Shown in pieces: positions 1-64,000 of a stretch of 64,000 nt of DNA. A program made the translations under genes and the position numbers. How positions within the stretch are numbered: position 1 is the stretch's first letter; each line of letters starts with the position of its first letter. Source of the DNA: Flavobacteriales bacterium UBA952 (GTDB lineage Bacteria > Bacteroidota > Bacteroidia > Flavobacteriales_D > Crocinitomicaceae); contig CAJJBU010000007.1 of assembly GCA_905182495.1 (NCBI GenBank), positions 29,238 to 93,237 of the forward strand. Direction: 5' to 3'. Below the pieces are notes generated by a model. It was not told where the DNA came from, made no database searches, and worked only from the letters and a program-made list of their open reading frames with translations.

Positions 1-886
1 GTACATTGTCGCCGTCAGACATAAGAAAACAAACCGTGTGCGTATTTTCCTCTATAGAAGACTGCTGGGTAGAAACTTGCTGGGTAGTTTCTGCGTTAAA
101 ATTGGTTAAGGTCGATATATTGAATCCCCAATCTGCAGGATGCACACCGATGGAATAAGCCGAAGCTTTTGCTATGGTTTGATACTCATCATCTCCCCAA
201 CCATAGAGAATCGAATTAGAGGCCATTCTTGAGAAGGCATTCTCCGTTGTTGTGCTATGAATGTCATCATAAAAATGTAAAGCATGGCTAAAAATAGAAT
301 AGTCTCCTAAAAACAAAGACTTATCCTCCCTTTGATAGGTCACAATCATATCGCTGAGGTATTCGCTATAATTATCGATTACCCATTGTTCATCTTTATC
401 TCTAACGTCCATAATCATGGGGAATCCATACTGCTCTACCAAGGGCTGAAGATCGGTTGTTACAGCTAAAGCATTGAGAGGGCCACATAAAGAATTTGCT
501 ACATTGCTGGAATTATCATTTAAATTACACAGAATATAACCCTGAACATGACTAGGAACAAGTGTCAAAACGGAATCGATACTACCATCCATTTCAGAGG
601 ATACAAAAACGTTATAATTATCTTCTAGATCTTGAATCCAAATTGCGCTTCCACTTCCCTTATCACGATAGATTTTTGGTTCTATTTTGGCACAAAGACC
701 TTGAATACTTTGAAGCAATAGTAACTCATCATGGGTGAATAAATCATCATTAAAAACATATAAGGTGTCGGACTGAGAGGTGCTTGGATAAGGGCTGTTT
801 TCTACGCGATCAATTAATGACTGTGCAAATAACTGTGGTCCAAATTGACAGCATAAAATAGAGACAATAATTAATCTAAGCAACAA
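1..886 (-). CDS. GxGYxYP-family putative secreted glycoside hydrolase-like protein, C-terminus beyond window start (partial)
   Basis: Open minus-strand frame not in the ORF track: (TTG start) MLLRLIIVSILCCQFGPQLFAQSLIDRVENSPYPSTSQSDTLYVFNDDLFTHDELLLLQSIQGLCAKIEPKIYRDKGSG...HTVCFLMSDGDNV. Signal peptide plus 'LQGL..K.PKIY' and 'CFLMSDGDNV' motifs resemble the GxGYxYP family; frame stays open to base 1. Confidence 0.6.
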   Translation of the reverse strand, partial: MLLRLIIVSILCCQFGPQLFAQSLIDRVENSPYPSTSQSDTLYVFNDDLFTHDELLLLQSIQGLCAKIEPKIYRDKGSGSAIWIQDLEDNYNVFVSSEMDGSIDSVLTLVPSHVQGYILCNLNDNSSNVANSLCGPLNALAVTTDLQPLVEQYGFPMIMDVRDKDEQWVIDNYSEYLSDMIVTYQREDKSLFLGDYSIFSHALHFYDDIHSTTTENAFSRMASNSILYGWGDDEYQTIAKASAYSIGVHPADWGFNISTLTNFNAETTQQVSTQQSSIEENTHTVCFLMSDGDNV

Positions 887-942
887 TTTTATTTTAGTTT
901 CAAAAAAAGTTCTTCAATGCGAAAAGAAAATATTCATGTCCA

Positions 943-2472
943 TTACTTTGCGTAATTCACCGCTCTTTTCTCTCTAATTACAGTAATTCGAACTTGACCT
1001 GGATAAGTCATTTCAGTTTGAATCTTTTCAGAAATCTGGAAAGAAAGCTCCTCAGATCTCGCATCAGAAACACGATCCGCCTCAACCATAACCCTCAGCT
1101 CTCTGCCGGCTTGAATAGCATAGGCACTAGCCACACCGTCAAAAGCCAAAGCTAATGATTCAAGGTCCTTTATACGTTTGACATAAGCTTCAACGATTTC
1201 TCTTCGCGCTCCTGGTCTTGCACCTGATACAGCATCACAAACCTGAACAAGAGGAGAATAAAGTGTCGTCATTTCGATTTCGTCATGATGGGCTCCAATT
1301 GCATTCAATACATCCGGTTTTTCACCATATTTTTCAGCAATTTTCATTCCTAGAATTGCGTGAGGCAATTCTGGCTCATCCTCAGGCACTTTTCCAATAT
1401 CATGAAGTAAACCTGCCCGTTTTGCGATTTTAGGATTAATACCTAGCTCAGAAGCCATTGTTGCACATAAATTTGCAACCTCGCGTGAATGCTGAAGGAG
1501 ATTCTGCCCATATGAGGAACGGTACTTCATTCGTCCTACCATCTTGACGAGTTCTGGGTGCAGCCCATGAATTCCTAAATCTATACATGTTCTTTTTCCA
1601 GTTTCGGCAATTTCTTCATCAAGCTGCTTTCTTGTTTTAGCGACAATTTCCTCTACTCGTGCAGGATGGATTCGGCCATCCGTTACCAATTGATGAAGTG
1701 ATAATCTCGCAATCTCTCTCCTTACAGGGTCAAAACAGGAAAGCATAATTGCTTCGGGTGTATCGTCAACAATTATTTCCACACCTGTAGCCGCTTCTAA
1801 AGCTCTAATGTTTCGTCCTTCTCGGCCAATGATTCGACCTTTAACTTCATCAGATTCAATATTGAAGACGGATACCGCATTCTCAATGGCTTGTTCTGTA
1901 GCTACGCGTTGAATACACTGAATTACAATCTTACGCGCTTCTTTATTGGCATTTAATTTTGCCTCTTCCGTTATTTCTTTGATATGAATCATTGCAGCCG
2001 TTTTAGCCTCATCTTTCAAAGCCTCCATTAGCGCATTTTTGGCATCTTCTGCTGACAGGCCGCTGATCTTGGATAATTCACTCACTCGTTGTTCTTGGGT
2101 CTTATCCAATTCTTTCATACGAACCTCAATTCCTCGAAATTTGGCATCAAAATCAGATCGGGTTTTTTCAATCTGTTTTTCCTTCCGGCCTAAATCAGAA
2201 ATCTGTTGCTCCAGCTTATTCTCTTTTGCCTTTGCTCTGTCTTCAGTTGATTGAATTCGGCGCTCTCTTTCTTTGATTTTGGTTTCATGCTCTTGCTTCA
2301 GTGATAAAAACCGCTCTTTGGCTTGAAACATTTTGTCTTTCTTAATCGATTCCGCTTTAGATTCGGCTTCTCTAATGAGATTTTCGGCCTTGCTTTTCAG
2401 CATTATGCGTTGAACAACAAGTCCTAGAGCTACTCCAGCGATAAGGGCTCCTACGATATATACAATTTCCAT
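943..2472 (-). CDS. rny: Ribonuclease Y (KH + HD domains, N-terminal TM and coiled coil)
   Basis: 509 aa; [17 protein letters not shown] motif, HDIGK HD motif, N-terminal TM followed by long coiled coil. Confidence 0.95.
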
Positions 2473-2510
2473 ACTTACACAATTAAAGTTAATAATCGTG
2501 TTACCGGTTG

Positions 2511-2825
2511 CTAAGAGATTTTGTTGGCATCATCGATCTGCTGGCAAAGCTCCTCAAGTGCTTTGTCTATTTGACCAAGGTTATTTGATGACTCTTCTTT
2601 TGAACTTACTGAAGATTTTTGATGGGCTTCTTTTTTCATTATCAGCTGAAGGGCCGTCATTGCTATTAAATCCTGAGGGTCATTTACAGCATAATTCTTC
2701 TTTAAACTATCAATCGCATTATTTATACTATCCACAGCAGTCGAAACGCTTTCCTGTTCGTTCTCTTCAACGGTCAAAGGATAGGTTCTACCTGCTATAT
2801 TTACTTTCAAGGATATTTTAGCCAT
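2511..2825 (-). CDS. zapA: Cell division protein ZapA
   Basis: 104 aa; '[19 protein letters not shown]...[28 protein letters not shown]' typical of ZapA. Confidence 0.85.
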
Positions 2826-3121
2826 TATTCGTTTTTAAGCTCATCTATACAGATTTCAATTTCTCTAACTAGTGTATCTATCTCCTTGTTCTTTTCATCC
2901 AAGTTTTTTGAGGCAGACGCGGTAACATTATTTTTCGTAGCCGTTATGGTGGCGTTCAACTCTGCATTATGTTTCGCACTTAAATCAACGATTTCTTTTT
3001 CCTTCTTATCCATCTCGGATGTAAGAATTTCGTTTTCCAATTTAAGATCTGAAAATTTCTGAAGAAGCACCTTTACTTTTCCCGAAATTTCAGCAATGCG
3101 ACGTTGAATTTGATCATCCAT
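2825..3121 (-). CDS. Hypothetical coiled-coil protein upstream of zapA
   Basis: 98 aa, heptad-rich; abuts zapA start; TAnnTTTG promoter box upstream. Confidence 0.75.
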   Translation of the reverse strand: MDDQIQRRIAEISGKVKVLLQKFSDLKLENEILTSEMDKKEKEIVDLSAKHNAELNATITATKNNVTASASKNLDEKNKEIDTLVREIEICIDELKNE

Positions 3122-3138
3122 AGCAATCTACTTTGATA

Positions 3139-3146
3139 CAAAGTTA
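3139..3146 (-). promoter_or_regulatory. Putative -7 box (TAACTTTG) for the coiled-coil/zapA/rny transcript
   Basis: Matches Bacteroidetes housekeeping -7 consensus TAnnTTTG; 17 nt before the ATG. Confidence 0.5.
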
Positions 3147-3212
3147 AGATTGTAAGCAAATTTTAAAAGACAATAACGATTTAATTTCAAAAAAAATAGC
3201 CAACAAAGAAAT

Positions 3213-3875
3213 TTAAGTGTTAACACCAAATTCTTTCAGGTACAATGGATTGCATTCTGAGAGCGCAGTAAAAGAATGGTTTCTGAATTTTTCGAATGCC
3301 AATTGTATCTGGCCAAGTGCGCTTACATGAAGGTTTATGTCAAAAATAACACCTCGGTCTTGCCAAAGTTCACTGAGCTTTTCAGCACCATCGCCAAAAT
3401 AAATAAATGGGTCATTCTCTTTGAATGTGTTTGGATCTACGACTACCGCGGCAAGTTGATGAATTACCTCGTCATCACAATCTATCATTTTTGAATAAAC
3501 CTCCATTCGTCTAGCATCTAACATAGCGCATAAATTCGCTTCAGGATATTGTTCACGTCCTAATGTAAGTAAGCTATCAAGTGTAGGAATGGAAATAATC
3601 GGTATTCCAAGTCCAAAACACAATCCTTTCGCTGTGGACAATCCTATACGCAAACCAGTATAAGAACCAGGACCAATACTCACTGAAACAGCATTAAGGT
3701 CTTTCAAACATCTATTTGCAATTTGCATTACTTCTTCTATAAAAATCGTCAAAAATTCGCCATGAATATATCCGTCAGGTTCTTTTTCTATTAAAGCCAA
3801 TTTTCGCCCTGAATCCGATACAGCAACTGAGCAAATTTTGGTTGAGGTTTCAATATGTAAGATTAATTCACCCAC
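3213..3875 (-). CDS. tsaB: tRNA threonylcarbamoyladenosine biosynthesis protein TsaB
   Basis: 220 aa; 'LHIETSTKICSVAVS', 'VSIGPGSYTGLRIGLSTAKGLCFGLGIPI' motif. Confidence 0.92.
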   Translation of the reverse strand: MGELILHIETSTKICSVAVSDSGRKLALIEKEPDGYIHGEFLTIFIEEVMQIANRCLKDLNAVSVSIGPGSYTGLRIGLSTAKGLCFGLGIPIISIPTLDSLLTLGREQYPEANLCAMLDARRMEVYSKMIDCDDEVIHQLAAVVVDPNTFKENDPFIYFGDGAEKLSELWQDRGVIFDINLHVSALGQIQLAFEKFRNHSFTALSECNPLYLKEFGVNT

Positions 3876-4564
3876 TATTCTGGTATCTCAAATTTAAAGC
3901 CCACACCATGAAGATTTGAAATAATAATCCTCGGGTCATCACTGAAATATTTCCTAAGCTTGGTAATAAAAACATCTAGACTTCTTCCTACGAAATAGTC
4001 ATCTTGGCCCCAAACTCCTTTTAAAATAATCTCTCTAGAAATAACTTGATTTTTATGTTTATATAAAAGCTTAAGTATCTGTGCTTCTTTTTTTGTTAAC
4101 GTTTTTGGGTGGTCTTTAAGCGATAGAATTTGATTCTCTGTGTCATAGGTATAACTGCCTATTACATAAACGAGTTCTTCTTTTTTCTTAGGTTCTATAA
4201 GCACTCTTTTAAGTAAGGCCTTGACCCTTAATTGAAATTCCTGAATGCTAAAAGGTTTTGTAAGATAATCATCAGCTCCCATTTCAAATCCTTTGATTTT
4301 ATCCTCAGTCATTGATTTTGCCGTTAAAAATAAAATAGGAATATCAGTATTCACTTTTCTAATATCTTGAGCCAAAGAGAAACCATCCAACTTGGGAAGC
4401 ATCACGTCTAAGATACACAAGTTGAAATCACATTCATTAAATTTAACTAAGCCCTCAACACCATCCTCTGCGCATACCACTTCGTAGTTTGCAGATTTGA
4501 GATGATCCGAAATCACCACACCTAGGTTTACATCATCTTCGACCAATAAAATCTTGATTTTCAT
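3875..4564 (-). CDS. OmpR-family response regulator (receiver + winged helix)
   Basis: 229 aa; receiver 'ILLVEDDVNLG..CILDVMLPKLDG..LTAK..GADDYLTKPF' and C-terminal trans_reg_C; overlaps tsaB start; no histidine kinase adjacent. Confidence 0.92.
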   Translation of the reverse strand: MKIKILLVEDDVNLGVVISDHLKSANYEVVCAEDGVEGLVKFNECDFNLCILDVMLPKLDGFSLAQDIRKVNTDIPILFLTAKSMTEDKIKGFEMGADDYLTKPFSIQEFQLRVKALLKRVLIEPKKKEELVYVIGSYTYDTENQILSLKDHPKTLTKKEAQILKLLYKHKNQVISREIILKGVWGQDDYFVGRSLDVFITKLRKYFSDDPRIIISNLHGVGFKFEIPE

Positions 4565-4790
4565 AGAGTAAAATTACAAAAAAAGAGCTCATTTATAGGG
4601 CTCTATTACTAAATAACCTATGTAAGCACATTCTCAGTCGAAAGTGCAAAATGAACATTTCTACTCAGGGTTTCTATCATGTAAAACACGTCTATTACAT
4701 CTGAAAACCAACCCCTCACATTCTAAACTTAAAAAGGTAAAATTTAAAAAGCATGCAGGACGACTATAGCCTTAAGTATAAATTAAGAAT

Positions 4791-4798
4791 TATATTTG
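4791..4798 (+). promoter_or_regulatory. Putative -7 box TATATTTG, 4 nt before ATG of response regulator
   Basis: TATATTTG-TTAC-ATG. Confidence 0.55.
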
Positions 4799-4802
4799 TT
4801 AC

Positions 4803-5471
4803 ATGAGCAATAAATCAATCCTGGTCGTTGATGATGACGAAGACATCAGAAGTCTTTTAACCTATAATATTGATAAAGCAGGATATGATGTTGATGCCGC
4901 ATCCAATGGCGTTGAATGCCTTGAAAAAATTAAAAAAAATAAGCCCAATTTAATTCTAATGGATGTCATGATGCCTGAGATGGATGGGCTAGAGGTTTGT
5001 GAGCAAATAAAATCGAACCCTACTAATTCTGACATACTCATCTGTTTTTTAACCGCTCGCGGCGAAGATTACAGTCAAATCGCTGCTCTCGAAGCAGGAG
5101 GAGATGATTACGTAACAAAGCCTATTAAACCAAAAGTGCTACTAAGCAGAATCAATGCCTTACTGAGAAGAACCGGAAATAATAGCTCACCTCTTCTACA
5201 AGCGAGTATTCGTATTGATTATAATAAATATATCGTTTATAAAAATGGTGATGAAATTTTATTACCCAAAAAAGAATTTGAATTAATTTCATTATTGGCA
5301 TCAAAACCTTGCCATGTTTTTAGAAGAAGTGAAATACTAAATGCAGTCTGGGGCACTGATATCATCGTTGGAGACAGAACCATAGACGTGCATATAAGAA
5401 AACTTAGACGCAAGCTAGGAGAAGAATGTATTGCAACAGTCAAAGGAGTCGGATACAAATTGATTCAATAA
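4803..5471 (+). CDS. OmpR/PhoB-family response regulator
   Basis: 222 aa; 'ILVVDDDEDIRSLL..LILMDVMMPEMDG..LTARGED..GGDDYVTKPI' plus winged helix 'VGDRTIDVHIRKLRRKLG'. Confidence 0.93.
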   Translation: MSNKSILVVDDDEDIRSLLTYNIDKAGYDVDAASNGVECLEKIKKNKPNLILMDVMMPEMDGLEVCEQIKSNPTNSDILICFLTARGEDYSQIAALEAGGDDYVTKPIKPKVLLSRINALLRRTGNNSSPLLQASIRIDYNKYIVYKNGDEILLPKKEFELISLLASKPCHVFRRSEILNAVWGTDIIVGDRTIDVHIRKLRRKLGEECIATVKGVGYKLIQ

Positions 5472-5481
5472 TTATATAAGT

Positions 5482-5573
5482 AAAAAAACACTGCCTAAAA
5501 AAGCAGTGTTTAGTGTGATTGAGTTATAGTCTTAGTGTTACTTTGACGTTACATGATTTCATAAAGTTGCATC
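5482..5573 (-). ncRNA. Array unit 1: putative sRNA with intrinsic terminator
   Basis: Minus strand: GATGCAACTTTATG...ACACTAAGACTATAACTCAATCACACTAAACACTGCTTTTTTAGGCAGTGTTTTTTTA; stem-loop + U tract. Confidence 0.6.
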
Positions 5574-5648
5574 GGACATAAAACTTTCTTAATAATCATC
5601 TCCAGACACTATTTTTAATAGCTTGATCTATCTCATTATTTATTCCAT

Positions 5649-5745
5649 AAAAAAACACTGCTCAAAAAGCAGTGTTTTGAGTGATTGAGATATAGTCTTA
5701 GTGATAAGAAGACTTCATTCGGTTTCACTAAGATGTACGGGACAC
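5649..5745 (-). ncRNA. Array unit 2: putative sRNA with intrinsic terminator (diverged 5' end)
   Basis: Minus strand: ...TATCACTAAGACTATATCTCAATCACTCAAAACACTGCTTTTTGAGCAGTGTTTTTTTATGGAATAAATAATGAG. Confidence 0.55.
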
Positions 5746-5812
5746 AAAACATTCATTACAAGCTTCTCTCTTCAAAATGTAAAGAGATCGATAAGCCTAC
5801 TATTTATTCCAT

Positions 5813-5913
5813 AAAAAAAACACTGCTTAGAAAAGCAGTGTTTTGAATGTTTGAGTTGTTGAGTATAAAGTCTTAGCACAATCATGACGTTACTCCAAAT
5901 ATAAAAGTTGCAC
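5813..5913 (-). ncRNA. Array unit 3: putative sRNA with intrinsic terminator
   Basis: Minus strand: GTGCAACTTTTATATTTGGAGTAACGTCATGATTGTGCTAAGACTTTATACTCAA...AACACTGCTTTTCTAAGCAGTGTTTTTTTTATGGAATAAATA. Confidence 0.6.
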
Positions 5914-5988
5914 CCATCACAAAAAAAACCTAAAAATTAGTCACTTCGCAAACCATTAGAAAGTCCATGCGCTCATTATTTATTCCAT

Positions 5989-6092
5989 AAAAAAAACACT
6001 GCTTAAAAAAGCAGTGTTTAAAAAGTTTGAGTACTTGAGTTTAGAGTCTTAGTGTTATTATGACGAAATTTAATTCCATAAAGTTGCATCAC
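5989..6092 (-). ncRNA. Array unit 4: putative sRNA with intrinsic terminator
   Basis: Minus strand: GATGCAACTTTATGGAATTAAATTTCGTCATAATAACACTAAGACTCTAAACTCAAG...AACACTGCTTTTTTAAGCAGTGTTTTTTTTATGGAATAAATAATGAG. Confidence 0.6.
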
Positions 6093-6136
6093 TTATAAAT
6101 AATTATTTTGTGATCAAATTTTAAAAAAATTAGGGC

Positions 6137-6230
6137 AAAAAAAACACTCCTCGAAAGCAGTGTTTAATTTTATATTGAGTTATAGTATTAGCATAATAAA
6201 GACGAAGTACTAAATCTAAAAGTTGCATAA
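6137..6230 (-). ncRNA. Array unit 5: putative sRNA with intrinsic terminator (imperfect stem)
   Basis: Minus strand: TATGCAACTTTTAGATTTAGTACTTCGTCTTTATTATGCTAATACTATAACTCAATATAAAATTAAACACTGCTTTCGAGGAGTGTTTTTTTT. Confidence 0.55.
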
Positions 6231-6292
6231 GGTGGTCTCGATTTAAAAAAGTCTAAGAAAACTCGCAAGTAAAATGAGATTTGTTGTAAAAC

Positions 6293-6390
6293 CAAAAACA
6301 CCGCTCGTTTGCGGTGTTTTCAATGATAAGAGTAAAAATGTTTTAAGTTTCATAAAAGAGACGCATCTTCATTTATAAAAGTTGCATTGA
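6293..6390 (-). ncRNA. Array unit 6: putative sRNA with intrinsic terminator (compensatory stem change)
   Basis: Minus strand: CAATGCAACTTTTATAAATGAAGATGCGTCTC...GAAAACACCGCAAACGAGCGGTGTTTTTGG; stem ACACCGC/GCGGTGT instead of ACACTGC/GCAGTGT. Confidence 0.55.
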
Positions 6391-6435
6391 AAAAATAAAA
6401 GATTTTAAAACATAGATAATAACTACTTTTAGTTC

Positions 6436-8071
6436 ATGAAAAATGTTTGCTTTTTTACTCTTTTATTAATGACGTTTTCTGTGAACAGTCAAAAGAAGAC
6501 GCCTAAAATCATAATAGGTATTGTCATTGATCAAATGTGTTATGATTACCTATACCGGTTTCAAAATAATTTTTCCGAAAATGGATTTAAAAAATTAATG
6601 AGTAGAGGAAGCCATTTAAAAGACATGCAATACAATTACATACCCACCTACACTGGACCCGGGCATGCATCTATTTACACAGGGACAACACCTAAAAACC
6701 ATGGCATTATTGCCAATGCTTGGATTGAAGAATCCTCTAAAAGCATTGTTAATTGCGTTGGAGACCCTTCTGTTGAGGGGATTCAAAGTAGCCAACTGTA
6801 TGGTAAATCATCTCCACATAGACTAAATACAACAACGATAACCGACCAACTAAAAGACAAGCACAAAGAGTCTAAGGTAATATCGATATCCATAAAAGAC
6901 CGTGGGGCCATATTGCCCGGAGGATTCAAAAGCGATGGGAGTTATTGGTTCGATTACGGTAATGGTCAATTCATCACCAGTAGTTACTATAAAACTGAAA
7001 TGCCCAAATGGGTGAAAAAATTTAATGCAAAAAACAATGCGCTAAGTTATGCTCAAGTTTGGAATCCCCTTTTGGTGAAAAACAGCTACAGCTCGGAAGA
7101 TGCTAGCCCCTATGAAAAAGTCATAAATGGCAAAAGCGCTGCCGTTTTTCCTTATGATATAAAAAAGTTATGTGACTTAAGTCAAAGCTTTGAACCTTTT
7201 ACGATGTCGCCTTTTGCAAATAACTTATTAACTGATTTAGCGATTACCGCTCTCAAAAAAGAAAAACTAGGCCAAGATGAATTCCCTGACATGTTGTGTA
7301 TTAGCTATTCTTCAACAGATATTGCCGGACATGTCTTTGGTCCTGACTCTAAGGAAATTGAGGATATGTATTACAGATTGGATATCGAATTGGGGCGTCT
7401 TTTAAACCACTTAGAAAAATCATTTGGTCAAGATGGTTTTGTATTATTTCTTACTGCCGATCATGGTGTCGCAACGGTGCCTCAAAAAAGAGTAGATGAA
7501 GGCTTGAGTGGAGGCTATGTTTTTATTGACAAAGTCGTACCAAGACCTCCGCAAAAGAAGTAATACTTTATTTGGCGTCGATTTTATTTTAGGTGAAAAC
7601 AATTTAAACATCTATTTAAACCAAGGGGTGTTGAATTCTATCCTTCCTAAAGTTTCCAAGAACTTATTAATGACACAATTAGAAGAGCAGCTTTCAAAAG
7701 TCAAAGGAATAAAGACGACAAGAAGAGGCGAATCATTGCAATCAAAAAGTAAGAATGAAGACAAATGGGACCGTTTACTTGCTAATGGTTTTGACCCAAA
7801 CAGAAGCGGTGACCTCCTGATTGTATTAGAGTCGGGGTATTTACCGAAATCCAGTATCGACTTGCACCATGCCCAAGGGACCTCGCATGGGTCTGGTTAT
7901 GATTACGACACGCATGTGCCGTGTATCTGGTATGGAGCTGGGATCAAAAGTCAGGAAGTCCTTGAGTCCACAAACATTACTGATATAGCACCGACACTTC
8001 GCGAAATATTAAACCTACCTAAAACGGGTCAAATGACCGGCAAACCAATTGATGCCATTCTGAATCATTAA
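6436..8071 (+). pseudogene. Alkaline phosphatase family protein (PafA/type I phosphodiesterase-like), disrupted by a frameshift at about 7545-7560
   Basis: ORFs 6436..7563 and 7508..8071 are the N- and C-terminal parts of one phosphatase: 'IDQMCYDYLYRF', 'YTGPGHASIYTGTTPKNHGI', 'FLTADHGVATVP', then 'HGSGYDYDTHVPCIWYGAGIKS..TDIAPTL'. The continuation (KRSNTLFGVDFILGENNLNIYLNQ) is in the +1 frame. Confidence 0.85.
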
Positions 8072-8081
8072 GCACATAAGC

Positions 8082-9246
8082 ATGGATAATCAAAAAATCT
8101 TCTTAGACCATTTGGGGCAGACAACTACGCACCCGCTTCTTATAGAAGTAGACCATGCAGATGGGATCTACATATTCGATAAGAAAGGAAAGAAGTACAT
8201 GGACATGATTGCCGGGATTGCAGTAAGTAGCTTGGGTCACGGGAATCAAAGAATTAAGGACGCTCTCAAAAAACAAATTGACAAACACCTCCATGTGATG
8301 GTATATGGGGAATTTGTTCAAGAATCTCAAGTTCAACTTTCCATTAACTTAAGAAAACTGCTTCCCGAAAAACTCGATGGCCTTTATATTGTAAACTCAG
8401 GTACAGAGGCTATTGAAGCTGCCATTAAATTATGCAAAGCACACACAGGAAGAAAAGAGCTTGTCTCCTTTAAAGGGGCTTACCATGGGAGCACAAACGG
8501 CGCTTTGAGTATCTCAAGTAACGAAAAAAGAAAGGAAAATTTCAGACCCTTATTACCTAATATTGAATTTATTGAGCTCAATAATATAAATAGCCTTGAA
8601 TCCATTACAACAAGAACTGCGGGCGTATTTATGGAGACCATACAAGGGGATGCAGGCGTTCAGATTCCAACGCTTAATTTTATGCAAAAACTGCGTAAAA
8701 AATGTGACGAAACCGGAGCGTTATTGGTTTTAGACGAAATTCAATGTGGCCTTGGTCGAACTGGAAAAAACTTTGCTTTTGAGCATTTCAATATTGTTCC
8801 AGATCTACTTACCTTAGGGAAATCATTAGGTGGAGGATTGCCTATAGGCGCATTAATCGCACCGCAAAAAACATTAGCAACATTTAGTACCAATCCAGAG
8901 CTTGGCCACATTACGACTTTTGGCGGCCACCCATTGACTGCAGCGGCTTCGGCAGAATTTTGCGCTATTCTAAAAGGTGATATTGATTTAGAAGATTCAA
9001 TATCAATCTATGAAAGAGGTGAGGCTTTAAAGTCTCATTGTGAATCAAAATTAGAGAAAGCTAAAATGAAGGTTGATAAAATTATTACTCAGAGTAGTCG
9101 CTAATTGCTTAGAAAGGGGGTTGATCTTATTTTGGTTCCTATCTCACCCCAACAGTTTTCGACTGTCGCCCCCCTTAACAATTACCGAATCTGAAATTAT
9201 TAAGGCAGGAAAGATCATCTGCAAAGCGATAGACGAAAGTATTTAA
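8082..9246 (+). pseudogene. Class III (aspartate) aminotransferase family protein, disrupted near 9085-9100 (frameshift plus apparent internal deletion)
   Basis: 8082..9104: PLP aminotransferase '[74 protein letters not shown]'; C-terminus continues in another frame as [51 protein letters not shown] ending at 9246. Confidence 0.8.
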
Positions 9247-9277
9247 GATTATTGGAGCTTCACAAGATGGTATTCTT

Positions 9278-9285
9278 TATTTTTG
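9278..9285 (+). promoter_or_regulatory. Putative -7 box TATTTTTG upstream of metF
   Basis: TAnnTTTG 19 nt before ATG 9305. Confidence 0.45.
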
Positions 9286-9304
9286 CAACTACATTATATA
9301 CTAA

Positions 9305-10255
9305 ATGAAGGTTACAGATTATTTAAAAGACGCTAAACAAACTTTGTTTTCATTTGAAATACTCCCCCCGTTAAAAGGAAAAAGTATACAATCCATTTAT
9401 AATGGTATTGACCCTTTAATGGAATTCAAACCGAAATTTGTAAACGTAACCTACCACAGAGAAGAATACATTTATAAGGAACAAGAAAACGGATTATTGG
9501 AAAAAGTGTCTATTCGAAAAAGACCGGGAACCGTTGGGATTTGCGCTGCAATTATGGCCAAATACAAGATTGATGCTGTTCCACATTTAATTTGCGGGGG
9601 ATTTAGTAAAGAAGAAACAGAAAACGCTTTGATTGACCTTCAATTTCTAGGAATTGACAATGTTCTTGCACTCCGTGGAGACTCGATAAAAACGGAGTCC
9701 TCATTTCGCCCCCATACAAAAGGACACCAATATGCATCTGAATTAATTGATCAGATTGATGACATGAACCATGGTAAATATTGCGTTGACGATATCAAAA
9801 TGGAACCTACTGATTTTTGCATCGGTGCGGCTGGCTATCCAGAGAAACATTTTGAGGCCATGAATTTAAAAACAGACCTCATTCATTTAAAACAAAAAGT
9901 AGATGCCGGAGCGGCATATATTGTCACTCAAATGTTTTTTGACAATAAAAAATATTTCGACTTTGTTAAATCCTGTAGAGATTTCGGGATCAATGTCCCC
10001 ATCATACCTGGTCTCAAACCAATAAAAACTTTAAATCACATTTCGTTTCTACCTAAATTCTTCCATATCGATTATCCAGAAGAATTATCAACGGAATTAC
10101 TCAAATGTAAAACAAATAAAGATGTTGAAACTGTAGGTATTGAATGGGGAATTCAGCAATCCAAAGAACTTTTTTCTCAAAATGTTCCCTGCATTCATTA
10201 TTACACCATGTCAAATTCAGATGCTGTAAAAGCTATCGCAAGTAACCTATTTTAA
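9305..10255 (+). CDS. metF: Methylenetetrahydrofolate reductase
   Basis: 316 aa; 'FSFEILPPLKG', 'VTYHREEY', 'VPHLICGGFSKEE', 'NVLALRGD', 'QMFFDNKKYFDFV..IPIIPGLKPI'. Confidence 0.95.
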   Translation: MKVTDYLKDAKQTLFSFEILPPLKGKSIQSIYNGIDPLMEFKPKFVNVTYHREEYIYKEQENGLLEKVSIRKRPGTVGICAAIMAKYKIDAVPHLICGGFSKEETENALIDLQFLGIDNVLALRGDSIKTESSFRPHTKGHQYASELIDQIDDMNHGKYCVDDIKMEPTDFCIGAAGYPEKHFEAMNLKTDLIHLKQKVDAGAAYIVTQMFFDNKKYFDFVKSCRDFGINVPIIPGLKPIKTLNHISFLPKFFHIDYPEELSTELLKCKTNKDVETVGIEWGIQQSKELFSQNVPCIHYYTMSNSDAVKAIASNLF

Positions 10256-10795
10256 ATGAAAAATTATTTCCTTCTATTCCTATTCCTTTCCTGCTTTGGT
10301 TTTACGCAAGCGCAAACAGATTCCAAAGCCAAAACATTAGTGATTGGTCAATTTGACCGACCTGAAGAGCGTTATGCAATAGAGGTTGCCGTTACTGATT
10401 TGTTTTCAAAGAATGGCATCCCTGCTGTTCCATCATTAAATGTAATCAAGCAAGGTGCAAACCCTTCTATTCTGGCTACAGACAGCATCCAGGAGATCCT
10501 AAATAGCATGGGAATCACAAGCTTTGCTATTGTAAATGTTCGGGGCTATGATCGAAGATTTAAAATAAGTGAAAAAGAAACTCCTTTGAGCGAGGTGCTT
10601 ATGAGAACAAGTATTTATCATGTCTATAGAGAAGAGGCTACATCAGTTAGCTTTGAATTCATTTTATTCAAGGAAAACAAGATTTATTATAGAGATATCT
10701 TAAAGTGCGGTAACGTTTCCGATAGAGATTCTGTAATAAAAAGGATACGTAAAAAGCTTCCAAAAAGAATTTCAAAAAAGTGGCCTAAGAATTAG
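10256..10795 (+). CDS. Hypothetical secreted protein
   Basis: 179 aa; signal peptide MKNYFLLFLFLSCFGFTQAQ; immediately follows metF. Confidence 0.7.
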   Translation: MKNYFLLFLFLSCFGFTQAQTDSKAKTLVIGQFDRPEERYAIEVAVTDLFSKNGIPAVPSLNVIKQGANPSILATDSIQEILNSMGITSFAIVNVRGYDRRFKISEKETPLSEVLMRTSIYHVYREEATSVSFEFILFKENKIYYRDILKCGNVSDRDSVIKRIRKKLPKRISKKWPKN

Positions 10796-11682
10796 AAATT
10801 TCCTGAACGGAATTTTTTATCAAAGTTCATTTCACTTGGATCTCCATATGCACCGCATTTTGGTACACGTTCAAAAAGCTTAATAAACTTTATTTTAAAT
10901 AAAATAGGCCAATATTGTGAAGAGAACCAATCCCATTTTGCATGAGGACCTTTCCATTCATGAATACCAATAAGCGGTAATTCTAGAGTGGGAATCATCA
11001 TCCATGCCCGATTAAAACGAACACCTAAACCAAGGCTATAATGAAGTTGAAGGTTGTTTTGACTTTGGAAAACTTGATCTAAAGGATGCTGTGAAAAGCC
11101 ATCCTCATAAAGACGATCACCGTCGTTGGGCCTAAATTCATAATTAAAACCAATGGCATTATCAATGAAATGCTTCCTAGCCTTGTCTATCTTTTTCTTA
11201 CCAATATAGATTAAGGAATGAGCGGAAACTCTTGCAGAAAAAAGACCAAGTGTAAAGGTTCCTGTTCCATTTGAGTTGGAAATCGAAACGCCAGCAGCAT
11301 CCAATAAATCTATTTTCGTAGATTCTTCGCCAGCAAAAACCTTATAACCTAAACCCCAATCAAAATAATCAATGATTCTGCTTTTTTTCAAAAACTTAAT
11401 TGGAATACCCTTCCATTTAGGAAAGTGTGCAAACCCCAACTCTGCTGCATACCTTGTTTTTCCGGAAGGATTGACAATATAAGATTCTCGATCCCCAGTT
11501 ATTAGGGCATTTTGACCATCGACTTCTTGACCAGGGAATAAGTAAGTTGCTGCTAATGAAAACTGAATACCATCATTAACCACAACAATGTAATCATTAC
11601 CCCTTGACGCTTTTTTAAAGCCCCCCTGACTCAGGGTTGAAAAACCAATACTTATTATAACAAGAAGAAGTCCATATTTCAT
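10792..11682 (-). CDS. Hypothetical outer-membrane/secreted protein
   Basis: 296 aa; signal peptide, beta-rich; convergent overlap with previous ORF. Confidence 0.7.
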   Translation of the reverse strand: MKYGLLLVIISIGFSTLSQGGFKKASRGNDYIVVVNDGIQFSLAATYLFPGQEVDGQNALITGDRESYIVNPSGKTRYAAELGFAHFPKWKGIPIKFLKKSRIIDYFDWGLGYKVFAGEESTKIDLLDAAGVSISNSNGTGTFTLGLFSARVSAHSLIYIGKKKIDKARKHFIDNAIGFNYEFRPNDGDRLYEDGFSQHPLDQVFQSQNNLQLHYSLGLGVRFNRAWMMIPTLELPLIGIHEWKGPHAKWDWFSSQYWPILFKIKFIKLFERVPKCGAYGDPSEMNFDKKFRSGNF

Positions 11683-13049
11683 ATTTCGAATTTAAAGGAT
11701 TTACTCTCTTTAGCGATTAAATCCATAACCTCATCGCTATCCCAATGTTTATCGATATCAGGAAACTGCATTACACGTTCCATAATACCATCTTGTATCT
11801 TTCCTTGTTTGTAGGCGACGCTGTAAGGAATTGTGCTAAAGGTCACTTGAGAATATAACGGCAACCACTTTTTAGGATACATTTTGGTATACTTTGCCTC
11901 TATTTTCTTTCGCAAAAGAAAATTCTCATCAGCAACATAATCACGCATTTCGTAATAGTTATCCAATGAAAGATCTTGTAGGGCATCCCCGTCAGGCTTT
12001 CGCGTTTCATTATATTCTTTAAATACAGCATCCCAATCTTCATTATGCTTAATCATAAGATCATTCAGAACCGTACAATCTTCAAATCCTGAATTCATGC
12101 CTTGGCCATAGAATGGCACAGTAGCGTGTGCTGAGTCTCCCATCAAGGCAACTTTCCCATGCGTCCAAGGATAGCAGCGTATAATCGCCAAAGAAGCTAA
12201 AGGATGGTCTTCCCATGCCTCTCCAACATTCGGCATCATTTTATGGAAATCAGGGAATACAACCCTGAAAAATTCATCAACATCGTCTTTAGTTTTGAGC
12301 TTATCAAAAGAGTACTTATGATTTTCGTGGGGCATGAATAATGTACATGTAAACGAACCATCTTCATTTGCTAAAGCAATCATCATAAAACGACCTCTTG
12401 GCCAAATGTGCAAGGCATTTTTATCCATTACATAGTCTCCATTTGGAGCAGCCGGAAGCAGTACCTCTCGATATCCATCTTCAATAAAACGTTGACTAAA
12501 ATTAAAACGAGGTAGTTTTTGCATTGAATTGTAACGAGTAGCTGAAAAAGCACCGTCTGCAGCAAAAATCAAATCAGATTTAACCTCAAATTCTTCATTA
12601 GTCTCTGTATTCCGAATAAAGGAAATAGAATTCTCAAAATCTACTTTGTAGCATTCATGATGGTAATGAATGGTTGCTTTGCCTTTTTTTTCAGCAATAT
12701 CCATCATACGTGCATTTATATGACCTCTGGAAACTGAATAAATAGCTTGCCCTTCTTCACCATAAGGTTGATAGGTCAGCTCTCCTGAATCTGCATGCAT
12801 TACCCTTCCATACATTGGAATTGCTATTTCACGAACCGAATCTCCGACCCCAACATCGTCAAGAGCTTTCCAACCCCTGACAGAAAGCGCTAAGTTAATA
12901 GACTTTCCCGCTGCGATATCCGCTTTTCGTATATCTGACCTTCTTTCAAAAATAGTTACTGAATACCCTGCTCTAGAAAGATAAACTGCCCATAAAGAAC
13001 CGACAAGTCCTGCACCTATTATTGTTGCGTTTTTTTGATTTGAATTCAT
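11679..13049 (-). CDS. kmo: Kynurenine 3-monooxygenase (FAD-dependent)
   Basis: 456 aa; 'ATIIGAGLVGSLWAVYLSRAGYSVTIFERRSDIRK', 'GKSINLALSVRGWKAL', 'YSVSRGHIN', 'ALMGDSAHATVPFYGQGMNSGFEDC'. Confidence 0.93.
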   Translation of the reverse strand: MNSNQKNATIIGAGLVGSLWAVYLSRAGYSVTIFERRSDIRKADIAAGKSINLALSVRGWKALDDVGVGDSVREIAIPMYGRVMHADSGELTYQPYGEEGQAIYSVSRGHINARMMDIAEKKGKATIHYHHECYKVDFENSISFIRNTETNEEFEVKSDLIFAADGAFSATRYNSMQKLPRFNFSQRFIEDGYREVLLPAAPNGDYVMDKNALHIWPRGRFMMIALANEDGSFTCTLFMPHENHKYSFDKLKTKDDVDEFFRVVFPDFHKMMPNVGEAWEDHPLASLAIIRCYPWTHGKVALMGDSAHATVPFYGQGMNSGFEDCTVLNDLMIKHNEDWDAVFKEYNETRKPDGDALQDLSLDNYYEMRDYVADENFLLRKKIEAKYTKMYPKKWLPLYSQVTFSTIPYSVAYKQGKIQDGIMERVMQFPDIDKHWDSDEVMDLIAKESKSFKFEI

Positions 13050-13051
13050 TA

Positions 13052-13261
13052 TTATTTTCTCCAGTGTTTTGAATAGGAAGACTCAAAATAGGTAGTCTTG
13101 AACCTGCCTTTGTTTCGTTTGTTGTGGTAAGCAATTAAAATTCTCCAAACTAGAATACCAATGATTAAAATACAAATCGTTTGCGCAGAAATATTAATAT
13201 AGTCTCTGACAATAGAAATGTCTCCAGTGTATTTAACTTGAATAAGTTCTTGACCCGTCAT
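13052..13261 (-). CDS. Hypothetical small membrane protein
   Basis: 69 aa with one TM segment; 2 nt upstream of kmo. Confidence 0.55.
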   Translation of the reverse strand: MTGQELIQVKYTGDISIVRDYINISAQTICILIIGILVWRILIAYHNKRNKGRFKTTYFESSYSKHWRK

Positions 13262-13337
13262 ATAGATAAGTTAAACACGAATGTAATGAGTTTGTTGTCA
13301 CGACATTTAAGATAAAACGAAGAATTATTCACATTAA

Positions 13338-14270
13338 CTATTTAGTAGTTGGGTCAATAAACAATAAATTTCGTTTAATACCCTTAAACTTCGCTCTCTT
13401 TAAAGGACTTCGTTTCAACAGCTCCCTATAGGTTTCCTCATTCAGATCCATCCAATCCTTCTTTGTGAAATCTAACAACTTTGGATTTTGAAACCGCTCC
13501 TCCTTATGAGGTTTTGAAAAGCGATTCCAGGGACAAACATCCTGACAAACATCACAGCCAAAAGCCCAATTATCCATTTTGCCTTTAAACTCATTAGGGA
13601 GAAGCTCATCTTTTAACTCTATAGTTAGATAGGATATGCATTTTGAGCCATCCACAACATAGGGGGCAACAATAGCCTCCGTTGGACAATCATCAATACA
13701 TTTTGTGCAAGTTCCGCAATAATCTTTCATTGGGCCGTCCTGTTCAAAATCTAAATCAGTTATCAATTCAGCAATAAAGAAAAAACTACCTTCTTTGGGA
13801 TGAATCAAATTTGAGTTTTTCCCAATCCAACCAAGCCCCGCTTTAGAAGCCCATGCCTTATCCATAACAGGTGCTGAATCCACAAAAGCCCTTCCTTCTA
13901 CCTCGCCTACAAGGTCTTTAATGAAGGAAAATAGTTCGACCAAACGCTCTTTCACCAGATAATGATAGTCCTCGCCATACGCATATTTAGAGATTTTAGG
14001 CGCCTCTACGTCTAACTGTTTGTGATCTGTAGCATAATTAAATAACAATGAAATAACAGACTTTGCTCCAGGAACAAGTTTGCTTGGATCCAATCTTTTA
14101 TCAAAATGATTTTCCATGTAGGACATCTTACCCTGATGGTTATTTTTTAACCAATTTTCGAGTCTAGGAGCTTCATCTTCGAGAAAACCTGCCTTTGAAA
14201 ATCCACAGTAGAAAAATCCTAATTCTTGAGCCTTAGCTAAAATTTGATTTTTATACTTTGTCGCATCCAT
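13338..14270 (-). CDS. queG: Epoxyqueuosine reductase
   Basis: 310 aa; two Fe-S motifs '[13 protein letters not shown]' and '[11 protein letters not shown]'. Confidence 0.95.
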
Positions 14271-15293
14271 CTAAAAGAAACCTCCTTGGCTAAATCCCAT
14301 GTCTATTCCCAGATGCTTGTATGATTTCTCCGTTGCCTTTCTCCCTCTTGGCGTGCGCATTAAAAAACCTTCTTGAATTAAAAATGGCTCATAGACCTCC
14401 TCGATAGTACCTGCATTCTCGCCTATTGCAGTTGCAATAGTGGTTAGACCAACTGGGCCGCCACTAAATTTCTCGACAATTGCTTTTAGTATGCGAATAT
14501 CCATTTCATCGAGGCCATTGGCATCGACATTTAATGCCTTTAGGGCAATTTCGGTGATCGCTTCATCAATTTTACCATTTCCTTTGATTTGGGCAAAGTC
14601 CCTAACCCTACGCAAAAGCGCATTAGCTATTCTTGGAGTACCTCTGCTCCTACTCGCTATCTTCAAGGCAGCATCAAAATCGATTTCTATCTCCAATAAA
14701 CCAGCCGATCGCTGAATTATGGACGTCAACGTTTCTGAATCGTAATATTCTAAGCGAGAATTAATACCAAACCGGGCTCTTAACGGACTTGTTAAAAGGC
14801 CTGATCGTGTTGTTGCGCCAATTAGAGTAAATGGATTTAACGTTATTTGAACCGTTCTTGCATTGGGGCCTGAATCAATCATGATATCTATGACATAGTC
14901 TTCCATTGCAGAATATAAATACTCTTCTACAACTGGGCTTAAACGGTGTATCTCGTCAATAAACAAAACATCCCCCGCCCCTAAGTTGGTTAATAACCCG
15001 GCTAAATCTCCTGGTTTATCCAAAACTGGTCCACTAGTAACTTTGAAGCCAACGGCCATCTCATTGGCAATAATATTGGCTAAGGTCGTCTTACCTAATC
15101 CCGGAGGGCCATGAAGCAAGACATGATCTAAGGGCTCCTTTCGAAGTGTAGCAGCCTGCACGAAAACCTCTAGATTTTCTACAATACTTGGTTGACCAGC
15201 AAAATCAATTAATTTTTGCGGACGTAATACCTTGTCAAATTCCTTTTCGAAATTATTTTCGGCCTCTTCTTGATAGTCAAATGAATCTTCCAA
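14271..15293 (-). CDS. ruvB: Holliday junction branch migration helicase RuvB
   Basis: 340 aa; '[12 protein letters not shown]', '[21 protein letters not shown]', 'LFIDEIHRL', '[21 protein letters not shown]'; TTG start. Confidence 0.97.
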
Positions 15294-15308
15294 CTGCTGT
15301 CTTTATAA

Positions 15309-15316
15309 CAAATTTA
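15309..15316 (-). promoter_or_regulatory. Putative -7 box TAAATTTG upstream of ruvB, with TTTG-like -33 element about 16 nt further upstream
   Basis: Minus: TTTGGTGTCAATTGCTTTTGTAAATTTG. Confidence 0.5.
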
Positions 15317-15358
15317 CAAAAGCAATTGACACCAAACCTATAATCAAAAAAGGAAAAA

Positions 15359-16030
15359 TTAATAGCCCGGCTGAATGAACTGAAGCATCAATGCCATATC
15401 CTCAAACATGTAATCTGCAACACTTAACCGAGGCTCCTTTAGATGGGTCTTTTCTGGAATGCAAACAACCTTCATTTTAGCTGCCATCCCTGAGATAACT
15501 CCATTCAAGGAATCTTCAATAACGAGACATTTATTTGGATGTACAGAAAGCTGTTTTGCCGTCTTTAGATAAACAGCAGGATGAGGTTTGCCGTAAGTCT
15601 CAAATTCGGCAGAATGTACGACATCAAAATATTGACTGATTTTCAAACCATTCAGCACTGCTTCAAGTAATCGATTTGGTGAAGAAGTGGCGAGTCCTAT
15701 TTTCATAGGCTTGCTTTTAAGAAATGTCAGCATTTCATAAACGCCTTTCAAGGGGTTAGGATCGTTACTGACCAACTCAATCATCCTATTAATAATGTCG
15801 TTTTCCACAAGTTTTATATCCTCTATCCCTAAGTTTTGATCCTGATTCCAATGGCTAATGACCTCATCTATCCTTAGACCTACGGTTTTTTGAAAATCAC
15901 TTTTTGCCAGCTTACAACCTAGTTCAGAAAAAACTGTTTCCATTGCAATCTTCCACATCGGTTCGGAGTCAATAAGAATACCATCCATATCAAAAATGAC
16001 AGCTTCAAACTCACTTAATTTTAATTCCAT
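15359..16030 (-). CDS. HAD-superfamily hydrolase (beta-phosphoglucomutase / 2-deoxyglucose-6-phosphatase-like)
   Basis: 'FEAVIFDMDGILIDSEPMWK', 'GLATSSPNRLLEAVL', 'CLVIEDSLNGVISGMAAKMKVV'; start placed at MELKLSEF within the longer ORF. Confidence 0.88.
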   Translation of the reverse strand: MELKLSEFEAVIFDMDGILIDSEPMWKIAMETVFSELGCKLAKSDFQKTVGLRIDEVISHWNQDQNLGIEDIKLVENDIINRMIELVSNDPNPLKGVYEMLTFLKSKPMKIGLATSSPNRLLEAVLNGLKISQYFDVVHSAEFETYGKPHPAVYLKTAKQLSVHPNKCLVIEDSLNGVISGMAAKMKVVCIPEKTHLKEPRLSVADYMFEDMALMLQFIQPGY

Positions 16031-16848
16031 TTTAGTCTTTTTAAATGTTGTTTGCCAAGCATACTTTTTTCGGAGCCCACCCAAATAAAACCTAACTTAT
16101 CATAACATATAGACTCGCGTTGTTTTAGTCGCAAAAAGGACTTCTTTTTAATTAAGACCAGCTCATTTTCATTCCAATCGTATTCAAATACTTTTTTATA
16201 AGTCAATAAAAACAAGCTGCCCTCAAAATAATCCGCACCGGTAATGGAGCTTCTCAGCCAATTATTACCTGCTATTTTTATTTTTTGAATGCATTCTAAC
16301 TTAGTACTGCCTTCGCCTAGAACAATCTTATATACTTTGCATACCCCATCATAAGGTTGGGTCCTGTTCTTTGAAAAGAGATAAAGACTCCCCTCTATAA
16401 ACGCCATGGCTTCCACATCAAAATTTAATTCTGAATCAGCTATTTTCAGTTTGCTTCGATCCGGATAAAAATAACTTAAACGTTCCGCGACAATAGAATC
16501 CTTAAATTCTCCTCCGAAAATAGGAATGCGATAAATACATACATCATCTCTCTTATTTCCGTTGTCACCAAAATCTCCTACATACAATGTGTTTTGACCA
16601 TCATAGGCAATATCTTCCCAGTCTACGTTTGAGGCACCTATTAAGAAGGTGCGTTTCAACAATTCCCCGTTTCCATTTAAAAAATATAAATAAGGACCGT
16701 CTCCACTATCGTTATGGGCTACAAATAAGTTTTCTTCAAGCTTCTCTAATCCGGAGATTTCAGCTAGTTTGGTATCTAAACGCACTTTTTTTTGACTGGA
16801 AACAATCGGGCTATAAAACAACATTACAAACAAGAATAACCGCATCAT
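16021..16848 (-). CDS. Hypothetical secreted protein (beta-propeller-like)
   Basis: 275 aa; signal peptide; 'LFVAHNDSGDGPYLYFLNGNGELL..DWEDIAYDGQNTLYVGDFGDN'. Confidence 0.75.
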   Translation of the reverse strand: MMRLFLFVMLFYSPIVSSQKKVRLDTKLAEISGLEKLEENLFVAHNDSGDGPYLYFLNGNGELLKRTFLIGASNVDWEDIAYDGQNTLYVGDFGDNGNKRDDVCIYRIPIFGGEFKDSIVAERLSYFYPDRSKLKIADSELNFDVEAMAFIEGSLYLFSKNRTQPYDGVCKVYKIVLGEGSTKLECIQKIKIAGNNWLRSSITGADYFEGSLFLLTYKKVFEYDWNENELVLIKKKSFLRLKQRESICYDKLGFIWVGSEKSMLGKQHLKRLKWN

Positions 16849-18113
16849 TTACGAATCAAGACGATAATCGTTTCTATTCTTCGATCTGTGACTTCCTCTA
16901 CGATAAATCGAAAACCATCAATATCGAGTCTTGCATTTTTTTCTGGAATATTAGCCGTTTCATTTAGAATCAAACCTCCAAGCGTTTCATAGGCATCAGA
17001 TTCAGGAATGTTGAGCTGATAGAGCTCATTAATATAGTCGATTTCAACACGTGCAGAAAAACGAAAATGTGTGTCAGAAATGCGTTCTTCGATGGAATCA
17101 TCTCGATCATGCTCATCCTCTATCTCACCAAAAATTTCCTCAATAACATCTTCAAGTGTAACCATGCCTGCAGTCCCCCCATATTCATCAGAAACGATCG
17201 CTATGTTACCTGATTGTTCTGTAAACTTTGATAATAGTTCCTCCCCAGTAGTAACGGAAGGCACAAAGTTAATCGGTAATAATATCTGCTTTATTGAAGT
17301 TGGAGACTTGAAAAGATCATATGAATGAACATAGCCAATGATATTATCAATCGAATCCCGATAAATAATCACTTTAGAGAGTCCTCGGGCTATAAATAAC
17401 TGCATCACAGTATCTAAAGAATCATCAATATCAACCGCAATAATATCAGTCCTAGGTATCATACAGTCTCTGGCTTTCACATTGGAAAAATCAAGCGCAT
17501 TCTTAAGGAGGTTCATGTCCTCAGAGGAAACCTCCTCACCATCCATTCTTTCTGAAAGGTCATCTACGAAATCTTCAAGATCTACTTTCGAGAATACTTT
17601 TTGATTTACTTTTTGATCGTAACCAAATGTTTTTAAGATTACCCAACTAATCGCCAAAATCACATGGGTAGGCACATATAGAAGAATATATAATACAAAC
17701 AAAGGGAAGGTACCAATTTTAAGGAAACGATTTGGATTGAACTGAACAAGGCTCTTGGGAATAAATTCTGCCGCAACAAGAACTAGCAAGGTCGAAATCA
17801 ATGTTTGCAACAGCAATAATCCTGCATCAGATTCTATTCCCCAATTTGTGAATATGGGACCAAGTATTTTTGCTGCTGAGATCCCGTAAACAACTAATGA
17901 AATGTTGTTGCCAAGTAAAATAAAAGCAATGATCTTTGATTCATTTCGATAAAAAATACCTTGCAACTTACTTATAATGGTCCCCTTGCTTTTATCTACC
18001 TCTATTTTCAAACGATTAGATGCCAAGAAAGCAATCTCCATCGCCGAAAAAAAAGCCGAAAAAATCAAGGCAATGAAAAGGAAACAAACTGCGTTGAACA
18101 TAGTGTGCAACAA
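16845..18113 (-). CDS. Hemolysin family protein (CNNM + CBS pair + CorC_HlyC), GldE-like
   Basis: 422 aa; N-terminal TM domain, 'DCMIPRTDIIAVDIDDS', 'GGTAGMVTLEDVIEEIFGEIEDEHD'. Confidence 0.85.
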   Translation of the reverse strand: MLHTMFNAVCFLFIALIFSAFFSAMEIAFLASNRLKIEVDKSKGTIISKLQGIFYRNESKIIAFILLGNNISLVVYGISAAKILGPIFTNWGIESDAGLLLLQTLISTLLVLVAAEFIPKSLVQFNPNRFLKIGTFPLFVLYILLYVPTHVILAISWVILKTFGYDQKVNQKVFSKVDLEDFVDDLSERMDGEEVSSEDMNLLKNALDFSNVKARDCMIPRTDIIAVDIDDSLDTVMQLFIARGLSKVIIYRDSIDNIIGYVHSYDLFKSPTSIKQILLPINFVPSVTTGEELLSKFTEQSGNIAIVSDEYGGTAGMVTLEDVIEEIFGEIEDEHDRDDSIEERISDTHFRFSARVEIDYINELYQLNIPESDAYETLGGLILNETANIPEKNARLDIDGFRFIVEEVTDRRIETIIVLIRK

Positions 18114-18121
18114 TGTAAGAA

Positions 18122-19399
18122 TTATTTGATTAAATCAAAGCCGATATCCTTGCGGTAATTCATACCATCAAAGCTTATTTTTTCAATTGACTCATAGGAT
18201 TTCTTAATAGCAACTTCAATGTTTTTACCGTAGGAAGTTACTGCCAAAACACGCCCCCCAGAAGTAACAGATGAAGGACCATCAGAAGTCGTTCCTGCAT
18301 GAAAACAAAGACTATCTACCACGCTATTGAGGCCATATATTTGCTTGCCTTTTTTGTGCGAAAGAGGATAACCTCCGGAAACCAGCATGACCGTAGCAGC
18401 ACTTTTGTCATAGAACTGTATATCTCGTTCCGAAAGCGTATTTGTAGCAATTCCTTCAAAAAGATCTAATATATCGGATTTGAGTCGAGGTAAGACAACC
18501 TCTGTTTCAGGATCCCCCAAACGACAATTATATTCTATAACATATGGATCTCCTTTGACATTAATCAATCCAAAGAAAATAAATCCTTTATAGATAATAC
18601 CTTCTGATTTAAGGCCCTTGGTTGTAGGTACAATGACTTGATTATGAACCTTGTCCATAAAGGCCGCATCGGCAAAAGGAACAGGACTAATAGCCCCCAT
18701 TCCACCAGTATTCAAGCCGGTATCTCCCTCACCAATACGTTTGTAATCTTTTGCTTCCGGAAGTAACTTAAAGGATTGACCATCAGTAATTACAAAAACG
18801 GAAACCTCTCTTCCATCGAGAAATTGCTCTATGACGACTTTTGTACTTGCATCTCCGAACTTTGAATCTTTCAACATACTAGTCAACTCCCGCTCTGCTT
18901 CTTGTAAATCATGAAGAATGAGAACTCCTTTCCCAGCAGCAAGTCCATCTGCTTTGAGTACATATGGTGCATTCATAGCCCTTAAATAAGAAATTCCTTT
19001 TTCAAGAGTTTCCTTGGTAAATGTTCCATATTTAGCCGTTGGAATATTATGCCTTTTCATAAATGCCTTGGCAAAATCCTTACTCCCCTCTAATTGAGCA
19101 CCCTCAGCATCAGGGCCAATGATTGGAATTTTAGACAATAAAGAATCATTATAAAAAAAATCGGCAATCCCATTCACTAGTGGCTCTTCTGGCCCCACAA
19201 CAACCAAATCGATTGCATTACCAACGACAAATTCTTTCACCTTTTCAAAGTCATTTGGATCAATGGCTACATTCTTTCCATGCTTGCGAGTTCCCGAGTT
19301 TCCCGGAGCGATATACAATTCATCAAGAATAGAGCTTTGGGCCATCTTCCATGCTAATGCATGCTCGCGTCCACCTGAACCTAAAAGTAAAATTTTCAT
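18122..19399 (-). CDS. purD: Phosphoribosylamine-glycine ligase
   Basis: 425 aa; 'KILLLGSGGREHALAWK', 'VVGPEEPLVNGI', 'VLKADGLAAGKGV', 'NTGGMGAISPVP'. Confidence 0.96.
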   Translation of the reverse strand: MKILLLGSGGREHALAWKMAQSSILDELYIAPGNSGTRKHGKNVAIDPNDFEKVKEFVVGNAIDLVVVGPEEPLVNGIADFFYNDSLLSKIPIIGPDAEGAQLEGSKDFAKAFMKRHNIPTAKYGTFTKETLEKGISYLRAMNAPYVLKADGLAAGKGVLILHDLQEAERELTSMLKDSKFGDASTKVVIEQFLDGREVSVFVITDGQSFKLLPEAKDYKRIGEGDTGLNTGGMGAISPVPFADAAFMDKVHNQVIVPTTKGLKSEGIIYKGFIFFGLINVKGDPYVIEYNCRLGDPETEVVLPRLKSDILDLFEGIATNTLSERDIQFYDKSAATVMLVSGGYPLSHKKGKQIYGLNSVVDSLCFHAGTTSDGPSSVTSGGRVLAVTSYGKNIEVAIKKSYESIEKISFDGMNYRKDIGFDLIK

Positions 19400-20085
19400 T
19401 AACAGTATTTTAATAGGGATTCAAATAACTTAGCACCATCGCTGTTGTTTAAAATCGGATCTGAAGATCGTTCAGGGTGTGGCATCATTCCGAATACATT
19501 TTTTGCTGTATTGGTAACACCTGCAATATTTAATAGGGATCCGTTAGGATTGTGTTCCATTGAATCTAAACCATTCGAATCACAATATTTGAAAAGGATT
19601 TGGTCATTTTGTTCTAGTTCACTAATGGTTTCATCAGCGGCGTGATAGCGTCCTTCACCATGGGCTATTGGGACAGAGTAAGCTACTGAATGGTCTAAAC
19701 CTTTTGTAATAGCGGCATTATTTGAAATGGGTTTTAAATGTACATTTTTACATATAAATTTTTGATTGTTGTTGTGCAACAAGGCCCCATCTAGTAAACC
19801 TGTTTCTGTTAACATTTGAAATCCGTTACAGATTCCCAATACATAAGCTCCTTTTTTTGCGTGAGCCACCACGTCATCCATAATCGGCGAAAATTTTGCA
19901 ATCGCACCTGAACGCAAATAATCTCCAAAAGAAAACCCTCCAGGCAAGACCACCATGTCTACTCCTTTTAAATCTCTTTCTTTATGCCAAAGAGAAACGA
20001 CTTCTTGATTTAATACTTTTTCAAGAATATAAATCATATCCTGATCACAGTTTGAACCCGGGAATGTAACAACACCAAATTTCAT
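19399..20085 (-). CDS. purQ: Phosphoribosylformylglycinamidine synthase subunit PurQ
   Basis: 228 aa; 'KFGVVTFPGSNCDQDM', 'VLPGGFSFGDYLRSGAIA', 'VLGICNGFQMLTE', 'GMMPHPER'. Confidence 0.96.
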   Translation of the reverse strand: MKFGVVTFPGSNCDQDMIYILEKVLNQEVVSLWHKERDLKGVDMVVLPGGFSFGDYLRSGAIAKFSPIMDDVVAHAKKGAYVLGICNGFQMLTETGLLDGALLHNNNQKFICKNVHLKPISNNAAITKGLDHSVAYSVPIAHGEGRYHAADETISELEQNDQILFKYCDSNGLDSMEHNPNGSLLNIAGVTNTAKNVFGMMPHPERSSDPILNNSDGAKLFESLLKYC

Positions 20086-20104
20086 CTCAACTATCTTTAG
20101 ATTG

Positions 20105-20112
20105 CAAAATTA
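20105..20112 (-). promoter_or_regulatory. Putative -7 box TAATTTTG upstream of purQ
   Basis: TAnnTTTG match 19 nt before ATG. Confidence 0.45.
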
Positions 20113-20135
20113 AACAATTATAGATTTTGAACCCA

Positions 20136-21086
20136 TTAGAAGATGAAAAACTTCATAACAGAAAATGTAAGTAGCAGATAAAAAGCACCGCTCGTTGACA
20201 TACCCAATGACTGACTGCGAAATGCGAAGGGAAGAAGCAAACATAAAGGCAACAGTAAGAGACTAAAAAAATCAATGTGTTGAAAACTTAATACATAAAA
20301 GACTGAAAATAGTAGAAAACAAAGGAAAAGACAAAGCAGCATTTGAAACTGTCTTTTCGTACGAATTGAACTCTCATTCCATTGACCTAAAAAGGTAGAA
20401 AATCCAATAATGCTTGAAACACTTATTATACCTAATAAAGCAAACGAGTCTCCTTTAAGAACATCCTTTTTTTCGGGAAGAGCCGCCTGCAGAGACGGTA
20501 CGTAGTCAAAAATATAATTAGCCGAAAAATAATAGATTAATGGCAACGAAGCAGCAATTATTCCAATAAAAACATCCCGAACTTCAAGCGGTCTAATTAG
20601 CCGTATTAAAACAAAAACAATTGGTATCGCTGGTAAAAACACAGGTAAAAACGTAGCCATTAATCCAGCTAGAAATAACGTATTAAAAACACCTGATTTT
20701 CTTATGTCATTTTGAGTCATATCAAAAAGCTGCCGTAACATTAAGGCTAAAAGCGTATGCGAAATAATGACACCACTTAGGACGTATGAGCATTCAAAAA
20801 AGCTCATTAAAACAACATAACAAGGCGCTATAAGATAGGTTATGCGATCAAAAAAATTAGACCGATTAAATACAACATTAAGAATAACCGAATTTAGTAA
20901 AACCAAGCCACCTGCCACCCAGCTCGTATTTATTTTAATTCCCGTAAAAAAAATAGTCCATAATCCAATATCTAAATCCGAACTGAGATAAAACCGATTG
21001 GAATAATTGAGAAAGTGAAACAAGAAAAGAAAAACTGGAAGGAGCAGTAAGACGATCGTTCTGTTTCCTGAAAATAACTTTAACAC
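20136..21086 (-). CDS. Polytopic membrane protein (DUF6427-like)
   Basis: 316 aa, many TM segments; position next to purQ/purD. Confidence 0.55.
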   Translation of the reverse strand: MLKLFSGNRTIVLLLLPVFLFLFHFLNYSNRFYLSSDLDIGLWTIFFTGIKINTSWVAGGLVLLNSVILNVVFNRSNFFDRITYLIAPCYVVLMSFFECSYVLSGVIISHTLLALMLRQLFDMTQNDIRKSGVFNTLFLAGLMATFLPVFLPAIPIVFVLIRLIRPLEVRDVFIGIIAASLPLIYYFSANYIFDYVPSLQAALPEKKDVLKGDSFALLGIISVSSIIGFSTFLGQWNESSIRTKRQFQMLLCLFLCFLLFSVFYVLSFQHIDFFSLLLLPLCLLLPFAFRSQSLGMSTSGAFYLLLTFSVMKFFIF

Positions 21087-21201
21087 CTAGTGAATTTTAA
21101 ATGCATGGGGAAAGTAGGTAATTATTAGGATTAAACTTAAATAAAGCTATAAAAATAATTCATTTTATTCTGATTTCTCATCGCTACAACGCTAAAAATG
21201 A

Positions 21202-21209
21202 TATCTTTG
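21202..21209 (+). promoter_or_regulatory. Putative -7 box TATCTTTG upstream of TraR/DksA gene
   Basis: TAnnTTTG match 35 nt before ATG. Confidence 0.45.
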
Positions 21210-21244
21210 GGCGACTAATTTCTTTTCATTTCAAACCATATTTT

Positions 21245-21628
21245 ATGGCAAAGCCAAAAAACAAATTTTCAGACCAAGAACTAGGAGAATTCAAAGAATT
21301 AATTCTAGGTAAACTAAAAGAAGCTAAAGAAGATTATAGCCTATTGATTGGGTCATTATCTCATAACGACGATCATGGCACAAATGATACGGGAAGAACA
21401 TTCAACATGATGGAGGACGGCTCAGAGACCTTGTCAAGGGAAGAGCTTGCTCAGTTAGCTGCTCGACAAGAGAAGTTTATCAATAATCTGCAGGCAGCCT
21501 TAGTTCGAATAGAAAATAAAACTTATGGAATATGCAGAGTTAACGGTACTTTGATTCGCAAAGAACGCTTGCGTCTCGTGCCACATGCCACAATGAGTAT
21601 TGATGCAAAAAATGCACAAAACAAATAA
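21245..21628 (+). CDS. TraR/DksA-type zinc-finger family transcriptional regulator
   Basis: 127 aa; 'RQEKFINNLQAALVRIENKTYGICRVNGTLIRKERLRLVPHATMSIDAK', degenerate zinc ribbon. Confidence 0.85.
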   Translation: MAKPKNKFSDQELGEFKELILGKLKEAKEDYSLLIGSLSHNDDHGTNDTGRTFNMMEDGSETLSREELAQLAARQEKFINNLQAALVRIENKTYGICRVNGTLIRKERLRLVPHATMSIDAKNAQNK

Positions 21629-22303
21629 GTGAAAAGGCAAGTTGCTGTTCTTCTTGGTTTCATTATCAGTTTTATTATCATTGACCAACTGATTAAATTC
21701 GGTATTAAAACAAATTTTGTCGAAGGACAAAGTCAACCGCTTATTGGAAATTGGTTTGTTTTGAATTACATTGAAAACCCCGGTATGGCTTTTGGAACTA
21801 CCTTTGGCAGCTCAATATGGGCCAAACTCAGCCTGAGTATTTTTCGAATCATCGCTATTACAGGAATCGGAATCTATCTATGGAGAGAATGTAAGAAAGG
21901 GGCTAAAATGGAATACCTCATCGCGGTTTCCTTAATCTTTATTGGAGCATTAGGAAACCTGATGGATTCAATGTTTTATGATTTCATCTTTTCATTTGAC
22001 CCCTGCAACTATTACAACTATATGGAAGGGACCGGCAACTTTGAAACTTGTGTGCAACAAATACATGGTCAAGAATTCTCAAGATCTGTAGAAGTAAGGC
22101 ATCATGGTTTTTTATTAGGGAACGTTGTAGATATGTTTCAATTTAATGTCCGTTGGCCCGATGCTGTTCCTTACTTAGGGGGTAAACAAGTGTTTCCTGC
22201 GATATGGAATTTTGCTGATGCTTGCATCACGACAGGTGTCGGTTTAATTCTGACTAGGAATCGAAGCTATTTCTCTAAAGGTTCAATTACTCAGAAAAGC
22301 TAA
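21629..22303 (+). CDS. lspA: Lipoprotein signal peptidase
   Basis: 224 aa; 'IIDQLIKFGIKTNF', 'NYIENPGMAFG', 'GNVVDMFQF..FNFADACITTGVGLIL'-type catalytic motifs; GTG start abutting previous gene. Confidence 0.93.
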   Translation: MKRQVAVLLGFIISFIIIDQLIKFGIKTNFVEGQSQPLIGNWFVLNYIENPGMAFGTTFGSSIWAKLSLSIFRIIAITGIGIYLWRECKKGAKMEYLIAVSLIFIGALGNLMDSMFYDFIFSFDPCNYYNYMEGTGNFETCVQQIHGQEFSRSVEVRHHGFLLGNVVDMFQFNVRWPDAVPYLGGKQVFPAIWNFADACITTGVGLILTRNRSYFSKGSITQKS

Positions 22304-24765
22304 AAGTTCCACTTCATATTACGATCATCAAGAATTGCAAATGAAATTTTCCAATCTGCTCTAAGATCAGACTTATTACCATTGGACAAAACGCCATATA
22401 TTCCGATTCGCAATCTTCGTCTTGAAAGCTTAAAGTTACGCTCTAACCCTGCCAAAACCTCATAATGCTGCCATTGATGTTCTCGAACATAAAGGGCACC
22501 AGCGCCTAGGACCAAACCTATTCTGGTTTTTTTCATGAAAGGGATTTTATTAATGATGGCGCCATTGTCATGATGTACAAAATGCGCCTCCAACGACAAG
22601 TCATTCGTCCGCAATAGCGTGTCCAAACCCTGGAAAGAATAAAGAGGATTAGAAAACCAGAGAGGATCACTTCTTCTCTGAAATTTATAATCGGGATCAC
22701 GTAACACTTTTGCGCTTAAGAATTTACCTCCCGATATCCTATACTTAGAGGTGCCGATTGTACCGATCTTAAATGTTTGTTCAATACTGGCCTGTAGGTA
22801 ATGGTGGTTAATATCACTTCCGAAAAGATCAGGGACACCAAATTCATAATTAACGCTAAACGTGGGCCAAGCAGAACCAAGAATCACCTTTCGATAAGGT
22901 TCTCTCATGTATTTTTGCCTCGGAACAAACCACATATCTATATCTCCAATTAATGCCTGATAGGTCTTAAAGTCGGCAGGCTGATTGTTGGGCAATACAT
23001 CATCAACAAATTCAACGAATTGATAGCCTTCTAAACTACGCCTTTCACAAAACTCTCCACCCAAGCTCATATAGAATCCGTTAAAAACCTCATACTCAAT
23101 TGATGAGTTTAGCTGGGTCGCTTCAATGAAGTTTTCTCTTTTATAGATTTGGGAAATTGCGTCATAGCCCCTGATGACATCGAAGTCATGATTTAATGAA
23201 ACCCTAAACCTTCCTTGTCTAAATGGGTCAAATTTATATTTCCACCAAGTATCTCCTTTAATATCATTATTTAATAATCCCATGGAGATTTGAGTATAGG
23301 AATCGAGGGTACGCTCATCTTTCCACTTTTTAAAAAAATCAAAATTTGGAGAGATCCTTGGGCCAGCGATATAAATCGGACGGATCAGGGTTGCTAAAGA
23401 GCCAATAGTCCATTGCTGTCTTTTATCTCTGTTTCTATGATCAATGCCAAACCAGAGGACTTTAAGAATAGTTACTTTGTTAAATACTTGATCTACACTA
23501 TCTCTATATTCTTTTCGGTTTTTAAAATCCCGAATACTGTCCTTTTTAATAATGAATTCAATCTCCTCTTGGGTTAATTCATCTCCCCGACGCCCAATCC
23601 AAAAAGAAGAATCTTTCTCATAAGCTTCCTTTTCAGTGACCGCCAATTCCCTATCAAAGAATTTTTTTGAAAATTCTGGGTTAAAATTATAATCAGTAAA
23701 AATGGCAGTGGTTCTGCAAATAGAGGTTTCGCTTTTATTTTTCACTCCATAATCTAAAACTTGTTTTGAAAGAACACATAAAGAATCACCTGGGTGCTCA
23801 TAGCTCTGTTGAATCGTGAAATAATCATAAAAGAGAAGATTCCCCTTTTTCATGGTCAACTCTAACTTCTGAACCAACCATAAAGAGTCAATAACCCAAA
23901 TAAATCCTTCTAATGTACTTGTAGCAGATGCTCTGGGTTGAATTCGGATTTTAGAAATTTGACGCCCATTTTCCTCATACTGATCAACCAATCTGTATTT
24001 ATACGATAAAATCCCAGGTATGGATATCGGTGAGCTTATTGGGTTCTGATGCAGATCATTTAAGCGCAGCAAATTTTCAAAGAAATTAAAATTAGATTTA
24101 ACAGTTGTTTTATAATATAGGTTTCGATCTTTGCCTCTAAGTGTATAAGCATTCCTGAGCTCTTTAACCTTGTCTCTAGGTGCATAATTCCTTTGGATTT
24201 GAACCTCTAATAAATTCATTGTGTCTTGACCGCTATCTTCATCCATCATCAAATCTCCTGGATCTTCGGACCTTTCTTTTTTGGAAATAATTTTTTCCTT
24301 AGCCTTGATATAAACATTTACTTTATGGGGGTAATTCCAAAAATTAATCTCATCCCTTTTTGCGACCACGCGCTTCATGATATCTCGACCGGGATTGGTT
24401 CTCTTCGCGGCTACATTTACCGCATCAATGTCCTGTATTTTACTTGGGAAAATCTGAATGTCCTTGACTAGGTTTTTGTCATTAATGGATAAATAACTTT
24501 CACGTGTCTCGAACCCTGTTGAACTAAACACCAAAAAATACTCACCTCTAGGTAGACTTATTTGATAGCGACCATTTATATCTGCTACAGTCCTTTGAGA
24601 AGGTGAGTTTTTTACAAAAACTTTTGCAAAAGGAATCGGCGTTTGATGTTCATCATACACGGAACCATCAACAAAATATTGCGCATTTATATCTTCGAAG
24701 CCAAAGATCAAAAAGGAAATGAGTAAAACTAAACTTGAACTCGATATGGCTGAAATTCTAAACAA
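22300..24765 (-). CDS. DUF5686 / carboxypeptidase-regulatory-like domain outer membrane protein
   Basis: 821 aa; signal peptide, CarboxypepD_reg-like N-terminus 'VDGSVYDEHQTPIPFAKVFVKNSPSQRTVADINGRYQISLPRGEY', C-terminal barrel. Confidence 0.85.
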   Translation of the reverse strand: MFRISAISSSSLVLLISFLIFGFEDINAQYFVDGSVYDEHQTPIPFAKVFVKNSPSQRTVADINGRYQISLPRGEYFLVFSSTGFETRESYLSINDKNLVKDIQIFPSKIQDIDAVNVAAKRTNPGRDIMKRVVAKRDEINFWNYPHKVNVYIKAKEKIISKKERSEDPGDLMMDEDSGQDTMNLLEVQIQRNYAPRDKVKELRNAYTLRGKDRNLYYKTTVKSNFNFFENLLRLNDLHQNPISSPISIPGILSYKYRLVDQYEENGRQISKIRIQPRASATSTLEGFIWVIDSLWLVQKLELTMKKGNLLFYDYFTIQQSYEHPGDSLCVLSKQVLDYGVKNKSETSICRTTAIFTDYNFNPEFSKKFFDRELAVTEKEAYEKDSSFWIGRRGDELTQEEIEFIIKKDSIRDFKNRKEYRDSVDQVFNKVTILKVLWFGIDHRNRDKRQQWTIGSLATLIRPIYIAGPRISPNFDFFKKWKDERTLDSYTQISMGLLNNDIKGDTWWKYKFDPFRQGRFRVSLNHDFDVIRGYDAISQIYKRENFIEATQLNSSIEYEVFNGFYMSLGGEFCERRSLEGYQFVEFVDDVLPNNQPADFKTYQALIGDIDMWFVPRQKYMREPYRKVILGSAWPTFSVNYEFGVPDLFGSDINHHYLQASIEQTFKIGTIGTSKYRISGGKFLSAKVLRDPDYKFQRRSDPLWFSNPLYSFQGLDTLLRTNDLSLEAHFVHHDNGAIINKIPFMKKTRIGLVLGAGALYVREHQWQHYEVLAGLERNFKLSRRRLRIGIYGVLSNGNKSDLRADWKISFAILDDRNMKWNF

Positions 24766-24774
24766 TTAGAAGGA

Positions 24775-25011
24775 TTATTGTTGGTTATTACGATCTGTTG
24801 CTTCTTTGTTTTTCATGAATTCAAGATGTTTTTCCATTCGGTTCATCATCCATGTTTTGAAAAAATACATACCTACAGCTAATAACACTATTGAATAATA
24901 AAACACCCATGTCTCATAACCATCCGTAAAACATTTTACGGTTATAAAAACAAATAAGACAATGGCAAAAACGAGCCAAAACATTTTCATTAATTTATTA
25001 TACGTATTCAT
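24775..25011 (-). CDS. Small membrane protein
   Basis: 78 aa, two TM segments; overlaps lptC end. Confidence 0.65.
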   Translation of the reverse strand: MNTYNKLMKMFWLVFAIVLFVFITVKCFTDGYETWVFYYSIVLLAVGMYFFKTWMMNRMEKHLEFMKNKEATDRNNQQ

Positions 25012-25556
25012 TTTTCTTTATTTACGTTCATATTTCCTGTTGGTTCTAGAATTTCAAAGAAGCTAAAGTCTTGTTTAGTAACTAACCCCTTACCCAAAAG
25101 CACCTCCTTTGGAGAGCTGATCAAAACATTCCTATTGGTTCGGATCGTGCTGTCTTTTTTGTTCCAAATTAAATACTCGGTTTCTAAAAGTTGTTCTTTG
25201 TCATAATTCAATAAGCGAACAGAATCTTCTACAATCACGATTCCTTCATCATGGTCAAAGGTACCCCGAAGGGCTGTCAGTGTAGATACTTTTTCGCCTC
25301 GTTTGTTATAAAAATCAACTCTTAAAAACTTTTTAAATTTCGTAATGTGCTTAGGGTTGTGATATGTTTCTGAAACCCGTGCATATAAATTCACTTTTGT
25401 ATATCCAGAATCATTATGAAACATATCCAGATTCTCGGTATACTCATCAGGAGCGTTCTCAAAATGAGTTATTCGCTGCACCTCATCTGAATTGTTTTCA
25501 CAAGAAGATAAAATCCCCATTAAAATGAAACAAATGGAAATAATTACTTGAGGCAT
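25008..25556 (-). CDS. lptC: LPS export ABC transporter periplasmic protein LptC
   Basis: 182 aa lipoprotein; 'LYARVSETYHNPKHITKFKKFLRVDFYNKRGEKVSTLTALRGTFDHDEGIVIVEDSVRLLN'. Confidence 0.85.
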   Translation of the reverse strand: MPQVIISICFILMGILSSCENNSDEVQRITHFENAPDEYTENLDMFHNDSGYTKVNLYARVSETYHNPKHITKFKKFLRVDFYNKRGEKVSTLTALRGTFDHDEGIVIVEDSVRLLNYDKEQLLETEYLIWNKKDSTIRTNRNVLISSPKEVLLGKGLVTKQDFSFFEILEPTGNMNVNKEK

Positions 25557-25566
25557 GAAATCGTGG

Positions 25567-26814
25567 TTACTTAATGTCTACAGTCACTCCCCAACATGAA
25601 AGGGTCACTTGTGTAGGACTGTTATTGCTAAAAATCTCATCGGATGATGGGCAATTCGCTTTAAAGTTTTCAGCTGCACTAGATGCGCCAGCCTTCGTTG
25701 CAAGCTGCGCAGCATAATAATAATTACATTTTCGATCGAAAGTGCTTGACCCACAAGTTTCCCATAGCTTTGCAACACAATTTGCCGCAACCAATAAGGC
25801 TTTAGATCGGTTTTCACCCCCCATTGTCATTGCGGTATTGTATGCCGATTTATAACTCTTCAAATTGCTGTACTGAATTTCCAATATATTTAATAGTATC
25901 GCTCCTTTTAAGGTATCATTATCAGCCATTTCTAGAGCCGTTCGATATACACCCATTGATTCTGTATATTTCTTCTTGACCATTAATAGATCAGCCTTTG
26001 CTAAAACCGCATCGACTGAATTGTCTATAGAAATAATAGTATCAATCAACATCGCATACGCATCACTCTCCGTGCAGCCTTTTTCTTTCAACAAGCCCAA
26101 AAAGTTAGTTACCGCCTTTTTCTTTTTTGATTTCTCCTGAGGCAAATCACTCATAAACCCCAAAAGGTCAGGTAAAATATCATCACAGGTACGAACAACT
26201 ACATTAAAATACCCCGTCATCGACGCTTGTGTACGCGCCTTGAATCCTTCTTTTTCAATCTTACGAGATAAAGAAAAATAGTCTGTAATCATTCGTTTCT
26301 TGTAGACATCCTTTTGAGCATCTTTCGCCTTCGTATAGAGCGTATAAAGGTTGTAGTAATAATAACTAAGCTGGGCATCCTTAAATTTATTTCCCTCCAA
26401 AAAAGCTACTGTAAACAAGGAATCTGCTTGAACACGATTCGGCAATGTAGACTGGAGTATATAAAGCGCTCTTTTTGAAGCATCCTTTGAATCAAGAAAC
26501 CCCTTCTGTTCTGCACGATCGTATGCCGCAATTAAAGTATCTATATATAATTTCTTAACCGCTTTGTCTTTTTCTGTCGCAACAGCATTTCGCAATGTCT
26601 GAATCATATTGCCATACTTTTTAGCATCATAATCCCCACAAATACTTTCTCCTTTTAGGTAATACATGGATGCCCTTGCATAGTCTTTTAATTGAAGCTC
26701 CTGCCCAACAAATAATTGCATTCTTTTACACTCTCTTTCTCCAAGGGAATCCATTTGACCAAAAGTCAATGAAATCATAAAAACAAATCCCAGTCCTAAT
26801 CCAATCTTCTTCAT
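25567..26814 (-). CDS. TPR-like secreted protein
   Basis: 415 aa; signal peptide; helical repeats; conserved-looking position between OMP and lptC. Confidence 0.75.
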   Translation of the reverse strand: MKKIGLGLGFVFMISLTFGQMDSLGERECKRMQLFVGQELQLKDYARASMYYLKGESICGDYDAKKYGNMIQTLRNAVATEKDKAVKKLYIDTLIAAYDRAEQKGFLDSKDASKRALYILQSTLPNRVQADSLFTVAFLEGNKFKDAQLSYYYYNLYTLYTKAKDAQKDVYKKRMITDYFSLSRKIEKEGFKARTQASMTGYFNVVVRTCDDILPDLLGFMSDLPQEKSKKKKAVTNFLGLLKEKGCTESDAYAMLIDTIISIDNSVDAVLAKADLLMVKKKYTESMGVYRTALEMADNDTLKGAILLNILEIQYSNLKSYKSAYNTAMTMGGENRSKALLVAANCVAKLWETCGSSTFDRKCNYYYAAQLATKAGASSAAENFKANCPSSDEIFSNNSPTQVTLSCWGVTVDIK

Positions 26815-26820
26815 GTCTCT

Positions 26821-28179
26821 TTAATCTAATTTTCTTTTTCTAAACCACTTTTCAAAATTGGAAGGTGAAAATACCACACCAAATTTAAATCCTATATACT
26901 GCTCTTCAATATCAGCTTCTTGACCTGTTCCTTTTTGACCTAAAACAAAAGCCAAATTCAGAGAAGATAAAGACATTTGAGCCAGTATAGGAATGCCAAT
27001 TCCAAATGTCGTGCCACGATCGGTATAAGAAATTCCATTTGAGGAAAAGGGAAGCATCCTTTGGAAGTAACCAATTCTATAATTTAATTTTTCAAGCATT
27101 TTCAAAGTTGCTACATTTTCAAATAATCTAGTTTCAGGAGAGTAGCTCATTCCGAAGCAAAGAGCAGATGAAGCACCAACAGACCACGCCTCGCTGCCCT
27201 CATAAGAAGAAACAACACCTTGATTTGACTTGTAAGAAGCTGCAAAGGTTATGTTTGGCCTTCTGGTCGTTGTTTTCCGTTTCGTTTCTTTCAGGTAGTA
27301 TTTGTACTTGAATCCAATCTCATAAGAAGTCAAAGCCCGAATAGACCCTTCTGAATTCAAGGAGAAAATAGTATCGAAAATAGATGGTGAATTAATATTT
27401 GCAGAGGTATATAGACTATTTTCAAGAGTACTATTGAAGTTTTGTGCCGGATCTAGTGTAAATCCAATAAGCAAGGAATGTCTTTCAGCTATTGTTTGTT
27501 CAAAATGTGCCGCTAATTGGTAATGGAAGGCTGACAATCTCGTTATATCAGATGATAATCCACCTTGGCCTGAATCACCAGTGATAAGCTCACTGCGACG
27601 TTCATTCGTCACAAAGCCAAATAAATACGCTGCATTAACTCCTATGGACAAATGACTTCTTTTGGTAGCGATCGGTGCAAAACCAAACCCTAGAAAAGCA
27701 TCCTGAATATTTCCATTTCCAGAATAAGTATATCGAATGGAATCTAAACCAGTAAATAAAGACTGACTAAACTCATAGCCCATGCTAGCATATGGCTTAA
27801 GTCCGAAGGCTAAACCACTACGTTTGGTCGTTTTAAATGCCAAGGAAAAATGATCGATCAATGTTGCAGTTCGGAATTCAGAAACACCCTGCTGCTCATA
27901 AAACGAAAAGCGAGATTCTATACCAAGAGACATTAATGTATTTCCTTTACTCAATCGCGAATACGAAGACGGGTTAAAGAAATTAACATTGGTAGAGTCA
28001 ATCCAAACACTATTTACATTTCCTAAGGCCGATGTAATGGCATTAGAACCCGTATTGGTCTCTCCAATTCCATAGGAAGACAAGGGATGGGTTGTCGTCA
28101 CTTGGGCAAATGACACATTTATTAAAAACCCTAAAGCAAAAGTTAAACTATAACGCATGTATTTTATATATTTCAACAA
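26821..28179 (-). CDS. Outer membrane beta-barrel protein
   Basis: 452 aa; signal peptide, FadL-like 'ALGNVNSVWIDSTNVNFFNPSSYSRL' and beta-strand pattern; overlaps coaX. Confidence 0.75.
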   Translation of the reverse strand: MLKYIKYMRYSLTFALGFLINVSFAQVTTTHPLSSYGIGETNTGSNAITSALGNVNSVWIDSTNVNFFNPSSYSRLSKGNTLMSLGIESRFSFYEQQGVSEFRTATLIDHFSLAFKTTKRSGLAFGLKPYASMGYEFSQSLFTGLDSIRYTYSGNGNIQDAFLGFGFAPIATKRSHLSIGVNAAYLFGFVTNERRSELITGDSGQGGLSSDITRLSAFHYQLAAHFEQTIAERHSLLIGFTLDPAQNFNSTLENSLYTSANINSPSIFDTIFSLNSEGSIRALTSYEIGFKYKYYLKETKRKTTTRRPNITFAASYKSNQGVVSSYEGSEAWSVGASSALCFGMSYSPETRLFENVATLKMLEKLNYRIGYFQRMLPFSSNGISYTDRGTTFGIGIPILAQMSLSSLNLAFVLGQKGTGQEADIEEQYIGFKFGVVFSPSNFEKWFRKRKLD

Positions 28180-28870
28180 TTCCTTCGAGTGTCAAATTTT
28201 TGTTTGCAAAGATGTTACTTTTTTGAGGGAAATCAAAATAAGAAGCGTCTCCTCCTGTAAGAAAAATCTGAAGCTCATCAAAGTCCCTTTCATAACGCGA
28301 AATCATGCCTTGTATTTCATGGGTCATTCCATTGATGACACCGGAATGAATGGATGCATTCGTGTTTTCTCCAATTAAGGAGACCTTATCTTTAAATGTA
28401 AGAAGTGGTAGCTTACTTGTGTAATGGTTGAGAGACCTATACCTCATGTCGATGCCCGGAGCAATCGAACCCCCATGATAAAATCCATCCGCAGACAAAA
28501 AATCAAATTTCACACAGGTGCCTATATCTATAATCAAGTTGTTTTTTCCTGAAGAATGGAGTTTTGCGGCAGCCACATTACACAATCGATCTATACCAAC
28601 AGTATCCATTGAGGTGTATAAACTTCTAAAAGGCAGTCTTGATTTGGAAGTAACCTGATGAACAGAAGCCACGTTTAATTTTAGTGAGCTCCTATCTTCC
28701 GTTCCTAATACCGATGCCAAAACAACATGTCGGCCTTTCACAAATTCTAGTGCTTCACCCCAAGTTTTTACCCGGTGAACGATACCCATTTCCTGGTTTT
28801 CGACCAAAGCTACTTTTATGGAAGTATTGCCTGCATCGACTATTAAGTAAGACTTTTTTGCTTCCAACAT
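28148..28870 (-). CDS. coaX: Type III pantothenate kinase
   Basis: 'LIVDAGNTSIKVALVE', 'GIDRLCNVAAAKL', 'IIDIGTCVKFDFLSADGFYHGGSIAPGIDMRYRSLNHYTSKLP'; start placed at ATG 28870. Confidence 0.93.
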   Translation of the reverse strand: MLEAKKSYLIVDAGNTSIKVALVENQEMGIVHRVKTWGEALEFVKGRHVVLASVLGTEDRSSLKLNVASVHQVTSKSRLPFRSLYTSMDTVGIDRLCNVAAAKLHSSGKNNLIIDIGTCVKFDFLSADGFYHGGSIAPGIDMRYRSLNHYTSKLPLLTFKDKVSLIGENTNASIHSGVINGMTHEIQGMISRYERDFDELQIFLTGGDASYFDFPQKSNIFANKNLTLEGIVEIYKIHAL

Positions 28871-28874
28871 GGCA

Positions 28875-28882
28875 CAAAGATA
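28875..28882 (-). promoter_or_regulatory. Putative -7 box TATCTTTG, 4 nt before ATG of coaX
   Basis: TATCTTTG-TGCC-ATG. Confidence 0.55.
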
Positions 28883-28911
28883 CAAGTAACCCTATATTTT
28901 TGAAAAGATTA

Positions 28912-28944
28912 TTTGCATTCTAAACTAAAATATTCATATTTTTG
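28912..28944 (+). promoter_or_regulatory. Bacteroidetes-type promoter for tRNA-Phe
   Basis: -33 TTTG (28912) -N21- -7 TATTTTTG (28937-28944). Confidence 0.6.
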
Positions 28945-28959
28945 CCTCCGCTTAAGGCT

Positions 28960-29032
28960 GGTACCTTAGCTCAGTTGGTAGAGCAATGGACTGAAAATCC
29001 ATGTGTCCCTGGTTCGATTCCTGGAGGTACCA
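28960..29032 (+). tRNA. tRNA-Phe (GAA anticodon)
   Basis: Cloverleaf: GGTACCT/AGGTACC acceptor, AGCTCAGTTGGTAGAGC D arm, ATGGA-CTGAAAA-TCCAT anticodon arm, GGTTCGATTC T loop; CCA not encoded. Confidence 0.97.
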
Positions 29033-29045
29033 CAACTTAAACCTA

Positions 29046-29084
29046 AAACCCTTGACAGTCGTTAGATTCGTCAAGGGTTTTTTA
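29046..29084 (+). terminator. Intrinsic terminator after tRNA-Phe
   Basis: AAACCCTTGAC-N13-GTCAAGGGTTTTTT. Confidence 0.75.
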
Positions 29085-29148
29085 GTTCCCCTCGGTATGA
29101 TTAACTGACGTCTTTTTTTATTTCAAACCTATTTACACATAAAGAATG

Positions 29149-29156
29149 TATATTTG
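29149..29156 (+). promoter_or_regulatory. Putative -7 box TATATTTG
   Basis: TAnnTTTG 31 nt before ATG 29188; overlaps the first codons of the annotated longest ORF. Confidence 0.5.
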
Positions 29157-29187
29157 GAATCTTCATTTATACACTTACAAAACTCAA

Positions 29188-31368
29188 ATGAAATCTTTAT
29201 TTCCCCTTTTCCTTTTCGGATTATTGATTGTTAAAAATACACAAGCCCAAAATAGCGAACAGTTATTGACTGATTTTTACTTTGATAGCAGTCTGCCCTT
29301 ATTGGACTCAAGCGGATTTAACTATACAGCAGATTATACCCTTTCAAGTTCTTCATGGGCTATAGATAGTTTTCCTGAAAGTGTTGTTTTCCAAAAGCAG
29401 CTGAGTTATGAAAACACATTAGACCCAAGTACTTCTTATGATATAAGGATCGGTAAAGGAGGACAATTATATTCTTTCCGTGGTGTATTTGGAGAGTCTG
29501 TTCCTCCTCAATGGGTCAATCCAAATTGGGTACAGCCCTCTTATGGCGGAGGTCACTCCTATGCGCCCTGGGTTGATGAGGTTTGGCAGCTGGTAAGTGT
29601 AGACGGAAGTATTCACAACCCACCTGATTCCTCCTATTTCATACATCAGGCCGGCGTTTATTTAAAAACACCATCCCAAACCCAGCCCTTTTATTCGCCT
29701 ATTCTCGCTGAATATTTTGATCCTGATGACCAATCATATAGTGTCGTCAATTGGGGGCAGCAGGCACATACAGAAGATCTTCAGAATATCAATCATGATG
29801 CGGGGCTCTTGTATTACACCAAGTACACAAATAAAGGCAAAGGAATTATTCAGGTCGATAACATGATCTATAATTTTGGACAGGACAACATGAATTTTTT
29901 AAATGTTCCTTGGGGAGGCGTTCGAAACTCTTCGTTAGATCATTTTTTCATTTCAACGCCGACACATGATTATAATTTAACGACAGGTTTATATGGCCAA
30001 ACGCCCGTGATCCAGACAGCAAGCACCGGTGGATGGGTGGCTTGGTCAAATGAGATCAACGGAAATTCGGCTACATTGGGAATGGCACATCCAACAACGA
30101 CCAATACCTATGGCAATAAATTCAGATATGGTGATGCTGGAAATCTATCCAATGCAAACAACCTGAGAGACTATCATGTCTTTGAAATGATTAGACAACC
30201 CACTGGCAACCAACTTGGTTTTGGTAAATCGATGAGCTTTCGATATTTCTATGTCTTGGGTGCTTCTGTTGATTCTGTTAAAAATACGATTGTGCAATAT
30301 GATTTGATCTCTCACGGGTTAGATACGGCCTATGTCGCCAACATCTATGACGTAGATTCTTTAAGATATAGCTTCGCGTATTCTACACAAAGCTTGTCTG
30401 CCTCAGTTACGGGTTCGGAAAGTGGGTTGTTACTGCGGACAAGTCCCTTTTCCGACAGCTACCCCCTATTCAAAATAAGCTCAAACGAAAGTGTTGATGC
30501 ACTTAGCTCTAATCCATACTATTTTTCTGAATTTGCTTATGACGGAACGACGACGGCAATCAAACTACTCGGGTTTTTAGACAGCCCTACCCATATCACA
30601 GTGATTCAGGATACAATTTGTAAGGGTGAAGACTTTTCATTTTCAGACGGGACAGTTTTTAACAATCTTCTTGAGGATACTTCCTATATCAGTTCTTTGT
30701 CTTCAAGTCAACTCGATTGGGACAGCCTGGTCATTCAGAACCTTGTTGTTCTTCCTGTTCATGATGAAATAGACCTACAAGAGGCCTGTGCTTCTTATAT
30801 CTGGATGGATGGAGTGAACTATACTGAATCTACAAACACACCGACTGTCGTTCTTTCAAATCAGTTTGGATGCGATAGCACGGTAACGCTTGATTTAACG
30901 ATACATGATGTTGATGTGCAAATAACACAAATAGATGATATTACCCTGCAATCCAATACATCTAACGCACAATACCAGTGGCTAGATTGCGACAATACTT
31001 TCGAAGCAATCAATGGAGAAACGAATCAAAGTTTTGCTGCCACATACAACAGTAATTTTGCGGTAATTGTGACGGAAAACAATTGTTCTGATACCTCACT
31101 GTGTATTCAAATCAGTACCGTGGGAATTCAAAACAATATTTATAGTGTTATAAACGTCTATCCCAATCCAACGGCAAACCTCATCACCATTCAATCAGAA
31201 AATATAATGAACAACAAGTTCAAGATTTCGGATCAAAAAGGACGCGCTGTACTTATGGGACGACTCAAAGTGAATAATACTGAGGTCTCGCTTGAAACAC
31301 TCTCAAAAGGGATTTACACAATCCAAGTAGAGGGGAACTATAAACCCGTAGTGATTGTGAAGGAATAG
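29188..31368 (+). CDS. T9SS type A sorting domain-containing secreted protein
   Basis: Signal peptide MKSLFPLFLFGLLIVKNTQAQ; C-terminal 'INVYPNPTANLITIQSE...LSKGIYTIQVEGNYKPVVIVKE'. Confidence 0.88.
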   Translation: MKSLFPLFLFGLLIVKNTQAQNSEQLLTDFYFDSSLPLLDSSGFNYTADYTLSSSSWAIDSFPESVVFQKQLSYENTLDPSTSYDIRIGKGGQLYSFRGVFGESVPPQWVNPNWVQPSYGGGHSYAPWVDEVWQLVSVDGSIHNPPDSSYFIHQAGVYLKTPSQTQPFYSPILAEYFDPDDQSYSVVNWGQQAHTEDLQNINHDAGLLYYTKYTNKGKGIIQVDNMIYNFGQDNMNFLNVPWGGVRNSSLDHFFISTPTHDYNLTTGLYGQTPVIQTASTGGWVAWSNEINGNSATLGMAHPTTTNTYGNKFRYGDAGNLSNANNLRDYHVFEMIRQPTGNQLGFGKSMSFRYFYVLGASVDSVKNTIVQYDLISHGLDTAYVANIYDVDSLRYSFAYSTQSLSASVTGSESGLLLRTSPFSDSYPLFKISSNESVDALSSNPYYFSEFAYDGTTTAIKLLGFLDSPTHITVIQDTICKGEDFSFSDGTVFNNLLEDTSYISSLSSSQLDWDSLVIQNLVVLPVHDEIDLQEACASYIWMDGVNYTESTNTPTVVLSNQFGCDSTVTLDLTIHDVDVQITQIDDITLQSNTSNAQYQWLDCDNTFEAINGETNQSFAATYNSNFAVIVTENNCSDTSLCIQISTVGIQNNIYSVINVYPNPTANLITIQSENIMNNKFKISDQKGRAVLMGRLKVNNTEVSLETLSKGIYTIQVEGNYKPVVIVKE

Positions 31369-31545
31369 AAGATTTAGAATTAGATATTCCATAAATCCCC
31401 TCAGTACTGACCAACTTTTTTTATGCCCAAACGACACTGTATATACTAATTACAAGTTGGTTCAATAGTTTATCTTTTGTAACAATTATTCCTAAACTGA
31501 TTATTCTATATAATCAGAATGTCATCTAAAACAGAATTCATAGAA

Positions 31546-32160
31546 ATGAGACAATTTAAAATCACGCTAAGCATCATTTATGTAATCTATGCTGTATTTA
31601 TGATGTCTATTTCCCGATTTGGGATGGAACTGTACCTAAATAATATCGGCACCCTTTTCCTGTTAACATTGATGTTACTTGATATTCGCAAGAACATACT
31701 GAGTAAGAAAGGGTTTTTGGGTCTCTGGGGATTCTCGGTGTTGCATTCCATTGGTGCCACCTGGTTGTACTCTTTTGTCCCCTATAATGATTGGATGACT
31801 GCTTTATTTGATTTCGACATGGATGCCTTTTTTGGCTTCACTAGAAATCACTATGACCGATTGGTTCATTTTTCTTTTGGTATTCTTTTGATGGCGGCCA
31901 CCAAAGATCTCATCATGCACAACTATAAATTCAATTTGAAACAGGCTTTACTTGTGGCCTTTTTAAGTATTCAGACTTTCAGCATGATTTATGAGCTTTT
32001 TGAATGGGGAATCTCTCTAACATTTTCTGACGGTATGGCCGATAGTTACAATGGACAGCAGGGAGACGTTTGGGATGCGCATAAAGATATGGGGCTCGCT
32101 ATGTTCGGGTCATTGATTACATGGTTTTTTTTAAGACTCGATAGAAATAGTAACAAATAG
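31546..32160 (+). CDS. DUF2238 (YjdF-like) membrane protein
   Basis: 'RNHYDRLVHFSFGILL', 'YELFEWGISLTFSDGMADSYNGQQGDVWDAHKDM'. Confidence 0.8.
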   Translation: MRQFKITLSIIYVIYAVFMMSISRFGMELYLNNIGTLFLLTLMLLDIRKNILSKKGFLGLWGFSVLHSIGATWLYSFVPYNDWMTALFDFDMDAFFGFTRNHYDRLVHFSFGILLMAATKDLIMHNYKFNLKQALLVAFLSIQTFSMIYELFEWGISLTFSDGMADSYNGQQGDVWDAHKDMGLAMFGSLITWFFLRLDRNSNK

Positions 32161-32355
32161 CAACCGAAAAAAGACCCTCAGTTTCCTGAAGGTCTTTTAG
32201 GTATTGAAAAAAGAAGAGAGCTCTTATTCTCAAAGTTAAAAGATTAAAAAAAATGTCTTCGTGAAATTGTTTCTGTTGTAAAAATGTTAAGTTGGATATG
32301 ATTACGAGACATTTAATTGTAAATCTTTATTTCATAATTCTTTTTAATTTGTCAT

Positions 32356-32462
32356 TCTTGCTGTAACAAATTTACTTCAACCCTAAAGCTTTAACACAAT
32401 AAAAAATGTTGTCTACTGACAAAATACAAGGTAAGACGCAGGCCTGTCTGCGTGTTTTTTTG
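32356..32462 (+). ncRNA. Candidate orphan small RNA ending in an intrinsic terminator
   Basis: No plus-strand CDS nearby; terminator ACGCAG-GCCTGT-CTGCGTGTTTTTTT at 32436-32461; weak -7-like TTAATTTG at 32344-32351. Confidence 0.3.
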
Positions 32463-32470
32463 TAGTGTCG

Positions 32471-32497
32471 AAAAAAAAAGGCCCACGTGAATGGGCC
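32471..32497 (-). terminator. Intrinsic terminator downstream of 32554-32760 gene
   Basis: Minus: GGCCCATTCACGTGGGCCTTTTTTTTT. Confidence 0.75.
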
Positions 32498-32553
32498 GAT
32501 CTTGCTTTGACTATTAACTTAAACTATTAACTAATTCTTGTTATTTATCCTAT

Positions 32554-32760
32554 TCATTTGAACGACAAATGAAGCTTGGAAATGATTCTGAAATTGGAAT
32601 AAGGATTGCTGCACCAATAATTGGACCCCAAACAGATTGGGTATATTGATTCCGAATCAATAAAAACAGCGCCTCCTTCATGTATTAAAAATGACGCTAC
32701 ATGCGAAAGTATTAGACCAAAGAGGAACACAAGGCAAAAAAGGAGGCTATCTGTTTTCAT
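32554..32760 (-). CDS. Small hydrophobic protein, unknown
   Basis: 68 aa with N-terminal TM/signal; flanked by TAnnTTTG box (32783-32790) and terminator (32471-32497). Confidence 0.45.
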   Translation of the reverse strand: MKTDSLLFCLVFLFGLILSHVASFLIHEGGAVFIDSESIYPICLGSNYWCSNPYSNFRIISKLHLSFK

Positions 32761-32782
32761 TTGTTGTTGTTTGTTACTGGGT

Positions 32783-32790
32783 CAAATGTA
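32783..32790 (-). promoter_or_regulatory. Putative -7 box TACATTTG for small gene
   Basis: TAnnTTTG 22 nt before ATG 32760. Confidence 0.45.
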
Positions 32791-32911
32791 ATACGATCTC
32801 TAGGAGATGTTTCATACAGAATAGAGGAACAAATAAATTTAAGAGAAAGGGGTTAGCTCATTCTAAGTAGTATTACTTAGTGCCCAAGCATGCCTAAAAT
32901 AATGCTTACAT

Positions 32912-32937
32912 AAAAAAAAGGCCCTAGGGCCTTTTTT
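32912..32937. terminator. Perfect-palindrome bidirectional intrinsic terminator
   Basis: AAAAAAAAGGCCCTAGGGCCTTTTTT. Confidence 0.8.
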
Positions 32938-32970
32938 ACTAAACTATAAACTAAACTATAAACTAAAGTT

Positions 32971-33369
32971 TTAACTAATAACTCTTAATTTTCTTGAACC
33001 TAAAAGTTCATTCTTCCTAAAGAACCTTACGATATAAACTCCTTCATTCAAGTCATGAACAGCAATTCCTTTTTGCTCCTCTGCTATATCAATGTCTTTT
33101 ACCCAACCTGATTCAGAATGAATCAATTGAATCAACGTAACATCTGCCCAGTCCGGCCAAGTTATTTTCACTTTTCCCGTCAAGGTTGGGTTTGGAAAAA
33201 TTACTGCCTTAAAATCACCTTGGCTTCCAGGATTCACAACATCACTAAAAGATGATGTCTTTAAATCATCAAAATTTACGTTCTCTTGAGATTGAATACT
33301 TTGACCAAAAAGTTGACCTGTCATTAATAGTGCTGCGCCGAATAAAAAATTTGTAATTGTTGTTTTCAT
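32971..33369 (-). CDS. Minimal T9SS C-terminal sorting domain secreted protein
   Basis: Signal peptide MKTTITNFLFGAALLMTGQLFGQ, about 40 aa linker, then 'AVIFPNPTLTGKVKITWP...LNEGVYIVRFFRKNELLGSRKLRVIS'; start moved to 33369. Confidence 0.7.
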   Translation of the reverse strand: MKTTITNFLFGAALLMTGQLFGQSIQSQENVNFDDLKTSSFSDVVNPGSQGDFKAVIFPNPTLTGKVKITWPDWADVTLIQLIHSESGWVKDIDIAEEQKGIAVHDLNEGVYIVRFFRKNELLGSRKLRVIS

Positions 33370-33607
33370 TTTGTGTTTTTTAAATTGTTTGTTTGTTTGT
33401 TGCCACAAAGGTGCAACCTCTTTAGCTACACCAAAGTGAAATTCAGTTATGTTGAAATTAAAATAAACCATTGTACACAAAGAGAGATAAGTATTACCAC
33501 GTATAGCAGGATAGGTGTGTCAAAGGAAGATACGGGAAACAGAACAGTATAAACGACTAAAAAACAAAGTCTTAAATATAAAAACTACCTAGTTGAATGA
33601 AAAAAAA

Positions 33608-34195
33608 TTACTGATTGAAGAGATCTCTCAAATCCATATGTAAGGAAGACATACGCTCTTTATAGGTAGACGCCATTTGCTCCGTAATATGGGGAGACTC
33701 AAGCAGCCGTTCATAAGCCTTACGAATCGCTGCTGTATCACGTACTTCAATATTAAAATCAAGAATCGCCGCGTTCTTCTCTAGAATTAAAACCAAATTT
33801 GAAAAATCTGGATAATGCTCCGCTATAGTATCACCATAGGACAATGCTTTATCATATGCACCTGAATCGTCATATAACTGTTGCACATCGGCAAGGCAAA
33901 AAGCAGCAAGGCTATCGGATGGGAATCGCCTATAAAACTCCAAATTCAAATTAATCAGTGCTATTCTTGCTACTGAAAGGTTCGTTTTATACTTGACCAC
34001 ATCCTCCACATCATAACTACGGAGGATGCTGGCAGGGAGGGAATACAGACCAATTAAAGAGTCATTTAAAAGTTTTATCTCATTAACCAAAGACATCTTT
34101 GTTACAACTGTCTTCTTGTTTTTTTTATCACTTGGATTTGAAGCACAAGCAGAAATAAAACATAAGAGTATAATACTAGTAAACAGGTTTTTCAT
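33608..34195 (-). CDS. Hypothetical lipoprotein (TPR-like)
   Basis: 195 aa; lipobox 'IILLCFISACAS'; overlaps def end. Confidence 0.75.
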   Translation of the reverse strand: MKNLFTSIILLCFISACASNPSDKKNKKTVVTKMSLVNEIKLLNDSLIGLYSLPASILRSYDVEDVVKYKTNLSVARIALINLNLEFYRRFPSDSLAAFCLADVQQLYDDSGAYDKALSYGDTIAEHYPDFSNLVLILEKNAAILDFNIEVRDTAAIRKAYERLLESPHITEQMASTYKERMSSLHMDLRDLFNQ

Positions 34196-34785
34196 TTTTT
34201 CGTCTTTTTAGGAAATCGCATCTTATAATCGATTTCAATTTCTCCATTTGTAATGTTATTCAACTTTTTCTGTAACAACTTACGTTTTAGTGGACTTAAA
34301 TAGTCCGTAAACAACACGCCTTCTATATGGTCATATTCGTGCTGAAAAATTCGCGCTGCATAACCTGCATATTTCTCCTCTTTAAATTCCCAGTTTTCAT
34401 CATAGTATGAAACCGTAATTTCAGGTTTGCGAATTACACTTTCCCTAATTTTGGGAATAGATAGACAGCCTTCATGAAAAGGCCATTCCTTTCCCGTTTC
34501 ATCTTCAATAATAGGGTTAATGAAAACTTTTTTAAAATCTGATATACCGTCTGCCAAAGGATCTTCATCTTCGCCTTCATCTTCTGAGAATGGACTGCCA
34601 TCAACGATGAACAAGCGAATGTTTTTACCAATCTGTGGCGCTGCTAAGCCAACCCCCTTAGCTGCATACATCGTTTCAAACATATCTTTTACTAGCTGTT
34701 TTATATCCCCATTAACGGCTTCAACTTCTTTTGCAACAGTCCTTAACTTTTTATGGTCGCCATAGGCTACAATGGGTAAAATCAT
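34192..34785 (-). CDS. def: Peptide deformylase
   Basis: 197 aa; 'GVGLAAPQIG', 'EGCLSIP', 'FQHEYDHIEGVLFTDYL'. Confidence 0.96.
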   Translation of the reverse strand: MILPIVAYGDHKKLRTVAKEVEAVNGDIKQLVKDMFETMYAAKGVGLAAPQIGKNIRLFIVDGSPFSEDEGEDEDPLADGISDFKKVFINPIIEDETGKEWPFHEGCLSIPKIRESVIRKPEITVSYYDENWEFKEEKYAGYAARIFQHEYDHIEGVLFTDYLSPLKRKLLQKKLNNITNGEIEIDYKMRFPKKTKK

Positions 34786-34799
34786 CTTACGGTTTTGTG

Positions 34800-34807
34800 C
34801 AAAATTA
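34800..34807 (-). promoter_or_regulatory. Putative -7 box TAATTTTG upstream of def
   Basis: TAnnTTTG 14 nt before ATG. Confidence 0.4.
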
Positions 34808-34817
34808 ATGTTTTAGG

Positions 34818-35228
34818 CTAACACTTCGAATTTAAATAATCTTGAAGAATAATTGTTGCACTAAGCTTGTCAATACTACCTTTTACTCTTCGTTTCTTTT
34901 TAGAGGTGATTTGAATAAGGGTTTGTTGCGCTATTTTTGAGGTCATTCTTTCATCAAAGAACGCAATGGTTAACATGGGAAACTGATTTTCTAAGGCTTT
35001 CTTAAAAAGGCGAACATTTGGAGTGATATCTGTATCCTTTCCGTTTAAACCTAGCGGATAACCAAGTACTAAGACTTCAATCGACTCCTTTTTCACAATG
35101 TCAATTAAAAAATCCATTAGGCCTTGAGAAGCTACTGCCGTTAACGGGGTCGCTATAATTCCTAATTCATCAGATATCGAAATACCAGTTCTTTTTAAAC
35201 CAAAATCAATTCCAATTGCTTTACCCAT
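34818..35228 (-). CDS. ruvX: Holliday junction resolvase RuvX/YqgF
   Basis: 'AIGIDFGLKRTGISISDELGIIATPL', 'VLGYPLGLNG', 'FFDERMTSKIA'; start placed at 35228. Confidence 0.9.
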   Translation of the reverse strand: MGKAIGIDFGLKRTGISISDELGIIATPLTAVASQGLMDFLIDIVKKESIEVLVLGYPLGLNGKDTDITPNVRLFKKALENQFPMLTIAFFDERMTSKIAQQTLIQITSKKKRRVKGSIDKLSATIILQDYLNSKC

Positions 35229-35232
35229 AAGA

Positions 35233-35240
35233 CAAATGTA
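35233..35240 (-). promoter_or_regulatory. Putative -7 box TACATTTG, 4 nt before ATG of ruvX
   Basis: TACATTTG-TCTT-ATG. Confidence 0.55.
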
Positions 35241-35309
35241 GTTAATTGATAAACACACCTGTTTTTACACTATATAACTTTAAATAGTTTCCAAAGTAAA
35301 TTAATTATT

Positions 35310-35317
35310 TATCTTTG
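35310..35317 (+). promoter_or_regulatory. Putative -7 box TATCTTTG, 4 nt before GTG of TetR regulator
   Basis: TATCTTTG-CGCC-GTG. Confidence 0.55.
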
Positions 35318-35321
35318 CGCC

Positions 35322-35936
35322 GTGAATCCAAAACAATTAGACCTTATAGAACGTGCAGGACTCGTCTTCATGAAACTTGGGGTACGAAGTGTTACCATGG
35401 ATGACATCGCTAACCATCTGGGTATTTCTAAAAAAACACTCTACAATCACTTTAACGATAAGAGCCACCTCGTGCGAGAAATAATAAGTCTTAGAATTGA
35501 AAAGGATCAATCAATTGTAAAATCTTTTGCCGAAAATTCAACCAATGCTATTGACGAATTACTTCAAATGTCAAAATTTGTTATTGGCACGCTAAGTTCA
35601 ATTAACCCTACCGTGTTTCATGATTTGAAGAAAAGTCATCCTGACGCATGGCAGATTACCGTCAAGCATCGGTGGGATTTTGTATACAATCAATTCATCA
35701 TCAACTTGCAGAGAGGCATCAAGGAAGGGCTGTATAGAAAAGATATACATCAAGAAATATATGCAAGGCTTCACGTGGTTAATGTCGATGCGATCATTGA
35801 AGGGACCGTTTTTCCATGGCCCGAATTTAAGTTTGAATCCGTTTTTCTGGAAACGTGCCGAATTCACATTAGAGCAATAGCCAATGAAAAAGGGCTAGAG
35901 TACTTTAAAACACATTTATTAAATACCGACAAATGA
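35322..35936 (+). CDS. TetR family transcriptional regulator
   Basis: 204 aa; 'GVRSVTMDDIANHLGISKKTLYNHFNDKSHLV' HTH; GTG start; heads efflux operon. Confidence 0.92.
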   Translation: MNPKQLDLIERAGLVFMKLGVRSVTMDDIANHLGISKKTLYNHFNDKSHLVREIISLRIEKDQSIVKSFAENSTNAIDELLQMSKFVIGTLSSINPTVFHDLKKSHPDAWQITVKHRWDFVYNQFIINLQRGIKEGLYRKDIHQEIYARLHVVNVDAIIEGTVFPWPEFKFESVFLETCRIHIRAIANEKGLEYFKTHLLNTDK

Positions 35937-37264
35937 AATCCATTTTAACTGTTCTTATCATTACTCATCTATTTCTATCATTTGGTCAAAGAAACAGTAC
36001 TTTTAGCCTACTTGAAGCAAAGGAGTATGCGTTGAAAAATCATTTAAAAATCGCAAACTCCGATTTAGAATACAACAAGGCCATTCATCAAAAAAAGCAA
36101 TACCTGGCAGCCGGAATGCCCGAAGCAAATATCATGGGTTCCTTTAACCAGTATTTAAATTTGCCCGTACAAGTACTACCGGCATCATTTATAAACCCGA
36201 ATGCACCCGAAGATCAAGTGATTGCCTTTAGAGCAGGGACCGAATTCAGCTCAGGTGCAAGTTTACAAGTCAACCAGTTGTTATTTGATGGTTCTTATTT
36301 TGTTGGTATTGAAGCTTCGAAACTTTTAATCAATTTACAGAACATTCAAAAATCGAGATCTAGAGAAGACGTCCTATTCTCAGTAATTGAGGCTTATCAC
36401 ATTGCTGCTGTGGCTCAAGTAAATCTTGCCTTTGCTGACTCGATTTATCAGCTAACATCCACACTTGAAAATAAACAACAAAAATTCTTAGACTTAGGTC
36501 TCTTGGAACAAGAAGAGTTGGACCAAATGAGGTATGCTGTTTTAAGTGCAAAGAATGTATATGAAAATGCAGAATTGCAATACAAGAACACCCTAGCACT
36601 TTTAAAGTATTCTATGAATTTTCCGCAAGATTCTAGTATCCAAATGTCAAACGATATGCAAGACCTTGATCTACAAGCCAGCCAAATTGCACTGGGCTCA
36701 ATTGAAGACAACTCTTTACTGCCCTTACTTCAAACTCAAATACAATTGTCGGCCTGTAACGTCAAAAATAAAAAAGCGGGGTTTTTACCTTCAATTTCAG
36801 CTTATTTTCAGCAAAGTTATAATGCTTACCGAACGTCTTTTGATTTTTTCCAAGACAAGCCATGGTATTCTCAAACAAATTGGGGGCTACAAATGAAAAT
36901 TCCCGTTTTTTCTAGTGGCAAAGGAACAGCGGTCCTCAAGCAGTCTCAAATTCAATTACTGCAAGATGAAAATAACTTTCAAATGACGAAGCATGGTTTA
37001 AAGCTTCAAGAAGCTCAATTAAAGAACAACCTTGAGGTTTCTATTAAAAAAAGAGCACTACAAGAAGAAAACATTCTACTTGCTGAAAAAATTTATAAAA
37101 ACGCACTTTCAAAAGAAAAAATAGGCAATGGAAACAATGTCGTTGTAACACAAAAATTGAATCAAGTAATGATTGCTCAAGCTGAATACACGGCAAGCCT
37201 AATTGCAATATATCGAACTAAAATTGAACTAGATAAACTTTATAATAAATTGAATTTAAACTAA
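35933..37264 (+). CDS. TolC family outer membrane efflux protein
   Basis: 443 aa; signal peptide, paired coiled-coil/OEP pattern; overlaps TetR stop. Confidence 0.9.
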   Translation: MKSILTVLIITHLFLSFGQRNSTFSLLEAKEYALKNHLKIANSDLEYNKAIHQKKQYLAAGMPEANIMGSFNQYLNLPVQVLPASFINPNAPEDQVIAFRAGTEFSSGASLQVNQLLFDGSYFVGIEASKLLINLQNIQKSRSREDVLFSVIEAYHIAAVAQVNLAFADSIYQLTSTLENKQQKFLDLGLLEQEELDQMRYAVLSAKNVYENAELQYKNTLALLKYSMNFPQDSSIQMSNDMQDLDLQASQIALGSIEDNSLLPLLQTQIQLSACNVKNKKAGFLPSISAYFQQSYNAYRTSFDFFQDKPWYSQTNWGLQMKIPVFSSGKGTAVLKQSQIQLLQDENNFQMTKHGLKLQEAQLKNNLEVSIKKRALQEENILLAEKIYKNALSKEKIGNGNNVVVTQKLNQVMIAQAEYTASLIAIYRTKIELDKLYNKLNLN

Positions 37265-37268
37265 AACA

Positions 37269-38324
37269 TTGATGAAAAAAACAATCATTTTCGGAACACT
37301 ATTTTTAACAATGTTGAGCTGTGGTTCTGATGAAAAGAAAGAAGCAAAAAAGCCCAAAGCAACTGTCATTTTACCCTTGATAAAAGCAGCTAAGGCTGAA
37401 AAAACAAGTTTTACCCACAAAATTTCAATTCAAGGAAATGTTGAAAGCAGCCAGGACATTCTATTAAATTCTGAAATGTCAGGAATGATTAAGGAGGTTA
37501 AGATTGCAGCAGGAGACAAGGTCAGTATGGGACAGGTTCTATTGGTTATGGACGCTTCCATTCTTTCAGCAAATATTTCTGAGCTTGAAACTCAACTAGA
37601 ATTTGCTATTTATTTGCTTGACAAACAAGTGGAATTATTCAATCAAAACTTAGGTTCTGAATTTGATAAAAAAAGCGCTGAAAATCAGGTCAACTCATTA
37701 ACGGCAAAGCTCAACACACTTAATATTCAAAAGTCAAAAATGATGGTCACCGCGCCCTTTGATGGAACGATAGACCAGGTCTTTGCTAAAAGAGGTCAAT
37801 TAGCCTCTCCACAAATGCCCCTAATGAGATTAGTGAATACAGATGATACAGAGGTCATTGCCTCTGTATCAGAAAAGCATTTCAAGAATATAAAAAAAGG
37901 AACACTGATTAAGGTTAGTTTTCCAAATTATGATCTTGATCCGATAATGACCAAAGTGAGTAGTATCGGGAGCTATATAGAACCCACAAATCGAACGTTT
38001 TCTCTTCGCTCCAAAGTGCACAACACCATGGGACTAATGCCCAACATGCTTGCAGAGTTAGAAATCACAGATTTCAAGGTGGATTCTGGATTGGTTGTTC
38101 CATCTAGAAGTATTCTTAAAAATTCTAATAACAAAGATTACTTATGGGTTTTACTACCCGTGAGCGATAAGACTTACAACGTTAAGCAAGTCTTTATAAG
38201 TAAGTTGAAAATGTATGATGGTAAGGCTTTGATTGAAGAAAATGAGGAGATTCCTAATGGTTCTCTAATCATTGAAGGTGGCGCAAGAGGCATTACCAAT
38301 AAGGATTTAGTTCGCATCAAATAA
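37269..38324 (+). CDS. Efflux RND transporter periplasmic adaptor subunit
   Basis: 351 aa lipoprotein; 'GNVESSQDILLNSEMSGMIKEVKIAAGDKVSMGQVLLVMD' HlyD/biotinyl-lipoyl motif. Confidence 0.92.
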   Translation: MMKKTIIFGTLFLTMLSCGSDEKKEAKKPKATVILPLIKAAKAEKTSFTHKISIQGNVESSQDILLNSEMSGMIKEVKIAAGDKVSMGQVLLVMDASILSANISELETQLEFAIYLLDKQVELFNQNLGSEFDKKSAENQVNSLTAKLNTLNIQKSKMMVTAPFDGTIDQVFAKRGQLASPQMPLMRLVNTDDTEVIASVSEKHFKNIKKGTLIKVSFPNYDLDPIMTKVSSIGSYIEPTNRTFSLRSKVHNTMGLMPNMLAELEITDFKVDSGLVVPSRSILKNSNNKDYLWVLLPVSDKTYNVKQVFISKLKMYDGKALIEENEEIPNGSLIIEGGARGITNKDLVRIK

Positions 38325-38334
38325 GACAATAGAC

Positions 38335-41300
38335 ATGAGTAAATCGAAAGGCTTTGGCCTTACCACCTTATCCGTCAAAAACACAAAGACCGTATTCTTA
38401 ATCGCTATTGTCATTGTAATCGGCGGTATGTTAGCCTACCAATCCATGCCAAAAGAAAATTTTCCGGAATTGAAGATTCCAGAAATCTATATAGGTATTG
38501 CAAAACCAGGATCGTCTCCCAAATACATGTCTGAAAAAATATCTCAGGCGATCGAAAAGGAAGTTGGAGGAATCAAACTGGTAGATGAAATCAATTCAAA
38601 TTCTGTAAATGGATATACAACTATTCGTGTGAAATTTGATTTTAAGATGCCTGTGGATGAAGCTTTAGGAAAAGTCAAAGATGCTGTTGACCAAGCCCGT
38701 ACCAAAAGTGACTTCCCAAAGCTACCCACTGAACCAAATATTTTTGAGCTCGACCCCTCTAAAATGCCAATATTAAATATCAACTTAAGGTCAGAAAATG
38801 CTTCCGTTTTAAAAGAAGTTTCAGAAAAACTTGAGAAGCAATTAGAAGATCTTCCTGAAATAAGTGAAGTCGATATTCGCGGTTTACCACTTCAAGAAAT
38901 GAGGATAGAGGTTGACCCCATCAAATCCCAAGCCGTCAATGTAACCCTAGATGATATTCAAAATGCTGTAAGCGCTGAAAACCAAACCATACCAGGGGGG
39001 GAATTGCTTATGAACGGTGTAAGAAAAACTATACGAATTGAAGGAGAATACAAAAGTGCAACGGAATTAAAAAGAACTGTCGTCAAGCAAGATGAATTTC
39101 TCCCTGTTTACCTTGAAGACGTTGCCGAAGTCTTTTTTGGCAATGCTGACACGACCTCCTTTGCTAGAGAATTTGGAACAGCTGTAGTGATGCTAGACAT
39201 CAAGAAGCAAGGCGGAGAAAACTTACTCGTCGCTTCCGATAAAATAAACGAAATCATTGCTGAATCTAGAGCCAATGGAGCCATACCCAAAAGTGTAGAT
39301 GTCTCCTTGACCAATGACCAATCCAATGTCACAAGAGACATGGTGTCTAACCTTGAAAACTCCATCATCCTTGGGATTATACTCGTGGTAGGTGTATTGT
39401 TGTTCTTTCTAGGTTTGCGAAATGCCTTGTTTGTTGGTGTGGCTATTCCTCTTTCCATGCTCATGTCTTTTCTTATTCTAAACTCTATGGGAATCACCCT
39501 TAATGTGATGGTGCTTTTCTCTCTAGTGCTCGCACTTGGAATGCTTGTCGATAATGGCATTGTCATTGTCGAGAATATTTATAGATATATGGATGAGGGG
39601 CACTCTCCCTACACGAGTGTGGTAGAAGGAGTTGGCGAAGTTGCTTGGCCTATCATATCCTCTACGGCAACTACTGTAGCGGCCTTTATCCCATTGGCAT
39701 TATGGCCAGGAATCATTGGTGAATTCATGAAATTCTTGCCAATGACCTTAATGATTGTCTTGGCCTCATCCCTATTTGTTGCCCTTGTCATTAATCCGGT
39801 GCTTGCAGTAACCTATATGAAAGTAACCCGAAACCAACCGAAAAAGAAAAAAGTGGTGATCACCTCACTGATTTTTACGATGCTCGGGATTTTCTTCATT
39901 CTCTTTGGTTGGGTAACTTTAGGAAATTTCGTTGCCTTCGCAGGAATATTGATTTTGATCAATTTATTTTTATTTATGCCGGGAACGGAAATCTTTCAAA
40001 ACAAGTTTCTTCCGCGCTTAGAAAGGGTATATGAAAGGTTCCTTCGTTTCGCAATCAAAGGAAAGCGTCCTATAATATTTCTCGGTAGTACCATATTACT
40101 TCTTTTCTTTTCTCTAGGTTTATTTGCGATTTTTCCACCAAAGGTTGAATTCTTCCCAAACAATGAGCCTCAATATGTGAATATCTTCATATCACATCCT
40201 ATTGGAACAGATATCCAGGTGACCAATGAGACCACTTTAATTATTGAAGATGATTTGAACAAAATTCTAAATGAATACATGGATGCCGATGACACAACAG
40301 GAATTCCTCAAGACGAGCGCCTAATAAAGTCTATTATTTCTCAAGTTGGTGAAGGAACCAGTGATCCGGCCCAAGGTGTGACTATGGGGAATACTCCACA
40401 TAAATCAAGAATAACTGTCAATTTTTGTGAGTTTCAACATAGACAGAATACAAAAACATCTGATATATTAAAGAAAATACAGTCTGGATTAAAAGGTAAA
40501 TACAATGCTGATATAGAAATTACGGCTTCGAAAAATGAATCTGGCCCTCCTCAAGGAGCCCCAATAAATATCGAAATCACCGGAAGGGGCGAGTACAAAG
40601 AATTAATTGCCGAAGCAGATGCAATCAAGACCTACCTTGACCGTAAGGGTATCAATGGGGTTGAAAAGTTAAAGCTAGATGTGGATGCAAATCGACCAGA
40701 AATTCCAATAAAAGTTGATCGCGATCAAATTCGGAAGCTAAATGCATCGACATACAAGGTTGGAATGGCGATTAGAAAATCACTACTTGGACAAGAGGTA
40801 TCAACTTATACTATTGATGAAGAATCTCATGACATTGTGGTCCGCTTTGATGGTGATAACAGAAATGACTTTAATGCCTTATTGGACCAGAGACTGATTT
40901 TCAGAAATAACAAAGGGAAGCTAATGAATATACCCATTCGTTCTGTAATTGAAACACCGGAGGAAAGCACAAGTTATTCGGCCGTGGTTCGCAAGGATCA
41001 GATCCCTTTGGTAACGATCACATCGAATGTTACAGAGGGCTTTAATGCAAATGAGGTCGTGAAGCAACTGAAGGAAGAAATGAAAGTATATGAGAAGAAA
41101 AATACGCTTCCCAATAATATAAATTATCGCTTTGCTGGTCAACAAGATGAGCAAGCAAAAGAGATGGCCTTTTTAAGTAGAGCACTCATGGTTGCACTAT
41201 TCTTAGTTTTGCTCATTATCGTATCACAATTCAATTCCTATTCTGCTCCGACCGTCATTCTGTTAACGGTATTGCTATCCTTGATTGGTGTATTCCTAGG

Positions 41301-41799
41301 CCTTGTGATTTCCGGGCAGAACTTCGTTGTTATTATGACGATGATTGGAATTATATCCCTTGCAGGAGTCGTTGTAAATAATGCGATTGTACTTATCGAT
41401 TATACCAATTCCTTACGGAAAAGGAAAAGGGATGAAAAGGGACTATTAGACAATGAATTACTGAGTGATTCTGATTTATTAGAATGTACCATTCAAGGTG
41501 GTAAAACAAGACTCCGTCCTGTATTGCTAACCGCGATCACTACTATTTTGGGATTGATCCCTTTGGCTATTGGTTTTAATATCGATTTCGCTGGTTTATT
41601 TGCATCCTATGAACCAAATATATTTTTAGGTGGGGACAACAATATGTTTTTTGCACCCATGGCATGGACAATAATATATGGCCTTACTTTTGCGACGTTC
41701 TTGACTTTAGTTATTTTGCCTTCCGTTTACCTTTTGACTTATAAATTCAAGGTTTGGTTTTATAGAATTTTGCGCTGGGAAATTAAAAGTAACTTTTAA
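38335..41799 (+). CDS. Efflux RND transporter permease (AcrB/HAE family)
   Basis: 1154 aa; 'MLVDNGIVIVENIYR', 'GVVVNNAIVLIDY', 'TRLRPVLLTAITTILGLIPLA'. Confidence 0.95.
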   Translation: MSKSKGFGLTTLSVKNTKTVFLIAIVIVIGGMLAYQSMPKENFPELKIPEIYIGIAKPGSSPKYMSEKISQAIEKEVGGIKLVDEINSNSVNGYTTIRVKFDFKMPVDEALGKVKDAVDQARTKSDFPKLPTEPNIFELDPSKMPILNINLRSENASVLKEVSEKLEKQLEDLPEISEVDIRGLPLQEMRIEVDPIKSQAVNVTLDDIQNAVSAENQTIPGGELLMNGVRKTIRIEGEYKSATELKRTVVKQDEFLPVYLEDVAEVFFGNADTTSFAREFGTAVVMLDIKKQGGENLLVASDKINEIIAESRANGAIPKSVDVSLTNDQSNVTRDMVSNLENSIILGIILVVGVLLFFLGLRNALFVGVAIPLSMLMSFLILNSMGITLNVMVLFSLVLALGMLVDNGIVIVENIYRYMDEGHSPYTSVVEGVGEVAWPIISSTATTVAAFIPLALWPGIIGEFMKFLPMTLMIVLASSLFVALVINPVLAVTYMKVTRNQPKKKKVVITSLIFTMLGIFFILFGWVTLGNFVAFAGILILINLFLFMPGTEIFQNKFLPRLERVYERFLRFAIKGKRPIIFLGSTILLLFFSLGLFAIFPPKVEFFPNNEPQYVNIFISHPIGTDIQVTNETTLIIEDDLNKILNEYMDADDTTGIPQDERLIKSIISQVGEGTSDPAQGVTMGNTPHKSRITVNFCEFQHRQNTKTSDILKKIQSGLKGKYNADIEITASKNESGPPQGAPINIEITGRGEYKELIAEADAIKTYLDRKGINGVEKLKLDVDANRPEIPIKVDRDQIRKLNASTYKVGMAIRKSLLGQEVSTYTIDEESHDIVVRFDGDNRNDFNALLDQRLIFRNNKGKLMNIPIRSVIETPEESTSYSAVVRKDQIPLVTITSNVTEGFNANEVVKQLKEEMKVYEKKNTLPNNINYRFAGQQDEQAKEMAFLSRALMVALFLVLLIIVSQFNSYSAPTVILLTVLLSLIGVFLGLVISGQNFVVIMTMIGIISLAGVVVNNAIVLIDYTNSLRKRKRDEKGLLDNELLSDSDLLECTIQGGKTRLRPVLLTAITTILGLIPLAIGFNIDFAGLFASYEPNIFLGGDNNMFFAPMAWTIIYGLTFATFLTLVILPSVYLLTYKFKVWFYRILRWEIKSNF

Positions 41800-41802
41800 G
41801 AT

Positions 41803-42621
41803 TTGAAGACGTTTAAACTTAACATGAATTGGTTCTACTATTTCTCACTTCTTATACTCTTGGCGGGGTGTTCTACAGACGATCAGCATAATGATTCTCC
41901 TGAAATCGAAGAAGATCTGTTTTTTAGGAGTGATTTTTCTGATGGCGCGCTCTTTTTCGACTTAAAAGATAGCATTCAACGCAATGAGAATTTGAATGAA
42001 ATCTCAAGCCTCGAATACACCAGTAATTTTGGGGAGTTCCTGAAGGCCAAAGCTAAAATAGATGCGGATGGAGTGGTGCACATGTTAGTGCTTGACAGAG
42101 AATTTGAAAACCAGTTAAAAAAAGATTCTTTTTATTACCGTAACGGTCTAAAACGTATTTCCATTGAATCTTCATCACAATTTAACGAGTCAGAGAGTTA
42201 TTTTTCTCAAACGATTTCCTTTTATTCAGATTCAGGCACTATCCTTTATTCAGGCATTAGAACAGCTACGGATTTGGACACATTGGAAGAACTCTCCTAT
42301 ACTAAAATTCAAGACACGGAATTAAAAGATGGCCTTACCCTTCGATTGCTCAAAAGCACAGCTCCATTTCAGACGGCCTTTTTAGGGACAGCTTATTCGA
42401 AGGAACAAGAAAAATTGTTTCTGATCGTTGGGAATCCAGACAGGTCATATACGTCAACATTGGCAATTGAGGAAAAAACCGTTTTCATAAACGAATTAAT
42501 TAAAAATGAAGATCGGTATATGGGCGTGCCGCTAGATATAGATTTCGCACAGACCAAACTGACCGATGGGTTCACCTATCAAACACTACTGAGTGCTAAA
42601 GTTTTACCCACTCAAGAATAA
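41803..42621 (+). CDS. Hypothetical lipoprotein
   Basis: 272 aa; 'LLILLAGCSTDDQ' lipobox; TTG start, alternative ATG at 41824. Confidence 0.65.
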   Translation: MKTFKLNMNWFYYFSLLILLAGCSTDDQHNDSPEIEEDLFFRSDFSDGALFFDLKDSIQRNENLNEISSLEYTSNFGEFLKAKAKIDADGVVHMLVLDREFENQLKKDSFYYRNGLKRISIESSSQFNESESYFSQTISFYSDSGTILYSGIRTATDLDTLEELSYTKIQDTELKDGLTLRLLKSTAPFQTAFLGTAYSKEQEKLFLIVGNPDRSYTSTLAIEEKTVFINELIKNEDRYMGVPLDIDFAQTKLTDGFTYQTLLSAKVLPTQE

Positions 42622-42696
42622 ATTATGTTAAAAAATTAAACTTTCAACCATTCTATACGTCTTAAAAAACGTAGGTACCTATTAAAAGATATAACC

Positions 42697-45429
42697 ATGT
42701 TAAAAAAACTACTTCTTTCTCTATCATTCCTGTCTCTATTGACCTTAACCTATGCGCAAAGTATGAAGGTTACGGGCCAAGTATTTGACACAACAGGTAG
42801 CATTGCACTAGAGAAGGTTTCTGTCATTGCAGTGAGGTTAAAAGACTCCTTACTTTTAAAGAAAACACGGACAGATCAAAACGGAATGTTCGAATTAACA
42901 GGATTCTCTCCGGATACCTTTAATTTATTAATCGAATACCCTGGTCTTGATGAGAAGTCTTATTATATCTTCGGTCATAGTGAAAATTCAGAAATTGATA
43001 TCCCATCAATTAAACTAAATCCAAAATCTCAAGAGCTAGATGAAGTGGTCATTTTCGCCAATAAGAATCCTATATTTTTTAGAGGTGACACCTTAGTTTA
43101 TGTTGCTGACTCATTTAAAGTAGCAGAAAACGCTGTAGTAGAAGACCTTTTAAAGAAATTACCCGGCATCAAAGTTGATGAAAATGGAGCGATTACTTCG
43201 CAAGGACAAGAAATTGAACAAGTTTTAGTGGATGGTGACGAATTTTTTGGTTCTGACCCCACAATTGCTACAAAAAACTTAGGTGCCAAAGGAATTGAAA
43301 CCGTTGAGGTTTATGAAAAAGAGCGGGAAGGGGCTTCTATTGGTGATGACGACAAAATGCAGGTTCTAGATCTTAGATTGAAGGATGATGCGAAAAAAGG
43401 ATATTTCGGAAAAATAACTGGAGCCTCAGATTTTAGTCTATTTGAAGACAACGCATTTTATGAGGGAGAGTTTCTATATAATAACTTCAACAAAAAACGT
43501 AAAATATCTGTTTTTGCACTTACCTCCAATACACCGAAATCTAACATAGGTTTTGGGGATGCTTCGAAATTTGGCTTGGATAATGAAAGAAGTGGAAATT
43601 GGTGGAACGGAACAACACAGCAAAACACAAGTGGAATACCAAGAACATTAAAGTCCGGTATTTATTATTCAGATCGAATAGGAAAAACGGGGAAGATCAA
43701 CATCAACTACTCCTACTATGAAGAGCAATTAAATGCAGAATCAAGAAGCCGATCAAGTTATTTTCTTCAAGATACGACCTACAGCACTATTGATTCAGTA
43801 AACTTGAATGAAAAAAGCAAATCTCACCGCATAAATCTCTCCTATAAAACGGACCTGGATTCCCTTACAACCTTAGAGATCAAACCGAGCATTCGCTTTG
43901 ACGAGGCGACTTCAGAAACTTTAACGAAAAATGAATTTTTAGGTGAGGACCTAATCAGGTCATTACAATCCACAATCGGCAGCTCAAATGACTCCAAAGG
44001 AATGTCAAGTACTTCTGAATTTAGAATTGTTCGAAAATTCAAAAAACCCAAAAGGGAGTTAAAAGCAGAGTATGTTCTTCGAACCCAAGACAATGAAACC
44101 AAGAGTGATCTTGAAAATTCATCTTCATACTATTTGCCTAACGAATACACAGAGCAGAACGTACAAGATAAATTAAATGAAAATAGTTACGTGAATCAAT
44201 CGAGTAAATTGACCTACACAGAGCCACTTTCTAAAAAATTCAGATTGCAGCTTGAGTATTTGTTCCAAAACAACAAATCCTCTCAAGAAATTAATACGAC
44301 CGATCGCTTAAGTACCCTTCAGGTCGATACTTTATCGAATAATTTTGATAATCTGAGAATACAACACCGCGGAACCGCTGTACTAAGCTATGAAATCTAC
44401 AAACATCTTATACAAGCAGGTATTGGGTTTAGAAATATTGCTATCGATAATCAAAACCTAGTTACCGACAATTTAATAGAACAAGACATCAACAATTTTT
44501 TACCACAATTTAGATACCAATACAAACCTTCAAGAGCGAAGCGATTTAATTTCAGGTACAATACGCAATCTCAGCAACCCTCAATGAATAACCTCCAACC
44601 TGTGCAGAATAATACGAATCCTAATGCAATTCAAGTTGGTAACCCTGATTTAGAACCAAACTACGTTCATTCACTCCGTATTAATTTCAACTCTTGGCAA
44701 GCACTATCGGGACGTTATATATGGACGGGTTTAACAGCTTCTTATATCGATAATGCCTTTGCAAATTCAACAACATATGATGATTATGGGAGAACCATCT
44801 CTCAAACCATAAATGTTGATGGCAATATGTTTACGAATCTATACGCCGGAGCGGGCTTTCCTATTCTCAATCGAAAGATCGAGTTTGAGCCCAATTTAAA
44901 TGCGAGCTATAGCAAAAACACGAACTTCATTGAAAACCAAGAAAACATTACAGAGAACATGTCTCTTTCTGGAGGCTTAGGAATTCAATTTAATTTTGAC
45001 TCCTTAGAGTTTAACCTTGAAAATAAGTATGCTTACGTCAACCCCGTTTCTTCTTTATCCGCATTTTCAAACCAGCCCTACAGTACGCAAACATACACCG
45101 CGAGCATTGAATGGAGAATAAAAGGTGGTTTCCAACTTAAAGCCAAAGCAAATTACGCCATTAATACAGGCCGAGCATTTGGTTTCGATAGAAATATTCT
45201 TCTGCTTGATGCTGAAATAAGTAAAAGCTTTTTCAAAACCCAAAATCTCATTTTATCATTTAATGGTAATGATTTACTGAACCAAAACATCAACCTACTT
45301 CGTGAGGTCAATGGAAACGTTATAACGGACAACTTTACGCAAGTGATTTCCAGATATTTTTTGATGAGACTTACATATAAATTCAATAATAATAAAACAA
45401 AAGAAGATGACTTTAAAGGTTGGCATTAA
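42697..45429 (+). CDS. TonB-dependent-receptor-like outer membrane beta-barrel protein with N-terminal carboxypeptidase-regulatory-like domain
   Basis: 910 aa; plug-like 'VEDLLKKLPGIKVDENGAITSQGQEIEQVLVDGDEFFGSDPTIATKNLGAKGIETVEVYEK'. Confidence 0.88.
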   Translation: MLKKLLLSLSFLSLLTLTYAQSMKVTGQVFDTTGSIALEKVSVIAVRLKDSLLLKKTRTDQNGMFELTGFSPDTFNLLIEYPGLDEKSYYIFGHSENSEIDIPSIKLNPKSQELDEVVIFANKNPIFFRGDTLVYVADSFKVAENAVVEDLLKKLPGIKVDENGAITSQGQEIEQVLVDGDEFFGSDPTIATKNLGAKGIETVEVYEKEREGASIGDDDKMQVLDLRLKDDAKKGYFGKITGASDFSLFEDNAFYEGEFLYNNFNKKRKISVFALTSNTPKSNIGFGDASKFGLDNERSGNWWNGTTQQNTSGIPRTLKSGIYYSDRIGKTGKININYSYYEEQLNAESRSRSSYFLQDTTYSTIDSVNLNEKSKSHRINLSYKTDLDSLTTLEIKPSIRFDEATSETLTKNEFLGEDLIRSLQSTIGSSNDSKGMSSTSEFRIVRKFKKPKRELKAEYVLRTQDNETKSDLENSSSYYLPNEYTEQNVQDKLNENSYVNQSSKLTYTEPLSKKFRLQLEYLFQNNKSSQEINTTDRLSTLQVDTLSNNFDNLRIQHRGTAVLSYEIYKHLIQAGIGFRNIAIDNQNLVTDNLIEQDINNFLPQFRYQYKPSRAKRFNFRYNTQSQQPSMNNLQPVQNNTNPNAIQVGNPDLEPNYVHSLRINFNSWQALSGRYIWTGLTASYIDNAFANSTTYDDYGRTISQTINVDGNMFTNLYAGAGFPILNRKIEFEPNLNASYSKNTNFIENQENITENMSLSGGLGIQFNFDSLEFNLENKYAYVNPVSSLSAFSNQPYSTQTYTASIEWRIKGGFQLKAKANYAINTGRAFGFDRNILLLDAEISKSFFKTQNLILSFNGNDLLNQNINLLREVNGNVITDNFTQVISRYFLMRLTYKFNNNKTKEDDFKGWH

Positions 45430-46147
45430 GAGTATTGGGACAATCGTTTTCTTTGTCACGTTCTGTGGTTCCTCACTTTTCGGACAATACCATAGTTCGG
45501 GAAAAATCACTTTTGAGAGAAAGACAAATCTTTTAAAGCGCTACAATGACGCACGAATGAAGCGATTTGTCACAGAGGAAAATAAAATAAAAATTGACAA
45601 ATTCGAGTTGCTTTTTAATGATACTTCCTCCGTATTCAGGCCCATATTAGAAGTTGAAGAAGGCAGAATGGGCTGGATGACAACGAAAAATTATTATTAC
45701 CAATATTTGCAGGAAAACACACAATTCACGATTCTGGGTCTATTTGGACAAAATGTTTACGTTAAAGATTCATTGCCCACTCGGTCATGGAAAATCACCA
45801 ATAGCAAAAGAAACATTGGGGGATATGAATGCAGAAAAGCCATTTATGAAAAGAATGACAGTACGCGTATTTATGCGTGGTATGCATCTGAACTAACAAC
45901 TTCAATTGGCCCAGAGGGCTATTGCGGACTCCCTGGTGTTATACTCGGCTTAGCTACAGAGGATGGTGGTATTGTCTATTTCGCCAAAAAAATTGAGTTT
46001 GTGAATCCAACTGAGGAAGAACTGCGACCTGATTTTGGGAAGAATGATGTCTTTACACTTGAACAGCTCAAAGTGAAGATTGAAAAAGATTATGGCAATA
46101 CGCCTTGGGGCAAAAAAATGTTTGACGATCTCTTTCGTTGGCTATAA
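45407..46147 (+). CDS. GLPGLI family protein
   Basis: 246 aa; 'KRNIGGYECRKAIYE...AWYASELTTSIGPEGYCGLPGVILGLATEDGG'; overlaps barrel gene by 23 nt. Confidence 0.88.
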   Translation: MTLKVGIKSIGTIVFFVTFCGSSLFGQYHSSGKITFERKTNLLKRYNDARMKRFVTEENKIKIDKFELLFNDTSSVFRPILEVEEGRMGWMTTKNYYYQYLQENTQFTILGLFGQNVYVKDSLPTRSWKITNSKRNIGGYECRKAIYEKNDSTRIYAWYASELTTSIGPEGYCGLPGVILGLATEDGGIVYFAKKIEFVNPTEEELRPDFGKNDVFTLEQLKVKIEKDYGNTPWGKKMFDDLFRWL

Positions 46148-46217
46148 GATACACCCCTTGTTTATCCCTATGTCAAAGTAAATCTTTAATTTTACCTTTC
46201 TCCGAGAACTAATTTTT

Positions 46218-48944
46218 ATGTGGCAAGGAATTGCAAATTTTATTTTACGAAATCGCTTCCTAATCGTTGGAGCCATTACGCTCATTACTGTTCTGTTTGG
46301 CTATTCAGCGCTAACAAACCTGAAATTAGACAACAAGTATGGGATTGTTCTTCCAAAGGACTCCCCTACTACGACCAATTACAATAAGTTTAAAGAATTA
46401 TTCGGCGCCGATGGACATGTCCTTATACTGGCGATCAAGACAGACTCACTTTATACGGAAAGTCGTTTTAAAAAATGGAAGCAGCTTGGAGATTCGATTC
46501 TCAAATTCAAAGGAGTAGAATCTGTCACTTCTGAAGCTACATTAATCTCCCTCAAGAATGACAAAGAGAAAAAAGAATTTGTATTCGAACGGATTTTTGA
46601 GGAAGATGACACCCTATTTCAGAAAAAGAAAATTGAAGTCATAAAGGAAGAAGTCAGAACGAATCCGTTTTATAGGGGATTACTATATAGTGATAGCGGG
46701 AATGTTTCTCTTATGATGATTGCTATGTCTGAGTCCACACTTGGGGACCAACAAAAATCTAAAGTCGTACTTGAAATAGAAGAATTAGCCAATTCTTATG
46801 AGGGTGCGTTTGGGCCCTTACACTTTGCGGGATTACCTCACTTAAGAGTTGTCATTGCAACACGTATTGAAAATGAAATGTTCCTTTTCATCATGGCATC
46901 AATGCTGGTGACAGGCATCCTGCTCTACCTATTCTTTCGATCATTACGAGTTGTAGCCATCTGCCTTACAGTAGTCGGTATCGCTGTGATTTGGGCCCTT
47001 GGAAGCATTGGACTAATGGGCTTTGACCTAACAATTTTGATGGCTCTTATTCCTCCATTAATGATTGTTATTGGAATACCCAATTGTGTGTTTTTAATGA
47101 CAAAGTTTCACCAAGAAGTTAAAGAGCATGGTAATAAAGTAAAGGCCCTTTCTCGAGTAATCCAAAAGATAGGAACCGCAACTTTATTAACGAATTTCAC
47201 TACAGCACTTGGCTTTATGACCTTTGCGTTCACGAATTCTACTAAGCTTATGGAATTTGGAATCGCCGCATCGATTAACATCATGCTTGTCTTTATCATT
47301 TCTATCTGTATACTCCCTATCTTCTCTTCATTCTCCAAGAGACCAAAGTCAAGACATTTAAGGCACCTTGACCGAAAAGTAGCTTCAGGTATGCTCGACT
47401 TTATTGTCTATACAACTGAACACAAACGTCATTGGATTTATATAAGCACGGTGCTTTTAATAGTCGTTAGTTTCATGGGGATTTCAAAGATGGAAGCAAC
47501 TGGTAATTTGACTGGTGACATACCCGATAGCGACCCGATTAGTAAAGATATTCGATTTTTAGAAAAACACTTTGGGGGTTCTATACCCTTTGAAATGATG
47601 ATTCATTACAATGACAAAGATCTTTTCAATTTCAAGGAGATGAACTCTAAAAGAATCAATAATACCTTGAATAAACTAGCGCGTATTGATGAGATTCAAG
47701 AGACCTTAAAAAAAGATAGCTTATTTTCAAAGACGATCTCAATTGTGGATTTCATTAAGGCATTAAACATGGCTTACTACTCCAATGACACGTCAAAATA
47801 CAAGCTGAGAATTAAGCAAGTTGGGATGGCGAAAACCTCTAGCAGGAGGCAGGCGGAATATTTTACTAAATTATTTCAGGGCGACATCTATAGCAGTGGG
47901 TTTTCAATAAAGGAAGTTTTAGATACCCATTCACAACATATTAGGATAAGAAGTCAAATGAAAGATTTAGGGTCCTATGACGTTGTTCAAAAAGTCAATC
48001 AACTTAAAGTCAAGGTTACGGACATATTGAATCCAAATAAAAAACAAATTGATCACTTTTATTCCATGGTCGATAGATCGGTAGATGAAAATGACTCCAC
48101 GAATATTGATTACATAGACTCCATATTTATTTTAGATCAAACGATTAAAAGATCAGTAATCGATTTATTGGCTGGAGATAGCGTAGCTTTAAAGAATAAA
48201 CTCTATGAAGATAAAGAGTTTCTGTATCACGCTATGGATTCATTAGGCTTGCATAAATTATTAGCCGATGCCATTGATAAAGAATCTTTTCAAGTCACAT
48301 TTACCGGTACTTCAGTTGTTGCCGCTGAAGGAACCCGTTATTTAGTAAAGAACCTTATAACTAGTTTGATTTTTGCAATTATATCAATCGGAATATTAAT
48401 GGCCTTATTATTTAGATCATGGAGAATGGTCATTATATCAATGGTGCCAAACATTATCCCCCTGTTATTTACAGGAGGGATTATGGGATGGTTTGGTATT
48501 CCTTTAAAGCCCTCAACGCTTTTGGTTTTTAGTGTCGCTTTTGGGATCTCGGTTGATGATACAATTCATTACTTAGCGAAATACCGTCAAGAGTTGAAAA
48601 ATAACGAATGGGATTTAAAAGCGTGTATAAATAATTCAACGAGAGAAGCTGGCCTTGGGATGTTCTACACCTCCATTGTTCTGTTTTCAGGGTTTTCTGT
48701 TTTTACTTTCTCTCAATTTGGTGGCACACAAGCCCTAGGACTCCTTGTTTCTATAACCTTACTTGTTGCGATGCTAACGAATCTGATGGTCTTGCCTTCG
48801 CTTCTTTTATCCTTGGATAGGTTAATTACCACAAAGTCTTTTAAAGAGCCCTATTTCGAAGCATACGATAATGAAGCTGAAGTTGAATGGAATGAACTTT
48901 CTGTTAAAAAAGAGGAAATAGCTAACCCCAAGAAAAGCGAATAA
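46218..48944 (+). CDS. MMPL/RND family transporter
   Basis: 908 aa; two TM blocks, '[21 protein letters not shown]', '[16 protein letters not shown]'. Confidence 0.88.
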
Positions 48945-48946
48945 TC

Positions 48947-49810
48947 ATGAAAGGAATCATACTTGCCGGAGGCTCTGGAACGCGTCTTCACCCACTTACT
49001 CTCGCTGTAAGTAAACAACTTATGCCCATATTCGATAAGCCGATGATATATTATCCTATATCTATCCTAATGAGCGCTGGAATAAAGGAAATATTAATCA
49101 TCTCCACCCCCCATGACCTGCCGAATTTTGAGAAATTACTAGGCAATGGGGATCGATACGGGTGCTCTTTTGAATATGCCGTTCAAGAAGTCCCTAATGG
49201 CCTAGCACAAGCATTTATAATTGGTGAAGATTTCATTGGTGATGATAAGGTATCTCTAATCCTCGGGGATAATATTTTTCACGGTGGCGGATTGGATAAA
49301 CTTCTTAAAGAGCATAATAACCCGGATGGAGGAGTCATCTATGCTTATCATGTAAAAGACCCTGAACGATATGGTGTTGTTAATTTTGACAAACATATGA
49401 ACGCCCTGTCCATTGAAGAAAAACCCGAAAATCCTAAATCTAACTTTGCCGTCCCCGGTCTCTATTTTTATGACAATTCGGTCATTGAAATAGCAAAAAC
49501 GATCAAACCGTCTGCTCGGGGTGAATATGAAATAAGTGATGTGAATGCAGAGTATCTTCGAAGAGGCAAATTGAAAGTTGCTGTTCTTGATAGAGGCACC
49601 GCATGGCTCGATACGGGAACCTTTACCTCTTTGATGCAAGCTTCTCAATTTGTTCAAGTGGTAGAAGAAAGACAAGGCCTTAAAATCGGTTGTATTGAAG
49701 AAATTGCCTTTAATAATGGTTTTATTTCTAAAGATGAATTAAGAGCATTAGCCAAGCCGCTAGAAAAAAGTGGTTATGGTGCTTATTTATTGGAATTACT
49801 TGAGGATTAA
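48947..49810 (+). CDS. rfbA: Glucose-1-phosphate thymidylyltransferase
   Basis: 287 aa; '[36 protein letters not shown]', '[11 protein letters not shown]'. Confidence 0.96.
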
Positions 49811-50775
49811 TGGACTTCTTAAAAGAATACAGTGAAAATATAGATCGAGAGCTACGGTCTTTAGCTATACCTGAATCACCTTCAAACCTTTATGACCCCC
49901 TGCGTTACTTCTTTACGATGGGAGGGAAACGTATCAGACCTATTCTAACTTTGTTGGCAGCAGAAAAATTTGGCTCAAAAAATCATGAAGCGATGCCTGC
50001 TGCATTAGCCATTGAGATTTTTCATAATTTTTCTCTTATTCATGATGACATTATGGATGAAGCACCGGTTAGAAGAGGTAAAGAAACAGTCCACAAAAAG
50101 TGGGACACAAATATTGCGATACTTTCTGGAGATGTTTTACTCATTAAAGCTTATCAACAGCTCAATACCTATCCGGAGAACATCCTCAAAGAATTACACA
50201 CCGTCTTTAATAAAACAGCTATTGAAGTTTGCGAGGGCCAACAAATGGACATGGATTTTGAAAATATTTCAACCATTTCAAGGAGTAACTATCTTGAGAT
50301 GATCAAACTTAAGACTTCTGTTCTTTTAGGTTGTGCGCTAAAAATAGGGGCAATAATTGCTGGAGCGAATCAAACAGAGCAACAACAATTATACGATTAC
50401 GGAATTAATATGGGAATTGCATTTCAGATTCAAGATGATTTACTTGACCTCTATGGAGACCCCTCCTTAGTTGGGAAACAAGTTGGAGGAGATATTATAG
50501 CGAATAAAAACACCTTACTCATGATTTTGGCAAAGGAAGACGCGAATTCAGACCAGCTAAATCGCATTAATGAATTAACAAAGGAATTAAATAGCGAGGC
50601 TAAAATCCAAGGTGTTCTTACGCTATTTGAACAATTAAACGTAAATGATAAATGTGCTAAACTCATGAATTCGTACTATGATTCTGCACAAGGCCACCTG
50701 AATAACATTGAGTCAAAATCCAATAAATCAGCACTTTGGAGACTCACAAACGCCTTGCAGCATCGAGCTTATTAA
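49810..50775 (+). CDS. Polyprenyl synthetase family protein
   Basis: 321 aa; 'GGKRIRP', first DDxxD as 'LIHDDIMDEAPVRRG', second 'FQIQDDLLDLYGD'. Confidence 0.94.
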   Translation: MDFLKEYSENIDRELRSLAIPESPSNLYDPLRYFFTMGGKRIRPILTLLAAEKFGSKNHEAMPAALAIEIFHNFSLIHDDIMDEAPVRRGKETVHKKWDTNIAILSGDVLLIKAYQQLNTYPENILKELHTVFNKTAIEVCEGQQMDMDFENISTISRSNYLEMIKLKTSVLLGCALKIGAIIAGANQTEQQQLYDYGINMGIAFQIQDDLLDLYGDPSLVGKQVGGDIIANKNTLLMILAKEDANSDQLNRINELTKELNSEAKIQGVLTLFEQLNVNDKCAKLMNSYYDSAQGHLNNIESKSNKSALWRLTNALQHRAY

Positions 50776-50791
50776 TGGAGCCTTTTATTTC

Positions 50792-50819
50792 TTGAAACAA
50801 GATTAATTCCCTATATTTG
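50792..50819 (+). promoter_or_regulatory. Bacteroidetes-type promoter
   Basis: TTG-N17-...TATATTTG (50812-50819), 25 nt before ATG 50845. Confidence 0.55.
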
Positions 50820-50844
50820 TAATTCAAATTAAAATTTATTTATA

Positions 50845-52662
50845 ATGAAGAAAATCTACAGTTTTATTCTATGCCTGTCTGTTTTTGGATCTCTTAGTGC
50901 TCAAAAAAATATTGATGCCACAGAGTACGTATCTAAACAAGACAATTTTTCACAAAAAATTAAGCCATCGGCTCAAAATCAAATCAAAGGAGCACTTCTT
51001 TGGGAAAATGATTTTTCAGATGCTCTAACTTGGACTGTTTCAATAGACGGTTCTAATCCAGCAGGTTGGGAATTCTCAACAGATCCTAGTGTTATTCCAG
51101 TAGGTGCGCTTTCTCCTTTTGCTTCAACTTCTGCAGCGAATGGTTTTCTTTTCGTTAACTCAGATGCAAACAATAGCTCTGACTTCGACGGGGATCCAAT
51201 CATAACAACATGTACGAATGTTACACCAATTGATCTTTCAGCCTCTCCATTTGTCAAGCTTACACTAGAGCACAACTACAGATGGTGGCAAGATACTAGA
51301 GGTGTAAGAGTTTCAGGTGATAACGGTGCTACTTGGACCGATTACCAATTAACTTGTGGTGCAGATGACCCAGGAAACTGTATTGGCTGTGAAGCTACTG
51401 ACAACTATCCTGGCGATCAAAACACGGCCAATCCTGAAGTATCTAGCGTTGACATCTCTGCAACTGCAGGTGGTATGTCTCAGGTTCTTATTCAAGTTTA
51501 CTACAATGACAACGATTATTGGGGATGGTATTGGGCTGTTGACGACATCAGAATCAACGAAATTGATGCGTTTGACGCTGATCTAGTTGATGTAATTGCT
51601 GGTTCTACGGGATACTGGCAAGAAGTATTACCTTATTTTCAAGTACCAGCTGCACAAGTAGCTCCTATCGAATTCAAAGGTGTTGTTAAAAACGTAGGTG
51701 TTGATGACGTCAATGCAACATTTATGGCTACGTACACCGGAGTATACGATGGCGTTTCTGACCCGATGTTGCTTAGCCAAGGAGTTCAAGATACTTTGAC
51801 ATGTTTGACGACTTTAACACCTCCAGCGAGTAATGCGACACATACCATAGAGTATATGGTTACTACTACCGAAGTTGAAGAAGATGAATTAAACAACGTT
51901 GCAGCTAGCTATACTTTTGAAGTGAATGACTTCATCTACGCAAGAGATGCAGGTACTTCTACAGGTGGAACTTACAACGCAGGAAATGAATATGAGTCAG
52001 GGAATATCTTTGACATCTACAGTGATGCAACCATTTATGGTATTGATGTTGTTATTGATGCACAATCAGTTGAAGGTGCTGAGGTACGTGCAAAACTTTA
52101 TAGCATTGACGATGCAACCGGTGACTTTGTATTTGTTACTGAATCTGACATTACGTTGATTAACGCTGAAGATCTAGGAAATACGAAATCTTTCATTTTA
52201 CAATCAGCGTCCATGCTAATGACCGGACAATCTTATCTTGTTGTTGTTGCCACTTATGGTGACGGTGGTGTAAGTAATGATGTGGTCGTAGCAACTGCAG
52301 GTATTTCTTCACCTAATACTTCATATTACTATGATGGTACGGATGCTACGTGGTACTACTCCACTTCGACTCCGATGGTAAGAATGAATTTCAACCCCAA
52401 TTTAGCCAGTATTGAAGAAACTACGAACAATTCTTTCGAGGTATATCCTAATCCAGCGAGTGACGTTGTGAACATTAAGTTCAACGATGCTACCAACGCT
52501 GCAATTAGTGTATTGAACCTTGCAGGTAAAGAAGTAATGACTTCTACTGTAAACGGAACACAAACTTCTTTCTCAACGAGTAGTTTGACTAACGGTGTTT
52601 ACTTAATTAAAGTAAGCAACGGAACTGATGTTCAAATCACTAAAGTTATTGTTAGAAAATAA
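50845..52662 (+). CDS. T9SS type A sorting domain-containing secreted protein
   Basis: 605 aa; signal peptide; C-terminal 'FEVYPNPASDVVNIKFND...LTNGVYLIKVSNGTDVQITKVIVRK'. Confidence 0.92.
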   Translation: MKKIYSFILCLSVFGSLSAQKNIDATEYVSKQDNFSQKIKPSAQNQIKGALLWENDFSDALTWTVSIDGSNPAGWEFSTDPSVIPVGALSPFASTSAANGFLFVNSDANNSSDFDGDPIITTCTNVTPIDLSASPFVKLTLEHNYRWWQDTRGVRVSGDNGATWTDYQLTCGADDPGNCIGCEATDNYPGDQNTANPEVSSVDISATAGGMSQVLIQVYYNDNDYWGWYWAVDDIRINEIDAFDADLVDVIAGSTGYWQEVLPYFQVPAAQVAPIEFKGVVKNVGVDDVNATFMATYTGVYDGVSDPMLLSQGVQDTLTCLTTLTPPASNATHTIEYMVTTTEVEEDELNNVAASYTFEVNDFIYARDAGTSTGGTYNAGNEYESGNIFDIYSDATIYGIDVVIDAQSVEGAEVRAKLYSIDDATGDFVFVTESDITLINAEDLGNTKSFILQSASMLMTGQSYLVVVATYGDGGVSNDVVVATAGISSPNTSYYYDGTDATWYYSTSTPMVRMNFNPNLASIEETTNNSFEVYPNPASDVVNIKFNDATNAAISVLNLAGKEVMTSTVNGTQTSFSTSSLTNGVYLIKVSNGTDVQITKVIVRK

Positions 52663-52680
52663 CTTTCTAAACCATAAAGA

Positions 52681-52708
52681 AACCGCTCCAAATGGAGCGG
52701 TTTTTTTT
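52681..52708 (+). terminator. Intrinsic terminator
   Basis: AACCGCTCC-AAAT-GGAGCGGTTTTTTTT. Confidence 0.85.
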
Positions 52709-52725
52709 ATGCCCTAAATTTTTAA

Positions 52726-53487
52726 TTATCTCAAAAGGAAGGAAAGAGTTCTTTCCAAAAATTCTTTTGGCGCCTCTGCATGCACCCAATGCCCCGCATT
52801 AGAAATAGTTTCGATCTCACAATCTAAAAAGACACTTTCAATCTCTTCGTGGTCTTCCTCTAATATATAATTTGAGAGCGCTCCCTTAATAAATAAAGTA
52901 GGATGTACAACCTCTGTTTTTGGTAATGCCGATAGTATTAAATCCATATTAGACTCCAAAACTTTAATATTCATTCTCCATGCGAGCTTACCTTTCTCAA
53001 TCCAATATAAATTCTTTAGTAAAAATTGACGAACCCTATCTTGCGGAATTCTATCAATCAAATAGTTACTCACTTGACTTCTTGCGCTAATTTGATCCAA
53101 CGGAACATCATGAATCGCCTGAATAAGCTCTTGATGATGCATTGGATAGGATTTTACCCCCATATCAACGACAACCAATTTAACAATTCGTTGGGGATGT
53201 TTTTGGACAAGATGCATGGCGACTTTACCTCCCATTGAATGACCAATAACATGAACTTGATTGATGCGTAGGGAATCTAATGTTTCAATGACGTCCTCTG
53301 CCATCTTTTCATATGTATGCGCTTCATCCCAAGCAGAACGCCCGTGATTTCGCAAATCAACGACGATTACCTTATAGTAATTCGATAAGTCCTTGGCCTG
53401 CGAATTCCAATTGTCAGAAAATCCAAACAAGCCATGTAAGATGACTATTGGTTTTCCAACTCCTAATTCTTTATATTTTAATAGCAA
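52726..53487 (-). CDS. Alpha/beta hydrolase
   Basis: 253 aa; 'VILHGLFGFSDNW', 'VDLRNHGRS', 'VIGHSMGGKVAMHL', catalytic 'GHWVHAE'. Confidence 0.92.
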   Translation of the reverse strand: MLLKYKELGVGKPIVILHGLFGFSDNWNSQAKDLSNYYKVIVVDLRNHGRSAWDEAHTYEKMAEDVIETLDSLRINQVHVIGHSMGGKVAMHLVQKHPQRIVKLVVVDMGVKSYPMHHQELIQAIHDVPLDQISARSQVSNYLIDRIPQDRVRQFLLKNLYWIEKGKLAWRMNIKVLESNMDLILSALPKTEVVHPTLFIKGALSNYILEEDHEEIESVFLDCEIETISNAGHWVHAEAPKEFLERTLSFLLR

Positions 53488-53496
53488 GGGAAGAAG

Positions 53497-53874
53497 TTAA
53501 GACGGGTTTTGAAATGGCTCTGATTTGGTATCACCCACAGTAAATTGTCCATTATTTACTTTTTCCACCTCGGCATAAATGTTCTTTTCATTTTGTTTCT
53601 TTGAGTTGTAGAAAACGGTAACGATCTGCTCTTCGCGACTTTCGTCAAAATCAATGACAACTCGATTAACACCGTTCAATTCTTTAAGCCCTTTGCGTAT
53701 TGCCCCGCCACATCCCATCTTACAGACCAGGCCATTCACCTTCGCCACGCACTGGTAATCTGAAACCGCATTTTCACTTGTTACTTCAATGTTTTTCTGA
53801 ACAGATGCATTTTTCGTTGCACCTTCATTACAAGCCGTTCCTATCAATAGGGTAAGTAGAATTATAAATTTCAT
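53497..53874 (-). CDS. Lipoprotein/secreted protein with HMA-like heavy-metal binding domain
   Basis: 125 aa; 'CVAKVNGLVCKMGCGGAIRKGLKELNGVNRVVIDFDE'. Confidence 0.75.
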   Translation of the reverse strand: MKFIILLTLLIGTACNEGATKNASVQKNIEVTSENAVSDYQCVAKVNGLVCKMGCGGAIRKGLKELNGVNRVVIDFDESREEQIVTVFYNSKKQNEKNIYAEVEKVNNGQFTVGDTKSEPFQNPS

Positions 53875-54038
53875 TTTTTTCTGTAAAATTAGTAAATATA
53901 CCTCCAGGTATTCAGTTTATTTTATTTCAGACATTCATCTGTTCTATGTAAATACTATTTTTCAATATCGGCCTTTTAAACCATCATTTACTTGAAGACT
54001 AAGCAATAAAGCTCCTTGCTTCACATTGAATTTTATAG

Positions 54039-54046
54039 TACATTTG
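54039..54046 (+). promoter_or_regulatory. Putative -7 box TACATTTG
   Basis: TAnnTTTG 13 nt before ATG 54060. Confidence 0.45.
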
Positions 54047-54059
54047 AAAAAACATTCTT

Positions 54060-54488
54060 ATGAAATATCGTTTCTTCCTTTCCTTGATGGTTCTATTCCT
54101 AATAAGCTCTTGCAATAAATATAGCGAAGGACCTGCTTTTTCTTTATTAACTAGGAATGCAAGGATTTCCAATGATTGGACTCTTCAGAGTTACACAAAA
54201 GATGGTACCGCTTTATTTGATGTGAATGCAGAAGAACAAAATCTTTCAATTGAAAAAGATGGAACATATTCTAGAACTACGATTTCAACGACACTTGGAC
54301 AGCTTCAATCCCTGACTTCACATGGCACATGGTCTTTTGAAAACTCTCAAGCCAATGTTAACTTTATGGAAAGTGGTGACTTATTAGGGGTTACATATGA
54401 AATAATTCTTCTCAAGAATAAAACGCTAAAAATCCGTCAAACTGATTTCAATAACGCGGTCTATGACTGGACGTTTATCGCTGACTAA
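54060..54488 (+). CDS. Lipocalin-like hypothetical lipoprotein
   Basis: 142 aa; 'LFLISSCNKYSEG' lipobox; 'NDWTLQSYTKDG..HGTWSFEN'. Confidence 0.75.
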   Translation: MKYRFFLSLMVLFLISSCNKYSEGPAFSLLTRNARISNDWTLQSYTKDGTALFDVNAEEQNLSIEKDGTYSRTTISTTLGQLQSLTSHGTWSFENSQANVNFMESGDLLGVTYEIILLKNKTLKIRQTDFNNAVYDWTFIAD

Positions 54489-55009
54489 ATAAATCGAGCG
54501 TCTATCTCCATTACCTTATTGCATTGCTCACAAGTTCGTTTCTCCTCAGAAGCATAAAAAGATTTAAACCGGGGTATAAAATCATTTTCAATATTGTTCA
54601 ACGGGAATTTATATTCATGTAATAGCCCATTGCAATCATCACAGAACCACATTAAACCGTCTATTAAATCTGTTCCTTTACGTACTTTTTCAATTACTAA
54701 TCCAACCGTATTTTCTCCACGGATTGGCGAATGCGGAATATTAGCAGGAAGCAAAAACATTTCTCCTTCCCGAATTATTATGGATCGCGACTTTCCATTT
54801 TCTTGTATTTTAACAGTGATCTCACCTTCGATTTGATAGAAGAGCTCCTCACTCTCATTATAATGGTAATCCTTACGTGCATTGGGGCCGCCTACGATCA
54901 TAACAATAAAATCTCCTGCCTCTATGTATAAATTCTTATTGCCTACAGGAGGTTTTAAAATTGACCGATTATCATTGATCCATTGCTGCAGGTTGAAAGG
55001 CTCCATCAT
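54485..55009 (-). CDS. 3-hydroxyanthranilate 3,4-dioxygenase
   Basis: 174 aa; cupin 'GGPNARKDYHYNESEELFYQIEGEITVKIQENG', C-terminal rubredoxin-like 'FCDDCNGLLHE...CEQCNKV'. Confidence 0.93.
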   Translation of the reverse strand: MMEPFNLQQWINDNRSILKPPVGNKNLYIEAGDFIVMIVGGPNARKDYHYNESEELFYQIEGEITVKIQENGKSRSIIIREGEMFLLPANIPHSPIRGENTVGLVIEKVRKGTDLIDGLMWFCDDCNGLLHEYKFPLNNIENDFIPRFKSFYASEEKRTCEQCNKVMEIDARFI

Positions 55010-55085
55010 AAATTAAATATTTAAAATAAAGATAAGGAAAATTGCTTTTTGATTTCTTGAAGGAAAAGAAAAGAATATTTTGAAT

Positions 55086-58000
55086 TTATTTAACGATGTG
55101 CTTAACGGTCTGATAATTATTCAAATCATTAAATACGGAGATGAAATAAACTCCAGGCTCCATTGTTTGATTAACACCAAAAATATTCACCCCCTTGGAA
55201 GCCAAAAGATGCTGACTCATCACAAGATCACCACGAGCTCCTATTATCTTCAAGGTAATATCTTGTTCCGCTTCAGCAGAATAAAAAACCTCAAATTGAC
55301 CGTTGTCACTTGGACTTGGATAGGTGTAGAATGAGTTGTCAGCATTCCCAATACAATCTGTGCTGATTATTTTGGTTTCAAAAACTTCTACCGTACCATC
55401 AATATCTACTTGCGTCAACCTGTAGTAGTTCATACTATTATGGGGATAATCCATAAAGGAATAAGGAATCAAATCATTACTAAAACCAGCTGAAGGAATC
55501 TGTACCAATTCATCCCAATTTTGGCCATCTATAGATCTATCTACGATGAAATAAGCACTATTGTACTCAGATGCTGTTTGCCAATTAAGAGCTACAGCCC
55601 CGTCGATGCAATTTCCTGAAAATGAAAGTAATTCAACAGGCAAAGGTGCAGTCCCTCCTCCTGTACCGAAGAAGCTAAAGCCATTTGTAATTGATGTTAT
55701 TGTAAAATTATCACTGGTTCCTGTTGATGAAACAGCAGGTAATCCTGTCCAAACCACATGATTTAAACCCGGGACATTTGAACCTGAAGATTTAATAATT
55801 CTTGAGGTGGAGACATCGTCAATATCAAGAATATTATTCATATGGAGTGTCATCGTGTAATTGACATTACAAATGCTAGATGTATAATCACTATTTGATG
55901 GTACGATTTCCCAATATCCAAAACTGCTGATATTATATATAGTTACACCATCGACCGTTAAAGGAATCCCATTGGTTAATGCACCGCCACCACCTGCTTG
56001 AGCCGTACCCGTCTTGTATGCAATAGTCAATGACTGGTTTATTCCAGGAGTTCCGATGTTGAAATTAATTAACGCATCTCTTAAATAGGTTGCCGTACCT
56101 ATTGGAAAGAATTTCTCGCCAAGGGTGTTTTCAAAATATCTTTTGAGCTTACCAGTTACCGTACCTGAGTTATACACGATTGAACCTGAGTTGAAACTGC
56201 CACTACCTATAGTAAGTATGTAATTGTCGTTTACAATATTCCCTCCGGCCATATCAAGTTCATTAGTGACTTGAACATCATCAGTCAATATAACAGAGTT
56301 GGCTCCATTAAAAATCCTCATGTCATATAGGACATTCGCACCATCGCCTGAGAGCGTTTGATCAGCACTTCCAACAAAGCTCAATTCACTACCAGATTGA
56401 CCTAGAAGATCCCCATTATTTACGATATTTCCTGTGATACCGACCACTCCGGATAGATAAGCCTTGGCGCCCACTCCAATAGTCAATGCTTTAATATCAG
56501 ATTCTGCAATAATTTTATGATAGTTACTCACGCATAATCCTGCCACTGTATTTGAGAGTACATAAACATGGTCATTAGCCCCAGGTATTTCACTTGTCGA
56601 TATTTCCCAACGTGCACTATTCCGTTTATACCAATTTTCAGCAGTATTATGGTCCTGACTCTGTAAACCTCCCCAAAGCCAAGAATCGACAGCAGCAATA
56701 CTATCATCGGCAATCTCACTTGCAATACTTGTCGTAATTGGTTGGTTTAATTGAATAGTTGCAGGAGAGGCGGCCCCGTCACAAATACCAGCATTAACAT
56801 TTGATGTCCATGTTATATTAAACTCTTCGTTAACTGGGGTTTGCGCTGTATATGAATTAACAGGCGCACTAGAAAAGTCATTGAGAATTCCAACGACACC
56901 TGAAGACTCAGACCAATCGCCAGTACCTGTTAATGCATCGACAACAACCGGAAATGTAAACTTCCCGCATGTTGAACTGTCTACAAGAGGAGATGCGGAA
57001 GTAATTTGAGGCTCTGAAATAATCTCTACCGCATAATCCTCAATTTCTCCCCACGTCATATCATCACAAGCCGTGGGATAGGTGCTACTTGAAGGGGAAG
57101 ATTGATCAGAAGCGACCACCCGCATTTTTACCATTCCAACCACTGCATCGATTGGTACAGTAACCTGCTGTGGCGCATTTGATGCCCCATCAGTCACATT
57201 CGTCGCATACCCTAAAACATATGCCTCAGTAGCTTCCTCATAACTATCATTATTGTTCCAGTCAATCCAAGCCTTTGCTAAAACTGGATAATTCCCAGCG
57301 GTATTCACTCTTGATGACAAGGTGTAGGTTGCCCCACGACAGACAATCGTTGTATCTAATGCGACACCTGTCGCTACCGTATTTCCACTTGAAGAATTAT
57401 TAATATCATTGAAGGTCACATTTGTCAAACCAGCGGGGTCTGGAATTAGGATATTTGAAACACCTAAAGCTGAACAATCAGGAGGCGTGAATGTAATCGT
57501 TAGCGCATACGTGCCATATATTCTATAAGAACCGATGGGAGACGGCTGAATAGCAAATAAGCGAATTTGGAATCCTTGGTTAGGATCTTCGCCATTAAAA
57601 GCATCTGTAGTAATTACAGTCACTGGATTTCCAGACCCACCAACACCAGGTGTAGCATTTGTCGTCGAGTTCGCCAGCCCTCTAATTAAAGGTGTAATTT
57701 GCGCACTGTTTAATGCCAATGTCGTATAAGACTTAAACCCCGTTGAAAGCTGCCCTGGCGTCCGATTGCTAATACACATATCACCAAGTGTGGACGTAAT
57801 GGTCAACTCTAGCTCATCTATGGTCGAACCAGATGGGGCCTGCAAATAAGTGTTAATATTTTGAAAAAGAGGTTTCCCTACAGGAGCCGTTTGATCCCAA
57901 ATTATTTTTGATGAGCTTGGCGTTGTTATTAAATCAGGGTCAACGACAATAGGAAATACTCTTTCTGAACTCCTTAGCCAGGATAATTTGACCTTCGTAT

Positions 58001-58829
58001 TTAAAATCACTTCATTTCCAACTTGTAAAATATCAAAGAAAATTAAATCAGAATCTTCGAAAATATTTTGACCAGATTGACTATCATCTGACAATAAAGG
58101 TTGGTCATAAGACGCTTTTACGACGCCTTGTCGATCATAAAACGCAACTGAATTTCCCTCAATTTTAGCGACCCAATCATTAGGTATTTGAATAGTCTCT
58201 TCAAACACCAAGTACTCAGACTCTTGAGGGAATTGTTCTAAAAAATCTCCGTCCAGAATAACATAATCCGCCTTCCTTCTACCATTTTGAATTTCTATAG
58301 AAAGATTAATAGATTCATATACATTGTTGAATATTGCCTTATCATTAGCGAATTCTATTGAGGATTGACTCATATTAGTCATGTCTGACGCTATACCATT
58401 TAATTCAACGTACATTTTAGGGTTTAGCATATCCCTAATAATTTCATTATTATCGAATTCAGAAAGCAAACCATCACTAATTTCGGTAGGTAAAAAGCTT
58501 TTAAAAGAATTCGTAGCATTCACAAAAGGAAAATTCAAATGCCTTCCAGAAATATTATCGGTAATCTTTAAGTCAATTGGATAATAGGATGACTCCTTTA
58601 AATAATTAATCGGATAAGAAAAAACATTACCTGTAAAAGTGCCATCCGGATTGGCTACAGTAGTAGAATAAGCTGTTCTCTTGCTAGGGATATCCTTGGA
58701 GTCATTAGCACGACCATGAATTCCGAGTGACGCTTTCTGCGCATAGGTAAAGGAACCCAACAGTATTATTGGAAAAAACAAGCATAACTTTACAAAATTA
58801 ATTGTAAAAGTATCTTTAAAGAAATTCAT
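55086..58829 (-). CDS. Large T9SS-secreted surface protein with GEVED domain
   Basis: 1247 aa; signal peptide; 'AWIDWNNNDSYEEATE...DDMTWGEIEDYAVEI'; C-terminal 'YTYPSPSDNGQFEVFYSAE...MEPGVYFISVFNDLNNYQTVKHIVK'. Confidence 0.9.
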   Translation of the reverse strand: MNFFKDTFTINFVKLCLFFPIILLGSFTYAQKASLGIHGRANDSKDIPSKRTAYSTTVANPDGTFTGNVFSYPINYLKESSYYPIDLKITDNISGRHLNFPFVNATNSFKSFLPTEISDGLLSEFDNNEIIRDMLNPKMYVELNGIASDMTNMSQSSIEFANDKAIFNNVYESINLSIEIQNGRRKADYVILDGDFLEQFPQESEYLVFEETIQIPNDWVAKIEGNSVAFYDRQGVVKASYDQPLLSDDSQSGQNIFEDSDLIFFDILQVGNEVILNTKVKLSWLRSSERVFPIVVDPDLITTPSSSKIIWDQTAPVGKPLFQNINTYLQAPSGSTIDELELTITSTLGDMCISNRTPGQLSTGFKSYTTLALNSAQITPLIRGLANSTTNATPGVGGSGNPVTVITTDAFNGEDPNQGFQIRLFAIQPSPIGSYRIYGTYALTITFTPPDCSALGVSNILIPDPAGLTNVTFNDINNSSSGNTVATGVALDTTIVCRGATYTLSSRVNTAGNYPVLAKAWIDWNNNDSYEEATEAYVLGYATNVTDGASNAPQQVTVPIDAVVGMVKMRVVASDQSSPSSSTYPTACDDMTWGEIEDYAVEIISEPQITSASPLVDSSTCGKFTFPVVVDALTGTGDWSESSGVVGILNDFSSAPVNSYTAQTPVNEEFNITWTSNVNAGICDGAASPATIQLNQPITTSIASEIADDSIAAVDSWLWGGLQSQDHNTAENWYKRNSARWEISTSEIPGANDHVYVLSNTVAGLCVSNYHKIIAESDIKALTIGVGAKAYLSGVVGITGNIVNNGDLLGQSGSELSFVGSADQTLSGDGANVLYDMRIFNGANSVILTDDVQVTNELDMAGGNIVNDNYILTIGSGSFNSGSIVYNSGTVTGKLKRYFENTLGEKFFPIGTATYLRDALINFNIGTPGINQSLTIAYKTGTAQAGGGGALTNGIPLTVDGVTIYNISSFGYWEIVPSNSDYTSSICNVNYTMTLHMNNILDIDDVSTSRIIKSSGSNVPGLNHVVWTGLPAVSSTGTSDNFTITSITNGFSFFGTGGGTAPLPVELLSFSGNCIDGAVALNWQTASEYNSAYFIVDRSIDGQNWDELVQIPSAGFSNDLIPYSFMDYPHNSMNYYRLTQVDIDGTVEVFETKIISTDCIGNADNSFYTYPSPSDNGQFEVFYSAEAEQDITLKIIGARGDLVMSQHLLASKGVNIFGVNQTMEPGVYFISVFNDLNNYQTVKHIVK

Positions 58830-59066
58830 TCTTTAATTGAGTTTTAGTTTTAGTCTTTTTTAGAACTAAAAATCGAGTTAGAAACGTAGTCAAGAGCTTA
58901 CCTTATAAGCTTCAGCAGCGCTCTTATTTCTTAAATCAATTTTTAATTCTAAGCCTAAACAATCAAGATCGTTTAAGTCGAGTACTGCAAATGTAATGAA
59001 TTATTTTTTCTATTAAACAGTAATTTTTTCAACACGACTGAACAACTACTAGACCTTATTTTAAAT

Positions 59067-59099
59067 AAAAAAAGCCTCTGCAAAACTGCAGAGGCTTTC
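59067..59099 (-). terminator. Intrinsic terminator downstream of 59118 gene
   Basis: Minus: AAAGCCTCTGCAG-TTTT-GCAGAGGCTTTTTTTATTT region. Confidence 0.8.
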
Positions 59100-59117
59100 A
59101 TTAAATTTATTGATCTA

Positions 59118-62100
59118 CTACCTAATACTGTGTTTGACGACAGTTGTAGAACGAAGGCCATTTTCTATACTGATATAATATATACCAGGAGCTAGGTCCT
59201 CTTGAATTACGTACATGTTAATTCCAGAATTGACCTGTATTGACTTCATAAACACCTTGTTTCCTTTAGTGTCGATAATATTCAAACTCGCAGCACCTTC
59301 CAATTCTGAATTGTTCATGATTACCTGGAAGCTTCCTGAACTAGGGTTCGGGAATACGGAGAAGTAACCTGTCGCAGCGGATTGGCAATTTGCATTGATA
59401 ATCAAATTATCATAGGTCACTGAAGCACCGTCCACATCATTTTGAGTTAGGCGGTAGTAATTGTCACCTCCTAAAGCATGCATGTGCGTATAAGAATAAC
59501 TAATTAATTCTGTGCTAAATCCTGCCGCTGGTTCTGTATGGATTGTATTCCATATGACGCCATCTCTAGAATACTCAACTTCGAAATCTTCACTATTGTT
59601 CTCCGATGCAGTCTCCCATAATAGATCAACAATACCATCATTACAGTTTGCATTAAAGGAAACCAACTCGACAGGTAATGCATTATCATCATCGGTACCC
59701 GCTCCAAAGAAGCTGAAACCAGTTCCAGAAGCAGTAACAATATAGTCACCATCTGAAGATCCAGAAATAGATCCATGGACTAATGCTTCCCAACCAGTAT
59801 GATTTGGACCTGCACTCTTGATCACCCTTACCTTGGATCGATCCATATTTGTTACATTGTCAGCACCTGTCAAGTTATTACAGTGTATGGAAACATTATA
59901 TCCTTTCGCGTTAATAGGCGCAGAATAGCTATCTCCTAATGATGACGAACCAGGAACAATCTCCCAATAACCTTCATCGTCATAGTTCTGAATCAATTGA
60001 CCATCTGATGTCGTGAGTGGAAGCCCTGTGTACAAATCAGCACCATTATCCTGTGGAGCCCCTGTATTGTAGGATGCTGTGAGGTACTGGTTTGAACCAG
60101 GTGCGCTTGTGAAATCAACCGCAACATCTCTCAATACAGATGATGTACCTACTGGGAAAAATTTAGACCCTGTAGCATTTGCAAAGTATCTTCTCAGCTG
60201 ACCTGTAACAATTCCTGAGGTATGGTTTAATGTACCAACTCCTGATGAAGATCCTATCGTTAAAATATTCCCTCCTATGTTACCTGAAATCATATTTAAA
60301 GTTCCACCAACATTAATAGGCGTACTCATTATCAAATCACCTCCGGACTTGTTCACATTCAGGTTGTCAAGGTTTACTTCATTTCCTGAAACGGTTTGAT
60401 CATTGAGTCCATTCAAAGTTAAGGTACTCGAACCTGGAGTGATTGTACCATCATTCACCAAATCACCTGAGATTGATAATGAACCTCCAAGATTAAGACT
60501 TGCGCCACTTGCTACCATCAGGTCAGTCATTGAAGCTCCTTCAACAGATAGCGCATAGTTACTTGAACTAACACATTGACCCGCGACATTATTGGCCATT
60601 ATATAAACCTTGTCTGATGACGATGGTGTCTCGGCTGTCTGCCGCATCCAGTTAGAACCATCATTTTTATACCAGTTTGTAGGATCTGACCAACTATCAC
60701 TTGATAAACCTCCCCACAACCAACATTGCGTATCGATTCCATATGCATCAATAGTTGTAGTTACAGGCTGTTCAAATATAGCATCGATTGAAGTAGTTTC
60801 ACCGTCACAAGCACCACCGTTAGTGTTTGTCCATGTTAAGGTTAAAGTTGTTCCAAAGGTATTCGTAGTAAATGTCGTTGATACATCAGTAACCGATCCG
60901 AAGAGTCCACCATTAAGAGTCGTTGTCCAAGCTCCTGAACCAGCGCTAACTCCATTAACCTGAACATCAATCGTAACCTCTCCACATGTACCAGTTCCAG
61001 TTGTAAATGATATACTGTTTTCAATTTGTGCATTCTCATCAATGGTTGCCGTAGCAGATACATTTTGTGTCGTTGCTGCTTGTGCAGTACAAACTATATC
61101 ACCTGAAACCGAACCAGCACTCTGACCCGCAATGATTCTCGCATATACCGTAGTTGAAGACACTGTACCATCTGTAGTTGTTAGGTTTACAGTGCTAGCA
61201 TATGTTGCATTATCTAAAGAAAGTTCTAATCCTGAAGGTGCAGTCACTAGTATTCCACTGTATCCTGCTACTGATGTAGCTGCAGTGTTATCATTATTCG
61301 CAATATATAAACCTTCAACCGTGAATGTTTCACTTGAAGAAGCCTCACCACTTTCACAAACTTGAAGTGAATTTGAAATTGTTGACACTGTAATCACAGG
61401 TCTAATTACTGTAATATTAAAGTCTGCTGCTGCATTATCAGAACAACTACCTGAACCTGTTGCAACATAGCGTATTATTAATGGATTGTCAACATTAGAT
61501 CCAATATTATCAGTCCATATTGCAGGGTTGGTATTGCTCTGCCACGGGGCACTGAATGAAGAACCACCATCCCAACTATATTGCCAGTAAAAGTCGTCAC
61601 CAAAGGCATCTGTAGGCGCAGTCCAACTAACCGTACTATTGACAGTCATATTTCCTCCGTCGGCAATTAAGCCTCCATCGGAAGTTGACGTAGAAATCTC
61701 AGCAGTACCGCCATAACATGTCAACCAATCGACAGCAACAGCATCGGAGTATGCGGCATTAGATCCACAAGCAGCTTTCGCTCGAACATACAATGTTTGA
61801 CCTGGATTAACTCCTGACATGCCTACACCCCAGTTGTATGGATTCGCACCACCACCAAAGTTTTCAGCCCAAGTTCCTGTTGTACCTTGCCACTGATATT
61901 CAAAACTACTAAATGTACCTGTAGCATTCGCTGATGTGTAATTCCAGTAAATATCACTTCCTGCCTGAATCACTTGCTGTGTAGACGCGTAAGTCGTTTC
62001 TCCATCCACTGAGGCCTCAACAGTTCCAGCAGAAACTGCATTCACAGTCGTTGTAATTCCAGTACTCGTTACCTCATTAACCGTTTGACATGTATTGTCA

Positions 62101-64000
62101 GCGGTTACAGTTACAGTGACTTCATCAGCATTGACGAGAGTCGTCGTTGTAAATGTCGAAGCAGTTTCACCTGATACAGGCGAACCACCAATATTCCATA
62201 CATATGTTGGGTTACCAGCATCAACAGCAGTTGCTGTAAATGTTACTGCATCTCCAGAACATATTTCGTTGTCTCCATCACTAGAAGCAATTGTAACTGT
62301 TGGCGTATACAATGGATTCACTGTTGCTGTAACGTCATCCGTTGCAACACATCCAAACCCGTCAGTTACAGTTAATGTATAAACCGTAGTTGTTGAAGCA
62401 GAACTTGTTGGCTCCATCAGTGAAGCATCATCCAATCCTGTCGAAGGACTCCAAGAGTATGTATACGTTGGCGCTGACCCTGGAATAGTTGAGGATACAT
62501 CTCCGTATACACCATTGTCCAAAAGGTTAACTGAGGCGTCATAAAGCCCCCAAGAAATTTCACTATTGTAGCTTCCCGAGTTCCAATTAAATCCTATTGT
62601 GGCTCCATTTGGTGCATCGAAGAACCAAGACTCGCCAGACGCTACAACAGCCACACCAGTTAAAACAGTTACGCCGTTCACTGATATATCCACAGAAGCT
62701 CCATCCCATCCATCGTTATATTGATCTAAGCCATAAAACTCATAAGTATTATTTTGTGAATTCGAAGTTTGGCTCAACGTTGTAGGTGTGCCATCACAGA
62801 AGGTTACATCATCGTATACCACAGTGTAAACATCACAAACAACATTAACCGTGATGGTAGAAGCATCAGGACATGTTGTCCCTCCTACTGTATAGGTAAT
62901 GTCGGCTGTTCCTGCTATAACTCCTGTTACAACACCTGTAGAAATATCTACTGTAGCAACACTAGCATCACTCGATGTCCACTCTCCACCTGCTGTTCCA
63001 TCGGAAGATATCGTTGTCGTTCCTCCTGGAGCAATAGTCTGTGTTCCCGATAAAGTACCGGCAGAGGGATTCACGACGGTTACTACTACATCATCTGTAC
63101 CCGTACAACCTAACGTATTAGAAATAGTAACTGTATAAGTCTCCGTTGTTGTATTCGAGGCTGCTGGTGAAGCGCTCGTTGCATCATCTAGGTCAGTTGA
63201 TGGTGACCATGAGTAAGTGAAAGTCGCATTAGAATAAGAAGTTGTTCCACCATTTGTATCGTCATGAACACCAGAAGATAATTCAGCACCTGTTGGATCA
63301 GTAATGTCCCAACTAATTTCGCCGAGCCAAGATCCAGTAGTCCAAGATAAAGTGATAACCGAACCAACTCCTGCAGAGAAAGTAGTTGAACCATCTGCTC
63401 CTGAAATACCAAAACCTGAAACAACCTCTGTACCATCAACAGAAATACTAGCCGTCGCACTTCCCCAACCGTCGCCATAGCTATCGGCTCCATTAAACGT
63501 ATAGGTGTATGATTCGCCTGGATCAGCGACTGATCCAGTTAAAGTTGATGACGCAGCAGAGCAATGCTGAACATCATCATAGGCTACAGTTAGGTTGTAA
63601 GTACAAGTAATCGTAATAGCCGCACTTGAAGTTTGACCACCACAAGCAGTAGATGTGGTATATGTAATGTTTGCAGCTCCGGCTGTTACGCCTGTAACTA
63701 CTCCAGTAGAGGCATCTACTGTAGCCACAGCAGTATTGTCCGAAGACCAAGAGCCTCCTGCTGTTCCTGTAGAGCTCGCCGTCGAGGTTTCACCAATGTT
63801 AACGCTTGAAGATGTCAATGAAACAGATCCAGCTTCACAAGCAATGGTTAATTCTATTGTATTTGAAAAACTTTGTCCACTACATTCAGGCGTAGTATAT
63901 GTTATTGTCACTGTTCCTGCTGAAACACCAGTAACTACTCCCGTTGATGCATCAACAGTCGCAACTGAGGCATCACCAGTGGTGAATATACATACATAGT
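59118..64000 (-). CDS. Giant T9SS-secreted adhesin-like protein with Big_2-type repeats (5' end beyond window)
   Basis: Frame is open upstream of the listed ORF start (…FTTGDASVATVDASTGVVTGVSAGTVTITYTTPECSG), so 63911 is internal; repeats 'GGSWSSDNTAVATVDASTGVVTGVTAGAANITYT' / 'GGEWTSSDASVATVDISTGVVTGVIAGTADITYT'; C-terminal 'FSVFPNPSSGSFQVIMNN...LAPGIYYISIENGLRSTTVVKHSIR'. Confidence 0.9.
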   Translation of the reverse strand, partial: YVCIFTTGDASVATVDASTGVVTGVSAGTVTITYTTPECSGQSFSNTIELTIACEAGSVSLTSSSVNIGETSTASSTGTAGGSWSSDNTAVATVDASTGVVTGVTAGAANITYTTSTACGGQTSSAAITITCTYNLTVAYDDVQHCSAASSTLTGSVADPGESYTYTFNGADSYGDGWGSATASISVDGTEVVSGFGISGADGSTTFSAGVGSVITLSWTTGSWLGEISWDITDPTGAELSSGVHDDTNGGTTSYSNATFTYSWSPSTDLDDATSASPAASNTTTETYTVTISNTLGCTGTDDVVVTVVNPSAGTLSGTQTIAPGGTTTISSDGTAGGEWTSSDASVATVDISTGVVTGVIAGTADITYTVGGTTCPDASTITVNVVCDVYTVVYDDVTFCDGTPTTLSQTSNSQNNTYEFYGLDQYNDGWDGASVDISVNGVTVLTGVAVVASGESWFFDAPNGATIGFNWNSGSYNSEISWGLYDASVNLLDNGVYGDVSSTIPGSAPTYTYSWSPSTGLDDASLMEPTSSASTTTVYTLTVTDGFGCVATDDVTATVNPLYTPTVTIASSDGDNEICSGDAVTFTATAVDAGNPTYVWNIGGSPVSGETASTFTTTTLVNADEVTVTVTADNTCQTVNEVTSTGITTTVNAVSAGTVEASVDGETTYASTQQVIQAGSDIYWNYTSANATGTFSSFEYQWQGTTGTWAENFGGGANPYNWGVGMSGVNPGQTLYVRAKAACGSNAAYSDAVAVDWLTCYGGTAEISTSTSDGGLIADGGNMTVNSTVSWTAPTDAFGDDFYWQYSWDGGSSFSAPWQSNTNPAIWTDNIGSNVDNPLIIRYVATGSGSCSDNAAADFNITVIRPVITVSTISNSLQVCESGEASSSETFTVEGLYIANNDNTAATSVAGYSGILVTAPSGLELSLDNATYASTVNLTTTDGTVSSTTVYARIIAGQSAGSVSGDIVCTAQAATTQNVSATATIDENAQIENSISFTTGTGTCGEVTIDVQVNGVSAGSGAWTTTLNGGLFGSVTDVSTTFTTNTFGTTLTLTWTNTNGGACDGETTSIDAIFEQPVTTTIDAYGIDTQCWLWGGLSSDSWSDPTNWYKNDGSNWMRQTAETPSSSDKVYIMANNVAGQCVSSSNYALSVEGASMTDLMVASGASLNLGGSLSISGDLVNDGTITPGSSTLTLNGLNDQTVSGNEVNLDNLNVNKSGGDLIMSTPINVGGTLNMISGNIGGNILTIGSSSGVGTLNHTSGIVTGQLRRYFANATGSKFFPVGTSSVLRDVAVDFTSAPGSNQYLTASYNTGAPQDNGADLYTGLPLTTSDGQLIQNYDDEGYWEIVPGSSSLGDSYSAPINAKGYNVSIHCNNLTGADNVTNMDRSKVRVIKSAGPNHTGWEALVHGSISGSSDGDYIVTASGTGFSFFGAGTDDDNALPVELVSFNANCNDGIVDLLWETASENNSEDFEVEYSRDGVIWNTIHTEPAAGFSTELISYSYTHMHALGGDNYYRLTQNDVDGASVTYDNLIINANCQSAATGYFSVFPNPSSGSFQVIMNNSELEGAASLNIIDTKGNKVFMKSIQVNSGINMYVIQEDLAPGIYYISIENGLRSTTVVKHSIR

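Follow-up and report, generated by a model that had tools for sequence, protein, structure and literature searches.

Between a response-regulator gene and a phosphatase gene, a 64,000-nucleotide stretch of DNA (the window) carries a tandem array of six units on its minus strand, which we consider likely to be promoter-sRNA-terminator cassettes serving as the noncoding arm of an ECF surface or envelope regulon. The source genome is a marine Crocinitomicaceae assembly. Each cassette would start with an ECF-sigma-type promoter (-35 TGCAAC, 17-bp spacer, -10 CGTC), and transcription beginning about 7 nt downstream of CGTC would give a very short RNA in which a G-poor open arm leads directly into an intrinsic terminator. 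The cassettes diverged into subtypes with an order kept across species (types A, C, D, and B, and in a sister clade types E and F), and they would probably be induced together with secreted surface-protein genes bearing the same promoter. For the RNAs themselves we infer base pairing in trans as the most likely mode of action, with the conserved 5′ arm pairing close to the beginning of mRNAs that encode envelope or secreted proteins, comparable to sigma-E-dependent sRNAs.

Layout of the array and its neighbors

The initial annotation had described six diverged units on the minus strand without a CDS, a layout that was confirmed by mapping the -35 boxes. The hexamers, all on the minus strand, start at window positions 5571, 5737, 5912, 6088, 6227, and 6386, corresponding to unit-to-unit spacings of 166, 175, 176, 139, and 159 nt, and no ORF of at least 60 amino acids was found between the end of the response-regulator gene at 5471 and the start of the phosphatase gene at 6436. 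Alignment of the six units also reproduced the conserved 5′ segment, TGCAACTTT, in five of them, the middle segment ACTAAGACT...ACTCAA, which is largely kept in units 1 to 5, the common terminator, and the downstream flank shared by U2, U3, and U4. As listed in Table 1, each cassette has a terminator and a promoter of its own, the latter decayed in U2, and by its sequence is an independent transcription unit. The body and terminator of U2 are intact, but its RNA is probably little transcribed.

Table 1. Features of the array and its syntenic anchors (positions in the window)
Feature	Position	Strand	Remarks
U6 promoter, type A	6360..6386	-	-35 TGCAAC 6381-6386, -10 CGTC 6360-6363
U6 predicted RNA, type A	6294..6352	-	~59 nt, open arm and terminator; start predicted
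U5 promoter, type D	6201..6227	-	-35 6222-6227, -10 6201-6204
U5 predicted RNA, type D	6137..6193	-	~57 nt, imperfect terminator stem
U4 promoter, type B	6062..6088	-	-35 6083-6088, -10 6062-6065
U4 predicted RNA, type B	5989..6054	-	~66 nt
U3 promoter, type B	5886..5912	-	-35 5907-5912, -10 5886-5889
U3 predicted RNA, type B	5813..5878	-	~66 nt
U2 decayed promoter, probably inactive	5711..5737	-	TACATC-N17-AGTC
U2 RNA body and terminator, type B	5649..5703	-	intact
U1 promoter, type B	5545..5571	-	-35 5566-5571, -10 5545-5548
U1 predicted RNA, type B	5483..5538	-	~56 nt
OmpR/PhoB-type response regulator	4803..5471	+	syntenic anchor
PafA-like phosphatase, N-terminal part	6436..7563	+	frameshifted; syntenic anchor

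Two peculiarities were observed in the neighboring genes. The PafA-like phosphatase (6436-8071) is read in two frames that are split near 7508-7563, and intact genes encoding 541 to 544 amino acids are present in the congeneric genomes G018, G028, and G102; the split is either a real lesion or a sequencing or assembly error. A class-III aminotransferase (8082-9104) is without its usual C-terminal part and continues in frame into an exonuclease VII small-subunit (XseB) domain (Pfam E 4.5e-10); its counterpart in G018 and G028 is an aminotransferase of 395 amino acids. The arrangement reflects either a gene fusion or a chimeric assembly.

The probable promoter motif TGCAAC-N17-CGTC

All intact units carry TGCAAC and CGTC (CGTT in one case), matching the AAC of the -35 region and the CGT of the -10 region of ECF sigma promoters (PMC4153023). 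A CGT -10 box has also been assigned to ECF promoters in Flavobacterium psychrophilum (PMC9723704). The second invariant box, CGTC, located exactly 17 nt after TGCAAC, had been missed in the initial annotation. When CGT[C/T] was accepted anywhere from 12 to 26 nt after TGCAAC, the gap was exactly 17 nt in 41 of 41 units of the congeneric arrays, a set in which U2 of the window is counted through its decayed boxes TACATC and AGTC. A larger set of 62 units from 14 genomes was gathered with the 17-nt gap as criterion and is therefore no further test of spacing. The 17-nt spacer itself is variable, with 54 to 76% identity between genomes. Exact matches to TGCAAC-N17-CGTC occurred five times in the 64-kb window, all within the array, and with at most one mismatch nine matches were found versus 1.8 expected, a number reached in none of 100 shuffles.

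Since a promoter motif should precede genes, its occurrence elsewhere served as an independent test. In array genomes and congeners the motif was found 19 to 30 nt before the start codons of secreted proteins (choice-of-anchor-L, GEVED). The window's genome has two matches with the 17-nt spacing outside the array, one of them ~30 nt upstream of what is likely the start of a choice-of-anchor-L protein (L158; NCBIfam E 1.8e-58), the other 28 nt upstream of a GEVED protein (L159). In G018, G027, and G034 it is located exactly 23 nt before the ATG of orthologous secreted proteins, which share the N-terminal region FCNNGTSSE, the G034 protein also having a GEVED domain. An extended motif yielded 57 rows (with some units listed twice) in 90 congeneric genomes, compared to 2 for the reversed control. 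A near-identical version was present in 14 genomes; the four of them that were read, all array-less congeners, have it 19 nt upstream of the gene of a choice-of-anchor-L-like secreted protein, one of which was tested with NCBIfam (E 2e-62). A further genus of the family has the motif as well, 26 nt upstream of a secreted protein (L293). These short distances to the start codon fit transcription beginning about 7 nt downstream of CGTC. Several further exact matches lie inside genes, and thus not every match marks a promoter. The array offers a promoter code, TGCAAC-N17-CGTC, and with it a candidate regulon of surface proteins.

These results change the role of GATGCAACTTTTA, which had been regarded as the unpaired 5′ seed of the RNAs. 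It is very probably the -35 box of an ECF-type promoter and, being part of a promoter that also stands directly before protein genes, is very probably not transcribed; the target search proposed for it would have started from the wrong sequence. In the earlier model, an sRNA of ~90 to 105 nt, transcribed from primary-sigma promoters located further upstream, would carry GATGCAACTTTTA as its 5′ seed. Such a model could draw on the AT-rich upstream DNA and on the partial complementarity of GATGC and GCGTC, which would allow a hairpin at the 5′ end, but the boxes are invariant rather than covarying, have a fixed spacing, and precede protein-coding genes, so that a promoter was preferred over an RNA hairpin. 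In G032, moreover, GATGCAAC directly follows the terminator of the unit before it, and a separate promoter would hardly fit in between. A primary-sigma promoter (TAnnTTTG) upstream of GATGCAAC was rejected, as inspection by eye of the aligned units revealed no shared -7/-33 boxes. We consider the earlier model very improbable. The array also illustrates that a promoter box may pass for an RNA seed if the comparison is limited to paralogs of a single genome.

The genomes contain 12 to 14 candidate sigma genes each. Assignment of a cognate ECF factor via autoregulation was rejected, as none of the sigma-factor genes inspected had a strict match to the motif upstream. One ECF sigma gene is preceded by GGCAAC-N16-CGTT, 16 nt before the start in three of three genomes inspected (L205, L206, L207); this box is related to the array motif but differs from it, and it suggests that the gene is autoregulated. 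For a primary-sigma-like gene (MRQLKIAKQVTNRETASLDKY), TCCAAC-N16-CGTC was seen 22 nt upstream of the start in three genomes (L195, L196, L199), which suggests ECF-type control of the housekeeping sigma gene.

Structure, constraint, and evolution of the predicted RNAs

Reading TGCAAC and CGTC as promoter boxes places the predicted RNA start ~7 nt after CGTC, and counted from there the RNAs have a length of 53 to 74 nt across the genus and of ~55 to 66 nt in the window. They consist of a G-poor 5′ arm, unpaired in the predicted folds, followed by the terminator. This arm corresponds to what had been called the middle segment (ACTAAGACTnTnAACTCAA). The hairpin and U tract reported for the units were supported by folding: five of the six window RNAs had better folds than any of the 200 shuffled sequences (z -3.6 to -4.6), and U5 with its imperfect stem gave a weaker fold (z -2.2).

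When units of the same type were compared between genomes, identity amounted to 96 to 100% in the boxes, 77 to 92% in the RNA bodies, and 74 to 98% in the terminators; the corresponding values were 33 to 61% for the upstream flanks and 44 to 68% for the first six bases after CGTC. Sequence constraint hence sits where a promoter-arm-terminator model would expect it, and shared ancestry could be the source of part of the conservation of the RNA bodies. Being conserved as well as unpaired in the predicted folds, the arm has the features of an accessible seed region. Both halves of the terminator stems have changed at the same positions with pairing retained, a pattern seen within type B, within type D, and between types in direct pair counts uncorrected for relatedness. 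The compensatory change described for U6 (CACCGC/GCGGTG versus CACTGC/GCAGTG) proved to be real and to be one of many across species.

This pattern also bears on the idea that the array acts as DNA or by being transcribed, through titration of a sigma factor or interference with the neighboring genes, the RNAs being by-products. It would agree with up to six strong promoter matches in less than 1 kb and with the location of the array between two coding genes, converging on the response regulator and pointing away from the phosphatase. However, titration or interference requires neither conserved RNA bodies nor covarying terminators, both of which are conserved, and we regard this idea as improbable.

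The type A arm (6294-6352 in the window, and its orthologs) reads MKLKTFLLLS, a signal-peptide-like sequence, where an ATG is present. A small peptide was rejected because the start codon is not kept (ATG, TTG, ACG, or GGA), whereas the nucleotides are; the arm may hint at an origin in the 5′ region of a gene for a secreted protein.

Outside the window, the closest named record was Crocinitomicaceae bacterium TMED16, with a response regulator of 77% identity and five units. The array is located at the response regulator-phosphatase junction in G018, G028, G032, G034, G081, G102, and probably G083, and further arrays or parts of them, often at contig ends, were found in G020, G027, G077, G084, G090, and G104. 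Most array-less congeners inspected have a different secreted-protein gene ~10 to 45 bp after the response regulator, and the array is therefore a trait of one part of the genus. In the direction of transcription, the order of units is A-C-D-B-B in G018, G020, G028, G034, G084, and G102, A-C-D-B-B-B in G104, and A-D-B-B-B-B in the window, most simply explained if the window's lineage lost C and acquired B units. In a second group, a sister clade comprising G032, G077, G081, G083, and G090, an F unit is followed by E units; those of G032 are packed at 110 to 113 nt, with the U tract of one adjoining the next -35 box. The order of unit types is stable across species, and spacers and flanks drift. 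Fourteen genomes of one genus record how these very small putative sRNAs were duplicated, decayed (U2), and diverged into subtypes. The proposal of a sibling sRNA family holds with respect to the duplication of whole modules, a promoter (decayed in U2) and a terminator for each member, and conservation at orthologous loci, where the stems are kept with compensatory changes; the part that had to be given up is the seed role of GATGCAACTTTTA.

A known repeat or cis element (REP-like, attenuator, or leader) or a chance series of terminators is exceedingly improbable as an explanation. The hairpins are indeed partly bidirectional, and the last one, in U1, lies next to where the convergent response-regulator gene ends and may serve this gene as well. 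Yet a DNA search of the window's own genome revealed no second full copy of the array, and a dispersed REP-like repeat, of which many copies would be expected, was rejected. There is furthermore no downstream gene on the same strand to attenuate, and the unit order is conserved at orthologous loci. The Rfam search proposed earlier gave nothing at the gathering cut-off and, when the threshold was relaxed, no more than weak matches of a kind expected by chance, so the array is not a known Rfam family.

In G084 and G104, a small ORF was observed between two sRNA units (L264, ~1950-2155; L265, minus strand, ~2310-2520). It encodes a short hydrophobic, membrane-like protein, and the one of G084 had no Pfam match.

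Possible function and comparison with known systems

Limited searches, covering exact complements and 150 start regions, yielded no convincing mRNA target. Exact complements of 11 to 13 nt outside the arrays were no commoner than controls, and the duplex energies of four of the five RNAs against the 150 start regions were no better than those of 20 shuffles. U4 scored -20.8 (best of the shuffles, -20.1), but the site is an ATG inside the frameshifted phosphatase gene and was dropped as a target for this reason. Hfq (PF17209) was not detected in five of five genomes, some of which are incomplete MAGs; with the same search, five of the 14 control genomes gave a match, E. coli among them.

These findings could be taken to mean that the RNAs, transcribed from ECF-type promoters, are protein ligands or sponges titrating an RNA-binding protein (e.g., an RRM protein) or another RNA. 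Several near-identical copies of an unpaired, G-poor arm would suit such a function, as would the outcome of the target and Hfq searches, the latter in five genomes. We nevertheless consider it unlikely, as distinct subtypes are separately conserved across species, which suggests several specificities rather than one motif. For the preferred noncoding arm of an ECF regulon, a broader scenario is conceivable, which we put forward tentatively: in a clade of marine Bacteroidota that has no detectable Hfq, one evolving array of minimal sRNA cassettes would form this arm, and new regulators would arise by tandem duplication and seed drift. Cassettes of ~55 to 75 nt, composed of a seed and a terminator, would then represent a visible nursery of sRNA evolution.

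Because the predicted RNAs share their promoter motif with genes for secreted surface proteins, they are best compared with the noncoding arm of an envelope response under ECF control. Such arms are known in Proteobacteria and Fusobacteria, and post-transcriptional control in Bacteroidota is barely mapped. MicA, RybB, and MicL are enterobacterial sRNAs under the control of the envelope-stress ECF sigma factor. In Fusobacterium nucleatum, FoxI and FoxJ (~156 nt) are Sigma-E-dependent sRNAs (PMC11005410). The array would resemble both systems as a noncoding arm of an ECF sigma factor with more than one sRNA per regulon and shared as well as distinct targets. Those sRNAs, however, are encoded at separate loci, are proven transcripts, and have porin targets, whereas the array comprises up to six tandem cassettes with putative targets and predicted RNAs shorter than FoxJ.

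Within the order of the array host, Rfp11 of F. psychrophilum is a putative sRNA with an ECF-type promoter (SM6, CGT -10 box), listed beside T9SS component genes (PMC9723704); it is a single RNA rather than an array. FopS of Bacteroides thetaiotaomicron, a family of 14 paralogous sRNAs, represses translation of a SusC-like transporter (PMC11697453). It is a multicopy family from the Bacteroidota with the same architecture as the array RNAs, an open 5′ stretch followed by a terminator, but its genes occupy many loci and have primary-sigma promoters, whereas the array is a single tandem locus with ECF-type promoters and ordered subtypes. On the basis of promoter type and locus, two features that mark FopS besides its R1 seed, membership of the array in this family was rejected. 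PrrF1/PrrF2 and NgncR_162/163 likewise are related sRNA genes lying side by side, but these are pairs, whereas the array has up to six units and at least four subtypes in an order kept across species.
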